Assembly: GCF_001476815.1 (NCBI RefSeq)
Contig: NZ_LDSL01000108.1
Location: 1-64,000 of the forward strand
Origin: Pseudacidovorax intermedius
Lineage (GTDB): Bacteria; Pseudomonadota; Gammaproteobacteria; Burkholderiales; Burkholderiaceae_C
DNA length: 64,000 nt
Reading direction: 5' to 3'
Each line of letters opens with the position of its first letter. Within the stretch, counting starts at the first letter, position 1. A program made the position numbers and the translations under genes. Under the pieces are notes generated by a model. That model made no database searches and was not told the origin of the DNA. It saw only the letters and a program-made list of their open reading frames with translations. Below are positions 1-64,000 of the stretch, one piece after another.

Positions 1-265
1 CGTCGGCGCGGGCCGGGTCTTCCGCGGCCCGCTTCCGCCGGGCCGCGATGGGAGCATCGGCCGCGGACAGAGCCTGGCGCATGCGCTCGAGGTCGGCGTT
101 GACGGCGTCCACGGACGGCAGCGTTGCGCCGGGGCCTTCCACGACCAGCACGTCGGCCGACACATAGACGTGGTCAGCGGGGGCGTCGTCGCCGGCTTCC
201 ACGAACTTGCCCAGGGCCCAGGCCGGGGCCTTGTCCTCGAACTGCACCACGTCGCCGACCTTCGC
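1..265 (-). pseudogene. Inverted duplicate fragment of the first phage gene
   Basis: The minus strand stays open across this stretch. It reads first a segment beginning KVGDVVQFEDKAPAW, then the same DDAPADHVYVSADVLVV segment that is coded on the plus strand from 266 onward. It is therefore the upstream part plus a partial copy of the gene at 266-673, in inverted orientation. It has no start and no end in this window. Several amino acid differences from the plus copy (for example REAM versus RQAL) come from the substitutions near the window edge. I treat it as a product of the foldback, not as a functional gene. Confidence 0.7.
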
Positions 266-461
266 GCCGGCGACGACGCCCCCGCTGACCACGTGTATGT
301 GTCGGCCGACGTGCTGGTCGTGGAAGGCTCCGGCGCAACGCTGCCGTCCGTGGACGCCGTCAACGCCGACCTCGAGCGCATGCGCGAGGCTATGTCCGCG
401 GCCGATGCTGCCATCGAGGCCTGGCGGAAGCGGGCCGAGGAAGAGCAGGCCCGCGCCGACG
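1..461. repeat. Foldback inverted repeat at window edge
   Basis: Bases 1-196 are the reverse complement of 266-461 (paired positions sum to 462) with roughly ten substitutions and no indels. The arms are separated by a 69-base loop (197-265). Mismatches concentrate toward the outer end near position 1. Both arms encode the same peptide, once on each strand, and the loop encodes the residues that should precede it, but on the minus strand. The natural gene is therefore folded back on itself. The turn lies at the self-complementary hexamer GCCGGC. This fits a chimeric read or contig-end artefact better than a biological palindrome. Confidence 0.85.
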
Positions 462-673
462 AACTCGCCGAGAAGCTGCGGGCTGCGGAGGCCGCCCGCG
501 ACGCTGCCATGCAGGACGCCGACGCGCTGCGCGCCCAGCTGAAGCCGCCGGAAGGTGGCGCCGACCGCGCCGCGCTGGAGGCCGAAGCCACCGCGCTGGG
601 CGTGCAGTTCCGCAGCAACATCAGCGACGAGACGCTGGCGGCCCGCATCGCCGAAGCCAAGGCCGCGAAGTGA
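266..673 (+). CDS. Phage hypothetical protein, coiled coil (5' partial)
   Basis: About 135 residues are readable before the stop at 673. After a beta-rich start (HVYVSADVLVV) comes a long Ala/Glu/Arg-rich coiled coil, from about residue 30 to 95. The C-terminal motif around FRSNISDETLAARI resembles the small helix-extended-loop-helix (HeH/LEM-like) tail found on many phage proteins. The true N-terminus is missing because the sequence folds back at 266; an apparent upstream start at 170 would translate antisense sequence and is rejected. It lies just before the head-tail joining genes and its stop overlaps the next start (ATG at 670). Its role is unknown; a capsid-associated or scaffold-like structural protein is a guess from position. 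Confidence 0.6.
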   Translation, partial: AGDDAPADHVYVSADVLVVEGSGATLPSVDAVNADLERMREAMSAADAAIEAWRKRAEEEQARADELAEKLRAAEAARDAAMQDADALRAQLKPPEGGADRAALEAEATALGVQFRSNISDETLAARIAEAKAAK

Positions 674-1035
674 TCACAGCCACCCAGGCGCAGCAGTACC
701 TGTCGGAAGCCCTGGGCATCTCGGTGCCCGGGTTTCTGGTGGAGGCCGCTGTCGCCAAGGTGGCCACGGCCGAGCCGGCCATGATCCTGGCGGGCTACAG
801 CGATCAGGACCGGCAACTGGTGCAGGTTTACGCGGTCGCACTGATCGCCGCGGCCGGCGCGCCGCGGCGCATCGCATCGCAGGGAGCGCCTTCGGGCGCG
901 TCCCGCTCCTTCAAGAACTTCGATGACGGCCTGACCCAGCTGCGCCGCTCTCTCGCCGCCCTGGACAAGGCCGGAACAGTCGCGGCTCTCGTAGGGCCGG
1001 ACCCCGCCTCCGGCACGCTATTCCTTGTGGTGTGA
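670..1035 (+). CDS. Phage head-tail connector-like protein
   Basis: A 121-residue, mostly helical protein. The N-terminal pattern TATQAQQYLSEALGISVPGF, then a helix rich in Ala and Val, is typical of small phage proteins encoded between the capsid gene and the tail genes. Their length and place match gp6-type connectors or related DUFs. The start overlaps the stop of the preceding gene (ATGA-type coupling), as usual in phage late operons. No enzymatic motif is visible. Assignment rests on position and size more than sequence, so head-tail joining is an inference. Confidence 0.55.
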   Translation: MITATQAQQYLSEALGISVPGFLVEAAVAKVATAEPAMILAGYSDQDRQLVQVYAVALIAAAGAPRRIASQGAPSGASRSFKNFDDGLTQLRRSLAALDKAGTVAALVGPDPASGTLFLVV

Positions 1036-1043
1036 TCCGGGGA

Positions 1044-1889
1044 TCAGGCCCGCGGTGGCCCGTAGTGCCACTCTCGATGGCAGTTTGGGCACAAAGCAAT
1101 CGTGTTCTCCACTTCGTCGGTGCCGTTCTCGCTGAGCGGTAAAACGTGATGGACCTCAAGATACGGATCGCCATTCGACCTTCGAATGAATGGCGCCTTG
1201 GCTCCGCATCCCCCACAAACGCCATTGGCCAAATACAAGCGCTCGGCGATGACGTCAGGGTTGCGGTCGTACTGCACTGACTGGACGACGATCTTGCGCG
1301 GCACTTTTTCGGCTTGGGCAAGGCGAGATCTTCGCTCCTCCACAGCTGAGGCAAGCGAACGTTGCGTCTCTGCCTCCTGTTTCATCCGCAGCCTGCTCAG
1401 TTCGCAATAGTCCAACTGGAAGGCTCGCGGGGTTGCCTGCCGGTAGGGATAGCTAAGGTCGTTGCTGGGTTCAGGGTCCAGGGTTAGCCATATCGCCCCC
1501 GGATCTGTTTCCTCATCAATATCAGTGATCGTGAACAGGTGTTCCGGTGCACATTGCCTCAGCGGCTCCGACTTTAGAAATCCCACCTTCCGCATTGGTA
1601 GGCGCTTCGCTAAATAGAGCAAGTTGATCAACTTTGCTCGATTGGCTTCGACTCTGCCTTCCCAGACTCGAGGTACAGAGTAACGAAACTTCTTGTGCAG
1701 CTCGTCCCAAAGTACACCATGCTCAAAGAGCGCGATGGCAAAAATGCTCGCGCCCCCTTTTTCCGCCTCAGCTTTGCTGCAGTCGAATCCACCCCAGCGG
1801 GCATCATGAAGCTTTACGCCAAATATTTCGAAGGCAGCTCGATGAGGAGTATCAAATATCTTGTCGTGAGCGTTTGCTGAAGGTGGCAT
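1044..1889 (-). CDS. HNH endonuclease-domain protein (reverse-oriented cargo)
   Basis: 281 residues. The C-terminal 60 residues form a McrA-like HNH nuclease: a first Cys pair (C225, C228), the catalytic HH (247-248) in LEVHHVLPLSENG, Asn at 262 (VENTIALC), and a second pair C267/C270 followed by His271. The Cys pairs would bind structural zinc. The N-terminal 200 residues are unrecognised; they may recognise DNA or a modified base. The gene is transcribed against the phage late operon between two head-tail joining genes, and its base composition is visibly less GC-rich than its neighbours. This is the pattern of a later insertion (moron). Possible roles are restriction of competing DNA or a homing-type nuclease; the sequence does not decide. 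Confidence 0.75.
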   Translation of the reverse strand: MPPSANAHDKIFDTPHRAAFEIFGVKLHDARWGGFDCSKAEAEKGGASIFAIALFEHGVLWDELHKKFRYSVPRVWEGRVEANRAKLINLLYLAKRLPMRKVGFLKSEPLRQCAPEHLFTITDIDEETDPGAIWLTLDPEPSNDLSYPYRQATPRAFQLDYCELSRLRMKQEAETQRSLASAVEERRSRLAQAEKVPRKIVVQSVQYDRNPDVIAERLYLANGVCGGCGAKAPFIRRSNGDPYLEVHHVLPLSENGTDEVENTIALCPNCHREWHYGPPRA

Positions 1890-1917
1890 GCAGGCTGCGA
1901 GGCGTAAATTGGGGGGT

Positions 1918-1926
1918 CCCTAGCAT
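1918..1926 (+). promoter_or_regulatory. Recurrent phage motif YCCTAGYAT, copy 1
   Basis: CCCTAGCAT, followed by seven bases and the ATG at 1934. No Shine-Dalgarno sequence is visible here. The TAGCAT part matches a -10 hexamer at four of six positions, and its distance to the start codon would fit a leaderless transcript. Other copies are at 2281, 8969 and 12819. Confidence 0.45.
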
Positions 1927-1933
1927 AGCGGCC

Positions 1934-2275
1934 ATGTCCTCCGCCGCATCTTGGTCCTACACCGCCGCCGCCACGCTCTGGCCGCTGCTCGGCCGCGACG
2001 ACTGGACGGGCGCCGCAACTTACGGCGCACCCCAAGTCATCGCCTGCGACTACTCGGCAGAGGTCATGCGCATGACTGACGCCAAGGGCGAAGAATTCAT
2101 ATCCCGGCAGCAGATCTTCACCGAGCGCGCCGGCGTGGAGCCGGGAGACATGATCCTGATCGGCGTCTCGGTCAGCCTGGACCCCATCACAGCCGGCGCG
2201 GCCGAGGTGCGCGCCGTCACGCGGTGGGGCGATACGCTCGACCGCCAGGCCGACGATTACCGCATCTCCACCTGA
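1934..2275 (+). CDS. Phage head-closure/neck candidate protein
   Basis: 113 residues, starting with MSSAASWSYTAAATLWPLL. The start was set at 1934 because the longer reading frame upstream overlaps the reverse-oriented HNH gene and has no phage-like content. The C-terminal half (EPGDMILIGVSVSLDPITAGAAE) is beta-rich. It lies between the connector-like gene and an HK97 gp10-like gene. In lambda-like and HK97-like phages this slot encodes the stopper or head-closure protein (FII/gp7 position). Similarity is not strong enough by eye to name a family; the role is inferred from gene order. Confidence 0.55.
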   Translation: MSSAASWSYTAAATLWPLLGRDDWTGAATYGAPQVIACDYSAEVMRMTDAKGEEFISRQQIFTERAGVEPGDMILIGVSVSLDPITAGAAEVRAVTRWGDTLDRQADDYRIST

Positions 2276-2280
2276 TGCCT

Positions 2281-2289
2281 CCCTAGCAT
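2281..2289 (+). promoter_or_regulatory. Recurrent phage motif YCCTAGYAT, copy 2
   Basis: CCCTAGCAT lies eight bases before the ATG at 2298, directly after the stop of the preceding gene. There is no purine-rich ribosome binding site between the motif and the start. Confidence 0.45.
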
Positions 2290-2297
2290 GCCTCGGC

Positions 2298-2645
2298 ATG
2301 GCTACGAAGGTCGTCAACAAGCTGCCCCAATTCGTCACGCGCACCGAGCAGCGTGGCGCGCGCGGTGTCGCGCAGGCGCTCGTGCTAGGGGCTGCCGAGG
2401 CATCCGTGATGACGCCCATCGACACCTCCAACCTGCTGAACTCGCAGTATCGCGACGTCAGCAAGCACGGCAAGGCCATCGTCGGCCGGGTGGGCTACAC
2501 GGCCGAACACGCGCTGCCGGTCCACGATCCTGAGCACAAGCAGCAGTTCCGGCGCGCGACGGCAAAGAAAGAGTTCCTGAAGAAGGGCTTCGAGAAAGCC
2601 GAGCCCAACATCCGCGGCGTCATCACCGGGGCGATCCGCGTATGA
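2298..2645 (+). CDS. HK97 gp10-like tail completion/neck protein
   Basis: 115 residues, basic and helical at the N-terminus, followed by VMTPIDTSNLLNSQYRDV and GRVGYTAEHALPVHD. A turn with P(I/V)DTSNL and then an aromatic segment GYTAEHALPVH is characteristic of HK97-gp10 family morphogenesis proteins, which sit at the head-tail interface and help tail attachment or completion. The stop overlaps the next start at 2642. The position between the head-closure gene and the tail terminator gene supports the call. Confidence 0.7.
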   Translation: MATKVVNKLPQFVTRTEQRGARGVAQALVLGAAEASVMTPIDTSNLLNSQYRDVSKHGKAIVGRVGYTAEHALPVHDPEHKQQFRRATAKKEFLKKGFEKAEPNIRGVITGAIRV

Positions 2646-2992
2646 CGTCGCCAGTCGATTCTCTGCGCGCGTTCGTGCAGCTTCTACTGCCGGGTTGGCG
2701 CCTGCAGTTTGGCAAGTGGACGGACGGCACGAAGACCGACCGATACGCCGTGATCAAGCCCATGGCGGGCCTGCCCATCGAACTGGTCCGCCGGCCGCAG
2801 TTCTCGCTGATTCTGATTGCTGGCTTGAACGATCCCGCGACCCTACCCAATGAAGCGGCTGAAGCGGTCATCCAGGCCATGCTCGCAGACACCGAAGACC
2901 CCATGTTCATGCAGCCGGGCGAGCCGGTTCCCTGGTTCACCGACGACGGCCGCCCCGTCGCCGAGATTTCCATTCAAACCATCACTGACTGA
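2642..2992 (+). CDS. Tail terminator protein (gpU-like)
   Basis: 116 residues with alternating helices and strands. It is placed exactly between the gp10-like gene and the major tail tube gene, where lambda-like phages encode gpU or its equivalent, which caps the growing tail tube. Size fits (lambda gpU is of similar length). The start at 2642 overlaps the upstream stop, indicating translational coupling. There is no motif that proves identity; the call combines size, fold pattern and order. Confidence 0.6.
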   Translation: MTSPVDSLRAFVQLLLPGWRLQFGKWTDGTKTDRYAVIKPMAGLPIELVRRPQFSLILIAGLNDPATLPNEAAEAVIQAMLADTEDPMFMQPGEPVPWFTDDGRPVAEISIQTITD

Positions 2993-3003
2993 GGACCACC
3001 ACC

Positions 3004-3453
3004 ATGGGCAAGTACATCGGGAAGAGCTTCGCGTTCGAGTTCGCCATCGCGGCCGAGAACTCGGTGCCCACCGCACTGACCTACGTCCCGCTCGGCGCGA
3101 TGCGCGACAAGAGCATCAAGTTCAGCTGGGACACCGCGGACGCCACGGCCGACGACTCGCCGGCGGCGACGAAGGAGCAGATCGCCACCTTCAAGTCCGT
3201 TGAGATCTCGGGCTCGGGCGTCAGTCGCGGCACCGAGCGGCCCAACCAGGACACGCTCGAGGCGCACATCAACACGCCCAGCGCCGTCACCGGCGGCCAG
3301 CCCTGCGTCTGGCTGCGCCTGACCCACCCGTCGGGCAAGCGCTACTACGGCTACTTCATGGTGTCGGAGTTCAGCACCGACGCCCCCTACGCCGACGTCA
3401 TCACCTGGTCGATGACCGCCAACAGCAACGGCGCCGTCACCATCACCCCGTAA
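3004..3453 (+). CDS. Major tail tube protein
   Basis: 149 residues, mostly beta-strand, with a clear ribosome binding site (GAGGA) just upstream. It begins MGKYIGKSFAFEFAIA and includes the acidic, Ala-rich loop SWDTADATADDSPAATKEQ and a C-terminal strand TWSMTANSNGAVTITP. This layout matches phage major tail proteins of the TP901-1/lambda V type. It lies upstream of the assembly chaperone and the tape measure gene, the standard order in siphoviruses. Being the tube subunit it would be among the most abundant virion proteins. Confidence 0.75.
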   Translation: MGKYIGKSFAFEFAIAAENSVPTALTYVPLGAMRDKSIKFSWDTADATADDSPAATKEQIATFKSVEISGSGVSRGTERPNQDTLEAHINTPSAVTGGQPCVWLRLTHPSGKRYYGYFMVSEFSTDAPYADVITWSMTANSNGAVTITP

Positions 3454-3464
3454 GGAGCAGCACC

Positions 3465-3812
3465 ATGGCAGTAATCGCCCCCATCGACGGCCGGCAGAAC
3501 GGCAAGTTCCTGGCAACTGGCCAGACCCTCACGGCCAGCGACTCGCTAACGGTCAATCCGGACCGCAAGCAGCTGCTGGTCTTGACCAACGGCACGGCCA
3601 GCACCATCACGGCAACCCTGCTGGGCTCCACCGCGACGGCCGCGGATCTGCCGGGCTATGGCGGCTCGGTCAGCCTGTCCGCGGGCTATCCCATCGCGGT
3701 GGCGGCCAACACCGCCCAGGCCGTCGAGCTGGCGGACATTGCCCTGTTCCTGCAGGGCAACGTCACCATCACCGGCGGCACCGGCCTGAACGCCAAGCTG
3801 TTCGAGCTCTGA
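3465..3812 (+). CDS. Small beta-rich phage structural protein
   Basis: 115 residues, rich in Thr, Ala and Gly, predicted all-beta (repeated VLTNGTASTITATLLG type strands). It follows the tail tube gene by eleven bases with a good ribosome binding site (AAGGAG). The stop overlaps the next start (TGATG). A surface decoration or Ig-like protein attached to the tail tube is possible, since such domains are often encoded separately after the tube gene. No named family was recognised. Confidence 0.5.
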   Translation: MAVIAPIDGRQNGKFLATGQTLTASDSLTVNPDRKQLLVLTNGTASTITATLLGSTATAADLPGYGGSVSLSAGYPIAVAANTAQAVELADIALFLQGNVTITGGTGLNAKLFEL

Positions 3813-4363
3813 TGCTGGTTGAGCACGGCTACGTGCGCGCGGAGGCGCCGGACGGGACGGTCTACACGTTCTGCCCGTCCTTCGCCCGCGTGGCCGCGCT
3901 CGATTCGCCAGCCGGCATCGTGGCGCTTTTCGTGGCCCTGCACGGGCCCGGGGCCGCGGACGTGGCCCGCTACGTCCTGGCCGTGCTGTGTGAGCAGGAC
4001 GATCCCACGCCCCTGATCGGCTGCCTGGAGGCGGAAGAGGGCGCCGTGCTGCGCCAGGTCGACGGCGCCATGCCAGCGGCGGAGCAGGTCATCCTGGCGC
4101 GCCACCTGATGCAGCACGGGATCTGCGGCACCGCCGCGCCGGGCCAGGGCGGCGGCGAGTACAGCCAGACCTTCGACGCCGCCGAATTCGTCTCCGCCGC
4201 GCGCGTCCACCTGGGGCTGCCGGCCACCGACGCCGAAGCCCTGTCCATGACCGAGCTGCAGCACCTGATGCGCCTCAAGTTCCCTGACCCGAAGGCCGGC
4301 GAGGTGCCAGACGAAGGAGAGTACGAGGCCACGATGGCGCTGGTGAGGGGGAAGAATGGCTGA
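3812..4363 (+). CDS. Tail assembly protein, DUF6246-like
   Basis: 183 residues. The opening MLVEHGYVRAEAPDGTVYTF CPSF pattern and the C-terminal SMTELQHLMRLKFP resemble the DUF6246 phage family. It sits directly before the tape measure gene, the place of the lambda G/GT tail assembly chaperones. I see no evidence of a programmed frameshift extending it: the tape measure gene starts at 4356, overlapping by eight bases in a different frame. The likely role is to chaperone the tape measure protein before tube polymerisation. Confidence 0.65.
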   Translation: MLVEHGYVRAEAPDGTVYTFCPSFARVAALDSPAGIVALFVALHGPGAADVARYVLAVLCEQDDPTPLIGCLEAEEGAVLRQVDGAMPAAEQVILARHLMQHGICGTAAPGQGGGEYSQTFDAAEFVSAARVHLGLPATDAEALSMTELQHLMRLKFPDPKAGEVPDEGEYEATMALVRGKNG

Positions 4364-7265
4364 GCAGGTCGGTGGGATCTACTACGACGTCCGCCTGGAG
4401 ACGGGGCAGCTGCTGCGTGATCAGCAGCAGGTCCAGCGCTCGCTGAAGGCGACCGGTGACGCGGGCGACAAGCTGGCGGCCAACTTCAATGCCATCGCGC
4501 TGGCGGCGAAGCTGCTGGCCGCGGCGCTGGCCGCCGTGAAGGCGGCAGAGGCGGCCGACGAGATGCGCCTGCTGAGCGCGCGCGTGGAGGTGGCAGCCGG
4601 CAGCGTCGAGAAGGGCACCCAGGCGATGAACCGCCTGGTGCAGATCAGCCGCACCACGCAGACGGCCGTCGAGGGCAACGTCGATGTCTTCAACCGGCTG
4701 AACCAGTCGCTCATCCAGATGGGCGGCACGCAGAACGACACGCTGAACCTGGTCGACTTGCTGGCCAAGGCCATCCGGGTGTCCGGCGCTTCGGCGGTCG
4801 AGGCCAAGAATGCCATGCTGCAATTCGGCCAGGCGCTCGGCTCGGGCAAGCTGCAGGGCGACGAACTGCGCTCGCTGCTCGAGAACGCACCGTACCTGAT
4901 GCGGCAGCTGGCCGACGGCATCGGCAAGCCCGTGGGCGAGTTGAAGAAGCTGGGCGAGCAGGGCAAGCTGACTGCCGATGTGGTCGTGGCCGCCCTCACG
5001 AAGTCGGCCGAGCGCATCAATGCGGACTTCGCCAAGTTCCCGCAGACGGTGAGCGGGGCCTTCCAACTGGTCCAGGACGCCGCGGCACGCCTGAACCAGA
5101 AGATGGACGACGCGAGCGGCAAAAGCGCGGCGCTGGCTGGCGCTGCGCAGGGGCTGTCGCAGGTGCTGGACAACCTCACCGGTCAGATGGCTGGCGTCAC
5201 GACCGAGGCCGACAAGCTGGGCCGGAACAAGGCCATTCAAGGGTGGTCCGAAGAGACGAAGCTCTTCCTCAGCTACGTGGTCGACGCGCTGGACGTGACG
5301 TGGCAGGCGGTCTCCGTCTTCGGCCGGAACGTGCTCTTTGCGTTTCAGGGCGTGGGCTCGGAGATCGGGGCTGTCGCCGCGCAATTGAACTTGCTGCAGG
5401 AGGCGGCCAAGGGAGGCCGCAGCATCACTGACCCCTTCGGCACCAAGGCGGCCTGGAAGGCCTTCAACAGCCCGGAGTATCAGGCGATCACTGACGCCGT
5501 GCGCGAGGACGGCGAGCGCCGGCGCAAGATCATGGATGCCGAGGACGCCAAGACCCTGGCCAGGACGGAGCTGGCGGGCGAACGGATGCGCCGCGAGTGG
5601 GCCCAGCAGGCAAAGGAGCAGCGCGGCTTCACGCCGACGGGCGATGCGCCGTCAAAGCTCAAGGCACCGAAGGACGAAGACGAGGCCCGCAAGCTGGCGG
5701 CCAAGACGGCGGCGGCCCAGGCCTATTACCAGGGGCTCGTGGCCGAGAACGCCCAAGCGCTGGCCAAGATCAATGCCGAAGAGCAGAAGGCCCTTGAAGA
5801 AAACAAGCGCCGGGCCGCCGAGGACAAGAACAACCAGGAGATCTACGCGAAGGCCCGCGTCGAGATCCAGAAGAAGTACGCGCGCGAGCGGGCCAAGCTC
5901 GAAGAGCAGACGCTGCGGCAGGTCGCCGACCTGCAGATCGAACTGACCCGCGACGCCGACCAGAAGGTCGCCATGATCGAGGCGGAGGCGCTGCGGCGTG
6001 CCGATGCATCCGAGCGGTTGGGCATCGCCACTGCGTCAGAGGCTGAGCGTGCGCGCACCAAGGCCAAGGCGCAGGCGCAGCTTGAGCGCGAGAAGCTGAG
6101 CGACCGCGAGGCGCAAGCATCCGCCGACCTCGCCATCACCGCTGCCACTGACGAGCTGACGAAGATCGACCTGATGCGGCAGGAGGCAATCCGCAAGGCC
6201 CAGGCCGACTATCAGCAGGGGGCCATTACTCGGAAGGAAATGGAGCTGCGCGAAGCCAAGGCATCGGTGGACGCGCAGATTGCAATTCGGCAGCAGCTGG
6301 CCAGCCTCAACCCGCTGGCCCAATTGGAGAGGGAGTACCAGCAGAAGCTAAGCCTCGTCCAGTATTACGAGCAGCAGATGGCCCAGGCCGGCGTGGATGG
6401 CGCCACCTTTGCCGAGCAGAAGAAGACGGAGCTGGCCAGTCAGTTCAGGCAGCAGCGCCAAGCGCTGATCGAGGCCGAATTCGTCGCCCAAGGCGCTGCC
6501 AATCAGTTCCTTATGGGCTCGCTGAACAGCCTGGCCGGCACTGCTTCTTCGGCCATCACGGGACTGTTGAACGGAACCATGTCGGCTTCGGATGCCATGA
6601 GGAACCTTGGCAATGTGGTGCTGAATGAAGCAGTCTCGGCGCTGGTGCAGGTTGGCCTGCAGTACATCAAGAATGCCCTGCTGGCAAAGACGGCCGACGC
6701 AGCCATGCTGGCAACGAAGGCGGCCAATGCAGCGGCATACACGGGCGCTGTGAGCGCGCAGGTTGCCGTGACCTCGTCGCTCGCCGCAGCCAGTGCCTTT
6801 GCTTCGACAGCAGCCATTCCGATCACAGGCCCTGGCTTGGCGCCGGCCGCTGCGGCTGCCGCCGGTGCTGCTGCGGCGGCGCTGGGCGCTCCCGCTATCG
6901 CCATGGCTCCGCTGGCCGGCGCTCGCCGTTATGGCGGCAGCGTGTCGGCGAACTCGCTGTACCGAGTCAACGAGGATGGCAGGCCGGAGATGTACACCGC
7001 CGGTAATGGCTCGCAGTACCTGCTACCCGCCAGGGGCGGCAGCGTCACGCCTTCCGATCAAGTGGGTGGCGGCATCACTGTGAACGTGATGAATGCGCCA
7101 GCGGGCACGAATCCGCAGGTCACGGTGAACGACCGCGAGGTCTGGATCGACCTTGCGGCCAAAGCGGCCGAAGCCAGGGTTGCCGAGGGGTTTGCAAGTA
7201 ACACGGGCCCGGCCTGGACCGCCTTGCGGTCCAGCAGCAACGTTCGGTCTGGTGGCTTGAGCTAG
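4356..7265 (+). CDS. Tail tape measure protein
   Basis: 969 residues. The N-terminal region (about 1-250) contains the tape-measure domain of lambda gpH-like proteins (QMGGTQNDTLNLVDLLAKAI, LGSGKLQGDELRSLLENAPY). A long charged coiled coil spans about 438-660 and Ala-rich hydrophobic helices about 720-860. The C-terminus has RYGGSVSANSLYRVNEDGRP, usual for this family. The protein sets tail length, is threaded through the tube and is ejected with the DNA. A length near 970 residues suggests a tail of roughly 140-150 nm at about 0.15 nm per residue (inference). It is the last gene before the reverse-oriented cargo cassette; its stop overlaps the stop of the opposing lipoprotein gene. Confidence 0.95.
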   Translation: MAEQVGGIYYDVRLETGQLLRDQQQVQRSLKATGDAGDKLAANFNAIALAAKLLAAALAAVKAAEAADEMRLLSARVEVAAGSVEKGTQAMNRLVQISRTTQTAVEGNVDVFNRLNQSLIQMGGTQNDTLNLVDLLAKAIRVSGASAVEAKNAMLQFGQALGSGKLQGDELRSLLENAPYLMRQLADGIGKPVGELKKLGEQGKLTADVVVAALTKSAERINADFAKFPQTVSGAFQLVQDAAARLNQKMDDASGKSAALAGAAQGLSQVLDNLTGQMAGVTTEADKLGRNKAIQGWSEETKLFLSYVVDALDVTWQAVSVFGRNVLFAFQGVGSEIGAVAAQLNLLQEAAKGGRSITDPFGTKAAWKAFNSPEYQAITDAVREDGERRRKIMDAEDAKTLARTELAGERMRREWAQQAKEQRGFTPTGDAPSKLKAPKDEDEARKLAAKTAAAQAYYQGLVAENAQALAKINAEEQKALEENKRRAAEDKNNQEIYAKARVEIQKKYARERAKLEEQTLRQVADLQIELTRDADQKVAMIEAEALRRADASERLGIATASEAERARTKAKAQAQLEREKLSDREAQASADLAITAATDELTKIDLMRQEAIRKAQADYQQGAITRKEMELREAKASVDAQIAIRQQLASLNPLAQLEREYQQKLSLVQYYEQQMAQAGVDGATFAEQKKTELASQFRQQRQALIEAEFVAQGAANQFLMGSLNSLAGTASSAITGLLNGTMSASDAMRNLGNVVLNEAVSALVQVGLQYIKNALLAKTADAAMLATKAANAAAYTGAVSAQVAVTSSLAAASAFASTAAIPITGPGLAPAAAAAAGAAAAALGAPAIAMAPLAGARRYGGSVSANSLYRVNEDGRPEMYTAGNGSQYLLPARGGSVTPSDQVGGGITVNVMNAPAGTNPQVTVNDREVWIDLAAKAAEARVAEGFASNTGPAWTALRSSSNVRSGGLS

Positions 7266-7663
7266 CGCCTCGGCTGGTCCGAAACAGGCGCTACCGGGCC
7301 TGCGCTGGCGCCGCGGCCGGTCCCGGTCTCCGTCGCCGAGCTAGTGGTGTCGACTAGCCGCTCAGCGGCGTCAAAGCGCAGCGTCATGGTGTTGCTGCGG
7401 GAATCGGCTCCGCCTGCAAAAGCGCCCACGACGGGAATGAAGGTTGCTGGGCGCACGGCAACCTCGGCGAAGCTGTAGATCACCATGGAAGTGCCGTCCC
7501 CCATGCGCATCTGCATGGTGGGCTTGCCCAGGGCCTGCAGCACTTCGGCCTTTGTCGTCACGCCCCTCTGGAAGTGCGCAACTTGGTCGTCAGTGACGCG
7601 CACGCCTGAGGCGGCGCACCCTGCCAGGGCAGCAGCGGCCAGGGCTGCGATCAATAGTCTCAT
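7262..7663 (-). CDS. BamE/SmpA-like small lipoprotein in prophage
   Basis: 133 residues with a signal peptide ending in a lipobox (AALAGC), giving an acylated Cys18 or so. The following segment (DDQVAHFQRGVTTKAEVLQALGKPTMQ) has the pattern of the SmpA/OmlA (BamE-like) fold, where a helical turn and a G-KP motif precede beta strands. It lies on the opposite strand inside the tail operon and is the most downstream member of a three-gene reverse cassette. Phage-encoded lipoproteins in such positions are often lysogenic conversion or superinfection-exclusion factors that act at the outer membrane; this function is an inference. Confidence 0.65.
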   Translation of the reverse strand: MRLLIAALAAAALAGCAASGVRVTDDQVAHFQRGVTTKAEVLQALGKPTMQMRMGDGTSMVIYSFAEVAVRPATFIPVVGAFAGGADSRSNTMTLRFDAAERLVDTTSSATETGTGRGASAGPVAPVSDQPRR

Positions 7664-7667
7664 GGTG

Positions 7668-8051
7668 TCAGATTAGGGAAGTGATCTTGCGGGCGCTTGC
7701 GAGCGCGTTCCGAGCATCTTGGCCTGAAACCTTCGCACGAAGGCGGTAGTCGGCTTTTACACGCTGCCCATGAAGAGCTCCGAGGAACTTTCCTCGCTCG
7801 CGGGACTTTGTTTGAATTGCTGCGTCCAGGGTGGCGGCTGGATTGGATAGTTGATGTGCAAGTTTCTCGTGAAGGCCTCGGCAGTTTCCGGGGTCCCCAG
7901 GCTCCGCGAGCAACGTGTGCCAGTCCAGCGAGTCGTGATAGGCCGCGTAGTAGGCTCGACTGACGCCATTCCTGCTGACCGCTTCTACTCCCCCTGTGTT
8001 GCCGCAAACTTGAGCGGCGAGGGCCAAGAGGTCGCTCGGACTAATTGGCAT
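7668..8051 (-). CDS. HEPN-like domain protein
   Basis: 127 residues, all helical. The segment VSRNGVSRAYYAAYHD matches the conserved helix of UPF0332/HEPN proteins (usually SRAYYAxxH), including an R-x6-H arrangement that could be the RNase motif. HEPN proteins act as RNA-cleaving toxins or as partners in toxin-antitoxin and defence systems. The start lies inside the end of the upstream gene (overlap 8041-8051), so the two are translationally coupled. The partner here is not a recognisable nucleotidyltransferase (MNT), unlike classical HEPN-MNT pairs. Toxicity and RNase activity are untested inferences. Confidence 0.55.
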   Translation of the reverse strand: MPISPSDLLALAAQVCGNTGGVEAVSRNGVSRAYYAAYHDSLDWHTLLAEPGDPGNCRGLHEKLAHQLSNPAATLDAAIQTKSRERGKFLGALHGQRVKADYRLRAKVSGQDARNALASARKITSLI

Positions 8052-8835
8052 CAGCTGTCTCTAAGGAGCCGTCCTCATGCAGCGCGCCGTAGAACGACAC
8101 GTTGATGGGGAGCCGGTCCAAATCGGCTTCTACCAGCAGGGATATGAGTTCGCCTGTCATGTCAGCGGCATCTTCCGGGGAAACAGCAATGCGGAACTGC
8201 ACCCAGTGGCAGTCCATTTCTTCATCGAAGAGCAGCCGGGGTGAGCGATCAAGCCAGAAAAGCCGTCGCTGCCGGAGCATTTCACCCGCTAGGTCAAGAA
8301 CCCGAGCGTATTCCGAATCCGGAATCCCAAATTCAAACGCCTTATGAGCCATCATCTTGACATCCTCGATTTGATCAATCGCAGAAAGATCGATATTCAT
8401 TTTTGCTGCTGATGCCAAAGCCTTCTGCAGCACAGAGAATGCACCAGAACTCGCGACGCCAGTTAAAAACAGATACCAATCAAGATTGTGAGTCTCAAAA
8501 TCTTTGATTAGCGTTTGGACTCGGCTAAACATTCCCCAATTGTGATACGCAGCAATTCGTCCATTGAGAATGGAGTCCCAATGGGCGCCGGCGGTCTCTG
8601 CACGTGTGATGAGGCGTTCGAAATATTCGAAATCGCCGGTTAGGTGAACAACCTCGGCCATCCTTAGAAGCGAGGCACTGCGAGCGCCGCCGCCTCGCGT
8701 TCCGGGCTCTAGTCGATCCATCCATTCCATGATCAGTGGATCGCCAGCATCCAAGTAGCGGGCGACCGACCGAACGAAGGCGATCAGCTCGGACTCGATC
8801 TCGTCGGCGACGAGTTTGGGTATGCGTGCAGGCAT
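8041..8835 (-). CDS. Unknown helical protein coupled to HEPN-like gene
   Basis: 264 residues, not recognised. The first three quarters are helical and repeat-like (HLTGDFEYFERLITRAE, FSRVQTLIKDFETHNLDWY), suggesting an alpha-solenoid. The last 60 residues (DCHWVQFRIAVSPEDAADMTGELISLLVE) form an alpha-beta domain. The gene is first in the reverse cassette within the tail operon and overlaps the HEPN-like gene by eleven bases, so it may be its sensor, antidote or regulator. Its base composition is lower in GC than flanking tail genes, as expected for recent acquisition. Confidence 0.6.
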   Translation of the reverse strand: MPARIPKLVADEIESELIAFVRSVARYLDAGDPLIMEWMDRLEPGTRGGGARSASLLRMAEVVHLTGDFEYFERLITRAETAGAHWDSILNGRIAAYHNWGMFSRVQTLIKDFETHNLDWYLFLTGVASSGAFSVLQKALASAAKMNIDLSAIDQIEDVKMMAHKAFEFGIPDSEYARVLDLAGEMLRQRRLFWLDRSPRLLFDEEMDCHWVQFRIAVSPEDAADMTGELISLLVEADLDRLPINVSFYGALHEDGSLETADAN

Positions 8836-8968
8836 GGTGGTACCCGCCGAGTGTAGGCCCGGTACCTGCCGCAGCAGGTCAATCCGTTTTCCCTCACCTG
8901 AGCGCGCGATCAGGCGCGGCGGCTGCGTGCATGTGGGGCGCTGGCGGCCGGGGTGGGGCGGCCCCGCT

Positions 8969-8977
8969 CCCTAGTAT
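8969..8977 (+). promoter_or_regulatory. Recurrent phage motif YCCTAGYAT, copy 3
   Basis: CCCTAGTAT ends seven bases before the GTG at 8985. It follows directly after the reverse-oriented cassette, where late transcription must be re-established or carried through, so a promoter role is attractive here. Confidence 0.45.
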
Positions 8978-8984
8978 CCATCCG

Positions 8985-9455
8985 GTGCCCGTCGCCTACC
9001 CGCCAGACCTGCCCCCGATGCAGCGCGCCTCGAAGAGCCGCAGCCAGCCTGCGGCCTTCACCGTGGCCGAGCCCCGCCGCGGCTACGGCTACCGCCAGGC
9101 GGTGGGCACTGACACGCCGGTCATCTGGGACTGCATCTTCCGGTTTCGAGCGCAGGATGCGGTGCGCTTCCAGCTCTGGTTCACCGTGCAGCTGCAGCGC
9201 GGCCTTCTGGAGTTCACCATGCCGATCCTCACGGAATTCGGCCTGCTGGACCATGTCTGCCAGTTCCTGCCCGACGGCCTGCTGGACGCCACGGAGGAGG
9301 GGGGCGTCTGGACGTTCAAGGCCAGCATCATGGCCAGGGCTCAGGTGGTGCCCGACGCCTACACCGAGGCGGCCGACCTGATCATCGGCCTGCCCGACTG
9401 GCTGACCTGGGCCGAGATCCTGGACCTGTCCATTGCCGCGGTGCCGGAGGCCTGA
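8985..9455 (+). CDS. Minor tail protein (gpM-like)
   Basis: 156 residues from a GTG start at 8985; a longer frame upstream has no tail-like content. The N-terminal pattern with a GYGYRQAVGTDTPVIWDCIFRF segment and a later PDAYTEAADLIIG is typical of tail-tip proteins encoded right after the tape measure gene (lambda gpM equivalents). It would form part of the distal tail ring. It is followed, with one-base overlap, by the DUF1833 gene. The distance of seven bases from a CCCTAGTAT motif supports the GTG. Confidence 0.65.
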   Translation: MPVAYPPDLPPMQRASKSRSQPAAFTVAEPRRGYGYRQAVGTDTPVIWDCIFRFRAQDAVRFQLWFTVQLQRGLLEFTMPILTEFGLLDHVCQFLPDGLLDATEEGGVWTFKASIMARAQVVPDAYTEAADLIIGLPDWLTWAEILDLSIAAVPEA

Positions 9456-9937
9456 TGGACCGCGCCGAGTTCTGGAGCACGAAGAGCCCGCTGCCAGTCT
9501 TCGAGGCGGTGGTGTTCGAACACCCGGCCTTCGACCAGACCTTCTACCTGGTGGCGAACCAGTTCGAGGAGGTGGTGCTGGGCGGCGTGGCCCACATCCC
9601 CACGCCGATGACCGTGAAGCCGCCCGACCAGACCGGCGACGCCACGGCGAAGCTGTCCATCGCCTTCCCGCGCGCCGTGGTTGGCCGGGAGTTCAAGCGC
9701 AAGCTGGGGCTGGTCCGCGCGTCCGGCTCGCGCGAGCCCATCGTGGTCCGCTACCGCGTGTTCCTCGGCGAGACGGACGCGCCGAAGGTGACCTGGAACC
9801 TGTTCGCCGCCGATGGCCAGGGCATCACCTTCTCACCCGACACGGTGCAGGTGAACGCGACGGCGGACAACCCGATGCGGCGGCTGGCGGGCCCGATCTA
9901 CGACCCGGCCTTGTTCACCGGCCTGCAACTGGTATGA
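9455..9937 (+). CDS. DUF1833 phage tail protein (gpL-like)
   Basis: 160 residues. The sequence AVVFEHPAFDQTFYLVANQ followed by FPRAVVGREFKRKLG is characteristic of the DUF1833 family, found between the gpM-like and NlpC/P60-like genes in many prophages of Burkholderiales and related groups. It takes the place of lambda gpL in the tail tip. Start and stop overlap both neighbours, so the M-L-K-like genes form a coupled translational unit. It lacks the cysteines of gpL that bind an iron-sulphur cluster. Confidence 0.75.
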   Translation: MDRAEFWSTKSPLPVFEAVVFEHPAFDQTFYLVANQFEEVVLGGVAHIPTPMTVKPPDQTGDATAKLSIAFPRAVVGREFKRKLGLVRASGSREPIVVRYRVFLGETDAPKVTWNLFAADGQGITFSPDTVQVNATADNPMRRLAGPIYDPALFTGLQLV

Positions 9938-10329
9938 CGCCCGAGCAGTTCGCCGCCCGCGCCGTCGGTGTGCCCTGGGTGCGCTGGCGCTCCGACTGGC
10001 AGGCCATGGACTGCTTCGGCCTCATTGTGCTCTACCACCGCCACGTCCTCAGCATCGAGCTGGGCGAGGTGCCCCAGACCGACATCGCGGCCGGCTTCGC
10101 CGCGGCGCCGGGCTGGCGCGAATGCGGCCGCGGCGCCGGCGCCACCTGCTTCATGGCCTGGCGCGACGGCGCGCCGCAGCACTGCGGCGTCCTGCTGCCG
10201 GGCGACATGCTCCTGCACGCCGAGGCCAACGAGATCCATCCGCCGGGCAGCGTTCGCGTCACGCGCCTGGCCGTCGCCGAGCGCGCCTACGGCCTGCTGC
10301 GCTTCTACCGCTACCACCCGCCATGCTGA
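9934..10329 (+). CDS. NlpC/P60-like tail tip peptidase (gpK-like)
   Basis: 131 residues. MDCFGLIVLYHRHV carries the nucleophile Cys context of NlpC/P60 cysteine peptidases and DGAPQHCGVLLPGDMLLHA contains a candidate catalytic His. The family (including DUF6950-like variants) is encoded at the lambda gpK position and is thought to cut peptidoglycan cross-links during DNA entry or to act in tail assembly. Only the C-terminal peptidase half of lambda gpK is present; the JAMM-type half is absent. The ATG at 9934 overlaps the previous stop by four bases. Confidence 0.7.
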   Translation: MTPEQFAARAVGVPWVRWRSDWQAMDCFGLIVLYHRHVLSIELGEVPQTDIAAGFAAAPGWRECGRGAGATCFMAWRDGAPQHCGVLLPGDMLLHAEANEIHPPGSVRVTRLAVAERAYGLLRFYRYHPPC

Positions 10330-12809
10330 CCATCTGCCACGACCCGGCCGGCGCGCTCGGCCGCGACCGCTACGCCCTGGACTGCACCGCCAGCCTGCAG
10401 GAGAACATCCAGCGGCACCTGCGCTCCGGCGCCGACTGCCGGCTGCTGATCAACGGCCAGGAGGTCGACCCCGCCACGGATCCGCGCCTGGACCTGCCGC
10501 CGCACGCGGCCGACGAGGTAGTGGTGGTGCGCCGGCCCGGCTTCGGCATCGACGCAATCTACTACCTGTATGCCGCCTATGCGGTGCTGACGGTCTACAG
10601 CATCGCCGCGGCGCGCCGCGCCCAGGGATCGGCCAATGCGTCGCCCACGGGCAGCGACAGCCCCAACAACTCACTGACGGCGCAGACCAACATTGCCCGG
10701 GCCTACCAGGCCATTCCCGACGTCCACGGCTACCGCCGCTGCTGGCCTGACCTGATCCAGCCCAGCATCGTGGAGTACATCGACAACATCAAGTACATCA
10801 CCGAGTGGCTGTGCGTCTCGCGCGGCCGCGGCGACATCAGCGACGTGCGCTACGCAGAATCGCCCATCGGCGACATCGCCGGCGCGAGCTACGAGATCTT
10901 CGGGCCGGTGGGCGGCGGCATCCACCCCGAGAACGGCACCACGACGCTGCTGGACGTGCTGGAGACCTACGCCAGCGACGAGGTGAACGGGCAGGAGATG
11001 GCGCCGTCGGTGCCGTTTACGACCGTGGGCGGCGGCGCCACCATCACGGCCGAGGACGGGGCCACGACCTTCAGGGTGGCCATCACCGACAACCCGCCGC
11101 TGGCTGACCTGAAGAGCCTGGCGCCGACCGGCACGGCCCGTGTGCGGTTCACCATCACGCCGGCCGACACCGGCGCGGGCACGCCGGCCGTGCTGTTCGA
11201 CCAGATCTGCACGGTGCTGGGGTACGTGGTCAGCGATGGCATCTGCACCTTTACCTTCTCGAGCGAGCCCTGGGACACCGGCGGCGAGACGTTCGAGGAG
11301 GTGCGCGAGGTGAACATTGCGCCCCAGGCGTCGCACTACTCGCCCATCGGGCCCTTCACGCTGCCGGTTCCCTGCGACCGCATCCGCTGGAACACGGTGT
11401 TCCTGCGAGGGCTCAAGGGCCTGATCAAGATCCGGGCCGAGTGGTGGGCCATCGACGGCGCCGGCGCGGAGATCCCCGGCACGCGGCAGAGCCAGGACCA
11501 GGACTTCACCCACAACACCTACGACCAGCGGTTCTACACCACCACGGTTGTGCCGGCGGCCGGCTTCCAGCGCTATCGGGTGCAGTTCACACGCATCACC
11601 GAGGAATTCGGGGAGGGCGGGGTGAACGTGGCCAAGCTCGAAGAGCTGTACGCCATGAAGCACTACCCCAGCAAGGTGCTGCCGGGCGTGACGGTGATCA
11701 GGGTGACGACGAAGGCCACGACCGAGGCCACGGGCTTCAGCGACCGGAAGTTCAACTGCCGCTGGTTGCGGCACTGCCGCGTGCTCTTCGACAACGTGAA
11801 CATCGGGCCCACGCGGAACTTCGCCCGGTCCATGGCGCACATGTGGACGCTGGCCGGGAACGACCTGGCTGAGCTGGACGTGGACAGGCTGAACGCCATC
11901 AACGTGCAGTTGGGCGAAACATCGCCGCTCCTGCGCTTTGACGCCAGCCTGGACGACGCCGAGATGAGCCTGGGCGAGCGGATGCAGATGGCCGCCGACG
12001 CGGCGCGGTGCACGGTGTGGCGCGACGGCACGCGGTGGACCGTGACGCGCGACCAGGCGCGCAGCTACCCCGAGCTGCAGTTGGACTACCGCAACCTTGC
12101 CGCCGGCGGCGACGGCGCCATCAGCTACGCCGCGCACATGCCCGCGTCGAATGACGGCGTGGAGCTCGAATACGTGGACGAGGCGACGCAGGCCAAGAAG
12201 AGCTACGTGCGCCTCACCATCGCCGACGGCAGCGTGAGCTTCGGCGAGAGCCGCAACGCGCTCAAGGTGAAGCTGCCGGCTTGCACCACCTACGCCCAGG
12301 CGCTGAACCGGGCGCAGTTGGAGGCGCGAAAGCTGCTGTTCCAGCGAGTCACCGTGAGCGACAAGGCCATGAACGATGCGGGCGTGCTGGGCCTGGGCAG
12401 CCTGGTGCGTTGGGTGGACCCGGCCGACTTCGCTGGTGACGACGGCCTGCAGGCGGGCGAGGTCATGGCCATCGCCGGCAACGTCATCCGCACGAGCGAG
12501 CCGCTGGACTGGAAGGGCTTCGCGTCCGGCCGCATGCTCTTCACCGGCGCGAACGGGCGGCGTTTGGGCGCGCCCGTGGTGTGCACGCCGGTGGCGGGAG
12601 GCGTGCAGCTGGCCAGCGTGCCGGCCGGCCTGTACGTGCGCAGCGAGACGCGGCAGCTGGGCAGCCGCTATGCCTTCGCCGTCGGCCTGACCGAGGGCGA
12701 GATGGAGGCGGCCGGGCTGTACGTGTGCACGTCGATCCGGCCGGACGGGAAGGGCAACATGGATCTGGCGCTGGCGGAATACGACGACCGCATCTACGCC
12801 GACGACTGA
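10323..12809 (+). CDS. Tail tip host-specificity protein (gpI-gpJ-like fusion)
   Basis: 828 residues. The first 70 residues look like the small beta-grasp domain of lambda gpI (LTICHDPAGALGRDRY, then CRLLINGQEVDP). A hydrophobic segment follows (about 73-97, IDAIYYLYAAYAVLTVYSIA), then the gpJ/TipJ-type body with several beta domains (for example FGPVGGGIHPENGTTTLLDV and the LEYVDEATQAKKSYVRLTI region). In lambda gpI and gpJ are separate genes. The protein forms the central tail tip that contacts the host receptor or carries the fibres. The ATG at 10323 overlaps the upstream stop by seven bases. Confidence 0.8.
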   Translation: MLTICHDPAGALGRDRYALDCTASLQENIQRHLRSGADCRLLINGQEVDPATDPRLDLPPHAADEVVVVRRPGFGIDAIYYLYAAYAVLTVYSIAAARRAQGSANASPTGSDSPNNSLTAQTNIARAYQAIPDVHGYRRCWPDLIQPSIVEYIDNIKYITEWLCVSRGRGDISDVRYAESPIGDIAGASYEIFGPVGGGIHPENGTTTLLDVLETYASDEVNGQEMAPSVPFTTVGGGATITAEDGATTFRVAITDNPPLADLKSLAPTGTARVRFTITPADTGAGTPAVLFDQICTVLGYVVSDGICTFTFSSEPWDTGGETFEEVREVNIAPQASHYSPIGPFTLPVPCDRIRWNTVFLRGLKGLIKIRAEWWAIDGAGAEIPGTRQSQDQDFTHNTYDQRFYTTTVVPAAGFQRYRVQFTRITEEFGEGGVNVAKLEELYAMKHYPSKVLPGVTVIRVTTKATTEATGFSDRKFNCRWLRHCRVLFDNVNIGPTRNFARSMAHMWTLAGNDLAELDVDRLNAINVQLGETSPLLRFDASLDDAEMSLGERMQMAADAARCTVWRDGTRWTVTRDQARSYPELQLDYRNLAAGGDGAISYAAHMPASNDGVELEYVDEATQAKKSYVRLTIADGSVSFGESRNALKVKLPACTTYAQALNRAQLEARKLLFQRVTVSDKAMNDAGVLGLGSLVRWVDPADFAGDDGLQAGEVMAIAGNVIRTSEPLDWKGFASGRMLFTGANGRRLGAPVVCTPVAGGVQLASVPAGLYVRSETRQLGSRYAFAVGLTEGEMEAAGLYVCTSIRPDGKGNMDLALAEYDDRIYADD

Positions 12810-12818
12810 CCCGCGCCT

Positions 12819-12827
12819 TCCTAGCAT
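12819..12827 (+). promoter_or_regulatory. Recurrent phage motif YCCTAGYAT, copy 4
   Basis: TCCTAGCAT lies between the tail tip and tail fibre genes. The nearest ATG in frame is at 12857, 29 bases away, so here a leader would exist; an in-frame CTG at 12830 is closer but unlikely. Confidence 0.4.
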
Positions 12828-12856
12828 CCCTGTGCAGTCCATCACACCGACTGCAC

Positions 12857-15172
12857 ATGGTCACGCCTACCCTAACCCCTATTCCAAGCCAGAAGCCGCA
12901 GGACCTTCAATTCAACGTCGAAGCGTTGGACAAGATGGTCAATTCGGACGATCTATCGTTTGTGGATCGCTTCGGCACGGAGCGCCAGACCATTGCAGGA
13001 TATGAGGGATCGCTGCAGGCTGCTGTGACCTCTGTCGATGGTCAGGCGTCTGCAGCATCCGCTCAGATCGCATCTACCGCGAGCGCGGCCAGCACCTCCG
13101 TGACATCCACCGCAGCGGCAGTCAATGCCTCTCTGACCTCGGCTGCCGCCACAGCCAGCTCGCAGATCTCGGGCAAGGTGGCTGCTGTCAACACGACTGC
13201 CACACAGGCCCAAAGCGACATTGAAGGCAAGGTCGAGAACATCGATGCCATCGTGGTGGGGGCGACGGCCACCATAGCGCGCAATCTCGGCAGTTACGCA
13301 TCGGCTCCGACCCAGCGGCCCAACGGCTCGCCCCTGCAGGTCGGGGACTTCTACTTCAACACGACGCTCGGTCAGGCCTTCATGTGGAACAGCGCAGCGT
13401 GGGCCTCGCTGATCGCGGCGGACACGGCCGCACTGGCCAGCGACACCGGCGCGACCATGGTGGGCACGAAGGCGCCGGGGACTGGTTCCGTTGGCCGCAC
13501 CCTGGCCTCGATTGCGTCGGAGCGCCTGAGCATCCTGGACAAAGGTGGCGAGCCAACCGGCGTTGGTTCTTCGCAAATCGCCTATGAGGTTGCGACGAGC
13601 CAGTCACTGTACACGTGGACGCCCCCGGGCTTGTTCAAGCTGCCCAGCGGCCTCACCGACACGCGCGGCAGTTACCTCGATGGCCCCGGCGTGTACTACA
13701 AGCCCATCACCGGCGGCAAGCAGCGACTGAACAACACCGGCGACCGCCATCAGTGGGTCTTTGGGCGTGAGTACCTGGCGCCTTGGCACAAGTTGCTCAT
13801 GCAGCAGATGCTCGCGCCGACGATGCAGCCGGCCGTGCTGTGCTCGGGCGACTCAACCACGTACGGCATCGGCGGCAACGGCGTCGACGAGGCGTACGCC
13901 ATCTGGACGCTGCTCAAGAAGTACGGCCGCGCCAAGGGCCTGATCCCATCCATGGGGATGACGGTCTACAACGGGGGCCACCCGGGCATGAACACCGAGC
14001 AGTGGCGCGTCGGCGTGCTGCCGGGCGACCTGACGCTGCCCTGGCAGCTTGCCGTGCTCCGGTGGGGCATCAACGACCCCGGCTGGCTCATCAACGGCAC
14101 GCCGCCGCTGCTCGACGCCGGGCAGGACTACGTGTCGCCGGACGGTTACCGCCGCCGCAATGCCAACGACACGATCGCTTCGCTGCGTGCGGCTCTCGCG
14201 ACCATCCGGGCCGCCCGCCCCCTGCCCAACCTCAGCATCGTCATCATGGCGCCGAGCACGACGTTCGACACGCCGAACGCCCGCGACGCGCTGTACTACG
14301 AGGAGCTCATCCCCGGCCTGAAGAAGGCGGCCCGCGACTTCCACTGCTGCTTCATCGACACGTACCACTACCTGCAGGACTCCGAGCCCGCCGCAGGCCT
14401 GTGGATGGACAACCCGTTTGGCGACGGCCGGGCCATCCACCCGCACAACGAGATGAACGCCCAGATCGTGGACGTCCTGGGCAAGGTGGTGTTCCCCGAC
14501 GGCCTCCAGGCCGCCGCGGGCAACAACCTCGTGCGCAACATCGGGGGCGTCGAACAGAACGGCGACGGAAACGCGCTGCCGAGCGCCTACGACTACGGCG
14601 TGACCCTCGGGCGGGCGCTGAACAACTTCCCGGTCAACGGCGCCCACATGACGGTCCGCACCCAGGACGAAATCGTCATGCAGACGGTGATGCCGTTTCT
14701 CGACGCAGACATGGGCTTGTTCTACACGCGCATGGGGCGGGCCGCTTCGCTGGCGGGCCAGCCTGTCGCCTGGGGGCCCTGGATCTCGTCGAGCGACAGC
14801 AGGCAGATCAACGTGACGCCGCCGAGCGACGGCAGCCTGGAGCAGCCACCCGGCGCTGGCGACGACAAGATGCGGGTAGCTTCGTCGGGCAACGCCAGCA
14901 TCACGCAGGGCTACCTCCAGGTGCCGCTGGGCGCCTCCGCCTCTTTCACCGCGGGAACAATCTTCGGCAACGTGCCGGCCGGGTGGCGGGCCCCGCGCGA
15001 CGGGCTGCAGGTCATCAATGGCTGCTACAGCTGGGACGGCGGCGACACCCCTGCCGCGTTCAAGCCGCTGCTGGCGGCCCTGCGCCCGAACGGCGACCTG
15101 GTCTTGCTGACCCCGACCGTCGGTGCCGTCAAGCGCATCTACGTCTACGCCACGTGGTCGCGCTTGGCCTGA
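12857..15172 (+). CDS. Tail fibre/receptor-binding protein with SGNH esterase domain
   Basis: 771 residues. The N-terminus (about 1-55) should attach to the tail tip. Residues about 55-150 form an Ala/Ser/Thr-rich coiled stalk. From about residue 325 there is an SGNH/GDSL hydrolase domain: block I around VLCSGDSTTYG (Ser near 332), a block III-like LRWGINDPGW, and a block V candidate GRAIHPHNEMN with His. The final 230 residues are beta-rich and probably trimerise or bind receptor. Such esterases remove acetyl groups from surface polysaccharides during adsorption. This suggests an O-acetylated surface glycan as receptor, which is an inference. Confidence 0.75.
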   Translation: MVTPTLTPIPSQKPQDLQFNVEALDKMVNSDDLSFVDRFGTERQTIAGYEGSLQAAVTSVDGQASAASAQIASTASAASTSVTSTAAAVNASLTSAAATASSQISGKVAAVNTTATQAQSDIEGKVENIDAIVVGATATIARNLGSYASAPTQRPNGSPLQVGDFYFNTTLGQAFMWNSAAWASLIAADTAALASDTGATMVGTKAPGTGSVGRTLASIASERLSILDKGGEPTGVGSSQIAYEVATSQSLYTWTPPGLFKLPSGLTDTRGSYLDGPGVYYKPITGGKQRLNNTGDRHQWVFGREYLAPWHKLLMQQMLAPTMQPAVLCSGDSTTYGIGGNGVDEAYAIWTLLKKYGRAKGLIPSMGMTVYNGGHPGMNTEQWRVGVLPGDLTLPWQLAVLRWGINDPGWLINGTPPLLDAGQDYVSPDGYRRRNANDTIASLRAALATIRAARPLPNLSIVIMAPSTTFDTPNARDALYYEELIPGLKKAARDFHCCFIDTYHYLQDSEPAAGLWMDNPFGDGRAIHPHNEMNAQIVDVLGKVVFPDGLQAAAGNNLVRNIGGVEQNGDGNALPSAYDYGVTLGRALNNFPVNGAHMTVRTQDEIVMQTVMPFLDADMGLFYTRMGRAASLAGQPVAWGPWISSSDSRQINVTPPSDGSLEQPPGAGDDKMRVASSGNASITQGYLQVPLGASASFTAGTIFGNVPAGWRAPRDGLQVINGCYSWDGGDTPAAFKPLLAALRPNGDLVLLTPTVGAVKRIYVYATWSRLA

Positions 15173-15197
15173 CGGTCGATTCAGAACAGGAAATCCC

Positions 15198-15482
15198 GTG
15201 AACGACAACACTGCATCGAGTCTCTTCGTGAACGAATCGCCCTACGAATATGTGCCGCTTGCCGCGCTGGCCGAGGGCGACCAGGTCGCGGTGATGGGTG
15301 ACATCTTCGAGATCACGTCGCTCGGCGAATCGCCCACGGCCCGCCACATTCGCGCGGGCACGCTCCCGGCCGAGTTGGCGGCGACGTGGGCGCCTTCCAC
15401 CGCTACGGGTATGCGCTTTGCGCGCCTCAAGGTCAAGGTGACCATCACGACGGACGCTGCTGCTGCAGACAGCGAGGCGTGA
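15198..15482 (+). CDS. Small phage protein after tail fibre
   Basis: 94 residues from a GTG at 15198, preceded by the purine-rich AACAGGAAAT. The middle reads PLAALAEGDQVAVMGDIFEI and is predicted to be a small beta barrel. The C-terminus is Ala/Asp-rich. Genes of this size right after a fibre gene can encode fibre chaperones or caps, but no family is recognised. The stop overlaps an 11-codon reading frame (15482-15517) which itself runs into the next start. Confidence 0.5.
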   Translation: MNDNTASSLFVNESPYEYVPLAALAEGDQVAVMGDIFEITSLGESPTARHIRAGTLPAELAATWAPSTATGMRFARLKVKVTITTDAAAADSEA

Positions 15483-15516
15483 TGGCTGAACCCACTACCA
15501 CCGCAGCGGAGGCTTG

Positions 15517-15846
15517 ATGGAACTGCCTGAACTCCCCGACGGCTGGCCGACGAAGCTGGCGGGCCTCGCTGGCAGCTTCGTCAGCATGGGCTTCGTCAAG
15601 GGCACCGTGCCCGCGCGCATCTTCATGGCCATCAGCGGCGCGCTGCTCAGCTTCTACTGCTCACCCTTCGTCTCGGCGCAGACGGGGCTGCCGGAGGGCG
15701 GCACGGGCTTCCTGGTGGGGCTGTTCGGCATGGCCGTGGTCAGCAAGCTCTGGGAATCCATGTCGACGTGGGAGGTGCAAGAGCTCTGGCAGATCGCAAT
15801 GGCCTGGCTGCGCCGCCTCACAGGCACGCGGAAGGAGGACCAATGA
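15517..15846 (+). CDS. Putative holin (first)
   Basis: 109 residues with two hydrophobic segments, LAGSFVSMGFV plus IFMAISGALLSFYCSPFV, and FLVGLFGMAVVSKLW. A charged C-terminus follows (RRLTGTRKEDQ). It comes just before a second small membrane protein and the endolysin, the expected place of a holin or antiholin. The ATG at 15517 is preferred to a TTG three bases upstream because GGAGG sits at good distance. The stop overlaps the next ATG. Confidence 0.6.
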   Translation: MELPELPDGWPTKLAGLAGSFVSMGFVKGTVPARIFMAISGALLSFYCSPFVSAQTGLPEGGTGFLVGLFGMAVVSKLWESMSTWEVQELWQIAMAWLRRLTGTRKEDQ

Positions 15847-16127
15847 ACCCCGTCTTCGATTCGATGTGGATTGCGCTCGTCGCGGTGTGCTGGTTGATCG
15901 TCGCCATGGGCGCTTTCATCGCCGTTTTCTCACCGCGCATCAACGACACGCTGACCGAGCGCGTGTGCCTGGGCTTCGTGTGCGTGTGCGCGGTGGCCAC
16001 TGCCTGGCGGGTCTATGAGACCGAGTACATGACCCTGGGCTTTCGCTTCACCTCCGTCTGCCTGGCCGCCTACGTCCTGTCGATCTTCTGGAAACACCGC
16101 CCCGCGGCCTGGAGGCGCAAGTCATGA
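15843..16127 (+). CDS. Putative holin/antiholin (second small membrane protein)
   Basis: 94 residues with three hydrophobic segments (WIALVAVCWLIVAMGAFIAV, VCLGFVCVCAVATAW, FTSVCLAAYVLSIFW) and a basic tail ending KHRPAAWRRKS. Three membrane spans and small size fit class I holins. Paired with the preceding gene it may form a holin/antiholin set that times lysis; which is which cannot be read from sequence. The start lies within the upstream stop (ATGA-type overlap) and GGAGG precedes it. Confidence 0.6.
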   Translation: MNPVFDSMWIALVAVCWLIVAMGAFIAVFSPRINDTLTERVCLGFVCVCAVATAWRVYETEYMTLGFRFTSVCLAAYVLSIFWKHRPAAWRRKS

Positions 16128-16732
16128 CGAACGAGACGATGCAGTCCGGCGAGGCCTGCCATGCGCTGAACCACCACTATGAGGCATGCCGGCTGTTGGC
16201 CTACCCCGACCCAGCATCCCCGCTGTTCGCCGCGCTGCGCCGCGGCGGCATTGATCCGTACAACCTCCGGACCGTACCGGCGGCCTACGCGAACCTGAGC
16301 GGCGCGCCCTGGACCATCGGCTGGGGCGACACGCTCGAGGTGCGCCCGGGTTTGGTGATCACGCAGGCCGAGGCCGACGGCCGCTACGCGCGTCGCCTGG
16401 TGCGTGACTTCGAGCCGCCCGTGCGCCAGGCTGTGACGGTGCCGCTGTCGCAGTGCCAGTGGGACGCGACTGTCTCCACGGTCTACAACACCGGCCCAGG
16501 CGGGCGAGGGCGGGACGGCATCCTCTACCTGGCCGATGGCCGGCCCAGCACCTTCCTGCGCAAGCTCAACGCCGGCGACTACCAGGGCGCCGCCGACGAA
16601 CTGCCGAAGTGGGTGCGGGCGGGCGGCCAGGTGCTCAAGGGCCTGCAGCGACGCCGCCACGCCACGCGGCTGGTGTTCCTGGGCGGCGATGTGGGCGCGG
16701 CGATTGCGGCCGGCGAGCGGGCCTTTCCATGA
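16124..16732 (+). CDS. Endolysin, GH24 lysozyme
   Basis: 202 residues. The catalytic Glu is E20 in HHYEACRLLAYPDP, and Asp29 lies eight residues on, matching the E-x8-D spacing of T4-type lysozymes. The usual TIGYGHT motif appears as WTIGWGDT after an insertion of about 30 residues (PLFAALRRGGIDPYNL). It hydrolyses the glycan strands of peptidoglycan at the end of the lytic cycle. No signal peptide or SAR anchor is visible, so it needs the holin for release. It is overlapped by the spanin gene at 16729. Confidence 0.85.
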   Translation: MTNETMQSGEACHALNHHYEACRLLAYPDPASPLFAALRRGGIDPYNLRTVPAAYANLSGAPWTIGWGDTLEVRPGLVITQAEADGRYARRLVRDFEPPVRQAVTVPLSQCQWDATVSTVYNTGPGGRGRDGILYLADGRPSTFLRKLNAGDYQGAADELPKWVRAGGQVLKGLQRRRHATRLVFLGGDVGAAIAAGERAFP

Positions 16733-17247
16733 CCCGCCTGCTCGACCTGGTGCCGCGCTGGCTCCTGCTGGCGCTGCTGGCCATCGCCCTGGCCGTTGCC
16801 GGCGTGGAGCGCGCCCAGGTGCTGAAGGCCCGGGCGGACACCGCGAACGCGCAGCGCGACTATGCCGCCTTCCGGTCGACCCAGGCCGAGGCCGGCCGCC
16901 TGGCCGAGCGCGCCGCACGAGCCCAGGAAGCCACCTGGCGCACCGCATTCGAGAAGGAGGCCCGCGATGGGCAAGCACGCATCGACCTGGCCCGCGCTGA
17001 CGCTGACCGCGCTGGCGCTGCTCTTGACGGCCTGCGCCGCCAGCTCTCCGCCGTCCTCGCCGCCGAGCGTGGCACCGCCGGCGGTGCCCAGCCTGCCGCC
17101 GCAGGCCCTGCAGCCGGATCCGCCCTCGATCTGCTTGCCGACATGCTCAGCGGGGGTGGAACGGCTCTTGTCGACCTGGCGCGATTCGCTGATGCAGCCC
17201 ACGCGGCCGGGCTCACCTGCCAACGGTCAGTAGAGGCGTTGAGGTAG
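16729..17247 (+). CDS. Inner-membrane spanin Rz-like (DUF2514 type)
   Basis: 172 residues. An N-terminal membrane anchor (WLLLALLAIALAVAGVE) is followed by a long charged coiled coil (about 30-110) reaching into the periplasm, as in Rz i-spanins. The start overlaps the endolysin stop. A complete lipoprotein gene lies inside it in another frame (16967-17233). Together they would fuse inner and outer membranes at the last step of lysis. The composition and the AGSALDLLADML region resemble DUF2514 phage proteins. Confidence 0.75.
   Translation: MTRLLDLVPRWLLLALLAIALAVAGVERAQVLKARADTANAQRDYAAFRSTQAEAGRLAERAARAQEATWRTAFEKEARDGQARIDLARADADRAGAALDGLRRQLSAVLAAERGTAGGAQPAAAGPAAGSALDLLADMLSGGGTALVDLARFADAAHAAGLTCQRSVEALR
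16967..17233 (+). CDS. Outer-membrane spanin lipoprotein Rz1-like, nested in Rz
   Basis: 88 residues, encoded entirely inside the Rz-like gene in a different frame. MGKHASTW is followed by a hydrophobic signal and lipobox LLTAC, then the Pro-rich stretch (SSPPSSPPSVAPPAVPSLPP) that marks Rz1 o-spanins. The ATG at 16967 is chosen because GAGAAGGAGG lies seven bases upstream, the strongest ribosome binding site in the lysis cassette; a longer upstream frame has no such site. The lipoprotein is anchored in the outer membrane and binds the Rz C-terminus. Confidence 0.8.
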   Translation: MGKHASTWPALTLTALALLLTACAASSPPSSPPSVAPPAVPSLPPQALQPDPPSICLPTCSAGVERLLSTWRDSLMQPTRPGSPANGQ

Positions 17248-17314
17248 TATTGAGCTGCTCCGGCACCGCGCCGGACCGCGTTCTGAGTGATTCAGACGCA
17301 CAGCTGAACGCCGT

Positions 17315-17662
17315 GTGGCACAGCGCCCGATTCGTCGCCGTGATGGCGCACGGGGACCCAGGTTCAACCCTCGGAGCTCCCTCGTGACCAGACTCCAAAG
17401 ACATCGCCAAGCAGCGCTATCAGCTCAGTGCGGCCGCTGCATTTATTGCCTTCGCCCCCTCGGATCCAAAGCTACCGCTGAGCACCTGCGGGCGCGGCAA
17501 GATGGAGGAACTGACCGGCGCGAGAACATCGCAGCCGCGTGCAGCAGTTGCAATCACGGGCGGCATGCGGATCCAACTCGCGCATGCCTCACTCCTTGGG
17601 CCTACGGTTTTCTCGTGCTACTAGAGCGCCAGGCTGGGCTGCGCTCCGTAGGGCATCGTTAG
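17315..17662 (+). CDS. Small HNH endonuclease
   Basis: 115 residues from a GTG. It has CGRCIYCLRPLG (first zinc Cys pair), the catalytic region TAEHLRARQDGGTDRRENIAAAC and CSSCNHGRH (second Cys pair plus His), a complete HNH fold. The upstream part is basic. It is the last gene before the presumed prophage end. Small HNH proteins assist terminases in many phages, but those genes sit near the terminase, so here a mobile or chromosome-derived nuclease is equally possible. The exact start is uncertain (GTG at 17313 and 17315 in different frames). Confidence 0.65.
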   Translation: MAQRPIRRRDGARGPRFNPRSSLVTRLQRHRQAALSAQCGRCIYCLRPLGSKATAEHLRARQDGGTDRRENIAAACSSCNHGRHADPTRACLTPWAYGFLVLLERQAGLRSVGHR

Positions 17663-17693
17663 ACAGCCACTACAAAGGTTAGACGGCGAAGCC

Positions 17694-17733
17694 AAAGAAA
17701 ATGGCGCCACTCACTCGCGTAAGTTGGCGCCAT
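17694..17733 (-). terminator. Terminator of tRNA-Pro
   Basis: A perfect 9-bp stem (17701-17709 with 17725-17733, ATGGCGCCA/TGGCGCCAT) and 15-base loop. Read on the minus strand it is followed by TTTCTTT. It lies 15 bases beyond the tRNA 3' end and would stop the leftward tRNA transcript. Confidence 0.7.
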
Positions 17734-17747
17734 CACTGAGAAAAAAA

Positions 17748-17824
17748 TGGTCGGAACGGCGGGATTCGAACTCGCGACCCTCTGCTCCCAAAGCAGATGC
17801 GCTACCAGGCTGCGCTACGCTCCG
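17748..17824 (-). tRNA. tRNA-Pro (anticodon TGG)
   Basis: 77 bases including the encoded CCA. The acceptor stem CGGAGCG pairs with CGTTCCG (one G-T pair), the anticodon loop is CTTTGGG flanked by the CTGCT/AGCAG stem, and the T loop is GTTCGAATC. Anticodon TGG reads proline codons. Its 3' end faces the prophage, the arrangement produced when a phage integrates into the 3' part of a tRNA gene and restores it. Confidence 0.95.
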
Positions 17825-17838
17825 ACAAGCCGGCGATT

Positions 17839-18546
17839 CTAGCGCCTCTCGTACTGGCTCTTGCCGAACAGGATGTCGCGCGACTTGTCATCGGTGATCG
17901 GCTTGCGCCGGTCGGCCAGGACCTGGACGCCGCGCTGCACCGCCGGCCGTGCGGCAATGCCGTCGAACCAGGCCTTGAGGGCCGGGTAGTCGTCGAGCAC
18001 CACGCCCTGGTTCTGCCAGCTGCGCAGCCAGGGAAAGATGGCGATGTCGGCAATCGAGTAGTCGTCGCCGCCGACGAAGGCGCACTTCTCCAGCCGGCGG
18101 TCGATCACGCCATAGAGCCGCCTGGCCTCGTTGGTGTAGCGGTCGATGGCATAGGGCAGCTTCTCCGGCGCGTACATGCGGAAGTGGTGTGCCTGGCCGA
18201 GCATGGGGCCGACGCCGCCCATCTGGAACATCAGCCACTGCAGCACCTCGAAGCGCGCCCGGTCGGTCTTGGGCAGCAACTGGCCCGTCTTGCCGGCCAG
18301 GTAGACCAGGATGGCGCCTGACTCGAAGAGCGAGATCGGCTGGCCGTCCGGCCCGGCCGGGTCGGTGATCGCCGGGATCTTGTTGTTGGGGCTGATGGCC
18401 AGGAACTCGGGCGCGAACTGGTCGCCGCGGCCGATGTCCACCGCATGCGCGCGGTAGGGCAGGCCGGTCTCCTCCAGCATGATGTGCACCTTGTGGCCAT
18501 TGGGCGTGGGCCAGGTGTAGACGTCGATGGGCGCTTGGTCGGGCAT
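17839..18546 (-). CDS. Glutathione S-transferase, YghU/YfcG-like
   Basis: 235 residues. The N-terminal thioredoxin-like domain has YTWPTPNGHKVHIMLEE and the cis-Pro motif FLAISPNNKIPAI, then SLFESGAILVYLA, the glutathione gamma-glutamyl site. A helical C-terminal domain follows (GGDDYSIADIAIFPW). The TPNG/NN signature is that of Nu-class GSTs such as YghU and YfcG, which act as disulphide-bond reductases with glutathione. It stands alone just outside the prophage end, convergent with the phage genes. Its start ATG is preceded by no strong Shine-Dalgarno site. Confidence 0.9.
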   Translation of the reverse strand: MPDQAPIDVYTWPTPNGHKVHIMLEETGLPYRAHAVDIGRGDQFAPEFLAISPNNKIPAITDPAGPDGQPISLFESGAILVYLAGKTGQLLPKTDRARFEVLQWLMFQMGGVGPMLGQAHHFRMYAPEKLPYAIDRYTNEARRLYGVIDRRLEKCAFVGGDDYSIADIAIFPWLRSWQNQGVVLDDYPALKAWFDGIAARPAVQRGVQVLADRRKPITDDKSRDILFGKSQYERR

Positions 18547-18700
18547 GGTCGGGTGAGGAATGGAAAGGCGGCAGGCAGCATAGCGCCGGCGCCTCGGGCG
18601 TGCAGCGCCGTCACGCAATTGCCACGGCGCGGACACGCACCCTTCATCGGGCTGGCACAGACTGCACGGCACTCCGAATACACAGAAACGACGAGCGCCC

Positions 18701-19525
18701 ATGAAAGAACTGCCGACGCCCACCCTGGCCCTGTCCCGCCTCGGCCTGCGTGACACGCTGTGGCCCCAGCCGCCGCAACTGCCCCAGCCCACCGTGGCCG
18801 GCGGCGTGGTGGCTGCCTGGGCCCGGCACCAGGATGAAGTGCGCGAGGCGCAGCGCCTGCGCTGGCGCGTCTTCGTCGAGGAGATGGGCGCCCGCCTGCC
18901 GACCTCGCTGCCTGGCCACGATGTGGACCTGTTCGACGACTTCTGCGAGCACCTGCTGGTGCGGGCCGAGCCCGGCGGCGACGTGGTGGGCACCTACCGC
19001 GTGCTGACGCCGGCCCAGGCCCGCCGCGTGGGCGGCACCTACAGCGACACCGAATTCGACCTGACCCGCCTGCGCGGCCTGCGCGAGCGCATGGTCGAGC
19101 TCGGCCGCAGCTGCGTGCACCCGGACCATCGCCAGGGCGGCGTCATCCTCGCGCTGTGGGGCGCCCTGGCCGCCTTCATGCACCGCAACCGGCTGGACAC
19201 CATGATCGGCTGCGCCAGCATCCCCATGCTGCAGAACGGCGTGAACGGCGGCGATGCGGCGGCCAGCATCTGGCGCCAGCTGTCGGCCACGCACATGGCG
19301 CCCATCCAGTACCACGTGCAGCCGCGCCTGCCGCTGCCGGTCGAGCAGCTCGACGGCTCGCTCGACGTGGAGCCGCCCGCGCTCATCAAGGGCTACCTGC
19401 GACTGGGTGCCAAGGTGCTGGGCGCGCCGGCCTGGGACCCGGACTTCAACACCGCCGACCTGCCGATGATGATGCGCCTGGCCGACCTGCCGCCGCGCTA
19501 CCGCCGGCACTTCCTGGGCGCCTGA
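18701..19525 (+). CDS. OlsB-like GNAT N-acyltransferase
   Basis: 274 residues. The segments EAQRLRWRVFVEEMGARL, DLFDDFCEHLLVRA, VVGTYRVLTP, TEFDLTRL and MVELGRSCVHPDHRQGGVI match the OlsB/'hemolysin-like' GNAT family. OlsB transfers a 3-hydroxyacyl group from acyl carrier protein to ornithine, making lyso-ornithine lipid. Ornithine lipids replace phospholipids under phosphate limitation, and this gene lies 62 bases upstream of ppk1 in a phosphate block, which fits. The second enzyme OlsA is not adjacent. A related family makes N-acyl amino acids in PEP-CTERM systems, so the amine acceptor is not certain. Confidence 0.75.
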   Translation: MKELPTPTLALSRLGLRDTLWPQPPQLPQPTVAGGVVAAWARHQDEVREAQRLRWRVFVEEMGARLPTSLPGHDVDLFDDFCEHLLVRAEPGGDVVGTYRVLTPAQARRVGGTYSDTEFDLTRLRGLRERMVELGRSCVHPDHRQGGVILALWGALAAFMHRNRLDTMIGCASIPMLQNGVNGGDAAASIWRQLSATHMAPIQYHVQPRLPLPVEQLDGSLDVEPPALIKGYLRLGAKVLGAPAWDPDFNTADLPMMMRLADLPPRYRRHFLGA

Positions 19526-19550
19526 GAAGGCGGTGGCCGCTCTTGTGACA

Positions 19551-19568
19551 GTGTCATGAGGGCGTCAC
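19551..19568 (+). promoter_or_regulatory. PhoB box upstream of ppk1
   Basis: GTGTCAT-GAGG-GCGTCAC: two 7-mers like the CTGTCAT/CTGTCAC consensus separated by four bases. Ten bases further is GACAAT (19579-19584), a reasonable -10. In PhoB-activated promoters the box replaces the -35. Transcription would start at about 19591, beyond the upstream ATG candidate of ppk1. Confidence 0.65.
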
Positions 19569-19587
19569 ATTCAAACATGACAATCGC

Positions 19588-21762
19588 ATGACAGACTTGC
19601 CACTGCTCATCGACCCCCACGTCATGCCCTTTCCCGACGAGTCGCTGCCGGCACCCTACGCGCCGGTGGTTCCGCGCCTACTGGACCGCGACCACAGCAT
19701 CCTCGCCTTCAACCGACGCGTCCTCAACTGGGCCGAGCGGCCCGAAGTCCCGCTGGTGGAGCGGCTGCGCTACCTGTGCATCGTGTCGTCCAACCTGGAC
19801 GAGTTCTTCGAGGTGCGGGCCGAGCCCCATGTGCGCGCCTGCCTGGAAGGGCAGGGCAGCGGCCCCTACACCGCCGAGTCCTTCGATGCGCTGTCCGAGG
19901 CGGCCCACGACCTGGTGGCCCGCCAGTACGCGCTCTACAACGACGAACTGTTGCCCGCCTTCGCCGAGCACGGCATCCACGTCATCTCGCACGGCAAGCG
20001 CAACCCCGCCCAGCGCAAGTGGGTGCACGAGTACTTCGAGCGCGAGGTGCGGCCGCTGCTGATTCCGGTCGCGCTCGATCCGGCGCACCCCTTCCCGCAG
20101 GTGGCCAACAAGTCGCTCAACTTCATCGTCAAGCTCTCGGGCAAGGACGCCTTCGGCCGCGAGAACCCCATCGCCATCCTGAAGGTGCCGCGCGTGCTGC
20201 CGCGGCTGATCCGCATGCCGGCCAAGGTGTCGGACGGCAAGACGCTGGTGGTGGCCCTGTCGAGCATCGTGCGGGCCCACCTGCATGCCATGTTCCCGGG
20301 CCGCGAAGTGGGCCAGTTCTCGCAGTTCCGTGTCACGCGCCACTCCGACCTGGCGGTGGACGAGGAGGACGTCAAGAACCTGCGCACCGCCCTGCGCCAG
20401 GGCCTGCAGCACCGCAACTACGGCCAGGCCGTGCGGCTGGAGGTGTCGGCGGACTGCGACGAATCGCTGTCCAGCTTCCTGCTGGCGCAGTTCAACCTTC
20501 CGGCGGGCGCCCTCTACCGCGTGCCCGGGCCCGTGAACCTGGCGCGTTTCTCGCAGATGGTCGACCTGATCGACGAGCCGCGCTTCAAGGACCTGCGCTT
20601 CACGCCCTACCAGGCCTCCTACCCGATCAACCTGTCGCCCGGCCAGTCCTTCTTCGACCGGCTGCAGCGCAGCGACGTGCTGATCCACCAGCCCTTCGAG
20701 AGCTTCGACGGCGTCATCGAATTCCTGCGCGAGGCCGTGGCCGATCCGCAGGTGCTGGCCATCAAGCAGACCATCTACCGCACCGGCGCCGATTCGGTGC
20801 TGATGGACCTGCTGCGCGAGGCCGTGCGCCGCGGCAAGGAAGTGATGGCCGTGGTGGAGCTCAAGGCCCGCTTCGACGAAGAGGCCAACATCAACTGGGC
20901 CGAGGTGCTCGAATCCATCGGCGCGCAGGTGGTGTATGGCGTGGTGGGCCTCAAGACCCACGCCAAGATGCTGCTGGTCACTCGCCGAGAAGGCCGCCAC
21001 ATCCGGCGCTACGGCCACCTGTCCACCGGCAACTACAACCCGCGCACCGCACGGCTGTACACCGACATCAGCCACCTGACGGCCGATCCGCAGCTCACGG
21101 CCGACATGGACGCGCTCTTCGTGCACCTGGCCGGCCAGAGCCGCCTGCCCAAGCTGCAGCGGCTGTGGGTGGCGCCCTTCGACCTGCACAAGAACCTGGT
21201 GGCGCGCATCGATGCACTGGCCGATGCCGCCGGGGCCGGCAAGCCCACGCGCATCGTCGCCAAGATGAATGCGCTGACCGACGAGGCGCTCATCGCCGCG
21301 CTGCTGCAGGCCGGCCGCCAGGGCGTGAAGATCGACCTCATCGTGCGTGGCGCCTGCATGCTGCCGGCGCAGGTGCCGGGCGTGAGCGAGAACATCCGCG
21401 TGCGCTCGATCATCGGCCGCTTCCTGGAGCATTCGCGCGTCTTCTACTTCCGCGAGGACGAGGACGAGCAGCTCTACCTGTCCAGCGCCGACTGGATGAA
21501 CCGCAACATGATGCGCCGCGTGGAAGTCGCCTGGCCCGTCACCCATCCGGTGCTGCGCCAGCGCCTGATCGACGAATGCCTGGTGGCCTACCTGCACGAC
21601 GGCCGCGACGCCTGGGAGCTGGCCGCCGACGGCCGCTACGCGCGCGTGGACGGCAACCTGCATGCCGGCGAGCCCGGCGCCTCCCGCACGATCGAGGCGC
21701 ACGGCGCGCAGACCGCCCTCATGGGACGCTATGCCTTCCGCGGACGCAGCGCCGGCGGCTGA
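19588..21762 (+). CDS. ppk1: Polyphosphate kinase 1
   Basis: 724 residues. It reversibly builds polyphosphate from ATP. The N-terminal domain has the family pattern ILAFNRRVLNWAERPEVPLVERL and SSNLDEFFEVR. The phosphorylated His lies in GVVGLKTHAKMLLVTRREG and the second active-site His in RFLEHSRVFYF followed by LSSADWMNRNMMRR. Length fits (about 690-730). Two starts are possible: ATG 19588, or ATG 19624, twelve codons later; the PhoB-type promoter places the likely transcription start after 19588, favouring 19624. Downstream sixA follows after 28 bases, probably in the same transcript. Confidence 0.95.
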   Translation: MTDLPLLIDPHVMPFPDESLPAPYAPVVPRLLDRDHSILAFNRRVLNWAERPEVPLVERLRYLCIVSSNLDEFFEVRAEPHVRACLEGQGSGPYTAESFDALSEAAHDLVARQYALYNDELLPAFAEHGIHVISHGKRNPAQRKWVHEYFEREVRPLLIPVALDPAHPFPQVANKSLNFIVKLSGKDAFGRENPIAILKVPRVLPRLIRMPAKVSDGKTLVVALSSIVRAHLHAMFPGREVGQFSQFRVTRHSDLAVDEEDVKNLRTALRQGLQHRNYGQAVRLEVSADCDESLSSFLLAQFNLPAGALYRVPGPVNLARFSQMVDLIDEPRFKDLRFTPYQASYPINLSPGQSFFDRLQRSDVLIHQPFESFDGVIEFLREAVADPQVLAIKQTIYRTGADSVLMDLLREAVRRGKEVMAVVELKARFDEEANINWAEVLESIGAQVVYGVVGLKTHAKMLLVTRREGRHIRRYGHLSTGNYNPRTARLYTDISHLTADPQLTADMDALFVHLAGQSRLPKLQRLWVAPFDLHKNLVARIDALADAAGAGKPTRIVAKMNALTDEALIAALLQAGRQGVKIDLIVRGACMLPAQVPGVSENIRVRSIIGRFLEHSRVFYFREDEDEQLYLSSADWMNRNMMRRVEVAWPVTHPVLRQRLIDECLVAYLHDGRDAWELAADGRYARVDGNLHAGEPGASRTIEAHGAQTALMGRYAFRGRSAGG

Positions 21763-21790
21763 GTCCGCCCCACACGGGAAAGACAAGACC

Positions 21791-22252
21791 ATGGACCTGA
21801 TCCTGTGGCGCCATGCCGAGGCCGAAGACTGGCAGGAGGGCTGCGACGACCTGGCCCGCTCCCTCACGCCGCGCGGCGAGAAGCAGGCCAGGCGCATGGC
21901 CGCCTGGCTGGACCGCCAGCTGCCCGAAGGCACCCGCATCCTGTGCAGCCCGGCGCGGCGCTGCGAGCAGACGGTGCTGGCGCTGGGCCGCAAGTACAAG
22001 CTGCGCGAAGAGATCGCGCCGCACGCCACCGGCGACGAGGTGCTGGCCGCCGCCGGCTGGCCGCACGGCCGCTCGGTGGTGGTGCTGGTGGGCCATCAGC
22101 CCAGCCTGGGGCAGGCGGTGGCACGGCTGCTCGGCCTTCGGCAGGACAGCTGCTCGGTGCGCAAGGGCTCGGTGTGGTGGCTGCGCACCCGCGAGCGCGA
22201 TGGCGAGGTGCAGACGGTGATGGTGACGGTGCAGGCGCCGGAGCTGCTCTGA
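21791..22252 (+). CDS. sixA: SixA-type histidine phosphatase
   Basis: 153 residues. The catalytic RHA motif is at the N-terminus (LILWRHAEAED), the second conserved segment is CSPARRCEQT and the second active-site His is in VVLVGHQPSLG. These are hallmarks of the SixA branch of the histidine phosphatase superfamily, which removes phosphate from phosphohistidine in phosphorelay or phosphotransferase proteins. It follows ppk1 by 28 bases and is separated from ppx by a 35-base tandem repeat. Co-localisation with polyphosphate genes may mean a link to phosphate signalling, which is not shown here. Confidence 0.88.
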   Translation: MDLILWRHAEAEDWQEGCDDLARSLTPRGEKQARRMAAWLDRQLPEGTRILCSPARRCEQTVLALGRKYKLREEIAPHATGDEVLAAAGWPHGRSVVVLVGHQPSLGQAVARLLGLRQDSCSVRKGSVWWLRTRERDGEVQTVMVTVQAPELL

Positions 22253-22281
22253 GCTTCTTCTTGCGCCGAGGCTTCGACAGG

Positions 22282-22351
22282 CTCAGCCCGAACGGGCTGT
22301 GGTGAACCGAGTCGCCCTCAGCCCGAACGGTCGTCGGTGAACTGAGTCGCC
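22282..22351. repeat. Tandem pair of a 35-base repeat
   Basis: Two adjacent 35-base units (22282-22316 and 22317-22351) share CTCAGCCCGAACGG, then five variable bases, then GGTGAACYGAGTCGCC. The preceding AGGCTTCGACAGG extends the first unit. It lies between convergent sixA and ppx. The core is typical of dispersed intergenic repeats in Comamonadaceae genomes. Confidence 0.75.
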
Positions 22352-22372
22352 CTGCGCCGCGATGGCGGCTCG

Positions 22373-23887
22373 TCAGTCCAGATGGAGTGCCAGCTGCCAG
22401 CTGGTCTTCTGCCAGGCCAGCACTTCCTCGCGCAGGAGGTGCGCGGACTGCGGATAGCGCTCCGCCCAGTCCTGCCGGGCCCGAACGGTGAAACCGCGGG
22501 CGCCGGCGGGTGCCAGGGCCAGCACGTCCGGTTCCGGGTCGCGCCGGGCGTGGCACAGGATCACGGCCAGACGGATGGCCAGCAACTGGGCCGTGAAGGT
22601 CTCGTCGGCCATCGAGGCCTCCACCTTGCGCAGCTTGCCGCGGTGGCCCAGCACCAGCTGGCTGAGGGCGTGGGTCTCGTTGACGGCGAAGCCGGGCACG
22701 TCCACGTTGTCCAGGATGTAGGCGCCGTGCTTGTGGTAGTCGCTGTGCGAGATGTGCATGCCCACCTCGTGCAGCCGTGCGGCCCAGTGCAGCTTGCGCA
22801 GGGCGCGCTCGGCCCGGCTGCCGGCGCCGCCGCGGGCGGCCGGCGCGAGCTGGACGAAGAGGGCGGCGGCCGTGTCGGCCACGCGCCGGGCCTGTGCCGG
22901 CTCGGCGGCGAAGCGCTGGGCCAGGCGCTCGACGGTGGCATCGCGCAGGTCGGCCACGCCGTCGTCGCGCTCCAGCAGTTCGTAGAGCACGCCGTGGCGC
23001 AGTGCGCCCTGCGCCACCTGCATTTCGTCGATGGCCAGCAGGTCGAACAGCGCGCGCAGCACGCTGAGGCCGCCGCCGATCACCGGCTTTCGGTCCTCGC
23101 GCAGCCCGTCCAGCCGAAGCCGGTCGGCGCTGCCGGCCTTGAGCAGCCGCTCCTGCAGCCAGTCCAGGTCGGCGCGGGTGACCACGCCCGGCCGTCCGCC
23201 GGCGGCGGCCACGAGGTCGCCGACGGCGCCGATGGTGCCGGACGCGCCATAGGCGGTGTCCCACTGGTCGCGGGTGTAGTTGGTCAGCGCATCATCCATC
23301 ACCGCCTTGGCGGCGATCTCGGCGATGCGGAAGGCGCCCGGGGTGAACTGGCCGTCCGCGAAATGCTTCATCGACCAGGCGACGCTGCCGACGCGGTACG
23401 ACTCGGTGGTGTGCGCCTGCAGGCCCGAGCCGATGATCATTTCGGTGGAGCGGCCGCCGATGTCGACCACCAGCCGGCGTTCGCGGTCGGCCGTCTCGTT
23501 GCGCGGCAGCAGGTGGGCCACGCCCTGGTAGATCAGGCGCGCTTCCTCGCGGCCCGGAATGACGTCGATGCCGAAGCCGAGCACGGTGCGGGCGCGCAGC
23601 AGGAATTCCTCGCGGTTGCGTGCTTCGCGCAGCGTCTGCGTGGCCACCGCGCGGACCTGCGACGGCTCGAAGCCGGCCAGCCGCTCGCCGAAACGGGCCA
23701 GGGCGTCCCAGCCGCGCTGCATGGCCTCGTGCGTCAGGTTGCGGGCGCTGTCCAGGCCGTTGCCCAGGCGCACCGTCTCCTTGAAGTATTCGGACCGATG
23801 GATCTGCCCATGGTCGACGCGGCCGATTTCGAGCCGAAAACTGTTGGAGCCGAGATCGACTGCGGCCAGGCGCGTACCGTTGTGCAT
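22373..23887 (-). CDS. ppx: Exopolyphosphatase (Ppx/GppA family)
   Basis: 504 residues. The ASKHA-type N-terminal domain shows [24 protein letters not shown] and [14 protein letters not shown]; the C-terminal half is the helical HD-like extension seen in full-length Ppx ([21 protein letters not shown]). It hydrolyses the terminal phosphates of polyphosphate, opposing Ppk1. The start ATG at 23887 is preferred over a TTG nine bases upstream. It is divergent from pstS, with a PhoB-like box on its own strand at 23958-23975, so synthesis and breakdown of polyphosphate and phosphate uptake may share control. Confidence 0.93.
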
Positions 23888-23957
23888 CAGGAACAAAAGG
23901 GGGCAAGGGGCGGCCCCGATGGTAGCGGCGCCGGTCGGCAGATCGTCGTCCGGGCCT

Positions 23958-23975
23958 GTGACGAATTGATGACGG
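23958..23975 (-). promoter_or_regulatory. Putative PhoB box for ppx
   Basis: On the minus strand the sequence is CCGTCAT-CAAT-TCGTCAC, matching the two-7-mer layout with a four-base spacer at 11 of 14 consensus positions. The expected -10 (about 23942-23947) is weak (GACGAT). Confidence 0.45.
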
Positions 23976-24023
23976 TGTCACGGTGCCGCGGGCGGCGCGC
24001 AGGCCCGTTCCCTCTGAAAAGGG

Positions 24024-24041
24024 GTGTCACATGGCTGTCAC
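24024..24041 (+). promoter_or_regulatory. PhoB box upstream of pstS
   Basis: GTGTCAC-ATGG-CTGTCAC, 13 of 14 matches to the CTGTCAY repeats. TACAGT at 24052-24057 is a plausible -10, ten bases downstream, the same spacing as at ppk1. It would drive pstSCAB-phoU under phosphate starvation. Confidence 0.8.
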
Positions 24042-24109
24042 ATGGCCTTCCTACAGTCCGCCGCAGACCCCCCGGACCCGGGGAAGGTGACCCTTCGGAA
24101 AGGAAGACC

Positions 24110-25144
24110 ATGAAGTCCAAGTTTCAAATCGCCGCCGCCGGCCTGACCCTGGCCGCTTTCGCGCACGTTCCCGCCTTCGCCCAGGAAGCCACCGGCGCCG
24201 GCGCCAGCTTCCCGGCGCCGCTGTACGCCAAGTGGGCCGCCGACTTCAACAAGGCCACCGGCATCAAGATCAACTACCAGTCGGTCGGTTCCGGCGCCGG
24301 CATCAAGCAGATCGAGGCCAAGACCGTCGATTTCGGCGCCTCCGACGCGCCCCTGAAGGACGCCGACCTGGAAGCCAAGGGCCTGCTGCAGTTCCCCACC
24401 GTGATCGGCGGCGTGATCCCCGTCGTGAACATCCAGGGCATCAAGGCCGGCGAACTCAAGCTGAACGGCCAGGTGCTGGGCGACATCTACCTGGGCAAGA
24501 TCGCCAAGTGGAACGACCCCGCCATCAAGGCCCTGAACCCCTCGCTGAACCTGCCCGACGCCGCCATTGCCCCGGTGCGCCGTGCCGACGGCTCGGGCAC
24601 CAGCTTCCTGTTCACCAACTACCTGTCGAAGGTGAACGCCGAGTGGAAGGACAAGGTCGGTGAAGGCACCGCCGTGAACTGGCCCACCGGTGCCGGCGGC
24701 AAGGGCAACGAAGGCGTGGCCGCGTTCGTGGGCCGCCTGCCCAACTCGATCGGCTACGTCGAGTACGCCTACGTCAAGCAGAACAAGATGACCTACGCCC
24801 TGCTGCAGAACGCCGCCGGCAAGTTTGTCGCTCCCGAAGACACCGCCTTCAAGGCCGCCGCCGCCGGTGCCGACTGGAGCAAGAGCTTCTACCAGATCCT
24901 CACCAACCAGGCCGGCGACGGCGCCTGGCCCATCACCGGCGCCACCTTCATCCTGATGCACAAGGCGCAGGACAAGCCGGCCCAGGCCACCACCGTGCTC
25001 AAGTTCTTCGACTGGGCCTACAAGAACGGCGACAAGACCGCCGACGACCTCGACTACGTGCCGATGCCCGACGCCGTCAAGGCCACCATCCACAAGTCCT
25101 GGGCCAACATCAAGGACGCCTCGGGCAAGGCCGTCGCCTACTGA
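24110..25144 (+). CDS. pstS: Phosphate-binding protein PstS
   Basis: 344 residues with a Sec signal peptide cleaved after AFAHVPAFA. The mature part starts [16 protein letters not shown] and contains the phosphate-binding segments [19 protein letters not shown] and [15 protein letters not shown]. It captures phosphate in the periplasm for the PstCAB importer. A good ribosome binding site (AGGAAG) precedes the ATG, and a strong PhoB box lies 69 bases upstream. A hairpin follows the stop, probably making pstS mRNA more abundant than the permease messages. Confidence 0.97.
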
Positions 25145-25149
25145 AGCCG

Positions 25150-25170
25150 GGCCCCCTGAGCGGGGCCTTT
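25150..25170 (+). terminator. Intercistronic hairpin after pstS
   Basis: GGCCCC pairs with GGGGCC across a six-base loop and is followed by only three T residues. This weak terminator or mRNA-stabilising hairpin between pstS and pstC would lower expression of the permease genes relative to the binding protein. Confidence 0.55.
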
Positions 25171-25207
25171 CGATTCCCACAACAACAAACACGACCCAAG
25201 GGCGCAC

Positions 25208-26293
25208 ATGACCCGCATCGCCGAAGAGGGGGCGCGGGCCGGTGCGCCCGTGACGGAGCTTCACACCGTGTCTTCCACACTCACTGCCGGCGCCCAGACG
25301 CTCGAGTCCGCCTCGGACCGCGTGCGTCCCGCCGCCCCGCCGCCGGCCAAGCGGGCCCGCTCGGGCCCCCTGGCCGACCTGCTGTTCGGCTGGGCCGCCA
25401 AGGGCGCGGCGCTGCTGACCCTGGCGCTGCTCATCGGCATCCTGGTCTCGCTCGTCATTGGCGCCTGGCCGGCCATCGCCAAATACGGCCTCGGCTTCCT
25501 GACCAGCAGCGTCTGGGATCCGGTGCAGGAGGAGTTCGGCGGCCTGGTGATGATCTACGGCACGCTGGCGACGTCCATCATTGCGCTTCTGATCGCGGTG
25601 CCGGTGAGCTTCGGCATCGCGCTCTTCCTCACCGAACTCTCGCCCGGCTGGCTCAAGCGCCCGCTGGGCACGGCCATCGAGCTGCTGGCCGCCGTGCCCT
25701 CGATCGTGTACGGCATGTGGGGCCTGCTGGTCTTCGGGCCCATCCTGGCCACCTACGTGCAGCAGCCGCTGCAGAAGCTGCTGGCCGGCGTGCCCTACCT
25801 GGGCGCGCTGGTGGCCGGCCCGCCGGTGGGCATCGGCATCCTGTCGGCCGGCATCATCCTGGCCATCATGATCATCCCGTTCATCGCCTCGGTGATGCGC
25901 GACGTGTTCGAAGTCACGCCGCCGCTGCTGAAGGAGTCGGCCTACGGCCTGGGCGCCACCACCTGGGAGGTGGTGAGCAAAGTCGTGCTGCCCTACACCA
26001 AGGCCGGCGTCGTCGGCGGCATCATGCTCGGCCTGGGCCGTGCGCTCGGCGAGACCATGGCCGTGACCTTCGTCATCGGCAACATGAACCAGCTCGATTC
26101 GCTGTCGCTGTTCCAGGCGGCCAACAGCATCACCTCCGCGCTGGCCAACGAATTCGCCGAAGCCGGCGCCGGCCTGCACCAGGCGGCGCTGATGTACCTC
26201 GGCCTGGTCCTGTTCTTCATTACCTTCGTCGTGCTGTCGCTGTCCAAGCTGCTGCTGGCCCGCATGAAGAAAAGCGAAGGAGCCCGTTCGTGA
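25208..26293 (+). CDS. pstC: Phosphate ABC transporter permease PstC
   Basis: 361 residues if started at 25208; a GTG at 25268 would remove 20 residues. About 60 N-terminal residues are Ala/Pro-rich and precede the first span ([20 protein letters not shown]). The permease core has six spans and the coupling segment [28 protein letters not shown], which contacts PstB, then [16 protein letters not shown], the PstC signature. With PstA it forms the phosphate channel in the inner membrane. The stop overlaps the pstA GTG (GTGA). Confidence 0.96.
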
Positions 26294-27201
26294 GCACCAC
26301 CAGTCCCACCAGCCCCACCAGCACTTCCCAGCAACTTCTCGCCGCCCAGGCGCTGGCCCGCACCCGCGAGGCCAAGTTCGCCCGCCGCGCGCGCATCAAC
26401 CAGGTGGCCCTGACCCTGTCGCTGGCCGCCATGGCCTTCGGCGTGTTCTGGCTCGTCTGGATCCTCTGGCAGACGCTGTACCTCGGCATCGGCGGCCTGT
26501 CGGTGGCCACCTTCACCGAGATGACGCCGCCGCCCAACGAGGCCGGCGGCATCCTGAACGCCATCTTCGGCTCGCTGGTGATGGTGGGCGTCGCCACCTT
26601 CATCGGCACGCCCATCGGCATCATGGCCGGCATCTACCTGGCGGAATACAACCCGCACGGCTGGCTGTCGTCGGTGATCCGCTTCGTCAACGACATCCTG
26701 CTGTCGGCGCCCTCGATCGTGATCGGCCTGTTCGTCTACTCGCTGGTGGTGGCGCAGTTCAAGTCCTTCTCGGGCCTGGCCGGTTCCATCGCGCTGGCGC
26801 TGATCACTATCCCGGTGGTGATCCGCACCACCGAGAACATGCTGCAGCTGGTGCCGCCCGGCCTGCGCGAGGCGGCCTACGCCCTGGGCTCGCCCAAGTG
26901 GAAGGTGATCCTGTCGATCACGCTGCGCGCTGCCCGCGCCGGCGTCGTCACCGGCGTGCTGCTGGCCGTGGCCCGCATCGCCGGCGAGACCGCACCGCTG
27001 CTGTTCACCGCGCTGAACAACCAGTTCTGGACCGCCGACGTCACGCAGCCGATGGCCAGCCTGCCGGTCACCATCTTCAAGTTCGCGATGAGCCCGTACG
27101 AGAACTGGCAGCAGCTGGCCTGGGCCGGCGTGTTCCTGATCACCGTCGCCGTCCTCGCCCTCAACATCCTGGCCCGCGTCCTGACGCGCGCAAAGATGTG
27201 A
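26290..27201 (+). CDS. pstA: Phosphate ABC transporter permease PstA
   Basis: 303 residues from a GTG overlapping the pstC stop. Six membrane spans are visible, with the PstA-type loop [24 protein letters not shown] and [20 protein letters not shown]. The N-terminal 40 residues are Ser/Thr-rich and cytoplasmic. It pairs with PstC in the phosphate importer. It is followed by a 97-base repeat before pstB, unlike the direct coupling seen between pstC and pstA. Confidence 0.96.
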
Positions 27202-27203
27202 CC

Positions 27204-27300
27204 ACCCCCGTTTCTTGCTCACTTCGTGTAGCCGAATCCCCCCTCAAGGGGGCGACACCGGCGGCCCGGCCAAGCCGGTTCCGCGGTGTCACTGGGTCGG
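27204..27300 (+). repeat. Dispersed intergenic repeat, copy between pstA and pstB
   Basis: Contains GCTCACTTCGTGTAGCC, the palindrome CCCCCTCAAGGGGG and AAGCCGGTTCCGCGGTGTC. A closely similar element is found in reverse orientation at 62335-62436 and a diverged one at 28857-28960. All lie inside operon gaps. Confidence 0.8.
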
Positions 27301-27354
27301 GTCACTGCACATTCGCGGTTCGTTGAGTCTTCATAGACATTGAAAGACAGAAAA

Positions 27355-28134
27355 ATGGTTGCCACCGTCTCTGCGCCCCCGCGCGCCAAGATCGCCGTCA
27401 AGGACCTGAACTTCTACTATGGCAAGTTCCACGCGCTCAAGGGCATCAACCTCGAGATTCCCGAGAACAAGGTCACTGCCTTCATCGGCCCCTCGGGCTG
27501 CGGCAAGTCCACGCTGCTGCGCACCTTCAACCGCATGTTCGAGCTCTATCCCGAGCAGCGCGCCGAAGGCGCCATCGAGCTGGACGGCGAGAACCTGCTG
27601 ACCTCGAAGCAGGACGTCGCCCTGGTGCGCGCCAAGGTCGGCATGGTGTTCCAGAAGCCCACGCCCTTCCCGATGTCGATCTACGACAACATCGCCTTCG
27701 GCGTGAAGCTGTTCGAGAACCTGTCGGCCTCCGACATGGACGACCGCGTCGAATGGGCGCTGAAGAAGGCGGCGCTGTGGAACGAGGTGCGCGACAAGCT
27801 GCACCAGAGCGGCTCCGGCCTGTCCGGCGGCCAGCAGCAGCGCCTGTGCATCGCCCGCGGCATCGCCATCAAGCCCGAAGTGCTGCTGCTGGACGAGCCG
27901 TGCTCGGCGCTGGACCCGATCTCCACCGCCAAGATCGAGGAACTGATCGCCGAACTGAAGGACGAGTACACGGTGGTCATCGTGACGCACAACATGCAGC
28001 AGGCCGCCCGCTGCAGCGACTACACGGCCTACATGTACCTGGGTGACCTGATCGAATTCGGCGCCACCGAGCAGATGTTCTTCAAGCCGCAGCGCAAGGA
28101 GACCGAGGACTACATCACCGGACGATTCGGCTGA
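27355..28134 (+). CDS. pstB: Phosphate ABC transporter ATPase PstB
   Basis: 259 residues. Walker [10 protein letters not shown] at 45-53, Q-loop [12 protein letters not shown], signature [14 protein letters not shown], Walker [14 protein letters not shown] and H-loop VTHN are all intact. It drives phosphate import through PstCA. The ATG at 27355 is preferred over a TTG 15 bases upstream. The stop overlaps an alternative phoU start (TGATG), so the two are coupled or nearly so. Confidence 0.97.
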
Positions 28135-28154
28135 TGCCGCACGGAGACACAGCG

Positions 28155-28856
28155 ATGGCCGACAAGCATCTTTCCACCCAGTTCGACAGCGAACTCAACG
28201 GCGTTTCCTCCCGCGTGATGGAACTCGGCGGCATGGTCGAGTCGCAGATCCGCCAGGCGATCTACGCCCTTCTGCAGTTCGACACCGACGCCGCCGAGCG
28301 CGTGATCGAGACCGAGCCGCGCGTCAACGCGATGGAAATCGAGATCGACCGCGAGCTCTCGTCCATCATCGCTCGGCGCCAGCCGACCGCGCGCGACCTG
28401 CGCCTCCTGATCGCCATTTCCAAGACCACCGCCAACCTGGAGCGCGTGGGCGACGAAGCGAACAAGATCGCGCGCATGGTCAAGTCGATCATCGAGAGCG
28501 GCTCGGCGCGGGCGCTGCCCTGCACCGAACTGCGCATCGCGGCCGACCTGGCCTCGGGCCTGCTGCGCAAGGCGCTGGACGCCTTTGCCCGGCTGGACAC
28601 CGCGGGCGCCCTGTCGATCCTCAAGGAGGACGACCTGATCGACCAGGAGTTCGACGGCTTCGTGCGCAAGCTGGTCACCTACATGATGGAAGACCCGCGC
28701 ACCATCTCGCCCAGCCTGGACCTGCTGTTCCTGGCCAAGGCCATCGAGCGCATCGGCGACCATGCGAAGAACATCGCCGAGTTCATCATCTACATCGTCA
28801 AGGGTGCGGACGTGCGGCACACTTCGATGCAGGAAATCGAGAGCGCGTTGAAGTGA
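28155..28856 (+). CDS. phoU: Phosphate signalling protein PhoU
   Basis: 233 residues. It consists of two three-helix bundles, each with the metal-binding motif: EPRVNAMEIEIDREL/TTANLERVGDEANKIA in the first and EDDLIDQEFDGF/KAIERIGDHAKNIAEFI in the second. PhoU links transporter state to PhoR and keeps the Pho regulon off when phosphate is abundant. The start at 28155 gives the usual MADKHLS-type N-terminus; an upstream ATG at 28134 overlapping the pstB stop would add seven residues. Confidence 0.95.
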   Translation: MADKHLSTQFDSELNGVSSRVMELGGMVESQIRQAIYALLQFDTDAAERVIETEPRVNAMEIEIDRELSSIIARRQPTARDLRLLIAISKTTANLERVGDEANKIARMVKSIIESGSARALPCTELRIAADLASGLLRKALDAFARLDTAGALSILKEDDLIDQEFDGFVRKLVTYMMEDPRTISPSLDLLFLAKAIERIGDHAKNIAEFIIYIVKGADVRHTSMQEIESALK

Positions 28857-28960
28857 CGGCCCCCCAGGCTGCGCGCTTCGCGCTTCGCCAACCCCCCGGA
28901 GGGGGGCGCACCCGGCGGCCTGGCAAAGCCAGTTCCGCGGGTGCTCTGGCGTGGCCTGCT
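28857..28960 (+). repeat. Dispersed intergenic repeat, diverged copy after phoU
   Basis: Shares with the copies at 27.2 and 62.4 kb a C-run/G-run palindrome (CCCCCCGGAGGGGGGC) and the segment GGCGGCCTGGCAAAGCCAG followed by TTCCGCGGGTG. Its left part differs (GCTGCGCGCTTCGCGCTTCG). It begins right after the phoU stop codon. Confidence 0.75.
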
Positions 28961-29034
28961 CCGCGGCCGTTCGCGCAGTGGCTGGCTGAGCGGCTGTCGG
29001 CGATGGCTGCGTTGCCCGGGACTGGACAAACAAC

Positions 29035-29727
<693 letters not shown>

Positions 29728-29864
29728 CCGTCAGCTGCCTCGCGCGGCTGCCGCGGGGCGCGCGATGCCCTTTTCGCGCGGCGACGACGTTCCCCGGCGG
29801 ACTGCCCGCCGCCATTCCATTCCGTGACCGCGGGCCTGCCGAGCGCAGCGCCTGCCGATAATCC

Positions 29865-31223
29865 ATGGCCATGCCCGGTCGTCTCGCTGCTTTTCTTCTC
29901 CTGTCCGGCATCGGCGCCGCCGTGGCCGTTGCGCTGTTCGGCTGGCGCCTGGCCTGGGCCGGCGCATGGGCCGGCGGCTGTGTCTGGCTGGTGGTCGACA
30001 TGCTGCGGGCGCAGCGGCTCATCCAGGCGATGCGCAACGACGCGGTGGGCCTGCCCGCCAGCCGCTTCGGCATGTGGGGCGAACTGGCCGACCGCATCCG
30101 CCGCGCCATGCGGCTGCGCGAGCAGCAGACCCAGCAGGCCGAGTTGCGCCTGCAGGAGTTCCTGGCCGCGATCCAGGCCTCGCCCAACGGCGTGGTGCTG
30201 GTGGACGAGGCGGGCCGCATCGAATGGTGCAACCAGACGGCCGGCAGCCACCTGGGCCTGGATGTGGAGCGCGACCTGCAGCAGCTCATCGCCAACCTCG
30301 TGCGGGACCCGGCCTTCATCGGCTACCTGGCCTCGTGGCACTACAGCCGGGAGGTCGTCATCGACGCGCCCGTGGCCGCGCGTTCCTCCTCGGGCCAGCC
30401 GATGCGGCTGTCGGTGCAGGCGCATCCCTATGCCGGCAACCGGCGCATGCTGCTCACCCGCGACATCACCGCGCTGGAGAAGGCGGAGGAGATGCGGCGC
30501 GACTTCGTGGCCAACGTGTCGCACGAGATCCGCACGCCGCTCACGGTGCTCACCGGCTTCGTCGAGACGCTGCAGACCCTGCCGCTGGAGGCCGACGAGC
30601 GCTCGCGCTACCTGGGCCTGATGGGCCAGCAGGCGCAGCGCATGGGCACGCTGGTGGCGGACCTGCTGACGCTGTCGCGCCTGGAAGGCAGCGCCGCGCC
30701 GCCGCTCAACCAGTGGACACGCATGCGGGCCCTGATGGCCCACTGCGAGGACGAGGCGCGTGGCCTGTCCGGCCGCATCGCCACCCAGCCGCACCGCCTG
30801 CAGTTCGCGCTGGAGGCCGATTCCGAAGTGGCGGGCATCGCCACCGAGCTGCAGAGCGCCATGTCCAACCTGGTGACGAACGCGGTGCGCTACACGCCGG
30901 GCGGCGGCGAGGTGACGGCGACCTGGCGCCTGCTGTCCGATGGCCGCGGCGAATTCACGGTGCGCGACACCGGCCCCGGCGTGGCGGCGGAACACATTCC
31001 CCGGCTCACCGAGCGCTTCTACCGCGTGGACCGCAGCCGCTCGCGCGAGACCGGTGGGACCGGCCTGGGCCTGGCCATCGTCAAGCACATCGTGCAGCGC
31101 CATGGCGGGCAGTTGCGCATCGAGAGCGAGCTGGGCAAGGGCTCGCGCTTCGCCATCACCTTCCCGGCGTCGCGCGTGCGCGAGGTGCGCACGCGGCTGG
31201 CGGCGCAGGCCCCGGCCGCGTGA
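29865..31223 (+). CDS. phoR: Phosphate sensor kinase PhoR
   Basis: 452 residues. Two short N-terminal hydrophobic segments (LAAFLLLSGIGAAVAVALFGW and AWAGGCVWLVVDML) anchor it without a large periplasmic domain, as in PhoR. A PAS domain follows (about 95-190, ASPNGVVLVDEAGRIEWCN). The phospho-His is in FVANVSHEIRTPLTVL near residue 219, and the ATPase domain has NLVTNAVRYTP, DTGPGV and GTGLGLAIVKHI. It phosphorylates PhoB when phosphate is low, under PhoU/Pst control. It is 137 bases downstream of phoB. Confidence 0.94.
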   Translation: MAMPGRLAAFLLLSGIGAAVAVALFGWRLAWAGAWAGGCVWLVVDMLRAQRLIQAMRNDAVGLPASRFGMWGELADRIRRAMRLREQQTQQAELRLQEFLAAIQASPNGVVLVDEAGRIEWCNQTAGSHLGLDVERDLQQLIANLVRDPAFIGYLASWHYSREVVIDAPVAARSSSGQPMRLSVQAHPYAGNRRMLLTRDITALEKAEEMRRDFVANVSHEIRTPLTVLTGFVETLQTLPLEADERSRYLGLMGQQAQRMGTLVADLLTLSRLEGSAAPPLNQWTRMRALMAHCEDEARGLSGRIATQPHRLQFALEADSEVAGIATELQSAMSNLVTNAVRYTPGGGEVTATWRLLSDGRGEFTVRDTGPGVAAEHIPRLTERFYRVDRSRSRETGGTGLGLAIVKHIVQRHGGQLRIESELGKGSRFAITFPASRVREVRTRLAAQAPAA

Positions 31224-31254
31224 GGTGCGCCCGGGCGGCCCGCGGCTGCCCCGG

Positions 31255-33015
31255 TCAGTCGATGGGCCAGCGCTCGCGCACCTGCGCCAGCCGCGGGGCG
31301 ATGGCCCGGAAGATCTGCGCCAGCGCCGGGTCGAAATGCCGGCCGGCTTCGTCGCCGATGAAGCCCAGCGCACGCTCCACCGGCCAGGCCTCCTTGTAGG
31401 CCCGGCGCGAGGTGAGGGCGTCGAAGACGTCGGCAATCGCCACGATGCGCGCCGCCAGGGGAATCTGCTCACCGCGCAGGCCCTGCGGATAGCCGCTGCC
31501 GTCCCATTTCTCGTGGTGCGAGAGCGCGATGGCGCGCGCCATGGCCAGGATGTCGGACTCGTCGCCGCCGATGATCTCGGCGCCGATCAGCGGATGCCGG
31601 CGCATCACGTCCCATTCGGCGGCGTCCAGCGGACCGCGCTTGCGCAGCAGCGCGTCGGGAATGCCGATCTTGCCCACGTCGTGCATGGGCGCGGCATGCA
31701 GCAGGTCGTCGGCCCATTCGGGGCGGCAGCCGGCCGCCAGCGCCAGCGCATGCGCGTACTGGCTCATGCGGATGACGTGCATGCCCGTCTCGTTGTCGCG
31801 GTACTCCGCCGCCCGCGCCAGGCGCTGCACGATCTGCAGCCGGGTGCTGCGCAGCTCCTCCGCGCGCACCAGCGACAGGTGGGTGCGCACGCGGGCGCGC
31901 ACGACGGGCGGATACAGCGGCTTGGTGATGTAGTCCACCGCGCCCGCTTCCAGGCCCTGCGCTTCGCCCTGGCTGTCGGCGCGCGCGGTGCAGAAGATGA
32001 TGGGAATGCGCGCGGTGGCCGGGTCGTCCTGCAAGGCCCGGCACACGGCGTAGCCGTCGAGCTCCGGCATCATGATGTCGAGCAGGATCAGGTCGGGCCG
32101 GTGCTCGCGCGCCAGTTGCAGGGCGCGCCGGCCGTCGGTGGCAAACACCAGCCGGTGGTCGGCCTGCAGCGCCAGGCGCAGCACCTGGAGGTTGGCGGGC
32201 TCGTCGTCCACCAGCAGCAGGCAGGGCCGTCGGGCAGCCTCGGCCGGCAGGCGCTGGCCCCCGGGCACCGCGCCGGCGGGCAGCGCGGGCGGCATGGAAG
32301 CCGGGCGCGTCGCATCGTCGGGCGCTGGTGCATCGCCGTGCGCCGGGGCGAGCGGCTGGCCGACGAGCTGCTCGGCCGGCAACGGGCGCAGAAACTCTTC
32401 GCGCTCCTGGCCGCGGGCCTCCAGCCAGGCGCGCACCAGGCCGCGCGGCAGCAGCACCGGCATCCGGTGCTCGCCACCCGGCGGGCCGTAGCGGGCCATC
32501 AGCGGGTGGCCGTCGGCGTTCACGGTGATCAGCGCAAAGCTCAGGCGGCGCACGCCGTCGTCGTCCAGCCAGCTGCTCCACAGCCCTGCCATGCACAGCG
32601 CGTGGCCATCGCGCCGGCTGACCTGGCTGGGCTGCGGCGCGGCGGGGTCGACCCGGTGGTCCATCAACAGCAGCGCCGCAGCCGGCACCACGCAGAGCTG
32701 GTCCTTGCTCCAGGCCGAGGCGAAAGGCGACTTGCGCACCTCGTCGTCGCGCACGAAGGCGGTACGCAGGCGCATCGCGCTCTCCAGTCCGTGGCGCCGG
32801 CTTTCCGCGGTGATCAGGCCCCAGCGCCCCCTGCCCACCGCCGGCGCGCCGCCGACCTTGTGGATGAAGGTGCCCATACCGCCAGGCAGCACGTCGGCGC
32901 CAAGCGGCACGTCCTCGCCGGCCGCACCGGGACCGCGCAGCGCCTTGCTCTGGCGCAGGTCGCGCGAGAGCACGTCCCAATGGCGGTCCAGTGCCGGAAG
33001 GAATCTGGAAAACAT
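31255..33015 (-). CDS. SRAP-like domain fused to receiver and HD-GYP phosphodiesterase
   Basis: 586 residues. Residues 270-390 are a receiver (LLLVDDEP, phospho-acceptor Asp313, ITKP) and 400-570 an HD-GYP domain with MHDVGKIGIPD (His445, Asp446) and HHEKWDGSGYP (500-510), so cyclic di-GMP hydrolysis controlled by phosphorylation is likely. Residues 1-225 resemble SRAP (YedK/HMCES): RWGLIT (64-69), CVVPAA (108-113), CMAGLW (141-146), FALITVNADGHPLM and EHRMPVLLP with His183. The catalytic Cys2 is Phe (MFSRF instead of MCGRY) and the usual glutamate of the FYEW segment is missing. The SRAP part may therefore sense or bind DNA but not cross-link. A flexible linker spans 226-262. It is convergent with phoR. 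Confidence 0.85.
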   Translation of the reverse strand: MFSRFLPALDRHWDVLSRDLRQSKALRGPGAAGEDVPLGADVLPGGMGTFIHKVGGAPAVGRGRWGLITAESRRHGLESAMRLRTAFVRDDEVRKSPFASAWSKDQLCVVPAAALLLMDHRVDPAAPQPSQVSRRDGHALCMAGLWSSWLDDDGVRRLSFALITVNADGHPLMARYGPPGGEHRMPVLLPRGLVRAWLEARGQEREEFLRPLPAEQLVGQPLAPAHGDAPAPDDATRPASMPPALPAGAVPGGQRLPAEAARRPCLLLVDDEPANLQVLRLALQADHRLVFATDGRRALQLAREHRPDLILLDIMMPELDGYAVCRALQDDPATARIPIIFCTARADSQGEAQGLEAGAVDYITKPLYPPVVRARVRTHLSLVRAEELRSTRLQIVQRLARAAEYRDNETGMHVIRMSQYAHALALAAGCRPEWADDLLHAAPMHDVGKIGIPDALLRKRGPLDAAEWDVMRRHPLIGAEIIGGDESDILAMARAIALSHHEKWDGSGYPQGLRGEQIPLAARIVAIADVFDALTSRRAYKEAWPVERALGFIGDEAGRHFDPALAQIFRAIAPRLAQVRERWPID

Positions 33016-33302
33016 TTGCAACCAGCATAGCCGCGGGCCCTGCAGCCGTGCGGCAGGTCGGACAGGGGTCGTTTGAATGAAGGAGGGCGCCACGGCATGG
33101 CCCCGTGCCGCTGACGGGGTGACCGGTACTGGGCGAGGCCTGTGGCGCGGCACACCGGCCCAGGGGCCACTGGCACACCGATGGGCTTCAGGACGACACC
33201 GGCAAGCGCATGAGCCGAACATCCATCCAGGATCAATAGCCGAGTGATTTACTTGGCTTTCCAGGACGACCGGAAAAGCGCCGCTATACTCTAAGGCTTC
33301 CT

Positions 33303-33378
33303 TCCCCGATAGCTCAGTCGGTAGAGCGCCGGACTGTTAATCCGTAGGTCCCTGGTTCGAGCCCAGGTCGGGGAGCCA
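33303..33378 (+). tRNA. tRNA-Asn (anticodon GTT)
   Basis: 76 bases including CCA. The acceptor stem TCCCCGA pairs with TCGGGGA, the anticodon stem-loop is CCGGACTGTTAATCCG and the T arm is CCTGGTTCGAGCCCAGG. Anticodon GTT reads asparagine. A -10-like TATACT (33285-33290) lies just upstream with no clear -35. Confidence 0.97.
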
Positions 33379-33705
33379 AACGAAGCGCTTGATGGGTTCA
33401 TCAAGCTGCTCAGAGAGCCCGCCTTAGTGCGGGCTTTTTGCTTTGGCGCGGCGAAAAAAGGCCGCATTGTAGGCGGCTGGGTGTGTCAGGCGGCTTCAGG
33501 CGAGGTGCGATTCGGCCAGCGCGCCCGTGCCAGTGGTCGCGGCATGCTCCGGGCGATCTGGCGCGCGGCATGCCGAGCACGCGTGCCCTGGGGTTAATGC
33601 CCATCGTGGCCGGCTGCGGCCGGGAGTATCTTTTTGTTTCAGGACGGACCGCTGCGGCAAGAACGCCTTGCCCGCGGTCCGGGGGCAACCCGCGATGGAG
33701 ACGAA
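33379..33705. other. Gap between tRNA-Asn and small membrane protein gene
   Basis: This 327-base stretch contains the tRNA terminator at 33416-33439 and a short inverted repeat CTTGATG/CATCAAG (33388-33404). No credible gene, tRNA or attachment sequence was seen in the rest. Confidence 0.6.
33416..33439 (+). terminator. Rho-independent terminator after tRNA-Asn
   Basis: AGCCCGC pairs with GCGGGCT around a six-base loop and is followed by TTTTT. It lies 38 bases after the tRNA. Confidence 0.85.
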
Positions 33706-33822
33706 ATGATGATGGTGATTGCAGGCTTCATGTTGGGCGTGATCTGCGGCACGGTGCTGGTCGGCTTCATGGTGGGCCGAAGCCGCGGGGTGGAAGAGGG
33801 CGTGAGCCTGACCACCTACTGA
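33706..33822 (+). CDS. 38-residue single-span membrane protein
   Basis: A small reading frame starting with three Met codons (MMMVIAGFMLGVICGTVLVGF) and ending with VGRSRGVEEGVSLTTY. It forms one hydrophobic helix with Gly at intervals that allow helix packing, then a short basic tail. GATGGAGACG just upstream contains a usable ribosome binding site. It is not part of any neighbouring gene and ends 20 bases before the convergent YjgR-like gene. No family is recognised; small phage-like or stress-related membrane proteins look similar. Confidence 0.5.
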   Translation: MMMVIAGFMLGVICGTVLVGFMVGRSRGVEEGVSLTTY

Positions 33823-33841
33823 GCGGCGCGGCCGGCGCGCC

Positions 33842-35428
<1,587 letters not shown>

Positions 35429-35594
35429 TCGGACCTCCCGGGGTCGGCATGAAAAACGGCGGCAGTCTACCGAAGGGCGGGCCGGGCGGCCCCGTGGATT
35501 CCACAGCGGCGGCCCGCGCCCCGACTCCTATAATTTTTGCCTTCGCCGCGGCCGTGCGCCGCCGCCTTTCCTCTTACCTGCCGGGAGCTTCTTT

Positions 35595-35876
35595 TTGTCT
35601 TCGACCGCCTCCTTTGACCGCACGCCGCTCGAGAACGAGCTGGCCGAACTGCTGGTGAGCGCCCTCAACCTCGAAGTGGCGCCCGAGGCCATCGACCCCG
35701 AGGCGCCGCTGTACGGCGACGGGCTGGGGCTGGACTCCATCGACATCCTGGAAGTGGCGCTGGAGATCTCCCGCCGCTATGGCTTCCAGCTGCGTTCGGA
35801 CGACGAGCGCAACCAGCAGATCTTCGCCTCGCTGCGCGCGCTGGCGGCGCACGTCGACGCGCACAAGGCGGGCTGA
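35595..35876 (+). CDS. Acyl carrier protein of aryl-polyene-like cluster
   Basis: 93 residues. The phosphopantetheine attachment site is Ser48 in GDGLGLDSIDILEV, followed by a helix ALEISRRYGFQL. The start is a TTG at 35595 preceded at eight bases by GGGAG; no ATG is available in the conserved region. A perfect -10 hexamer TATAAT occurs at 35529-35534, although without a clear -35. It leads the operon that runs to the ketoreductase at 45305. Its similarity in order and size is to the ApeE/ApeF carrier proteins of aryl polyene clusters. Confidence 0.85.
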   Translation: MSSTASFDRTPLENELAELLVSALNLEVAPEAIDPEAPLYGDGLGLDSIDILEVALEISRRYGFQLRSDDERNQQIFASLRALAAHVDAHKAG

Positions 35877-35881
35877 GCGGC

Positions 35882-36505
35882 ATGCCCGCCTGGCGCATCG
35901 CGCTGCTGCTGCTGGCGGGCGTGGCCTATGCCGGCGCGTCGCACTGGATGATGCTCTACCACCCGGCCGCCCCCTGGGCCGTGGTGGTGCTGCTGGCGCC
36001 GCTGTGGCTCACGGCCATGGGACTGGCCGGCCAGTACCTGGGGCGTGCCGCGGTGGCGGTGACGGCCGTGGCCGGCCTTGCCGGGCTGGCGCTGGTCTTC
36101 AGCGGCCATGCCGGTGACCCGAATCCGCTGTACGTGCTGCAGCACGTCGGCATCAATGCGGTGCTGGCCCTGTGGTTCGGCGGCACGCTGCGGCCCGGGC
36201 AGCTGTCGCTGATCGGCCAGTTCGCGCAGCGCATCCATGCGCTCACGCCCGACATGCGGCGCTACACGGCGCGCGTCACGGCCGTGTGGACGGCCTACTT
36301 CTGCGCGGTGTGCGTGCTGTCGCTGGCGGTGTATGGCCTGCGTCCCTTCGAGGACTGGTCGCTGTTCTCGAACGTGGTCACGCCCATCGGCGTGGGCGCG
36401 CTGTTCGTGGGCGAGTACCTGGTCCGCTACCGCCTGCATCCCGAATTCGAGCGCGTGCGGCTGATCGACGCGGTGCGCGCCTTCTACGCGCCGGCCAAGC
36501 AATGA
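35882..36505 (+). CDS. Polytopic membrane protein (ApeG/COG4648-like)
   Basis: 207 residues with about five hydrophobic segments (for example IALLLLAGVAYAGASHWMML, AVVVLLAPLWLTAMGLAG, YFCAVCVLSLAVYGL). The pattern LIGQFAQRIH followed by MRRYTARVTAVW is that of a small membrane protein found next to the ACP genes in aryl polyene clusters (COG4648). Its function is unknown; it may anchor or help assemble the enzyme complex at the inner membrane. It starts five bases after the ACP stop and its own stop overlaps the next ATG. Confidence 0.75.
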   Translation: MPAWRIALLLLAGVAYAGASHWMMLYHPAAPWAVVVLLAPLWLTAMGLAGQYLGRAAVAVTAVAGLAGLALVFSGHAGDPNPLYVLQHVGINAVLALWFGGTLRPGQLSLIGQFAQRIHALTPDMRRYTARVTAVWTAYFCAVCVLSLAVYGLRPFEDWSLFSNVVTPIGVGALFVGEYLVRYRLHPEFERVRLIDAVRAFYAPAKQ

Positions 36506-38274
36506 GCGCCGTTCCGGACCTTCCCGTCGGCATGCGGCCCGACGACGCGCCCGCGCGTCTCGCGCCGCTGCTCGGCCCGCGCGACCTGCACGCCCCGCTG
36601 GCCTGGCGGCAGGGGCGGCCGATCAGCGGCCTGGCCTGGCTGGCCGACGTCGAGGCCGTGGCGCGCCAGCTGCCCGCCGAGGGGCCGGCCGTCAACCTGT
36701 GCGGCGACCGCTACCGTTTCAGCGTCGGCCTGGCGGCGGCGCTGGTCCGCGGCCACGCCAGCCTGCTGCCGCCCGATGCGCGGGAGGACACGCTGGCCCG
36801 CGTCTGCGCCGAGCATCCCGCCGCCTTCGCGCTGGTCGACCCCGGCGAGACGCACGGCGCCAGCCTGGCGCTGCGCGTGGCGGTCGATGCCGACGGCAGC
36901 CGGCCGCCGCTGAACGCCATGCCCGACTGGGCCGCCATCGACAGCGCCCGCCACGCCGCCAGCCTGCTCACCTCGGGCTCCACCGGCACACCGCAGCCGC
37001 ATGCCAAGACCTGGGGCACGCTGGTGGGCGACGTGGCCGCCGCGGCGCCACGGCTGTGCCAGTTGCTGGGCCTGCCCTCGCTGGCCGGCCTGACGCTGGT
37101 GGCCACCGTGCCGGTGCAGCACAGCTACGGGCTGGAATCGTCGGCGCTGCTCGCCATGCTGGGCGGCGCCGCCTTCGAGGCCGGCCGGCCCTTCTACCCG
37201 GCCGACATCGTGCAGGCGCTCGAGGCCGTGCCGCGGCCGCGGGCGCTGGTCACCACGCCTTTCCACCTCAAGACGCTGCTGCAGTCGGGCCTGCCCATTC
37301 CGCCCGTGGACCTGCTGCTGTCGGCCACCGCGCCGCTGTCGCCGCAGCTGGCGGCCCAGGCCGAGCGCGCCACCGGCGGCGTGATGGCCGAGATCTACGG
37401 CAGCACCGAGACCGGCCAGGTCGCCCTGCGCTGCCCCGTGCGCAGCGAGGTGTGGGCGGTGCTGGGCGACATCCGCGTGCAGGCCGAGCCCGCGCCCGAC
37501 GGCGGCGAGCGCTTCGTCTTCTCCGGCGACTTCATTCCCGCGCCCACGCCCATGGCCGACCTGCTCGAGCTGCTGGGCGACGGGCGCTTCCGCCTGCTCG
37601 GCCGCGCCAACGACCTGGTGCACGTGGCGGGCCGCCGCACCTCGCTGGGCCATCTGGACTTCCACCTCAACAGCATTCCCGGCGTGGAGGACGGCGCCTT
37701 CTGGCTGCCCGACGACGTGGCCGACGGCGTGGTGCGCACCGTGGCCTTCGTGGTGGCGCCGCAGCTGGATGCGGCCGCCGTCATCGCCGGCCTGCGCGAG
37801 CGCATCGAGCCGGTGTTCGTGCCGCGCCGCGTGGTGCACGTGCAGGCCCTGCCGCGCGTGGGCACCGGCAAGCTGACGCGGCGCGAGCTGCGCGAATTCG
37901 CCCTGGCGCAGCTGGCGGCTGACGGCAGCCCGGTGCGGCTGTCGCACCGCGTGCCGGCCGACCATCCCGCCTTCGCCGGCCATTTCCCGGGCCGTCCGCT
38001 GCTGCCCGGCGCGCTGCTGCTGGCCGAACTGCTGGAGGCGATGCGCGGCGTGCCGGCGTTGCGCGCCCGGCTGGGCGAGGCGCCGACGCTGGCCGCGGCC
38101 AAGTTCCTGGCGCCCGTGCGCCCCGGCGCCGACCTGGTGTTCGATCTGCAGCCCGAATCGGGCGCCGCCGGCGGCGTGCGCTTCGAGGTGCGCAGCGGCG
38201 ACACCGTGGCCGCCAGCGGGCGCTGGCTGCCGGGGGAGGGCGCCCGCGGCGCCGCCGCCGGAGGCGCCCCATGA
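36502..38274 (+). CDS. Acyl-CoA synthetase fused to hotdog dehydratase
   Basis: 590 residues. Residues about 1-470 are an AMP-forming acyl/aryl synthetase: P-loop LLTSGSTGTPQPHAKTW, EIYGSTETGQVALR and the C-terminal GRANDLVHVAGRRTSL and VGTGKLTRRELREF (catalytic Lys). Residues about 475-590 are a FabA/FabZ-like hotdog domain (VPADHPAFAGHFPGRPLLPGALLLAELLE, His in the DHPAF motif). In Escherichia coli aryl polyene clusters these are separate proteins (ApeH and ApeI). It would activate the aromatic starter and dehydrate chain intermediates. Start and stop overlap neighbours. Confidence 0.85.
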   Translation: MSAVPDLPVGMRPDDAPARLAPLLGPRDLHAPLAWRQGRPISGLAWLADVEAVARQLPAEGPAVNLCGDRYRFSVGLAAALVRGHASLLPPDAREDTLARVCAEHPAAFALVDPGETHGASLALRVAVDADGSRPPLNAMPDWAAIDSARHAASLLTSGSTGTPQPHAKTWGTLVGDVAAAAPRLCQLLGLPSLAGLTLVATVPVQHSYGLESSALLAMLGGAAFEAGRPFYPADIVQALEAVPRPRALVTTPFHLKTLLQSGLPIPPVDLLLSATAPLSPQLAAQAERATGGVMAEIYGSTETGQVALRCPVRSEVWAVLGDIRVQAEPAPDGGERFVFSGDFIPAPTPMADLLELLGDGRFRLLGRANDLVHVAGRRTSLGHLDFHLNSIPGVEDGAFWLPDDVADGVVRTVAFVVAPQLDAAAVIAGLRERIEPVFVPRRVVHVQALPRVGTGKLTRRELREFALAQLAADGSPVRLSHRVPADHPAFAGHFPGRPLLPGALLLAELLEAMRGVPALRARLGEAPTLAAAKFLAPVRPGADLVFDLQPESGAAGGVRFEVRSGDTVAASGRWLPGEGARGAAAGGAP

Positions 38275-39308
38275 GTGCCGTCGGCGACGACGTGCGCCCC
38301 GCGGGCACCGACTGGGTCAAGGCGCCCGAGCGCAGCAACATGCTGGCGCTGCGCGTCATCTGCGCGCTGGCGCTGTGGTGCGGCCGGCCGCTCACGCGCC
38401 TGATCCTGCATCCGATCACGCTGTACTTCCTGCTGTTCTCGCCGACGCAGCGGCGCCACGTGCGGCGCTACCTGGCGCGGGCCATCGGCCCGCGGGCCGG
38501 CTGGCGCGACGGCTACCGGCTGCTGCACAACTTTGCCTCCATCGTGCTGGACCGCGTCTACTTCCTGCGCGGGCGCATGGGCCTGTTCGACGTGCAGGTG
38601 CAGGGCGGCGAGGCGGTGGAGGCCGAGGTGCGGGCGGGCCGCGGCGCCTTCCTGGTCGGCGCGCACATCGGCAGCTTCGAAGCGCTGTCGGCCTGCCGCC
38701 AGCAGGCCGAGGCGCCGGTGGACCTGCGCCTGGCCATGCTCATGTACCCGGACAACGCCCGGCGCATCAATGCCGTGCTCGAGGCCATCAGCCTGCCCGA
38801 GTACCGGCCGCACGTCATCGCGCTCGGCCGCCCGGCCGCCATGCTGGAGCTGCGCGACTGGCTCGACAGCGGCCGCATGGCCGGCATGCTGGGCGACCGC
38901 ACCCTGGCCATCGGCGAGGACGACGGCGCCCAGCGCGGCAACCGCGTGCAGATCGACTTCCTGGGCCAGCCGGCGTGGTTCAACGACGGGCCCTTCCGGC
39001 TCGCCGCCCTGCTGCGCCGGCCGGCCGTGTTCATGGCCGGCCTGTACCTGGGCGGCAACCGCTACCAGGTGGTGTTCGAGCCGCTGGCCGACTTCTCCGC
39101 GCCGGCCGCCGCCACGGCCCCGGCGCCGGGCGGCGCCGACGCGCCCGCACCGCGCCGCGCCCGCGGCCTCGATCCCGCCGAGCGGGAACGCCGCATCCGC
39201 GAGGCCCTCGAAACCTACGTGCGGCGCCTGGAAGACCTGTGCCGCGCCCATCCCCACAACTGGTTCAATTTCCATGACTTCTGGCTCGAAGATTCGCCCC
39301 GCGGCTGA
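38271..39308 (+). CDS. LpxL/HtrB-like acyltransferase
   Basis: 345 residues. An N-terminal hydrophobic region (ALALWCGRPLTRLILHPITLYFLLFSP) precedes the acyltransferase motif H-x4-E in FLVGAHIGSFEALSA, and PAVFMAGLYLGGNRY. This is the family of lipid A and related lysophospholipid acyltransferases, and one member (ApeJ-type) occurs in each aryl polyene cluster, where it probably attaches the polyene to its lipid anchor. The C-terminal region includes an Ala/Pro-rich insert near residue 285. It overlaps the following gene by 35 bases. Confidence 0.82.
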   Translation: MSAVGDDVRPAGTDWVKAPERSNMLALRVICALALWCGRPLTRLILHPITLYFLLFSPTQRRHVRRYLARAIGPRAGWRDGYRLLHNFASIVLDRVYFLRGRMGLFDVQVQGGEAVEAEVRAGRGAFLVGAHIGSFEALSACRQQAEAPVDLRLAMLMYPDNARRINAVLEAISLPEYRPHVIALGRPAAMLELRDWLDSGRMAGMLGDRTLAIGEDDGAQRGNRVQIDFLGQPAWFNDGPFRLAALLRRPAVFMAGLYLGGNRYQVVFEPLADFSAPAAATAPAPGGADAPAPRRARGLDPAERERRIREALETYVRRLEDLCRAHPHNWFNFHDFWLEDSPRG

Positions 39309-39921
39309 GGCCGTGGCGGCCGCGCTCGCGGCGGCCCTGCGCCCGTGGCTGCGCCCGCGCGCCGCGCTCCTGCTTGCACTGGCGGCGCTGATCGCCGCGC
39401 CGGCCTGGGCCTTCGACCTCAACGACCTGATGTACCTGCTGGCCCAGCGCCGCAGCGGCGAGGCGCGCTTCACCGAGCAGCGCTTCGTGCGCGGCCTGGA
39501 CGGGCCGCTCGATTCCGCCGGTACGCTCAGCTTCACGGCGCCCGACAAGCTGGTGCGCCGCACCCTCACGCCGCGGCCGGAGTCGATGGAGGTGCAGGGC
39601 AACGTGCTGATCCTGTCGCGCGGCGGCCGCACCCGCACGCTGAGCCTGGACGCCATGCCCGAGCTGCAGGGCATGATCGAAGCCATGCGCGGCACCCTGA
39701 GCGGCAACGCGCCCGCGCTGCAGCGCTACTTCAAGACCGAGGTCAAGGGCGACGCCAAGGCCTGGACGCTGGACCTGGTGCCCAGCCTGCCGGCCCTGGC
39801 CGCCCAGGTGCGCAGCCTGCGCCTGTCGGGCAGCGGCAGCGACGTGCGCGGCGTCGACATGGAATTCATCGGCGGCGACCGCTCGGTGATGACGATCGTG
39901 CCGGGGCCCGCCGGTTCATGA
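39274..39921 (+). CDS. LolA-like outer membrane lipoprotein carrier
   Basis: 215 residues, starting at ATG 39274 inside the end of the acyltransferase gene. A signal peptide (ALLLALAALIAAPAWA) is followed by FDLNDLMYLLAQRRSGEARFTEQRF, typical of LolA-like proteins in aryl polyene clusters (ApeL). Beta-strands follow (ESMEVQGNVLILSRGGRT). It would carry the hydrophobic polyene-lipid across the periplasm. A start closer to the signal peptide cannot be excluded, since the first 30 residues before the hydrophobic core are unusually long and Ala-rich. Confidence 0.8.
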   Translation: MTSGSKIRPAAEAVAAALAAALRPWLRPRAALLLALAALIAAPAWAFDLNDLMYLLAQRRSGEARFTEQRFVRGLDGPLDSAGTLSFTAPDKLVRRTLTPRPESMEVQGNVLILSRGGRTRTLSLDAMPELQGMIEAMRGTLSGNAPALQRYFKTEVKGDAKAWTLDLVPSLPALAAQVRSLRLSGSGSDVRGVDMEFIGGDRSVMTIVPGPAGS

Positions 39922-42326
39922 GCCGCGCCCAACGCCCCGCGCCCGCACCCGCCGGCGACGCCGGCCTGCCGCGCGGCCGCCGGCTGGTGGTGGTGCTCCT
40001 GTGGCTGCTGGTGCTGGCCGCCGGCGTGGGCGTGATCGCCCGCTCCAAGTTCGACGCCGACCTGTCCGCCTTCCTGCCCGCCAGCCCCGACGCGCGCCAG
40101 CGCATGCTGATCGAGCAGCTGCAAAGCGGCGTCGCCTCGCGCACGCTGTTCATCGGCATCGAGGGCGGGCGCGACGAGGCGCAGCGCGCCGCCCTGTCGC
40201 GCGACCTGGGCCAGCGCCTGCGCAAGAGCGGCCTGTTCGACCAGGTGCAGAACGGCGACCAGAGCGAATGGCGCGACGCCGGCAGCTGGGTCTTCGACCG
40301 CCGCTACCAGCTCTCGCCCGCGGTCACGCCCGCGCACTTCACGGTGGAGGGGCTGCGCAACGCCATCCTCGACACGCTCTCGCTGCTGGGCACGCCGGCG
40401 GGCAATGCCTTCAAGCCGCTGCTCGACCGCGACCCGACGGGCGAGTCGGCCCGCATGGCCGAGACGCTGATTCCCGCCTCCGCCCCCCGCAGCGTGGACG
40501 GCGTGTGGGCCGCCCGCCAGGCGCCGCGTGCCGTGCTGCTGGCCAGCACCCGCGCCGCCGGCGGCGACCTGGATGCGCAGGCGCAGGCCATCGCCACCAT
40601 CCAAGCCGACTTCGCCCAGGCCGCCGCCAGGCTGGAGGCGCCCGATGCGCGCCTGCTGCTGAGCGGCACTGCCGTCTTCTCGGTGCAGAGCCGCGACAGC
40701 ATCAAGCGCGAGGCGATCCACCTGGCGGTGGTGGGCGCCATCGTGGTCAGCGGACTGCTGCTGCTGGCCTTCGGCTCGCTGCGGGCGCTGGTCATCGCCA
40801 TGCTGCCGGTGGCCACCGGCGTGGTGGTCGGCACCGCGGCCGTCAGCCTGGTGTTCGGCGGCGTGCACGGCCTGACGCTGGGCTTCGGCAGCACGCTGAT
40901 CGGCGAGACGGTGGACTACGCCATCTACTACCTCATCCAGGCCCGCCAGGTGGCGGGAGAGGGTCCCGCGCAGGCCGGCTGGCAGCGTTGGCGCGACCTG
41001 CACTGGCCGACCGTGCGGCTGGGTCTGCTGACCTCGGTGGCCGGCTTCGCGGCGCTGGTGTTCTCGGGCTTTCCGGGGCTGGCGCAGCTGGGCGTGTTCT
41101 CCATCGCCGGCCTGGTGGCGGCCGCGCTCGCCACGCGCTTCCTGCTGCCGGTGCTGGCGCCGCAGGGCGCCACCGGCCGCGGCCTGCGCCGCTACATGGC
41201 CCATGCGGCCGGGGCCATCGTGCGCGGCCTGCCGCGGCTGCGCCTGCCGCTCATGGCGCTGGCCGCCGCCGGCCTGGCGCTGGTGCTGTGGCAAGGCGAC
41301 CAGCTCTGGCGGGCCGGCCTCAGCTCGATGAGCCCGGTCTCGCGCGAATCGCAGGCGCTGGACGAGCAACTGCGCGGCGACGTCGGCGCCAGCGAGGGCG
41401 CCACGCTGGTGGTGGCCTACGGCGACACCGTCGACGCCGCGCTGCGCCAGGCCGAGGTGGCCGGCATGCGGCTCGATCCGCTGATGGAGCGCGGCGTGCT
41501 GCTGGGCTACGACAGCGTGGCCCGCCTGCTGCCCAGCCGCGAGACGCAGATGCAGCGGCGCGAGGCCCTGCCCGACGCGACGACGCTGCGCGCCCGGCTG
41601 GAGGAGGCGACCGCCGGCCTGCCGCTGCCCGCCGACCGGCTGGCGCCCTTCGTGGCGCAGGTCGAGGCCGCGCGCTCGGCACCGCTGATCGGCCTGGACG
41701 ATGCGCGCAAGAGCCCGCTCGGCCCGGTGGTGGACGCACTGCTGTTCCAACGCCCCGGCGGCGGCTGGGCCGCGATGATCTCGCTGCACGCCGGGCCGCA
41801 GTTCCAGCATGCCGAGGTGGTGAAGGCGCTGCAGGGCCTGCCCAACGTGGCGGTGGCCGAGGTGGGCGAGGAACTGGGCGCGCTCTACAAGCGCTACCTG
41901 CACGAGGCCTTCGTGCAGGTCGGCCTGGGCGCGCTGGCCGTGGTGCTGCTGCTGGGCGCCTGGCTGCACTCCGGCCGCCGTCTGCTGGCCGTGTGCCAGC
42001 CGCTGGCCGCCGCGGTGGCGCTCACGCTGGGCACCATGGCCGCCATGGGGATGGCGCTGTCGATCCTGCACCTGGTGGGGCTGCTGCTGGTGGTGGCCGT
42101 GGGCTCCAACTACGCGCTTTTCTTCGACCAACTGCGCGAGACCGGCCACGCCGACGAGGACACGCTGGCCTCGCTCATGCTGGCCAACCTGACGACGGTG
42201 ATCTCCTTCACGCTGATCGCCATCTCCGACATTCCGTCGCTGGCCTCCATCGGCCAGGTGGTGGCACCGGGGGCGCTGCTGGCGCTGCTGCTGTCGGCGG
42301 CCTTCGCACGGACGGTTCGGGCATGA
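39918..42326 (+). CDS. MMPL/RND-type exporter (ApeM-like)
   Basis: 802 residues. One span near the N-terminus (VVVLLWLLVLAAGVGVIA) is followed by a large periplasmic domain to about residue 260, a block of five spans (for example ALVIAMLPVATGVVVGTAAV and TLGFGSTLIGETVDYAIYYLI), then another span, a second periplasmic domain and a final block of spans. This duplicated layout is that of MMPL proteins of the RND superfamily (COG4258). In aryl polyene clusters such a protein extracts the product from the inner membrane. Start overlaps the LolA-like stop; stop overlaps the next start. Confidence 0.87.
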   Translation: MSRAQRPAPAPAGDAGLPRGRRLVVVLLWLLVLAAGVGVIARSKFDADLSAFLPASPDARQRMLIEQLQSGVASRTLFIGIEGGRDEAQRAALSRDLGQRLRKSGLFDQVQNGDQSEWRDAGSWVFDRRYQLSPAVTPAHFTVEGLRNAILDTLSLLGTPAGNAFKPLLDRDPTGESARMAETLIPASAPRSVDGVWAARQAPRAVLLASTRAAGGDLDAQAQAIATIQADFAQAAARLEAPDARLLLSGTAVFSVQSRDSIKREAIHLAVVGAIVVSGLLLLAFGSLRALVIAMLPVATGVVVGTAAVSLVFGGVHGLTLGFGSTLIGETVDYAIYYLIQARQVAGEGPAQAGWQRWRDLHWPTVRLGLLTSVAGFAALVFSGFPGLAQLGVFSIAGLVAAALATRFLLPVLAPQGATGRGLRRYMAHAAGAIVRGLPRLRLPLMALAAAGLALVLWQGDQLWRAGLSSMSPVSRESQALDEQLRGDVGASEGATLVVAYGDTVDAALRQAEVAGMRLDPLMERGVLLGYDSVARLLPSRETQMQRREALPDATTLRARLEEATAGLPLPADRLAPFVAQVEAARSAPLIGLDDARKSPLGPVVDALLFQRPGGGWAAMISLHAGPQFQHAEVVKALQGLPNVAVAEVGEELGALYKRYLHEAFVQVGLGALAVVLLLGAWLHSGRRLLAVCQPLAAAVALTLGTMAAMGMALSILHLVGLLLVVAVGSNYALFFDQLRETGHADEDTLASLMLANLTTVISFTLIAISDIPSLASIGQVVAPGALLALLLSAAFARTVRA

Positions 42327-43138
42327 GCGCCACGGCAGGCCGCTGGCAGCCCACCCCCTTCCTCAAGGGGAGCGCGGTGCTGCATGCCGGCGCGCTCGGC
42401 GCCAGCCTGGCCGTGCCCGGTGCATGGCCCTGGGCGCTGGGCGCGGTCGTGCTCAACCATGCCGCCATCACCGCCATCGGCCTCACGCCGCGCAGCCACT
42501 GGCTGGGCCAGAACACGCTGCGCCTGCCCGCGACCGCCGAGGCGCGCAGCGAGGTGGCACTGACCATCGACGACGGCCCCGAGCCGGAGGTCACGCCGGC
42601 CGTGCTCGACCTGCTCGATGCCCACGGCCAGAAGGCCACCTTCTTCTGCATCGCCGACCGGGTGCAGGCCCATGCGGCGCTGGCGCGGGAGATCGTGGCG
42701 CGCGGCCACAGCATCCAGAACCACACGGCGCGGCATCGGCACAACTTCTCGGTGCTGGGGCCGCGCGGCTTCCATGCCGAGATCGCGCGGGCGCAGCAGG
42801 CGATCGAAGACGTCACCGGCCAGCGTCCCACCTGCTTCCGCGCGCCCGCCGGCCTGCGCAACCCGTTCCTGGCCCCGGTGCTGCATCGCCTGGGCCTGGA
42901 ACTGGTGAGCTGGACCCGCCGCGGCTTCGACACCCGCGAGCGCGACCCGGCCCGCGTGCTGGCCCGCCTGACCCGCGGCCTGCGGGCCGGCGACATCCTG
43001 CTGCTGCACGACGGCCATGCGGCGCGCACCGCCGACGGCCGGCCGGTCATCCTGGAAGTGCTGCCGCCGCTGCTCGACCGGTTCTCGCGCCAGGGCCTGC
43101 GCGCCGTGACCTTGCCGCAGGCGCTCGGCCATGCCTGA
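42323..43138 (+). CDS. Polysaccharide deacetylase family protein
   Basis: 271 residues. Two N-terminal hydrophobic stretches are followed by the NodB domain: ALTIDDGPEPEVTPAVLDLL (metal-binding Asp-Asp), HSIQNHTARHRH (metal-binding His pair), FRAPAGLRNPFL and ILLLHDGH. All ligands for a divalent metal are present, so it should be active as a carbohydrate esterase. It overlaps the MMPL exporter gene by four bases, so it belongs to the operon although it is not a core member of the aryl polyene pathway described in Escherichia coli. It may remove an acyl or acetyl group from the glycan or head group. Confidence 0.82.
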   Translation: MSATAGRWQPTPFLKGSAVLHAGALGASLAVPGAWPWALGAVVLNHAAITAIGLTPRSHWLGQNTLRLPATAEARSEVALTIDDGPEPEVTPAVLDLLDAHGQKATFFCIADRVQAHAALAREIVARGHSIQNHTARHRHNFSVLGPRGFHAEIARAQQAIEDVTGQRPTCFRAPAGLRNPFLAPVLHRLGLELVSWTRRGFDTRERDPARVLARLTRGLRAGDILLLHDGHAARTADGRPVILEVLPPLLDRFSRQGLRAVTLPQALGHA

Positions 43139-43171
43139 CGCGCGCAGTGCGCTGCACCGACCCCGCATGAG

Positions 43172-43288
43172 CCCCTCTCCCCTCGCGGGAGAGGGGTTGG
43201 GGAGAGGGGGCTGCGCCGCCACCGCCTCCCGCTTTACATCCGCTGCCGCCCCCTCTCCCCAGCCCTCTCCCGCGAGGGGAGAGGGAGC
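43172..43288. repeat. Inverted repeat (CCTCTCCC/GGGAGAGG type)
   Basis: Two nearly identical arms of about 38 bases (43172-43210 and 43249-43288) in inverted orientation are separated by about 40 bases. Each arm itself holds the palindrome CCCTCGCGGGAG. This REP-like element lies between the polysaccharide deacetylase and methyltransferase genes of one operon and could act as a terminator or a processing site. Confidence 0.85.
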
Positions 43289-43306
43289 CCAGACTCCAAT
43301 ACGCCC

Positions 43307-44071
43307 GTGACCTCGACCTCGCCCAATTCCGACGCCGCCTGGCGCGAACTTCACGCCCGCGCCACCGCGCCCTACCGCCAGGGCGGCAACTTCGCCTGGC
43401 ATTTCGCCCGCGGCAAGCTGGGCCACGACCCGGTGTTCCGCGGCATCGTCGAACGCGGCCTGATCGGCGAAGGCCGGCCGCGCATGCTGGACATCGGCTC
43501 GGGCCAGAGCCTGTTCGCCAACGTGCTGCACAGTGCCCAGGCCATGCGGGCCGAGGGCGCCTGGCCCGTCGCCTGGGCGCCGCTGCCCGGCGAGGCGCGC
43601 TACACCGGCATCGAGCTGATGCCGCGCGACGTCGAGCGGGCGCAGCGCTCCGTCGGCCACATCCGGCCGCTGCCGACCATCGTCTGCGGCAACATGTGCG
43701 AGGCGGCCTTTGCGCCGTGCGACGTGGTCGTCATCCTCGACGTGCTGCACTACGTGGACCATGCCGCGCAGGAGGGCGTGCTGCGCCGCGTGCGCGACGC
43801 GCTGGCCGCCGGCGCGCCCGAGCGCGGCCCCGTGCCCGGCCGGCTGCTGCTGCGCGTGGGCGACGCCGCCAGCCGCCGCGGCTTCGCCATCAGCCAGTGG
43901 GTGGACCGCACCGTGACGCGCATCCGCGGCCACAAGGTGTCGCCGACCTGGGGCCGCACGCTGGACGAATGGATCGCGCTGCTGCAGCGGCTGGGCTTCG
44001 CCGTGCAGCCCATGCCGATGAGCCAGGGCACGCCCTTCGCCAACGTGCTGCTGGTGTCGGACCTGCCATGA
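43307..44071 (+). CDS. Class I SAM methyltransferase
   Basis: 254 residues from a GTG at 43307. The SAM site is MLDIGSGQSLFAN and later motifs are VVVILDVLHYVDHAAQEGVLRRV and GRLLLRVGD. Such methyltransferases are part of many aryl polyene clusters, where the aromatic ring is often methylated or methoxylated. The insert LPGEARYTGIELMPRDVE may shape the substrate pocket. It follows the inverted repeat at 43172-43288 by 18 bases and its stop overlaps the dehydratase ATG. Confidence 0.8.
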   Translation: MTSTSPNSDAAWRELHARATAPYRQGGNFAWHFARGKLGHDPVFRGIVERGLIGEGRPRMLDIGSGQSLFANVLHSAQAMRAEGAWPVAWAPLPGEARYTGIELMPRDVERAQRSVGHIRPLPTIVCGNMCEAAFAPCDVVVILDVLHYVDHAAQEGVLRRVRDALAAGAPERGPVPGRLLLRVGDAASRRGFAISQWVDRTVTRIRGHKVSPTWGRTLDEWIALLQRLGFAVQPMPMSQGTPFANVLLVSDLP

Positions 44072-44532
44072 GCGCGCCCGCCACCCTCGAGCGCGACGGC
44101 ATCGCCGCCCGCATCCCGCACGCCGGCGACATGTGCCTGCTCGACCGGCTGGAGGCCTGGGATGCGCAGGCCATCCACTGCACCACAGCCCGCCATGCCG
44201 ACCCGGCCAACCCGATGCGCACGGCATCCGGCCTGCTCGCACCCTGCGCCATCGAGTTCGCGGCCCAGGCCATGGCGCTGCACGGCGGCCTGCTCGCCAG
44301 CGGCGACGGCCCACCCTCGGCCGGCTACCTGGCCAGCACGCGCAACGTGCGGCTGCACCGCGCCCGCTTCGACGATGCGCCCGCGCCGCTGCACCTGCAT
44401 GCCGAGCGCCTGTCGGGCGATGCGCAGCAGGTGATGTACGCCTTCCGCGTGCTCGACGCCGAGGGCGCGCCCGTGGCCGACGGCCGGGCCGTGGTCGTCC
44501 TCAACACGCCGCTGCCGGATTCCGCCCCCTAG
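44068..44532 (+). CDS. 3-hydroxyacyl-ACP dehydratase (ApeP/COG4706-like hotdog)
   Basis: 154 residues with a single hotdog fold: IAARIPHAGDMCLLDRLEAWD carries the catalytic His (PHAGDM, like the PHRGPM/PHxxPM motif of this subfamily), then APCAIEFAAQAMALHGGLLA, the central helix. This is the COG4706 type found as ApeP. It would remove water from the 3-hydroxyacyl intermediate during polyene elongation. A second hotdog domain is present in the synthetase fusion at 36.5 kb, so the operon has two dehydratase activities. Confidence 0.8.
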   Translation: MSAPATLERDGIAARIPHAGDMCLLDRLEAWDAQAIHCTTARHADPANPMRTASGLLAPCAIEFAAQAMALHGGLLASGDGPPSAGYLASTRNVRLHRARFDDAPAPLHLHAERLSGDAQQVMYAFRVLDAEGAPVADGRAVVVLNTPLPDSAP

Positions 44533-44573
44533 CCGCCCTGGCCGCACCCCGTCACCAACGCCGCCCGTACCCC

Positions 44574-45305
44574 ATGACCCTCCAGAACAAACGAGCCCTC
44601 GTCACCGGCGCCAGTGGCGCCCTGGGCAGTGCCATCGCCGAGCGCCTGGCGCGCGACGGCGCCACCGTGCTGCTGCATGCCAATGGCCGGCGCGAGGCCA
44701 TCGAGGCCCTGGCCGCGCGCATCGCCGCGGCCGGCGGCCAGGCCGAATGCCATGTCTTCGACCTGACCGACGACGCCGCCTGCGCCGCCGCCTGCGCCCG
44801 CATGCTGGAAGCCGGCCCGGTGCAGGTGCTGGTCAACAACGCGGGCATCCACGACGACGCGGTGATGCCCGGCATGCGCGCCGAGCAGTGGCACCGCGTG
44901 ATCGACGTGTCGCTCAACGGCTTCTTCCGCGTCACCCAGCCGCTGCTGCTGCCCATGCTGCGCACGCGCTGGGGCCGCATCCTCAACATCTCGTCGGTGG
45001 CCGCCATCATGGGCAACCGCGGCCAGGTCAACTATGCGGCGGCCAAGGGCGCACTCAACAGCGCGACCAAGGCACTGTCGATGGAAGTGGCCTCGCGCGG
45101 CGTCACCGTGAACGCCATCGCGCCGGGCATCATCGCCTCGCCCATGGCCGACAAGGCCTTCGACCCGGCCATGGTCAAGCAGATGGTGCCCGCCCAGCGC
45201 GCCGGCACGCCGGAAGAGGTCGCGGCGCTGGCCGGCTTCCTGGCGAGCGCGGAGGCGGGGTACATCACGGGGCAGGTGATTTCGGTCAATGGCGGGATGG
45301 CCTGA
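44574..45305 (+). CDS. 3-oxoacyl-ACP reductase (FabG/ApeQ-like)
   Basis: 243 residues, a short-chain dehydrogenase. The NADPH site is VTGASGALGSAIAE, the NNAG motif is VLVNNAGIHDD, and the Ser-Tyr-Lys triad lies in NISSVAAIMGNRGQVNYAAAKGAL. The end VISVNGGMA is that of FabG. It reduces the 3-oxoacyl chain to 3-hydroxyacyl in type II synthesis. It is the last gene of the operon. In complete aryl polyene clusters a ketosynthase follows or precedes it; here a gene-free gap begins. Confidence 0.88.
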   Translation: MTLQNKRALVTGASGALGSAIAERLARDGATVLLHANGRREAIEALAARIAAAGGQAECHVFDLTDDAACAAACARMLEAGPVQVLVNNAGIHDDAVMPGMRAEQWHRVIDVSLNGFFRVTQPLLLPMLRTRWGRILNISSVAAIMGNRGQVNYAAAKGALNSATKALSMEVASRGVTVNAIAPGIIASPMADKAFDPAMVKQMVPAQRAGTPEEVAALAGFLASAEAGYITGQVISVNGGMA

Positions 45306-45938
45306 GCCCGTGGCGTGAACGAACCGGGCGTGCCTGCTCGTTCTTTCTGAACATGCCTGCGCCAGGCTGCAGATGCGCGCTCATCGCCCGAGCCAGCGGC
45401 TGCGCCGTGTGTGAGCATGGGCCGCGCTCACCCGGTCTGCATGGCCGCGGCGGAGTCAGTCAACCCTCCTGAGGCCTGTGCCCAGGGCGTCCGTGCATTG
45501 GTCGCCACTCACTGACGGTACCGAGCAAGGCCGGCATGGCGTGCTTCCGCCAATGCGGTGGCGATTGGCCGGGACTTGAACATCTTCGACTGCGCGCCTT
45601 TCCGGACGGCGGGTGGGCGCCCTGCGGCCAAGTCTGACCAAAGCGCTTCACCAATGGGGGCGTCGCGCGGCGCACGCCTGCCGTTTGCCGCGCTCGGAGA
45701 CCGTTCAATGATTCAGAAAAATTTCCAAATTGTTTAGCAGACGGTTGGCGCCGACACGGCGAGTCGGAAAAAGAAATCGATGGCTAATCCAGCTTTTCAA
45801 GGGAAATTAATAAGTCATGATTTTCATTGTTGACATATTCAGGCGATCAAGAAGAGGCGCGGGTCAGTTGCATGTCAGAAATAGCTCTCGAAAATGCTGG
45901 AACTGCGTTACAAAATAATTCAGTCGCTGATCGGTTAA
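45306..45938. other. Gene-poor gap with AT-rich right half
   Basis: No convincing gene is seen in 633 bases. The left part (45306-45690) is GC-rich and holds only short antisense frames with biased composition. From about 45700 to 46000 the sequence becomes AT-rich (AAATTTCCAAATTGTTTAG, GGAAATTAATAAGTCATG), unlike the rest of the chromosome. It may hold a promoter for the downstream lipoprotein and sedolisin genes; a TTGACATATTC element is at 45831-45841. It may also mark the edge of acquired DNA. Confidence 0.6.
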
Positions 45939-46304
45939 TTGTTAGAAGAATGTATTCAAAATGAAAAAGCATCTCCTTTGCGCAAAAGCGTCGTCTTGAA
46001 ACCATCGAATCCTCCCCTCTGCCGCCCATGTGGCTACGCACTTCTCTTGGCTATCGGGGTGCTCGGCGCCGTGGCAGGCATGGCGGCGTGCGGTGAGATG
46101 CCCGGGACGCGCCCCGCCGCCAATTCCCCACTGGCATACCGCCTGTGGTGCGACACCCCGCAGGGCTATTACCCCGCCATCCCCGAATGCCCAAGTGGAT
46201 GGCAAGAGAAAAGCGACCATCCGAAGCCCAACGAGGCCAAACCGCCGCTGCTCGTCATCCCCGTGCCGACACCCATGTCAGAAAACCCAGGAGGAAATCG
46301 ATGA
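45939..46304 (+). CDS. Small putative lipoprotein
   Basis: About 100-121 residues depending on start. A hydrophobic signal (CGYALLLAIGVLGAVAGMAAC) ends in a lipobox-like AAC. The body has YRLWCDTPQGYYPAIPECPSGW and a Pro-rich tail. No family is recognised. Possible starts are TTG at 45939 and TTG at 45996; an ATG at 45961 is out of frame. The stop overlaps the sedolisin ATG at 46301 (ATGA), so the two are probably coexpressed. Confidence 0.55.
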   Translation: MLEECIQNEKASPLRKSVVLKPSNPPLCRPCGYALLLAIGVLGAVAGMAACGEMPGTRPAANSPLAYRLWCDTPQGYYPAIPECPSGWQEKSDHPKPNEAKPPLLVIPVPTPMSENPGGNR

Positions 46305-48682
46305 TGCCGACTTTGCCGACCGCGCTCAGAGCGTCAGGCGTTTTGCTGGCCGCGGCGGTGCTGGCCAGTTGTGGCGGCGGCGGTGGTAACGGCGACCAGG
46401 CGGTCATGCCGACCCCCTCGTCGTCCCAGTCCAGCGCTCCTGCCACGCCGGCCACGGGCGCGACGCAGGCCGACACCGCTGCCCCGCCATCCACCGTCAC
46501 CAGCATCACCCTGGCCCCCTTACCCGAGGACGTCGCGGCCACGATGGTTACGCCCAGCTTCGCGCTCGTGCCCGTGACGCTGCCGGCGCCGGCCGACACC
46601 GACGCGCAAAGCGGCAGTGCCTCGGCCTCCCAGGCGCCGAGCAAGGTCTTCGTCGCCTCGGCGTCGATGGCGCTGTCGGCCGCGCAGCTCAAGCCCGGCA
46701 TGGGCGGCGGCACGAGCGTGTCGCCGGCCGCGGGCGCGAGCACCGCCGTCACCACCTACACCCCGGCGCAGATCCGCGCGGCTTACGGGCTGCCGGCGCT
46801 GCCCGGCAACTGGAGCGGCATCGATGCCACGCAGGCCGCCCGCATGGGCGCGGGGCAGACCATCTACGTGGTCGATGCCATGAGCGATCCGAACGTGGCC
46901 GCCGAACTGGCGGCGTTCAGCCAGAAGTTCGGCCTGCCCGGCTGCAGCACCTTGTCCGTCGCGCCGGGCGCGGCCCTGCCGCTGGCGGCGGCCAAGGCGA
47001 CGGACGGCTGCCAGCTGGCATTGGTCAACAGCACGGGCGGGGGCGGCATGACGGCCACCGCGCCCGCCTACGACTCGGGCTGGGCCACCGAGATCGCGCT
47101 CGACGTGCAGTGGGCGCATGCCACGGCGCCGCTCGCGCGCATCGTCCTCATCCAGGCCGCCAGCGCATCGCTGGGCGACCTGGTGGGCGCCGTCAACCTG
47201 GCCAACGCCATGGGCCCCGGCATCGTGTCGATGAGCTTCGGCGCGCCCGAGGGCGCCTGGACGTCCTCGGTCGACTCGGCCTTCGCCCATGCCGGCATGA
47301 CCTATGTGGCCGCAACGGGCGACAGCGGTGCCGGCGTGCAGTGGCCGTCGGTGTCCAACTACGTGCTCGGTGTCGGGGGTACCAGCCTCACGGCCAGTGG
47401 CACGGCCCGCTCCGAGGTGGTCTGGTCCGGCACAGGTGGTGGCATCAGCCAGTATGTGCCGCTGCCCTCGTACCAGAAGACCACCGTGCCCGGCATGGCG
47501 TCCCTGCGCATGCGCTCGGTGGCGGACGTGGCCTTCAACGCCGACCCCTACACGGGCCAGTACGTCGCCGTGATCCCGCCGGGCAGCAGCAGCCCGGCGT
47601 GGTACAGCGTGGGCGGCACCAGCCTGGCGACGCCGCAATGGGCCGCCATCTCCGCGCTGGCCAATGCGGTGCGGGCGCAAGGCAACAAGGCCGCGCTGGG
47701 GCTGATGCAGTCCTCGCTCTACGGCACCGTGGGCGTCGATCCGAAGCTCTACGCCGCCTCGTTCGCCGACGTGACGCAGGGCAACGACGGCAGTTGCGCC
47801 AACTGCTCGGCCGGCGTGGGCTACGACCAGCCGACGGGCCTGGGCACGCCCAACGTCTCGAGCCTGCTGTCGGCGCTGACGGCGGACGCACCCGTGGCCG
47901 CCGCGCCGGTCGTCACGCCGATGACGGTCAGCGGCACGGTGGGTCAGCCCCTGAGCTTCACGGCCGCCGCCAGCGGCGCCAGCAACGTGAGCTGGTCCTT
48001 GACCAACGCACCCGCCGGCATGACCATCGGCGCCGCAGGCCTGGTCACCTGGCCGCAGCCGGTGGCAGGCCACTACGTCGTGACGATGATGGCCACCGTG
48101 GCCGCAACGGGCGCGTCGGGTTCGGCTGCCGCCACCATTGACATCGCGGCGCCGACCGCCCCGGTGATCCAGGCGGCCACGCTGACGGGTCGCTCGGGTG
48201 TGCCGTTGCGCTACCAGGTGCAGGCGAGCGCAGCCAACCCGGTGACCTTCGCCCTCGGCGCTGCGCCCGCAGGCGTGAGCCTGACGGGCAACGGCATCCT
48301 GAGCTGGAACGCGCCCGTCGCAGGCCAGCACAGCGTCAACGTCACGGCGCGCGACACGGTGACGGGCCAGACCGGCAGCGCCGTGCTCAAGCTGCAGATC
48401 TCGGCGACACCGACGGGGCCCGTATTCAGCATCACGCCGCTGAGCGGCACGGCGGGCCAGCCGCTCGCCGGCGTGGTCGGCCTGACGGACCCCGGCGCGC
48501 GCTTCGTCGTGCTGTCCATCAGCGGCGCACCCGCGGGCATGTCGTTCAGCAGCAGCGGCCAGCAGGTCTTCGTCAAGTGGCGCAACCCGGCCGCCGGGCG
48601 CTACAACGTGACGTTCACGGCCTTCGACTCCTTCGGCCTCAGCAGCCAGGCGACGTTGAAGGTGACGGTCAACCCGTCCTGA
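46301..48682 (+). CDS. Secreted S53 peptidase (sedolisin) lipoprotein with Ig-like repeats
   Basis: 793 residues. A signal peptide with lipobox LAAAVLASC is followed by a low-complexity region to about 150. The catalytic domain (about 153-530) has Glu and Asp in SGWATEIALDVQW, the oxyanion Asp in AATGDSGAG (near 340) and the nucleophile Ser in GGTSLATPQW (near 440), the Ser-Glu-Asp set of sedolisins, which work at acidic pH. Three Ig-like repeats follow (each with a pattern like GTAGQPL...APAGM). A recognisable pro-kumamolisin prodomain was not seen. GGAGGAAAT precedes the ATG. Confidence 0.88.
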   Translation: MMPTLPTALRASGVLLAAAVLASCGGGGGNGDQAVMPTPSSSQSSAPATPATGATQADTAAPPSTVTSITLAPLPEDVAATMVTPSFALVPVTLPAPADTDAQSGSASASQAPSKVFVASASMALSAAQLKPGMGGGTSVSPAAGASTAVTTYTPAQIRAAYGLPALPGNWSGIDATQAARMGAGQTIYVVDAMSDPNVAAELAAFSQKFGLPGCSTLSVAPGAALPLAAAKATDGCQLALVNSTGGGGMTATAPAYDSGWATEIALDVQWAHATAPLARIVLIQAASASLGDLVGAVNLANAMGPGIVSMSFGAPEGAWTSSVDSAFAHAGMTYVAATGDSGAGVQWPSVSNYVLGVGGTSLTASGTARSEVVWSGTGGGISQYVPLPSYQKTTVPGMASLRMRSVADVAFNADPYTGQYVAVIPPGSSSPAWYSVGGTSLATPQWAAISALANAVRAQGNKAALGLMQSSLYGTVGVDPKLYAASFADVTQGNDGSCANCSAGVGYDQPTGLGTPNVSSLLSALTADAPVAAAPVVTPMTVSGTVGQPLSFTAAASGASNVSWSLTNAPAGMTIGAAGLVTWPQPVAGHYVVTMMATVAATGASGSAAATIDIAAPTAPVIQAATLTGRSGVPLRYQVQASAANPVTFALGAAPAGVSLTGNGILSWNAPVAGQHSVNVTARDTVTGQTGSAVLKLQISATPTGPVFSITPLSGTAGQPLAGVVGLTDPGARFVVLSISGAPAGMSFSSSGQQVFVKWRNPAAGRYNVTFTAFDSFGLSSQATLKVTVNPS

Positions 48683-48744
48683 TCGGACGGGCGCTCGCTG
48701 GCGCGGCGGCCTGTGGGACCGCCGCCCCGACGCCCTGGCTGGCG

Positions 48745-49059
48745 TCAGCGCACTGGCGCCAGCGACATCAGCGTCAGCTGGCCGTCGACCATCTGCGCCG
48801 TGATGCGCACCTTGTCGCCGGGCTTCAGGTCCTGCAGCAGGGCGGGCTCGCGGGCGCGGAAGACCATGGTCATGGCACCCATGTCGAGGTTGGGAATGTC
48901 GCCGTGGCGCAGCGTGATGCGGCCCTGGGCCGTGTCGACGCGGCGGACTTCGGCGTCCACCTCCGGCAGGGCCTTGCCGCTTTGTGCGAGGGCGGCCGGG
49001 GCGATGGCGGCCGTGGCCGATGCCTGAAGCAGGCGGGCCAGAAAATTTCTCTTGTTCAT
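48745..49059 (-). CDS. CusF-like periplasmic copper-binding protein
   Basis: 104 residues with a signal peptide (ATAAIAPAALAQ) and a small beta-barrel: DAEVRRVDTAQGRITLRHGDI, then DMGAMTMVFRA, which supplies the Met ligands of CusF. CusF carries Cu(I) in the periplasm to an efflux pump or oxidase. It is the last gene of the minus-strand copper operon, 55 bases after the multicopper oxidase gene. Confidence 0.85.
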   Translation of the reverse strand: MNKRNFLARLLQASATAAIAPAALAQSGKALPEVDAEVRRVDTAQGRITLRHGDIPNLDMGAMTMVFRAREPALLQDLKPGDKVRITAQMVDGQLTLMSLAPVR

Positions 49060-49114
49060 GGGTTCGGGTGGGCTGTGAAAAAAGGCGCGGGGCCTGGGAT
49101 TCGTTGAAAGCGGG

Positions 49115-50575
49115 TCAGTGCTGGTGGCCATGGCCGGCGGGCTTGCGCACGGAGGCAGGCGCGGCATCGGGCGCACCTGGCACTGCGCTGCCGCCGGCCG
49201 AACCACCGGCCGGGGGCGCAGCACCGGCACCGTTGCCGGTCGCTGCCGCACCATCGCCATCGACGCGCCGCGAGACCGCAGGCGCCTGGCCCGCCTCCAC
49301 CTCGTGCGCCACGCTGCCCGCCGGATGCCGGAACCAGCCCGGATCGCGAAAGTCCCCCGGCGCCTGATCGCGCCGCACTTTCAGCAGCGTGAACATGCCG
49401 CCCATCTCCGCCGGGCCGAAGGGGCCGCGGCCGGTCATCATGGGCAGGGTGTTGTCGGGCAGGGGCATTGCCATCGATCCCATCTCGGCCATGCCCTTGT
49501 CGCCCATCACCATGTAGTCGGGCACCAGCCGGCGGATGGTGTCGGCGACGCCGGTCTGGTCCACGCCGATCATGGTCGGCACGTCGTGGCCCATGGCGCC
49601 CATGGTGTGGTGGCTCTTGTGGCAGTGCAGGGCCCAGTCGCCTTCCTCGTCGGCGATGAACTCGAGCTGGCGCATCTGCCCGACGGCGATGTCCGTCGTC
49701 ACCTCGGGCCAGCGGGCGCCACGGGGCACGGGGCCGCCGTCGGTGCCCGTCACTTCGAATTCGTGGCCGTGCACGTGGATCGGGTGGTTGGTCATGGTGA
49801 GGTTGCCGACGCGGATGCGCACCCGGTCGTTCTGGCGCACGCACAGCGGGTCGATGCCGGGGAACACGCGGCTGTTGAAGGCCCAGGTGTTGAAGTCGGT
49901 CATGGTGTTGACCTTGGGCGTGGCGCTGCCGGGCTCGACGTCGAAGCTGCCGAGCAGGAAGCAGAAGTCGCGCTGCACGCGGGCGATCTGCGGATGGTTG
50001 CGCACCTTGGGGTGCGTGACCCAGAAGCCCATCATGCCCATGGCCATCTGCACCATCTCGTCGGCATGCGGGTGGTACATGAAGGTGCCGGGCCGCCGCG
50101 CGGTGAACTCGTAGACGAAGGTCTTGCCGGCCGGAATGTGCGGCTGCGTGATGCCGCCGACGCCATCCATGCCGTTGGGCAGGCGCTGGCCGTGCCAGTG
50201 CACGGTGGTGTGTTCGGGCAGCCGGTTGGTGACGAAGAGGCGCACGCGGTCGCCCTCGACCACCTCGATGGTGGGGCCGGGCGACTGGCCGTTGTAGCCC
50301 CACATGTTGACCTGGAAGCCCGGCGCCATCTCGCGAACGACGGGCTCGGCGACGAGGTGGAATTCCTTGACGCCGTCCTTCATGCGCCAGGGCAGGCTCC
50401 AGCCGTTGAGGGTGACGACGGGGTCGTAGGGCCGGCCATCGGGCGGCACGAGCGGCGGGGCCGTGGCGGGGCCGGACTGCTGCACGGTCTCGGGCAGGGC
50501 GGCGAGGGCGACGCGGCTGACGGCACCGGCCGCCGCGCCGGCGAGCATGCCGGAGAAGAAATGGCGGCGGTCCAT
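49115..50575 (-). CDS. Multicopper oxidase, CopA-like (TAT-exported)
   Basis: 486 residues. The N-terminal DRRHFFSGMLAGAAAGAV is a twin-arginine signal. Copper ligands are visible as HWHG (TTVHWHGQRLP), HPHADE, the type 1/3 HPIHVHGHEF and LHCHKSHHTMGAMG. Met-rich stretches (MVQMAMGMMG and MVMGDKGMAEMGSMAM) suggest Cu(I) binding, and the C-terminal extension (about 60 residues) is Ala/Gly/Pro-rich ending GHGHQH. It oxidises Cu(I) to less toxic Cu(II) in the periplasm. The ATG overlaps the TolC-like stop, so they are coupled. Confidence 0.9.
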   Translation of the reverse strand: MDRRHFFSGMLAGAAAGAVSRVALAALPETVQQSGPATAPPLVPPDGRPYDPVVTLNGWSLPWRMKDGVKEFHLVAEPVVREMAPGFQVNMWGYNGQSPGPTIEVVEGDRVRLFVTNRLPEHTTVHWHGQRLPNGMDGVGGITQPHIPAGKTFVYEFTARRPGTFMYHPHADEMVQMAMGMMGFWVTHPKVRNHPQIARVQRDFCFLLGSFDVEPGSATPKVNTMTDFNTWAFNSRVFPGIDPLCVRQNDRVRIRVGNLTMTNHPIHVHGHEFEVTGTDGGPVPRGARWPEVTTDIAVGQMRQLEFIADEEGDWALHCHKSHHTMGAMGHDVPTMIGVDQTGVADTIRRLVPDYMVMGDKGMAEMGSMAMPLPDNTLPMMTGRGPFGPAEMGGMFTLLKVRRDQAPGDFRDPGWFRHPAGSVAHEVEAGQAPAVSRRVDGDGAAATGNGAGAAPPAGGSAGGSAVPGAPDAAPASVRKPAGHGHQH

Positions 50576-52113
50576 CAGTGGCCTCCTTCGGTGGCGGTGC
50601 CGGCCAGGGCGGGCGCGGCCTCGGCGCTGCGCAGGGCGGCCAGGCCGGCCGGCGAGCTGCCGGTCAGCGCCATCTGCAGGTCCACCTCGGCGAGCCAGAA
50701 GTCGCGCTGGGCCTGCATGGCGGCGTCGACCGTGCGCGCGCTGGCGCGGGCCTCGGCCAGCAACTGCCACACGCTGGCGCTCATGGCGTTGTAGCGCAGC
50801 ACCATTTCGTCGTTGACCTGGCGCTGCAGCGGCAGCACCTCGGCCTGGTAGCGGTGCGCGACCCGCCAGGCCTGCCGGCGGGCCGATTCGGCCTCGCGCA
50901 CCTCGCTGATGGCCGCCAGCGCCACGCCGCGCACGCGGGCGGCGGACTGCAGGTACAGCGCCTCGGCCCGCGCGCCGCGGGCCTGGCCAAGGTCGAAGAG
51001 CGGGATCGGCAGGCCGATCTCCGCGCCGCGCTGCGTGCTGCGGTCCGAGGCGCCGTCGTTGGCGAAGGTGGTGTTGCGGGTGATGCCGAGCTCCACCGCA
51101 TCGACAAAGCGTGTGGCACGGGTCAGGCCCTGGGCCTCGGCCGTGGCGGCGGCGTCGGCGCGGGCTGCGCGCAGGTCCAGGCGGTCGCGCAGGGCCTGGG
51201 CCTGCAGCTCGGCCGAATCGGGCAGCGCGTCGGGCAGGGCCGGCAGGCGGTCGGGCAGCGTGAGCCGGGCCGCCTGCGCGGCGTCCAGGCCGAGCAGCCG
51301 GACCAGCGCCTCGCGGCTGGCGGTGGCGGCCTGCTCGGCGCGGGCGAGCTGGGCGTCGGTGTCGGCCTGCTGCAACTGCTCGCGCGCGGCCTGCAGGGCG
51401 CTCCAGTTGCCGGCCTGGTGCATGCGCCGCGCCAGTTCGGCACCGGCCTGCGCGGCGTCGCGGGCATCGCGCAGGTACACCGCGGCCTGCCGCGCGGCCA
51501 CGGCGCGCAGCCAGGCACGGCGGGTGTCGGCGGCCAGCTGAAGCACGGCCTGGGCGGCGTCGAGCCGGGCGACCTCCTGCCGCTGGCCGGCCCAGCGGGC
51601 GCGCCAGGGCAGGGTGAGCAGGCCCACCACGTTCACGCTGAGCAGGCGGTCCAGTTCCAGCTCGCGGCCCTCGCGCAGGCGGCCGAAGGTGAATACCGGG
51701 TTGGGCAGCGAGGCCGCCTGCGCCCGGTCGGCGTCGGACAGTTGCAGGGCCGCGAAGGCGGCCTGCATGCGCGGCGACCGGGCCAGCGCGATGCGCACCG
51801 CACCCTCCTGGTCGAGCGGATGGGTCAGCAGCGCCTCGGCCTGGGCCGCGCTGGCGGCATCGGGCTGGCGCTGCGCCTGGGCATCGCCCAGCAGGGGCTG
51901 GCCGTGCAGGAGCGCACGCACGGGCGGCGCGTCGCCATCGGGCGCGACGCTGGCGCAGCCGGCGAGCAGGACGAGGCTGCCGAGCAGCGCGGCGCCTGGC
52001 AGCAGGCGGCGGCCGGCTGGGTGGCGACGAGAGACGGCGAGGAAGGATGCGGCGTCGGAGCGAGGGCGCCGCGGTGTCCGGCGCGCGGCGCGCCGGTCCG
52101 TTGGGATGGACAA
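50575..52113 (-). CDS. TolC/CusC-type outer membrane efflux lipoprotein
   Basis: 512 residues from a TTG at 52113 with AAGGAGAG five bases upstream. After about 35 basic residues a hydrophobic signal ends in lipobox LLAGC. The rest has the duplicated TolC layout: helices with ASLPNPVFTFGRLREGRELEL and ALRDRLDLRAARADAAATAEA, typical of the RND-type outer membrane factor family. It forms a trimeric channel in the outer membrane. No periplasmic adaptor or RND pump gene is adjacent, which is unusual. Alternative starts within the basic segment cannot be excluded. Confidence 0.85.
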   Translation of the reverse strand: MSIPTDRRAARRTPRRPRSDAASFLAVSRRHPAGRRLLPGAALLGSLVLLAGCASVAPDGDAPPVRALLHGQPLLGDAQAQRQPDAASAAQAEALLTHPLDQEGAVRIALARSPRMQAAFAALQLSDADRAQAASLPNPVFTFGRLREGRELELDRLLSVNVVGLLTLPWRARWAGQRQEVARLDAAQAVLQLAADTRRAWLRAVAARQAAVYLRDARDAAQAGAELARRMHQAGNWSALQAAREQLQQADTDAQLARAEQAATASREALVRLLGLDAAQAARLTLPDRLPALPDALPDSAELQAQALRDRLDLRAARADAAATAEAQGLTRATRFVDAVELGITRNTTFANDGASDRSTQRGAEIGLPIPLFDLGQARGARAEALYLQSAARVRGVALAAISEVREAESARRQAWRVAHRYQAEVLPLQRQVNDEMVLRYNAMSASVWQLLAEARASARTVDAAMQAQRDFWLAEVDLQMALTGSSPAGLAALRSAEAAPALAGTATEGGH

Positions 52114-52192
52114 GAGAACTCTCCTTGGAAGCAATGCATTGGCACCGCCGCGCGTCGGAACGGCGGCGGTGGACGGACCACGGGCAGGGAGT

Positions 52193-52753
52193 TCAGGAAA
52201 TGGGCGGCTTGTCGGCCTGGGCGAGCGGCGCGCTCGCGAACTGAAGGGCCGGGCCTTGCGGCCGGACGCGCGGGAGCGGCGCCACGGGCGCGACCTGGCC
52301 GGCTTCGGCCATGGCGGCCGAATGGCAGATCTGGCACAGGCCGCAATGGCCATGGTCGTGGCTGGGGGCATTGCCCCCGCCGGTGCCGTGGTGCGCGGTG
52401 GGGATGGCCGTGGCGACGGCCGGGAGGGCATGCGACGCTTCCAGCGGCCCACTGGCCACGGACTCGTGGCCATGCGGGGCGGGGCGGAGCGCATCGTCAT
52501 CGTCTGCCAGGTCGGCCGCGTCGGCGGGCGGCTGCACCGCATGCATTCCATGGACCGGGCTGGGCGTCGGGGCCAGCAGGCTCGCCGGATGACCATCCCA
52601 AGCCTGCGCGTGCCCCACCGCTGGGGCCGCATGCCCGGCCGCCGCCGGCGCAACGGCCACCGTGGCCTCCACCCCCATGGCCCCGCCAAGCCAGCCGCGC
52701 AGCGGCAGCAGGACCAGGGCGAGGATCAGGACGAAGAGGCGCACGGGCCGCAT
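52193..52753 (-). CDS. His/Cys-containing secreted protein of copper operon
   Basis: 186 residues. The signal peptide is RLFVLILALVLLPLRGWLGG. The body is Ala/His-rich (PVHGMHAVQPP, HHGTGGG) with CGLCQICHSA, a C-x2-C-x2-C motif and neighbouring His. It resembles small DUF2946-like proteins encoded before TolC genes in metal-resistance operons. Periplasmic metal binding is likely but untested. It is the first gene of the minus-strand copper operon, with the TolC gene 79 bases further. Confidence 0.6.
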   Translation of the reverse strand: MRPVRLFVLILALVLLPLRGWLGGAMGVEATVAVAPAAAGHAAPAVGHAQAWDGHPASLLAPTPSPVHGMHAVQPPADAADLADDDDALRPAPHGHESVASGPLEASHALPAVATAIPTAHHGTGGGNAPSHDHGHCGLCQICHSAAMAEAGQVAPVAPLPRVRPQGPALQFASAPLAQADKPPIS

Positions 52754-52941
52754 TCTAGGGAGGGGCTTGTTCTGCCGAGGGCGCGCCCAGCCGCCTGGGT
52801 GCGGCCAGATTCGGCGGCCAGCCGCCGACTGGCCCTGCAGAGGGCAAGTGTCCGACAACGCCTGCCCCCGCGAGGCGCAGCGTCGGGTTGTCGCGCCTGA
52901 CACCGTCCGGCGGCCGTTTCCACTTTTTCAGGAGTTCTCCC

Positions 52942-53274
52942 ATGCCCCGCCTCGACCACACCGACTGCATCGATGCCTGCAACGCCTGCGCCGTGGCCTG
53001 CAACCACTGCGCGGCGTCCTGCCTGCGCGAGCCCGACCCCGGGGCCATGGCCGGTTGCATCCGCCTCGACATGGACTGCGCCGCGGTCTGCCAACTCGCC
53101 GCGGCGGCCATGGCCCGCGGCAGCGAGCACGCCGCCGCCATCTGCACCCTGTGTGCCCGGATCTGCGAGGCGTGCGCCGCCGAGTGCGCGCAGCACGACA
53201 TGGACCACTGCCAGGCCTGCGCCCAGGCCTGCCGTGACTGCGCCCAGGCCTGCCGCGCGATGGCCGGCGGCTGA
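52942..53274 (+). CDS. Cys-rich four-helix bundle copper-binding protein
   Basis: 110 residues with 19 Cys, arranged mostly as C-x2-C or C-x3-C on four helices (DCIDACNACAVACNHCAASC, and ARICEACAAEC). This is the four-helix bundle copper-storage (Csp/DUF326) fold, which packs many Cu(I) ions in its core. No signal peptide is present, so it would be a cytosolic Csp3-type protein. The ATG at 52942 is preceded by CAGGAG at seven bases. It is divergent from the copper operon and lies head to tail against the P1B ATPase gene, so it may store or buffer copper. Confidence 0.88.
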   Translation: MPRLDHTDCIDACNACAVACNHCAASCLREPDPGAMAGCIRLDMDCAAVCQLAAAAMARGSEHAAAICTLCARICEACAAECAQHDMDHCQACAQACRDCAQACRAMAGG

Positions 53275-53291
53275 GAGCCATCGCGCTGCTG

Positions 53292-55529
53292 TCAGCGGTC
53301 CGAGCCCGCCCGCAGCAGCCGCAGCCCGTTGGCCACCACCAGCAGGCTGGCGCCCATGTCGGCGAACACGGCCATCCACATGGTGGCCTGGCCGGCCAGG
53401 GCCAGCGCGAAGAACACCGCCTTGATGCCCAGCGCCAGCGCGATGTTCTGCCACAGCAGCGCATGCGTCCGGCGCGACAGCGCCACGGTGTCGGCGATGC
53501 GCCCCAGGTCGTCGTTCATGATGACCACGTCGGCCGTTTCCATGGCGATGTCCGTGCCGGCGGCGCCCATGGCGAAGCCGATGTCGGCCTGGGCCATGGC
53601 GGGGGCGTCGTTGATGCCGTCGCCGGCCATGGCGGTGGCGCCGTGGCGCTGACGCAGGGCGTCGATGGCGGCCAGCTTGTCCTGCGGCAGCAGGCCGCCG
53701 CGCGCATCGTCGATGCCCACCTGCGCCGCCACCGCGCGCGCCGTGCTGGGGTTGTCGCCCGTCAGCATCACCGGCACCACGCCCAGGCGCTTCAGGCGCG
53801 CCACCGCGTCCTGCGAGCCGGGCTTGAGCGTGTCGGCCACCGCGAAGACCGCCAGCACGGCCCGGTCGTCGGCCAGCAGCGTGAGCGTGCGGCCCTGCGC
53901 TTCGTGGCCGGCCAGCAGGCTTTCCAGTTCGGGGCTGCACAGGCCGCGCTCCTCGATCAGTCGGTGGTTGGCCAGCACCAGCCGGCGCCCGCCGACGCGG
54001 CCCTGCACGCCGCGGCCGGCCAGGGCTTCGAAGTCCTCGACCGCCGGCGCCGCGCCCGCCTCGTCCGCCAGCCCCAGGCCCTGCGCGATGGCGCGGGAGA
54101 CCGGATGGTCCGAGCGCCCCGCCAGTGCGGCGGCGACGCGCTGCGCGTCGGCCGCATCCGCGGCGCCCCAGGCCTGCCAGTGCACCAGCTTCGGCTTGCC
54201 CTCGGTGAGCGTGCCCGTCTTGTCCAGCGCGATGGCCTTGAGCCGGCGGGCGCCTTCCAGGTGCGTGCCGCCCTTGATGAGGATGCCGCGCCGCGCCGCG
54301 GCCGTGAGGCCGCTGACCACCGTGACCGGCGTCGAGATGACCAGCGCGCAGGGGCAGGCGATGACCAGCATCACCAGCGCCTTGTAGACCGCGTCCAGCC
54401 AGGTCCAGCCCATCAGCAGCGGCGGCAGCACCGCGACGACGATGGCGGCGATGAACACCGCGGGCGTGTAGACGGCGGCGAAGCGCTCGACGAAGCGCTG
54501 GGTGGGCGCGCGCGACTCCTGCGCCTGCTCCACGGCCTCGATGATGCGGTCCAGCGTGGTCTGGCCGGCCACGGCCGTCACCCGCATCTGCAGCTCGCCG
54601 CCCTGGTTGACGGTGGCGGCGAACACCGCATCGCCCACCGTCTTGTCGACGGGAATGCTTTCGCCGGTCACGCTGGACTGGTCGATGCTGCTGCGGCCGG
54701 CGGTCACGCGGCCGTCCAGCGGCACGCGCTCGCCGGGGCGGATGCGGACGATGGCGTCCAGCGCCACGCTGGCGGCCGGCATGCGCTGCCAGCGGCCATC
54801 GGCGGCCTGCACCTCGGCCTCGTCCGGCGCCAGCGCCATCAGCCCCGAGATGGCATGGCGGGCCCGGTCGGCGGCCTTGTGCTCGATCAGCTCGGCCAGC
54901 GCGTACAGGGCCATCACCATGGCGGCCTCGGGCCACTGGCCGATCAGGAAGGCGCCGGTCACGGCGACGGCCATCAGCGTGTCGATGCCCAGGCGGCCAC
55001 GCAGCAGGGCGCGCAGGCCGCTCAGGTAGATGCCGGTGCCGGCCAGCGCGATGGCGACGGCCGCCAGCGCCATGCCCACGGCCTCCCAGGCCAGCGTGTC
55101 GGGCAGCAGCAGATGGCTGAGTTCGGCGGCCAGGGCCACGGCCAGCGCCGCCGCGATGCGCAGCAGGCCGGGCAGCGGGCCGTGGTCGTGGCCGTCGCCG
55201 GCCGCGTGGTCGTGCGCATGGTCGTGGGCGTGGCCGTCGCCGTGGCCATGGTCCGCATGCGCATGGGCGGCGGGGGCTGGCGCGGAGGCGGGCGGCGTGC
55301 CGCAGCAGCCGGTGCCGCAGCTGGCGGCCACGCGCAGCGTGCGCGGCGCCGCGGGGCGCGTGGGGACGGCCGGGCCGGACTCGGGCTGCGCCGCGCCTGC
55401 GCCGGGCTGGCGCAATGGCGGGGCGGCGGGCGCAGCGTGGGCGTGGTGCGCATCGTGCGCATGGCCGTCGGCCTGCGCACGGCGATGCCGGGGCTCGGTG
55501 GCGAGGGAGGGGGAAGTGCGCGTCGTCAT
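53292..55529 (-). CDS. Zn/Cd/Pb-type P1B ATPase
   Basis: 745 residues. Core motifs are VTGESIPVDK, VIACPCALVIS (transmembrane CPC), LDKTGTLTEGK (phospho-Asp), LTGDNP and AGDGINDAPAMAQ. The last spans contain IKAVFF and FADMGASLLVVANGLRLL, where Lys and the Asp of D-x-G mark P1B-2 (Zn/Cd/Pb) pumps. The first 150 residues are His-rich (HAHDAHHAHA, GDGHAHDHAHDHA) with SCGTGCCG, and no typical ferredoxin-like HMA domain (GMTCxxC) is present. It exports metal across the inner membrane. Expression is likely controlled by the divergent MerR regulator. Confidence 0.92.
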   Translation of the reverse strand: MTTRTSPSLATEPRHRRAQADGHAHDAHHAHAAPAAPPLRQPGAGAAQPESGPAVPTRPAAPRTLRVAASCGTGCCGTPPASAPAPAAHAHADHGHGDGHAHDHAHDHAAGDGHDHGPLPGLLRIAAALAVALAAELSHLLLPDTLAWEAVGMALAAVAIALAGTGIYLSGLRALLRGRLGIDTLMAVAVTGAFLIGQWPEAAMVMALYALAELIEHKAADRARHAISGLMALAPDEAEVQAADGRWQRMPAASVALDAIVRIRPGERVPLDGRVTAGRSSIDQSSVTGESIPVDKTVGDAVFAATVNQGGELQMRVTAVAGQTTLDRIIEAVEQAQESRAPTQRFVERFAAVYTPAVFIAAIVVAVLPPLLMGWTWLDAVYKALVMLVIACPCALVISTPVTVVSGLTAAARRGILIKGGTHLEGARRLKAIALDKTGTLTEGKPKLVHWQAWGAADAADAQRVAAALAGRSDHPVSRAIAQGLGLADEAGAAPAVEDFEALAGRGVQGRVGGRRLVLANHRLIEERGLCSPELESLLAGHEAQGRTLTLLADDRAVLAVFAVADTLKPGSQDAVARLKRLGVVPVMLTGDNPSTARAVAAQVGIDDARGGLLPQDKLAAIDALRQRHGATAMAGDGINDAPAMAQADIGFAMGAAGTDIAMETADVVIMNDDLGRIADTVALSRRTHALLWQNIALALGIKAVFFALALAGQATMWMAVFADMGASLLVVANGLRLLRAGSDR

Positions 55530-55552
55530 CGGGTTTTCGCTTTCGTGCCAGC

Positions 55553-55583
55553 ATTGAAAACCTTCAAGCCACTTCAAGGTCAA
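55553..55583 (-). promoter_or_regulatory. MerR-type promoter/operator of the P1B ATPase
   Basis: On the minus strand -35 TTGACC (55583-55578) and -10 TTCAAT (55558-55553) are 19 bases apart, the long spacing activated by MerR-family distortion. A 21-base dyad with arms ACCTT...AAGGT and inner AAG/CTT (55560-55580) fills the spacer. Confidence 0.8.
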
Positions 55584-55585
55584 GC

Positions 55586-56050
55586 ATGTCCTCCGCAAGC
55601 CCCCAGCTTCGCATCGGCGAGGCGGCCCGCCAGTCGGGCGTGAGCGCCGCCAATATCCGCTATTACGAGAAGGAGGGCCTGCTCGGCACCGACCGGCGCG
55701 CCGACAACGGCTACCGGCTCTACAGCGGCGAGGACGTGCACCGCCTGCGCTTCATCCGCATGTGCCGTGCCATGGACATGTCGCTGGACGAGGTCAGGGG
55801 CCTGCTCGCCCTGGACCTGCGCAGCAAGGCCGACTGCACGGCCGCCTGCACCGTGCTCAATGCCCACCTGGGCCATGTGCGCGAGCGCATCGCCGAGCTG
55901 CAGTCGCTGGCGCAGGACCTGCAGGCCCTGCGCGACCGCTGCGACGGGCAGGACGACCATTGCCACACCATCGAGGCGCTGCACGTTCGCGCCGACGCGC
56001 AACCGGCGGCGGTGGCCACGGCGGCCGGCGGGACGCGCCGGCACGTCTGA
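55586..56050 (+). CDS. MerR-family Cd/Pb/Zn-responsive regulator (CadR/PbrR-like)
   Basis: 154 residues. The N-terminal winged helix reads RIGEAARQSGVSAANIRYYEKEGLL and NGYRLYSGEDVHRLRFI. The dimerisation helix follows (HLGHVRERIAELQ), and Cys residues lie in DCTAACTVLNAH and RCDGQDDHCHTIEALH, the metal-binding set of CadR/PbrR regulators. It sits divergent from the P1B ATPase, with the operator (55560-55580) between them and just before its own ATG. It is expected to activate the ATPase gene when Cd, Pb or Zn binds. Confidence 0.9.
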   Translation: MSSASPQLRIGEAARQSGVSAANIRYYEKEGLLGTDRRADNGYRLYSGEDVHRLRFIRMCRAMDMSLDEVRGLLALDLRSKADCTAACTVLNAHLGHVRERIAELQSLAQDLQALRDRCDGQDDHCHTIEALHVRADAQPAAVATAAGGTRRHV

Positions 56051-56053
56051 CTC

Positions 56054-56214
56054 AGAAGGTGTGAATGAATCCGGCGTGGCCGAGCGGGCTGCCAAAACGC
56101 GGCCAATCAAGGCGCAAAGCACAGCCATAGCTCGGGCTATGGCGAGCATTTGCAACGCAGAGTGGGCGTGTTTTGGCAGGACGAGCGGGCATGGCGGGTT
56201 CGCTCACACCTTCT
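56054..56214. repeat. 161-nt imperfect palindrome between convergent genes
   Basis: Begins three bases after the merR stop and ends at the stop of the opposing gene. The ends AGAAGGTGTGA and TCACACCTTCT are perfect complements; inner blocks CTGCCAAAAC, GCAAA and GCCATAG recur in complementary form. The apex is a hairpin GCCATAG-CTCGGG-CTATGGC (56124-56143). It would form a long imperfect hairpin in RNA from either strand. A similar-looking element is familiar to me as dispersed in related genomes, but this needs searching. Confidence 0.8.
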
Positions 56215-56900
56215 CAGGCCGGTTCCATCCCCTGGCGCCGCTTGGCCTCGGCCGCCTCGGGCCCGGCCATGAAGTCGAGCACCGCCTGCGCCTCGGCGCC
56301 CCGCGTGCTGGCGGCCGTCACGGCGCCGGAGAAGGTGGTGACGATCTGCACCGCGTCGGGCAGCGGGCCGAGGATGTCGATGCCGTCCAGGTTGAGCATC
56401 TCGCTCAGCTGCTGGAAGCCCAGCGCCACCTCGCCCTTGGCCACCAGGCTGCCAACCGGCACGCCCGGCGGCGCGGTGACGATGCGCGGCTGGATCTCGG
56501 CCGCGATGCCCCAGCGTTCGAAGAGCTTGGCCAGCTGCACGCCGCTCGGGCCGGTGGAATAGGCCAGGCTCTCGGCCTTGAGCACGGCCTGCTTGAGGGC
56601 TTCCTCGCTGTCGATGGCGGGCCGCGGCGCACCGGCCTGGACGGCCACCGCCACGCCCGATGTGACCAGGTCCGTGCGCGGCCCGGCCGTCTTGCCGGCG
56701 GCGGCGAGCTGGTCGATGGCGTTGGCCGCCAGCACCACCAGGTCGAAGGCCTCGCCGGCCTGCACCCGCTTGGCGGCATCCACGCCGCCCACCGATTCCA
56801 CCTTCACCGCCTGGCCGGTGCGGCGTTCGTGCTCGGCCGCCAGGTCGTTCAGGATCTGCCGGGTGGCCATGGAGGAGATGAGCGTCAGAGGGGCTGCCAT
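56214..56900 (-). CDS. ModA-like substrate-binding protein lacking a signal peptide
   Basis: 228 residues. The sequence TLISSMATRQILNDLAAEHERRTG, VNVSVGG-like KVESVGGVDAAKRVQAGEAFDLVVLA and VAKGEVALGFQQLSEM follow the fold of molybdate-type periplasmic binding proteins (ModA family). It begins MAAPLTLISSMA with no signal peptide, and no upstream ATG gives one. It is thus a cytoplasmic protein or has lost export. No permease or ATPase genes of a molybdate transporter are adjacent. Related orphan ModA-like proteins are often annotated as substrate-binding domain proteins. Confidence 0.75.
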   Translation of the reverse strand: MAAPLTLISSMATRQILNDLAAEHERRTGQAVKVESVGGVDAAKRVQAGEAFDLVVLAANAIDQLAAAGKTAGPRTDLVTSGVAVAVQAGAPRPAIDSEEALKQAVLKAESLAYSTGPSGVQLAKLFERWGIAAEIQPRIVTAPPGVPVGSLVAKGEVALGFQQLSEMLNLDGIDILGPLPDAVQIVTTFSGAVTAASTRGAEAQAVLDFMAGPEAAEAKRRQGMEPA

Positions 56901-56939
56901 GCTGCGTGCGAAGAGGGTGGAACGAAGCGGGCGATTGTG

Positions 56940-57239
56940 TCAGCCGCCGGCCAGCACGGTCCGGGCCTTGTCCGTCCACAGCTGCAGGCTGTCGAGCAGG
57001 TCCTTCTGGCTGAAGGAGCAGCTCTCCTCGCTGAACAGCGCGCTGGATTCCAGGCGGTCCACCAGGTCGAGCAGCACCGGCGCATAGCGCGGCGGCAGGG
57101 CGGCCTGCAAGTCGGCGGCCTGGCGGGCGTGGTCGCACAGGCGGCCGAGTTGCAGCGGCTCGCGGCGGGTGGCGGCGAGCAGGTCGGCCAGGGTGGTCAA
57201 CTGCTGCTGGGCCGTGGGGGTGGCGTGCGTGGTGGTCAT
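56940..57239 (-). CDS. Small hypothetical protein
   Basis: 99 residues, mostly helical, soluble: TAQQQLTTLADLLAATRREPLQLGRLCDHARQ, then RYAPVLLDLVDRLESSALFSEESCSFSQKDLLDSLQLWTDKA. No domain is recognised. Two Cys and many Leu are present but no metal-binding motif. It lies 40 bases upstream of the ModA-like gene on the same strand, and 79 bases downstream of the glycerophosphodiesterase gene. Its composition and codon use look chromosomal, and a start at 57239 is the first ATG in the frame. Confidence 0.6.
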   Translation of the reverse strand: MTTTHATPTAQQQLTTLADLLAATRREPLQLGRLCDHARQAADLQAALPPRYAPVLLDLVDRLESSALFSEESCSFSQKDLLDSLQLWTDKARTVLAGG

Positions 57240-57318
57240 GGTGCGGGGTGTTGTCGCTCGATGGGCCGGGTCGCCGGCCAGGTGCCGAGCTGCTGTGGAT
57301 GCGCCAGGCTGTGGGGGC

Positions 57319-58368
57319 TCAGGTCGATGCAGGCCGCGCGGGCAGCGCGTCGGGAAGCGGAATGTCTCGTTCAAACATGACCGCCCGCAACCGGTCCGGG
57401 TAGTCCGTGATGATGCCGTCGACGCCCATGTCGATCAGGCGGGCCATGTCGGCGGGATCGTTCACCGTCCAGGGCAGCACCTTCAGGTCGAGGTCGTGGG
57501 CTTCCTTCACCTGCTGCGGCTGCAGGTCGCCGAAGGCCGGCGACCAGATGGACAGGCCCTTGCCGCGCCGGGACGCGGCATCGACCAGCCGGGGCACGCT
57601 GCCGCCATGGTCGGCCAGGCGCAGGCCCGCGGTCCAGCGGCTGTCCTGCACCGTGCGCGGGCTGGTGAGCCAGGCGCGCCAGAGGCGGGGTTCGCGCGTC
57701 TCGGCGTACACCAGGCTGCGCCAGTCGAAGCTCTGCAGCGTCACGTGGTGCAGCCGCCCGGCGCGCCGAGCTTCGGCCAGGATGGCATCGGTGATCGCCT
57801 CGGGCGAGGCCGTGTCGGCGGGCCGGGTGGGATCGACCTTGGTCTCGATGTTGAAGTTCATCCGGCTCGCGCCGCGCCGGTCGGCCAGTGCGAACAGCTC
57901 GGCCAGGGTGGGGATGCGCTCGCCATCGCGCGGCACCTGGGCCGGGAACTGCTGGCCGTACTTGGTGTTGGGGTTCAGCCGGCCGACGTCGTAGGTCTTG
58001 AGCTGCGCCAGCGTCAACTGGTGGATGGCGGGGCCGGTGGCGCTCAGCCAGCGGCCCTGCGCGTCGCGCGTGTGATCGGGGTTGAGGGCGGTGTCGTGCG
58101 AGATCACGGCCACGCCGTCGGCGGTGAGGCCGATGTCGAGCTCCAGCGTGTCCACGCCCAGGGTCATGGCGTGGTCGAAGGCGGCCAGCGTGTTCTCGGG
58201 CGCCAGGCCGCGGCCGCCGCGGTGGGCCTGCAGGCTCAGGTGGCGTTGCTTCGGGCCCTCGGGCACGGCGCGGCAGGCGGCCAGACCGCCGAATGCGGGA
58301 AGCAGGACGACGGTGCCGCGGCCAAGCAGCGTGCGGCGGGACAGGGTGGGAGGCAGGGACGAGGACAT
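57319..58368 (-). CDS. Glycerophosphodiester phosphodiesterase (GlpQ-like)
   Basis: 349 residues. The N-terminus combines a twin-arginine motif (SRRTLLGRG) with a lipobox-like LAAC, so it is an exported lipoprotein. The GDPD barrel has HRGGRGLAPENTLAAFDHAM, LELDIGLTADGVAVISHD and MNFNIETK, the catalytic His pair and metal ligands. The end WTVNDPADMARLIDMGVDGIITDYPD is the family C-terminal motif. It cuts glycerophosphodiesters to glycerol-3-phosphate. It could help release phosphate, but no PhoB box was seen upstream. Confidence 0.92.
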   Translation of the reverse strand: MSSSLPPTLSRRTLLGRGTVVLLPAFGGLAACRAVPEGPKQRHLSLQAHRGGRGLAPENTLAAFDHAMTLGVDTLELDIGLTADGVAVISHDTALNPDHTRDAQGRWLSATGPAIHQLTLAQLKTYDVGRLNPNTKYGQQFPAQVPRDGERIPTLAELFALADRRGASRMNFNIETKVDPTRPADTASPEAITDAILAEARRAGRLHHVTLQSFDWRSLVYAETREPRLWRAWLTSPRTVQDSRWTAGLRLADHGGSVPRLVDAASRRGKGLSIWSPAFGDLQPQQVKEAHDLDLKVLPWTVNDPADMARLIDMGVDGIITDYPDRLRAVMFERDIPLPDALPARPAST

Positions 58369-58469
58369 GCTGCGATTCTGTCCGGCGCCGATGGCCATGG
58401 TCCCGGCGCTGGGCCGGGGTTTGCCCGGAGCCGCGTTCCGTGTCCCGATGTGCTCGTGTCCTCCGGCCC

Positions 58470-59051
58470 TTACTTGAGCTGCACCTTGATGCCGTCCGCC
58501 AGCACGGTGATGTCGCCGATCTCGTAGGTCTTGCGGCCGACCGTCAGGTCTTCCTTGCGGAAGGTGTGCAGCGCCTGGCCCTGCAGCAGCTCCTGCGCGA
58601 CGGCGGCGCCGGCGCGCTGCAGGCGCACGGCGTCCTGGCCGCCCACGCCGTCGAGCACCACGCGCTCGGCGCGCGGCTGGTCCAGGCGCAGGCTCAGCGT
58701 CTCGGGGTCGTAGCGCAGCAGGCTGCTCACGGCCAGCTGGCCGCCCACCTGCGCGGGGTTGAGGAAGGGGCTGGCGATGGTGACGGCGGTGCTCAGCATG
58801 GCGCGGTTGGCGCTGGCGTCCAGGTCCAGCCGCGGATCGCGCAGGGTCACGTCGAACAGGCCGCCGGCGCTCTGGCGCAGGGGAAATTTCTTCGCGACCT
58901 GGGCCTGGAGCTCCTCGCGCGAGGCGGTGTATTCGCTGGTGAAGAAGTTGAAGCCGGCCCACGCACTGCGCAGCGGCGCGGCGCCCAGCAGGAGCAGGGC
59001 GCCGCCGCTGGCAAGCAGGCGTCGGCGGGCGGCGAGATCACGGTGCGTCAT
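58470..59051 (-). CDS. DUF1439 family protein
   Basis: 193 residues. A TAT-like or Sec signal (RRRLLASGGALLLLGAAPLRSAWA) precedes GFNFFTSEYTASREELQAQVAKKFPLRQ, the N-terminal pattern of DUF1439. The rest (LFDVTLRDPRLDLDASANRAMLSTAVTIAS and the final DLTVGRKTYEIGDITVLADG) is beta-rich. DUF1439 proteins are exported or lipid-anchored and resemble lipid-binding BPI-type folds; the function is not known. Here the lipobox Cys is missing, so the protein is probably periplasmic. Confidence 0.8.
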   Translation of the reverse strand: MTHRDLAARRRLLASGGALLLLGAAPLRSAWAGFNFFTSEYTASREELQAQVAKKFPLRQSAGGLFDVTLRDPRLDLDASANRAMLSTAVTIASPFLNPAQVGGQLAVSSLLRYDPETLSLRLDQPRAERVVLDGVGGQDAVRLQRAGAAVAQELLQGQALHTFRKEDLTVGRKTYEIGDITVLADGIKVQLK

Positions 59052-59116
59052 GCGGGGTTTGGAGGTGGCGGCCGCAGCGGGGTTCCGCCGCGGCCGGCCG
59101 GGTGGTGTCCGGATGT

Positions 59117-60103
59117 TCAGTCCAGCCGGGCGCCCGAGGCCTTCACCGCCGCCGCCCAGCGCGGCGTCTCCGCCTGCAGGAAGCGGCCGAAGTCCGCGCT
59201 GCCCAGGAAGGCCGGGTCGGCGCCCTGGCTCACCATGCGGCTGCGCAGATCGGGTTGGGCCAGCACCTGCTGAAAGGCGCCGCTCAGCCTGTCGACCACG
59301 TCCCTGGGCGTGCCGTCCGGCACGAAGAAGCCATAGAAGCCGACCACCTCGAAGCCCTTGAGGCCGGCCTCGATGGCCGTCGGGATGTCCGGCAGCGCCG
59401 GGTTGCGCTCGCGGCTGGTCACGGCCAGGGCGCGCACCTTGCCCTGCTTGTGGTAGCTGGCCGCCTGCGGAATGGACTCGGCCATGAACTGCACCTGCCC
59501 GCCCATCAGGTCGGTGAAGGCCGGCGCGCTGCCGCGGTAAGGAATGTGGACCATGAAGATGCCGGCCGCGCTCTTGAACATCTCGGGCACCAGATGGCTG
59601 ATGCCGCCGTTGCCGGCCGAGCCGTAGTTGATCTGCCCCGGCCGCGCCTTGGCGTACTGGATGAACTCGCCCAGCGTCTTCGCCGGCACGTTGTTGTTGA
59701 CCAGCAGCGCCAGCGGCTGCATGGCGGTGCGCGCGACGGGCGTGAAGTCGCGCAGGGTGTCGTAGGGCAGGTGGCGGTAGAGCGCGCCGTTGATCACCGC
59801 CACGCCCGTATTGGCGAGCATCAGCGTGTAGCCGTCGGCCGGGCTCTTGGCGACGAAGTCGGCGCCCACCGAGCCGCCCGGTTTGTAGTCCACCAGCACC
59901 GGCTGGCCCAGCACGGTTTGCAGCCTGTCGGTGAGCAGGCGGGCATGCTGGTCCAGCGGACCGCCGGCGGGAAAGCCGATGACGATCTTCAGCGGCTTGT
60001 CGGGAAAGGCGGCCTGCGCGGTCAGGCCCGTGCACAGGGCCAGCGTGCCCAGCAGGGCGGCCAGGCCGCGGCGGCGCAGCGGCGGGCGGTGGTCTTGCTT
60101 CAT
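59117..60103 (-). CDS. Bug-family tripartite tricarboxylate transporter receptor
   Basis: 328 residues. A signal peptide ([15 protein letters not shown]) precedes the family start [25 protein letters not shown]. Later come [21 protein letters not shown]-like and [17 protein letters not shown], typical of Bug solute receptors. They bind carboxylates, amides or related small molecules and are very numerous in Burkholderiales. Membrane subunits TctA/TctB are not adjacent, so this is an orphan receptor. It lies between the DUF1439 gene and the amino acid transporter operon, all on the minus strand. Confidence 0.92.
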
Positions 60104-60181
60104 CGGCGTCTCCGTTCTTGTGTGGGCGCCGATGATAGTGAGCGGCCCGCGCTGCCGGCGGGCGCTCGGGTGCGCAGACGC

Positions 60182-60941
<760 letters not shown>

Positions 60942-60958
<17 letters not shown>

Positions 60959-61598
60959 GGGTCTTTCTTTCGAGATGCTTGGCGTAGAGGCTGACGGGGA
61001 AGCACAGCGCGAAGTACATGAGCGCCACGCAGGCGAACACGGTGAAGGGGCGGAAGGTGGCGTTGGCGATCATGCCGCCGGCCTTGGTGAGTTCGACGAA
61101 GCCGATGACCGAGGCCAGCGCCGTGCCCTTGATGACCTGCACCAGGAAGCCGACCGTGGGCGCGATGGCGATCTTGATGGCCTGCGGCAGGATCACGTGG
61201 CGCATCTGCTCGCCGAAGTTCAGCGCCAGGCTGGACGAGGCCTCCCACTGGCCGCGCGGAATGGCGGCCACGCAGCCGCGCCAGATCTCGGTGAGGAAGG
61301 CGCTGGTGTAGAGCGTGAGGGCCAGTGCCGCCGAGGTCCACGGCGACACGTCGATGCCGAAGAGCGCGATGCCGAAGTAGGCCAGGAAGAGCTGCATCAG
61401 CAGCGGCGTGCCCTGGAAGAGCTGGACGTAGCCGCCGATCAGGCGCTGCACGGCGTTGCCGCCGCGCAGCCGCGCTGCCAGCAGCAGGCCGCCGACCACG
61501 CCGCCGCCGACGAAGGCGATGAGCGACAGCACCACCGTCCAGCGCGCGGCCAGCAGCAGGTTGCGCAGGATGTCCCAGAGGGTGAATTCGACCGACAT
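60942..61598 (-). CDS. Amino acid ABC transporter permease (second)
   Basis: 218 residues from ATG 61598. It has about five hydrophobic segments (TVVLSLIAFVGGGVVGGLLLAARL and IAIAPTVGFLVQVIKGTALASVIG) and the coupling region LALNFGEQMRHVILPQA (EAA loop). The pattern YVQLFQGTPLLMQLFLAYFG is diagnostic for HisM/GlnP-type permeases. It pairs with the permease at 61609-62262. A longer start (61661) would lie inside the upstream gene and add an unlikely Gly/Ser-rich leader. Confidence 0.93.
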
Positions 61599-61608
61599 GG
61601 CGCTCCCT

Positions 61609-62262
61609 TCAGCGGCCGAAGAACCGGGGACCGGCCCAGTTGAACAGGCGCCGCACGGCAATGGCCAGCAGCAGGTAGACCACCGTGGCGACGATGAAGG
61701 CCTCGAAGGCGCGGAAGTTGCGGCTCTGGATCAGGTTGGCCGCGTAGCTCAGTTCTTCCACCGAGATCTGGCTGCACACCGAGGAGCCCAGCATCACGAT
61801 GATGATCTGGCTGACCATGGCGGGCCACACCTTCTTCATGGCCGGCGGCAGCACCACCCGCACGAAGGTCTGGGCGCGGGTCAGCGCCAGGCTGGCCGCG
61901 GCTTCGATCTGGCCCTTGGGCGTGGCTTCCACGCCGGCGCGGATGATCTCGGTGGCATAGGCGCCGAGGTTAAGCACCATGGCGATGATCGACGCCACCT
62001 CGGGCGTGAGCTTCACGCCCGCAGCCGGCAGGCCGAAGAAGATGAAGAACAGCTGCACGATGAAGGGCGTGTTGCGGATCAGCTCCACGTAGGTGCCCAC
62101 CACCCAGCGCAGCCATCCCGTCCCCCAGGCCCGCGCCCAGGCGCAGGCGATGCCCAGCGCCATGCCGATCACGGTGGCGATGGCCGTGAGCCCGAGGGTC
62201 CACACCACCCCCTTGAGGAGCAGCGGCCATTCCGAAAGAACGGCCCAGAAGTCGAAGGTCAT
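61609..62262 (-). CDS. Amino acid ABC transporter permease (first)
   Basis: 217 residues. Five hydrophobic spans, with YVELIRNTPFIVQLFFIFFGLP, the HisM-type signature, and the EAA loop EAAASLALTRAQTFVRVVLPPAMKKVWP. It forms the channel together with the second permease. It is separated from the binding-protein gene upstream by about 175 bases that contain a dispersed repeat, and from the second permease gene by 10 bases. Confidence 0.93.
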   Translation of the reverse strand: MTFDFWAVLSEWPLLLKGVVWTLGLTAIATVIGMALGIACAWARAWGTGWLRWVVGTYVELIRNTPFIVQLFFIFFGLPAAGVKLTPEVASIIAMVLNLGAYATEIIRAGVEATPKGQIEAAASLALTRAQTFVRVVLPPAMKKVWPAMVSQIIIVMLGSSVCSQISVEELSYAANLIQSRNFRAFEAFIVATVVYLLLAIAVRRLFNWAGPRFFGR

Positions 62263-62334
62263 AGAAGCGCGGGGGTGGAAGGAAAGAGGTAGCCCGACCT
62301 CAGCCTGGGCCCGGCCCGGCGAGCGCAGCGAAGC

Positions 62335-62436
62335 CCGTTCGGGAACACCCGCGGAACTGGCTTTGCCAGGCCGCAGGGTGTGCCCCCTTGAGGGGGGAGG
62401 CGGCTACACGAAGTGAGCAAGCAACGGGGGTGGGTG
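62335..62436 (-). repeat. Dispersed intergenic repeat, copy in amino acid ABC operon
   Basis: On the minus strand it reads GCTTGCTCACTTCGTGTAGCC, then CCCCCCTCAAGGGGG, then GGCCTGGCAAAGCCAG and TTCCGCGGGTGT, closely matching the copy at 27204-27300. It separates the binding-protein gene from its permease genes. Confidence 0.8.
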
Positions 62437-63225
62437 TCAGACCGGCAGGTCGCCCGCGGGCTTGCCGAGCCACTGCTTCGACATCTTGTCCAGCGTGCCG
62501 TCCTTCTTGGCGTTGGCGATGATCTCGTTGACCTTGGCCTTGAGCGCGTCCTCGCCCTTGGCGATGCCCACGAAGCAGGGGCTGTCCTTGAGCAGCAGCT
62601 TGAACTCGGTGTTGATCTGCGGGTTCTTGCGGATCATCTCGGCGGCCACGGCGCCGCTCATGGCGATCACCTGGGTCTGGCCGGCCACGTAGGCGGCGAC
62701 GGTGGCGTTGTTGTCCTCGAAGCGGCGGTAGTCGGTGCCGCTCGGCGCCACCTTGTTCAGTTCCTGGTCTTCCATGGCGCCGCGCGTCACGGCCACGGTC
62801 TTGCCGGCCAGGTCTTTGAAGTCCTTGACGGGCAGCGTCTTCTTGGCGAACACGCCCTGGAAGAAGGGCGCATAGGCCGAGCTGAAGTCGATGACCTTCT
62901 CGCGCTCGGCGTTCTTGCCCAGCGTGCTGATCACCAGGTCGGCCTTCTTGGTCTGCAGGTAGGGAATGCGGTTGGCGCTGGTCACGGGCACCAGTTCCAG
63001 CTTGACGCCCATCTTGGCGGCGATGAGCTTGGCCATGTCGATGTCCAGGCCCTGGGGGGCCATGTCGGTGCCGACGAAGCCGTAGGGCGGGTAGTCGGTG
63101 GGCACGGCCACCTTCAGCGTCTTGGACTTGAGGATGTTGTCGAGCGCGCTTTGGGCATGCGCCGCACCGGCGAACAGGGCGGCAGCAGCCAGGCCGAGGG
63201 TGAAGAGGCGTTTGGAGGGCGTCAT
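62437..63225 (-). CDS. Amino acid ABC transporter substrate-binding protein
   Basis: 262 residues with a Sec signal (LGLAAAALFAGAAHA). The mature part shows LKVAVPTDYPPYGFVGTD, MAKLIAAKMGVKLELVPV and ADLVISTLGKNAEREKVIDFS, the family 3 (polar amino acid) binding fold. The D-x-D motif and the Arg that bind alpha-amino and carboxyl groups are in the expected places (IDMAKLI, and NAERE). Substrate cannot be told from sequence. The ATG overlaps the GntR stop by two bases (ATGA), so regulator and binding protein are coupled. Confidence 0.95.
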   Translation of the reverse strand: MTPSKRLFTLGLAAAALFAGAAHAQSALDNILKSKTLKVAVPTDYPPYGFVGTDMAPQGLDIDMAKLIAAKMGVKLELVPVTSANRIPYLQTKKADLVISTLGKNAEREKVIDFSSAYAPFFQGVFAKKTLPVKDFKDLAGKTVAVTRGAMEDQELNKVAPSGTDYRRFEDNNATVAAYVAGQTQVIAMSGAVAAEMIRKNPQINTEFKLLLKDSPCFVGIAKGEDALKAKVNEIIANAKKDGTLDKMSKQWLGKPAGDLPV

Positions 63226-64000
63226 AGGAGCTTTCCCAGGTAGGTGGATGAATCGTCGGAAGAGGAGGCGGGGCCGCCGGCGGCACTGCGCCTGCGCGCG
63301 GCCTTGGACGGCGTGGTTCGCAAAAGCTGTGCCGAGGCTGACGCCGCGCCCTCGGCGGCCGGGGGCGCGCCGCCGGTCCGCACGGGCGCCAGGGCTTCGC
63401 GCAGGCGCGCCAGCGGGTCGGGCGCGGCCGAGACGCTCAGGGCGGCCTGCACGGTGCCGATGTGTTCGGCCATCAGGGCCTCGGCCTCGGCGATGTCGCC
63501 GCGCGCCAGGGCCTCGACGATGCGCACATGGTCCTCGCAGGACTGCTCGGCATCGTGGGTGGACTGGTAGCGCATGGCGATCAGCGTGGTGCGGGCGGTG
63601 TAGTCGCGCAGCGTGTCGGCCAGCAGCGAGTTGCCCAGGCAGTCGGCCAGGCAGACGTGGAAGTCGCCCAGCAGGTAGCTGCGCTTGCCGATGTCGTCCT
63701 GCCGCAGGGCGGCCTTTTCCAGCTGCAGGTGCTGCTTGAGGCGCTTGAGGGCCTCCTTGCGCACGCCGCCGGCGCTCTGCCGGATCAGGCCGGTCTCGAT
63801 CACGCGGCGGGCTTCGAAAGCCTCGCGCGCCTCGTCCTGCGAGGGCTCGATCAGGTACCAGCCGCGGCGGGCGCTCACGGTGACGATGCCGCGCGCCGCC
63901 AGGCGGGTGAGGGCCTCGCGCACGATGGTGCGGCTGCAGTCGAAGAGCAGCGCCAGCTCCTGCTCGCCCAGGCGGGAGCCGGGCGCCAGCTTCTGGGCCA
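63222..64000 (-). CDS. GntR-family regulator, FadR/FCD type (5' partial)
   Basis: About 259 codons are readable; the N-terminus lies beyond the right edge. The visible part starts within the winged helix (SRLGEQELALLFDCSRTIVREALTRLAARGIV) and continues into the FCD ligand domain (EAFEARRVIETGLIRQSAGG, DFHVCLADCLGNSLL, ALARGDIAEAEALMAEHIGTV), where Asp and three His bind a metal in relatives. The last 60 residues form an Ala/Ser/Pro-rich tail not usual for FadR-type proteins. It very likely regulates the following amino acid transporter operon, to which it is translationally coupled. Confidence 0.9.
   Translation of the reverse strand, partial: AQKLAPGSRLGEQELALLFDCSRTIVREALTRLAARGIVTVSARRGWYLIEPSQDEAREAFEARRVIETGLIRQSAGGVRKEALKRLKQHLQLEKAALRQDDIGKRSYLLGDFHVCLADCLGNSLLADTLRDYTARTTLIAMRYQSTHDAEQSCEDHVRIVEALARGDIAEAEALMAEHIGTVQAALSVSAAPDPLARLREALAPVRTGGAPPAAEGAASASAQLLRTTPSKAARRRSAAGGPASSSDDSSTYLGKLL

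Follow-up and report, generated by a model that had tools for sequence, protein, structure and literature searches.

A SRAP-fold domain without its catalytic residues, fused to a receiver and an HD-GYP domain in Pseudacidovorax

The window, that is, the whole 64,000-nucleotide stretch of Pseudacidovorax intermedius contig NZ_LDSL01000108.1 that was analysed, carries a gene, here called paralogue A, that joins a SRAP-fold domain to a receiver (REC) and an HD-GYP domain. It is close to certain that this fusion is real, and equally close to certain that its SRAP part has lost all four catalytic residues of the family, which argues that it is not an abasic (AP)-site cross-linker of the YedK/HMCES type. 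In the interpretation favoured here, to which a probability of roughly 0.4 is given, A would be a cyclic di-GMP (c-di-GMP) phosphodiesterase response regulator in which the SRAP fold serves as a non-covalent DNA-binding input domain. What is new is a member of the SRAP fold that fails as a cross-linker, while the REC-HD-GYP chassis carrying it is of an ordinary, known kind.

A fused reading frame of three domains

Paralogue A and its parts are located in the window as follows:

31255..33015, minus strand: paralogue A, SRAP-REC-HD-GYP protein; open frame of 586 residues and a stop codon, with orthologues in five more genomes
32350..33015, minus strand: SRAP-fold domain, residues 1-222 (Pfam-A match, alignments and fold model)
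32224..32349, minus strand: Pro/Ala-rich linker, residues 223-264, weakly conserved (pLDDT and dN/dS)
31876..32223, minus strand: receiver domain, residues 265-380 (Pfam-A and motif reading)
31258..31854, minus strand: HD-GYP domain, residues 388-586 (Pfam-A and motif reading)

A first-pass annotation of this DNA had described such a fusion, and the domain searches bear it out, since a single 586-residue frame holds three Pfam-A matches above their cut-offs, namely SRAP (60.9 bits against a cut-off of 27.1, residues 58-221, E 1.7e-16), Response_reg (90.7 bits, residues 267-376) and HD_5 (115.2 bits, residues 401-565). The same annotation had named an N-terminal sequencing error hiding a separate gene as the alternative. 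This alternative, together with a frameshift, was ruled out, because the fused frame recurs in five other genomes with 73-74% identity across the SRAP part, and a second fused paralogue, B, with 51-55% identity over that part, is found in the same six genomes; the frame is open in all 12 A and B proteins. In the orthologues L066 and L065, the frame opens 9 and 12 codons, respectively, ahead of the same methionine, indicating that the Met of MFSRF is the likely start of A. Upstream of it (window positions 33016-33060 and the five orthologues), a TATGCT-like element, read by eye and present as TATTCT in L066, ends 8 bases before the start codon in six of six cases and no ribosome-binding site is visible, so that the A transcript may be leaderless.

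A structure prediction of the N-terminal part, which the first-pass annotation had proposed, returned a SRAP fold. With 44 sequences in its alignment, the AlphaFold model of residues 1-230 reached a mean pLDDT of 89.9 and a pTM of 0.88, and all 21 Foldseek matches to the PDB at E<=0.001 were SRAP chains, the next match having an E of 0.23. The best-fitting structure was 1zn6 (E 1.3e-19, TMq 0.80), while TMq was 0.70-0.73 for HMCES chains and 0.62-0.67 for YedK chains. The full-length model was poor (pLDDT 69.0, pTM 0.44), with linker residues 226-260 below a pLDDT of 50, and domain contacts were not taken from it. By homology and modelled fold, residues 1-222 are thus assigned to the SRAP superfamily (PF02586; Escherichia coli YedK, human HMCES, Bordetella 1zn6), with which A shares the fold and two arginines proposed as DNA contacts; unlike these proteins, A lacks Cys2, Asn75, Glu105 and His160 and bears a C-terminal REC-HD-GYP part.

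Catalytic positions, selection and solo relatives

In the available sections of the respective papers, catalysis is assigned to Cys2, Glu105 and His160, along with Asn75, in YedK (PMC9436759) and to Cys2, Glu115 and His173 in 1zn6, for which R86 and R180 were proposed as DNA contacts (PMC3765255). Residues were mapped through an alignment to 1zn6 and a 53-row alignment, from which L047 (a fragment), L069 (no start), L058 (a near-copy) and duplicate loci were left out. As the first-pass annotation had claimed, Cys2 is replaced by Phe2 in the MFSRF start of A and the active-site glutamate is lost (Leu117), to which the loss of the catalytic Asn (Phe87), absent from that account, has to be added. 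Its statement that one His remains proved wrong for the catalytic column, which holds Gly177; which His was meant was left unsaid, and two candidates in A are His183 of EHRMP, whose column holds Lys in each of the 20 canonical proteins aligned, and His170, at a position occupied by His throughout the 53 rows. All four catalytic residues are gone in 12 of 12 fused proteins, where position 2 is Phe, Ile or Leu and the column of His173 of 1zn6 (His160 of YedK) is invariably Gly.

In 19 or more of the 20 canonical proteins, 34 columns are conserved; of these, the fused set keeps 17 fully and 9 partly and has lost 8, and the four catalytic columns are all among these 8 (chance 70/46376 = 0.0015, by hand arithmetic). 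Two possible DNA contacts are among the lost columns as well, namely an Arg at position 52 and a Lys at 183, which has become Arg in 10 of 12. On the other hand, Arg89 and Arg184 of A, corresponding to R86 and R180 of 1zn6, are both kept in all 12 fused proteins, a pattern that allows DNA binding by the fused SRAP and does not prove it. These arginines are possibly just structural, since 84 of 227 columns are invariant among the 12 proteins anyway. The net charge of the first 222 residues ranges from +2 to +7 in the 12 fused proteins and from -3 to +3 in five solo proteins examined. In the parts of PMC9436759 available, Cys2-blocked YedK E105Q and H160Q were described to lose AP-site cleavage while retaining DNA binding.

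The loss of every catalytic residue could also be expected of a functionless, decaying remnant, a view with which the faster evolution of the SRAP part relative to REC would agree. Pairwise dN/dS values were calculated by the Nei-Gojobori method for 12 orthologue pairs (6 of 15 A pairs and 6 of 15 B pairs), and ranged over 0.107-0.287 for the SRAP part, 0.018-0.151 for REC, 0.030-0.351 for HD-GYP and 0.246-0.754 for the linker. The SRAP part of the fused proteins is under purifying selection, and these values, the open frame in every fused protein and the confidently modelled fold make decay very unlikely. Between A and B (two pairs), dN/dS was 0.55-0.57 for SRAP, 0.51-0.52 for REC and 0.88-1.04 for HD-GYP, the last of which suggests that the two paralogues parted most freely in the catalytic domain.

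Residual abasic-site chemistry, in which a Schiff base or a lyase reaction would proceed through the N-terminal amine, appears more improbable still. It draws on YedK C2A and C2S, which still give Schiff bases with AP sites, and has against it that Glu105, reported as required for the Schiff base in the accessible text of the same paper (PMC9436759), is missing in 12 of 12 fused proteins. The residues found at position 2 of the fused proteins count against it as well. Methionine is normally not removed before Phe, Ile or Leu, and the reactive amine would therefore be displaced by one residue.

Cys2 is also absent from a set of solo SRAP proteins, here called group X, which come mostly from records named as Comamonadaceae genera (among the best 80 of 164 confirmed loci) and share 29-37% identity with the fused SRAP over the domain, or up to 46% on a shorter segment. 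They differ from it in standing alone, in having Ser or Thr at position 2 and in mostly keeping Glu105, while His160 is lost in nearly all of them. In 67 solo proteins with a clear start, position 2 was Ser in 55, Thr in 11 and Ile in 1; Glu105 was kept in 55, Asn75 in 44 and His160 in none, its column being Gln in 48, Gly in 17 and another residue in 2. These counts were taken from 80 genome loci with starts set by a motif pattern, leaving out L104 and L130 (no clear start) and second matches in L070, L100, L126 and L130; in a first, partly overlapping set of 21 solo proteins, the catalytic His was kept in 1. The 67 loci lie among L080-L149, an example being L099:3779-4516 (plus strand) of Delftia acidovorans.

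Group X resembles laboratory YedK mutants, as far as these are described in the sections of PMC9436759 at hand: Schiff bases arise with both C2A and C2S, AP-DNA is cleaved by C2A, and the double mutant C2A H160Q shows an unchanged rate of Schiff-base formation but 2.5-fold slower cleavage. By this analogy, group X proteins are predicted to be natural AP lyases, that is, possible Schiff-base/AP-lyase forms of SRAP, against which stands that the same sections report no strand cleavage by Cys2-blocked H160Q YedK. Whether A and B arose from this group was addressed by an origin tree, in which neither the placement of A and B with group X (AU p 0.402) nor that with six canonical rows (0.404) was rejected; the four catalytic columns and 10 of 20 canonical rows, long or distant, were excluded from this tree, in which the software flagged a meeting of long branches.

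The output module, the second paralogue and the spread of the fusion

All 12 fused proteins retain Asp270, Asp271, Asp313, Thr343 and Lys365 of the receiver; we take these residues to have their usual roles, with Asp313 as the likely phospho-acceptor. Judged by its receiver domain, the acidic pair and Asp313, A qualifies as a response regulator. The HD-GYP motifs DNETG..H, HDxGK and HHExWDGSGYP are intact in A. Read against the motifs given in the available portion of PMC4159591, the metal-ligand and catalytic set would comprise Asp407, Glu409, His413, His445, Asp446, Lys449, His474, His500, His501 and Asp529, with GYP at 508-510. A thus appears to have the metal ligands, the Asp/Lys pair and the GYP motif of a c-di-GMP phosphodiesterase, from which we infer this activity. 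The sole PADLOC matches were weak (E 0.005-0.009) and fell on the receiver, and a defence-system link was dismissed.

The plan of a receiver followed by HD-GYP is that of RpfG and TM0186, as described in the accessible part of PMC4159591, to which A adds an N-terminal SRAP fold of about 222 residues. Since the REC-HD-GYP part of A shares 65% identity across 322 columns with L165, a protein of the same genome that consists of these two domains alone, the SRAP fold looks as if it had been added to an ordinary response regulator. N-terminal domains that could control an HD-GYP phosphodiesterase are also present in the GAF-HD-GYP protein PmGH (PMC4159591) and in a globin-coupled HD-GYP protein of Vibrio fluvialis (PMC10882959), as far as the consulted sections describe them; A differs from both in having a receiver between the two domains and an input fold derived from a DNA-repair family. 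In the open-licence literature, neither a SRAP domain together with HD-GYP nor Pseudacidovorax together with c-di-GMP was found, and papers on SRAP, YedK or the SOS response-associated peptidase, among the matches listed, contain no such fusion in their titles or abstract openings.

Paralogue B of the same genome is located as follows:

contig 8:8399-9034 (L005:391-2133, minus strand): paralogue B, with the same SRAP-REC-HD-GYP layout
L042:6264-7247, minus strand: gene directly before B, encoding a protein of 328 aa

B, whose orthologues are L036 and L059-L062, scores 49.7 bits for SRAP (Pfam) in the window's own genome and retains the HD, HH and GYP motifs. By motif reading, Ala, Val and Val/Ile replace the equivalents of Asp183, Glu185 and Lys225 in six of six B proteins. 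In the part of PMC4159591 available, PmGH was inactive with alanine at Asp183 or Lys225 and had markedly less activity with alanine at Glu185; by analogy, B is predicted to be inactive or weak, likely a pseudo-phosphodiesterase. The genome holds five SRAP matches in all (three solo proteins with Cys2, A and, on another contig, B) and five HD-GYP (PF13487) matches, of which two are the fusions.

Regarding the spread of the fusion, 15 genomes of the genus group were compared: six carry A and B and nine carry neither, so that both are present in all six genomes with either. Fused loci make up 10 of the best 80 of 164 confirmed loci, among which every named record that has A together with B, five of the six carriers, belongs to Pseudacidovorax (P. 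intermedius DSM 21352, NFM-22 and RU35E, plus two metagenome assemblies). In two family samples (200 genomes; 399 genomes of 141 genera), fused matches came only from two carrier genomes of the Pseudacidovorax group, with 382.7-422.6 bits in the 399-genome sample, where the next best match had 137.9; in an order sample of 300 genomes, at E<=1e-45, the only fused match was that of the window's own genome. The survey of Burkholderiales proposed in the first-pass annotation hence found a fusion that recurs in the Pseudacidovorax group and not one spread across the order's samples, bearing in mind that these would miss a canonical SRAP fused independently to a receiver in other groups. Open-frame matches of at least 500 residues (L008/L041, L038, L039, L040, L161 and L184) were checked as candidates outside A and B and rejected: in each, SRAP is C-terminal in a longer stop-free frame, with neither a receiver nor an HD-GYP domain behind it (for L008, from positions only). 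The IMG/VR contig L150 (49.8 kb) ends with the same gene A, probably because the provirus boundary was drawn past the tRNA.

The joint presence of A and B in six of six genomes raises the possibility that the SRAP fold mediates protein-protein contacts or dimerisation and has no nucleic-acid ligand; A and B may meet through it, and the defective B may tune A. The absence from B of residues critical in PmGH (in the available part of PMC4159591) fits this idea, as does a catalytic pocket stripped of polar residues in A (Phe87, Leu117, Gly177). However, the co-occurrence probably reflects a single inherited event, as indicated by the identity of phoR to the window's copy, which is 88-100% in the six carriers and 74-82% in the nine other genomes, and both proposed DNA-contact arginines are invariant. 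A protein-protein role is possible, and nearly as likely as the DNA-binding version.

Genomic context and the possible role of the fused SRAP fold

The neighbours of A in the window are as follows:

29865..31223, plus strand: phoR-like histidine kinase gene, which lies next to A and converges with it in all six genomes with A
33303..33378, plus strand: tRNA-Asn(gtt), which precedes A on the other strand in all six genomes with A
33845-35428, minus strand: HerA_C-type ATPase gene (PF05872, 733 bits), beyond tRNA-Asn from A

The HerA_C-type ATPase has no match in the flanks compared of the other five A loci, and no conserved repair gene was found in the flanks of the A and B loci. In four stretches with rough gene calls, none of the genes in line with A or B was seen to encode a kinase, the nearest kinase gene being phoR. 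In six of the nine genomes without A, those whose flanks were read, a different convergent gene follows phoR, which by eye we take to encode a MATE-type transporter. Integrase-like and serine-type recombinase-like genes, recognised by eye, lie at the tRNA-Asn beside A in P. intermedius L037:1-4135. The gene directly upstream of B is in line with it in six of six genomes; in the own genome, its product has no Pfam, NCBIfam or PADLOC match, and an identity as MmcB was rejected, with PF06319 giving no match in that genome even at E<=10. An EVK-SRAD motif of this protein looks nuclease-like by eye, and a relative, 40% identical, lies beside a canonical SRAP gene in L023.

LexA-like sites were searched for as CTGT-N8-ACAG, a general pattern rather than one derived from this genome's own box, in the 350 bases before each start. 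One site with one mismatch precedes A in the window, which contains six such sites overall; none with 0-1 mismatch was found in these 350 bases before A in five orthologues or before B in six genomes, and such sites lie further off in some B loci. SOS control of A and B was rejected, no LexA-like box being conserved upstream of either. The suggestion of the first-pass annotation that a DNA-damage reader was reused as a sensor is upheld as regards domain reuse, given purifying selection and two retained paralogues, and finds no conserved LexA-like box or repair gene to tie it to damage.

In the DNA-binding reading, which we continue to prefer, A would be a response regulator hydrolysing c-di-GMP via its HD-GYP domain, and its N-terminal SRAP fold would have given up abasic-site chemistry and would bind nucleic acid non-covalently, single-stranded or gapped DNA being the first candidate. 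Nucleic-acid binding and phosphorylation of Asp313 would together change the phosphodiesterase output, and B, with its predicted inactive or weak HD-GYP domain, would be a likely regulator or partner of A. DNA as the ligand, its coupling to the output and the A-B partnership are what we infer from the fold, the kept arginines, the positive charge and the YedK mutants that bind without reaction (PMC9436759, in the part available), against which weigh the missing conserved repair context and SOS box and the high number of invariant columns. A further version, in which the repair-derived fold became a non-covalent DNA-status sensor feeding c-di-GMP signalling through a pair of one active and one pseudo-phosphodiesterase, so that exposed single-stranded or gapped DNA alters biofilm or motility decisions independently of LexA, is rather doubtful. 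The same kept residues would serve a DNA tether, which would hold the phosphodiesterase at the nucleoid or at replication forks without sensing, and for which the long, poorly conserved linker would be suited; nothing in the sequence separates a tether from a sensor, and this proposal is considered unlikely.

Cys2 was termed absolutely conserved in the paper that named SRAP, as far as its available text goes (PMC3765255), a rule that fails both in the fused proteins and in a wide set of solo relatives. A fold that is kept under selection without its chemistry suggests that SRAP has a life beyond abasic-site cross-linking and, if the dead domain of the fused proteins still reads DNA, it would provide a direct link from the state of DNA to c-di-GMP.
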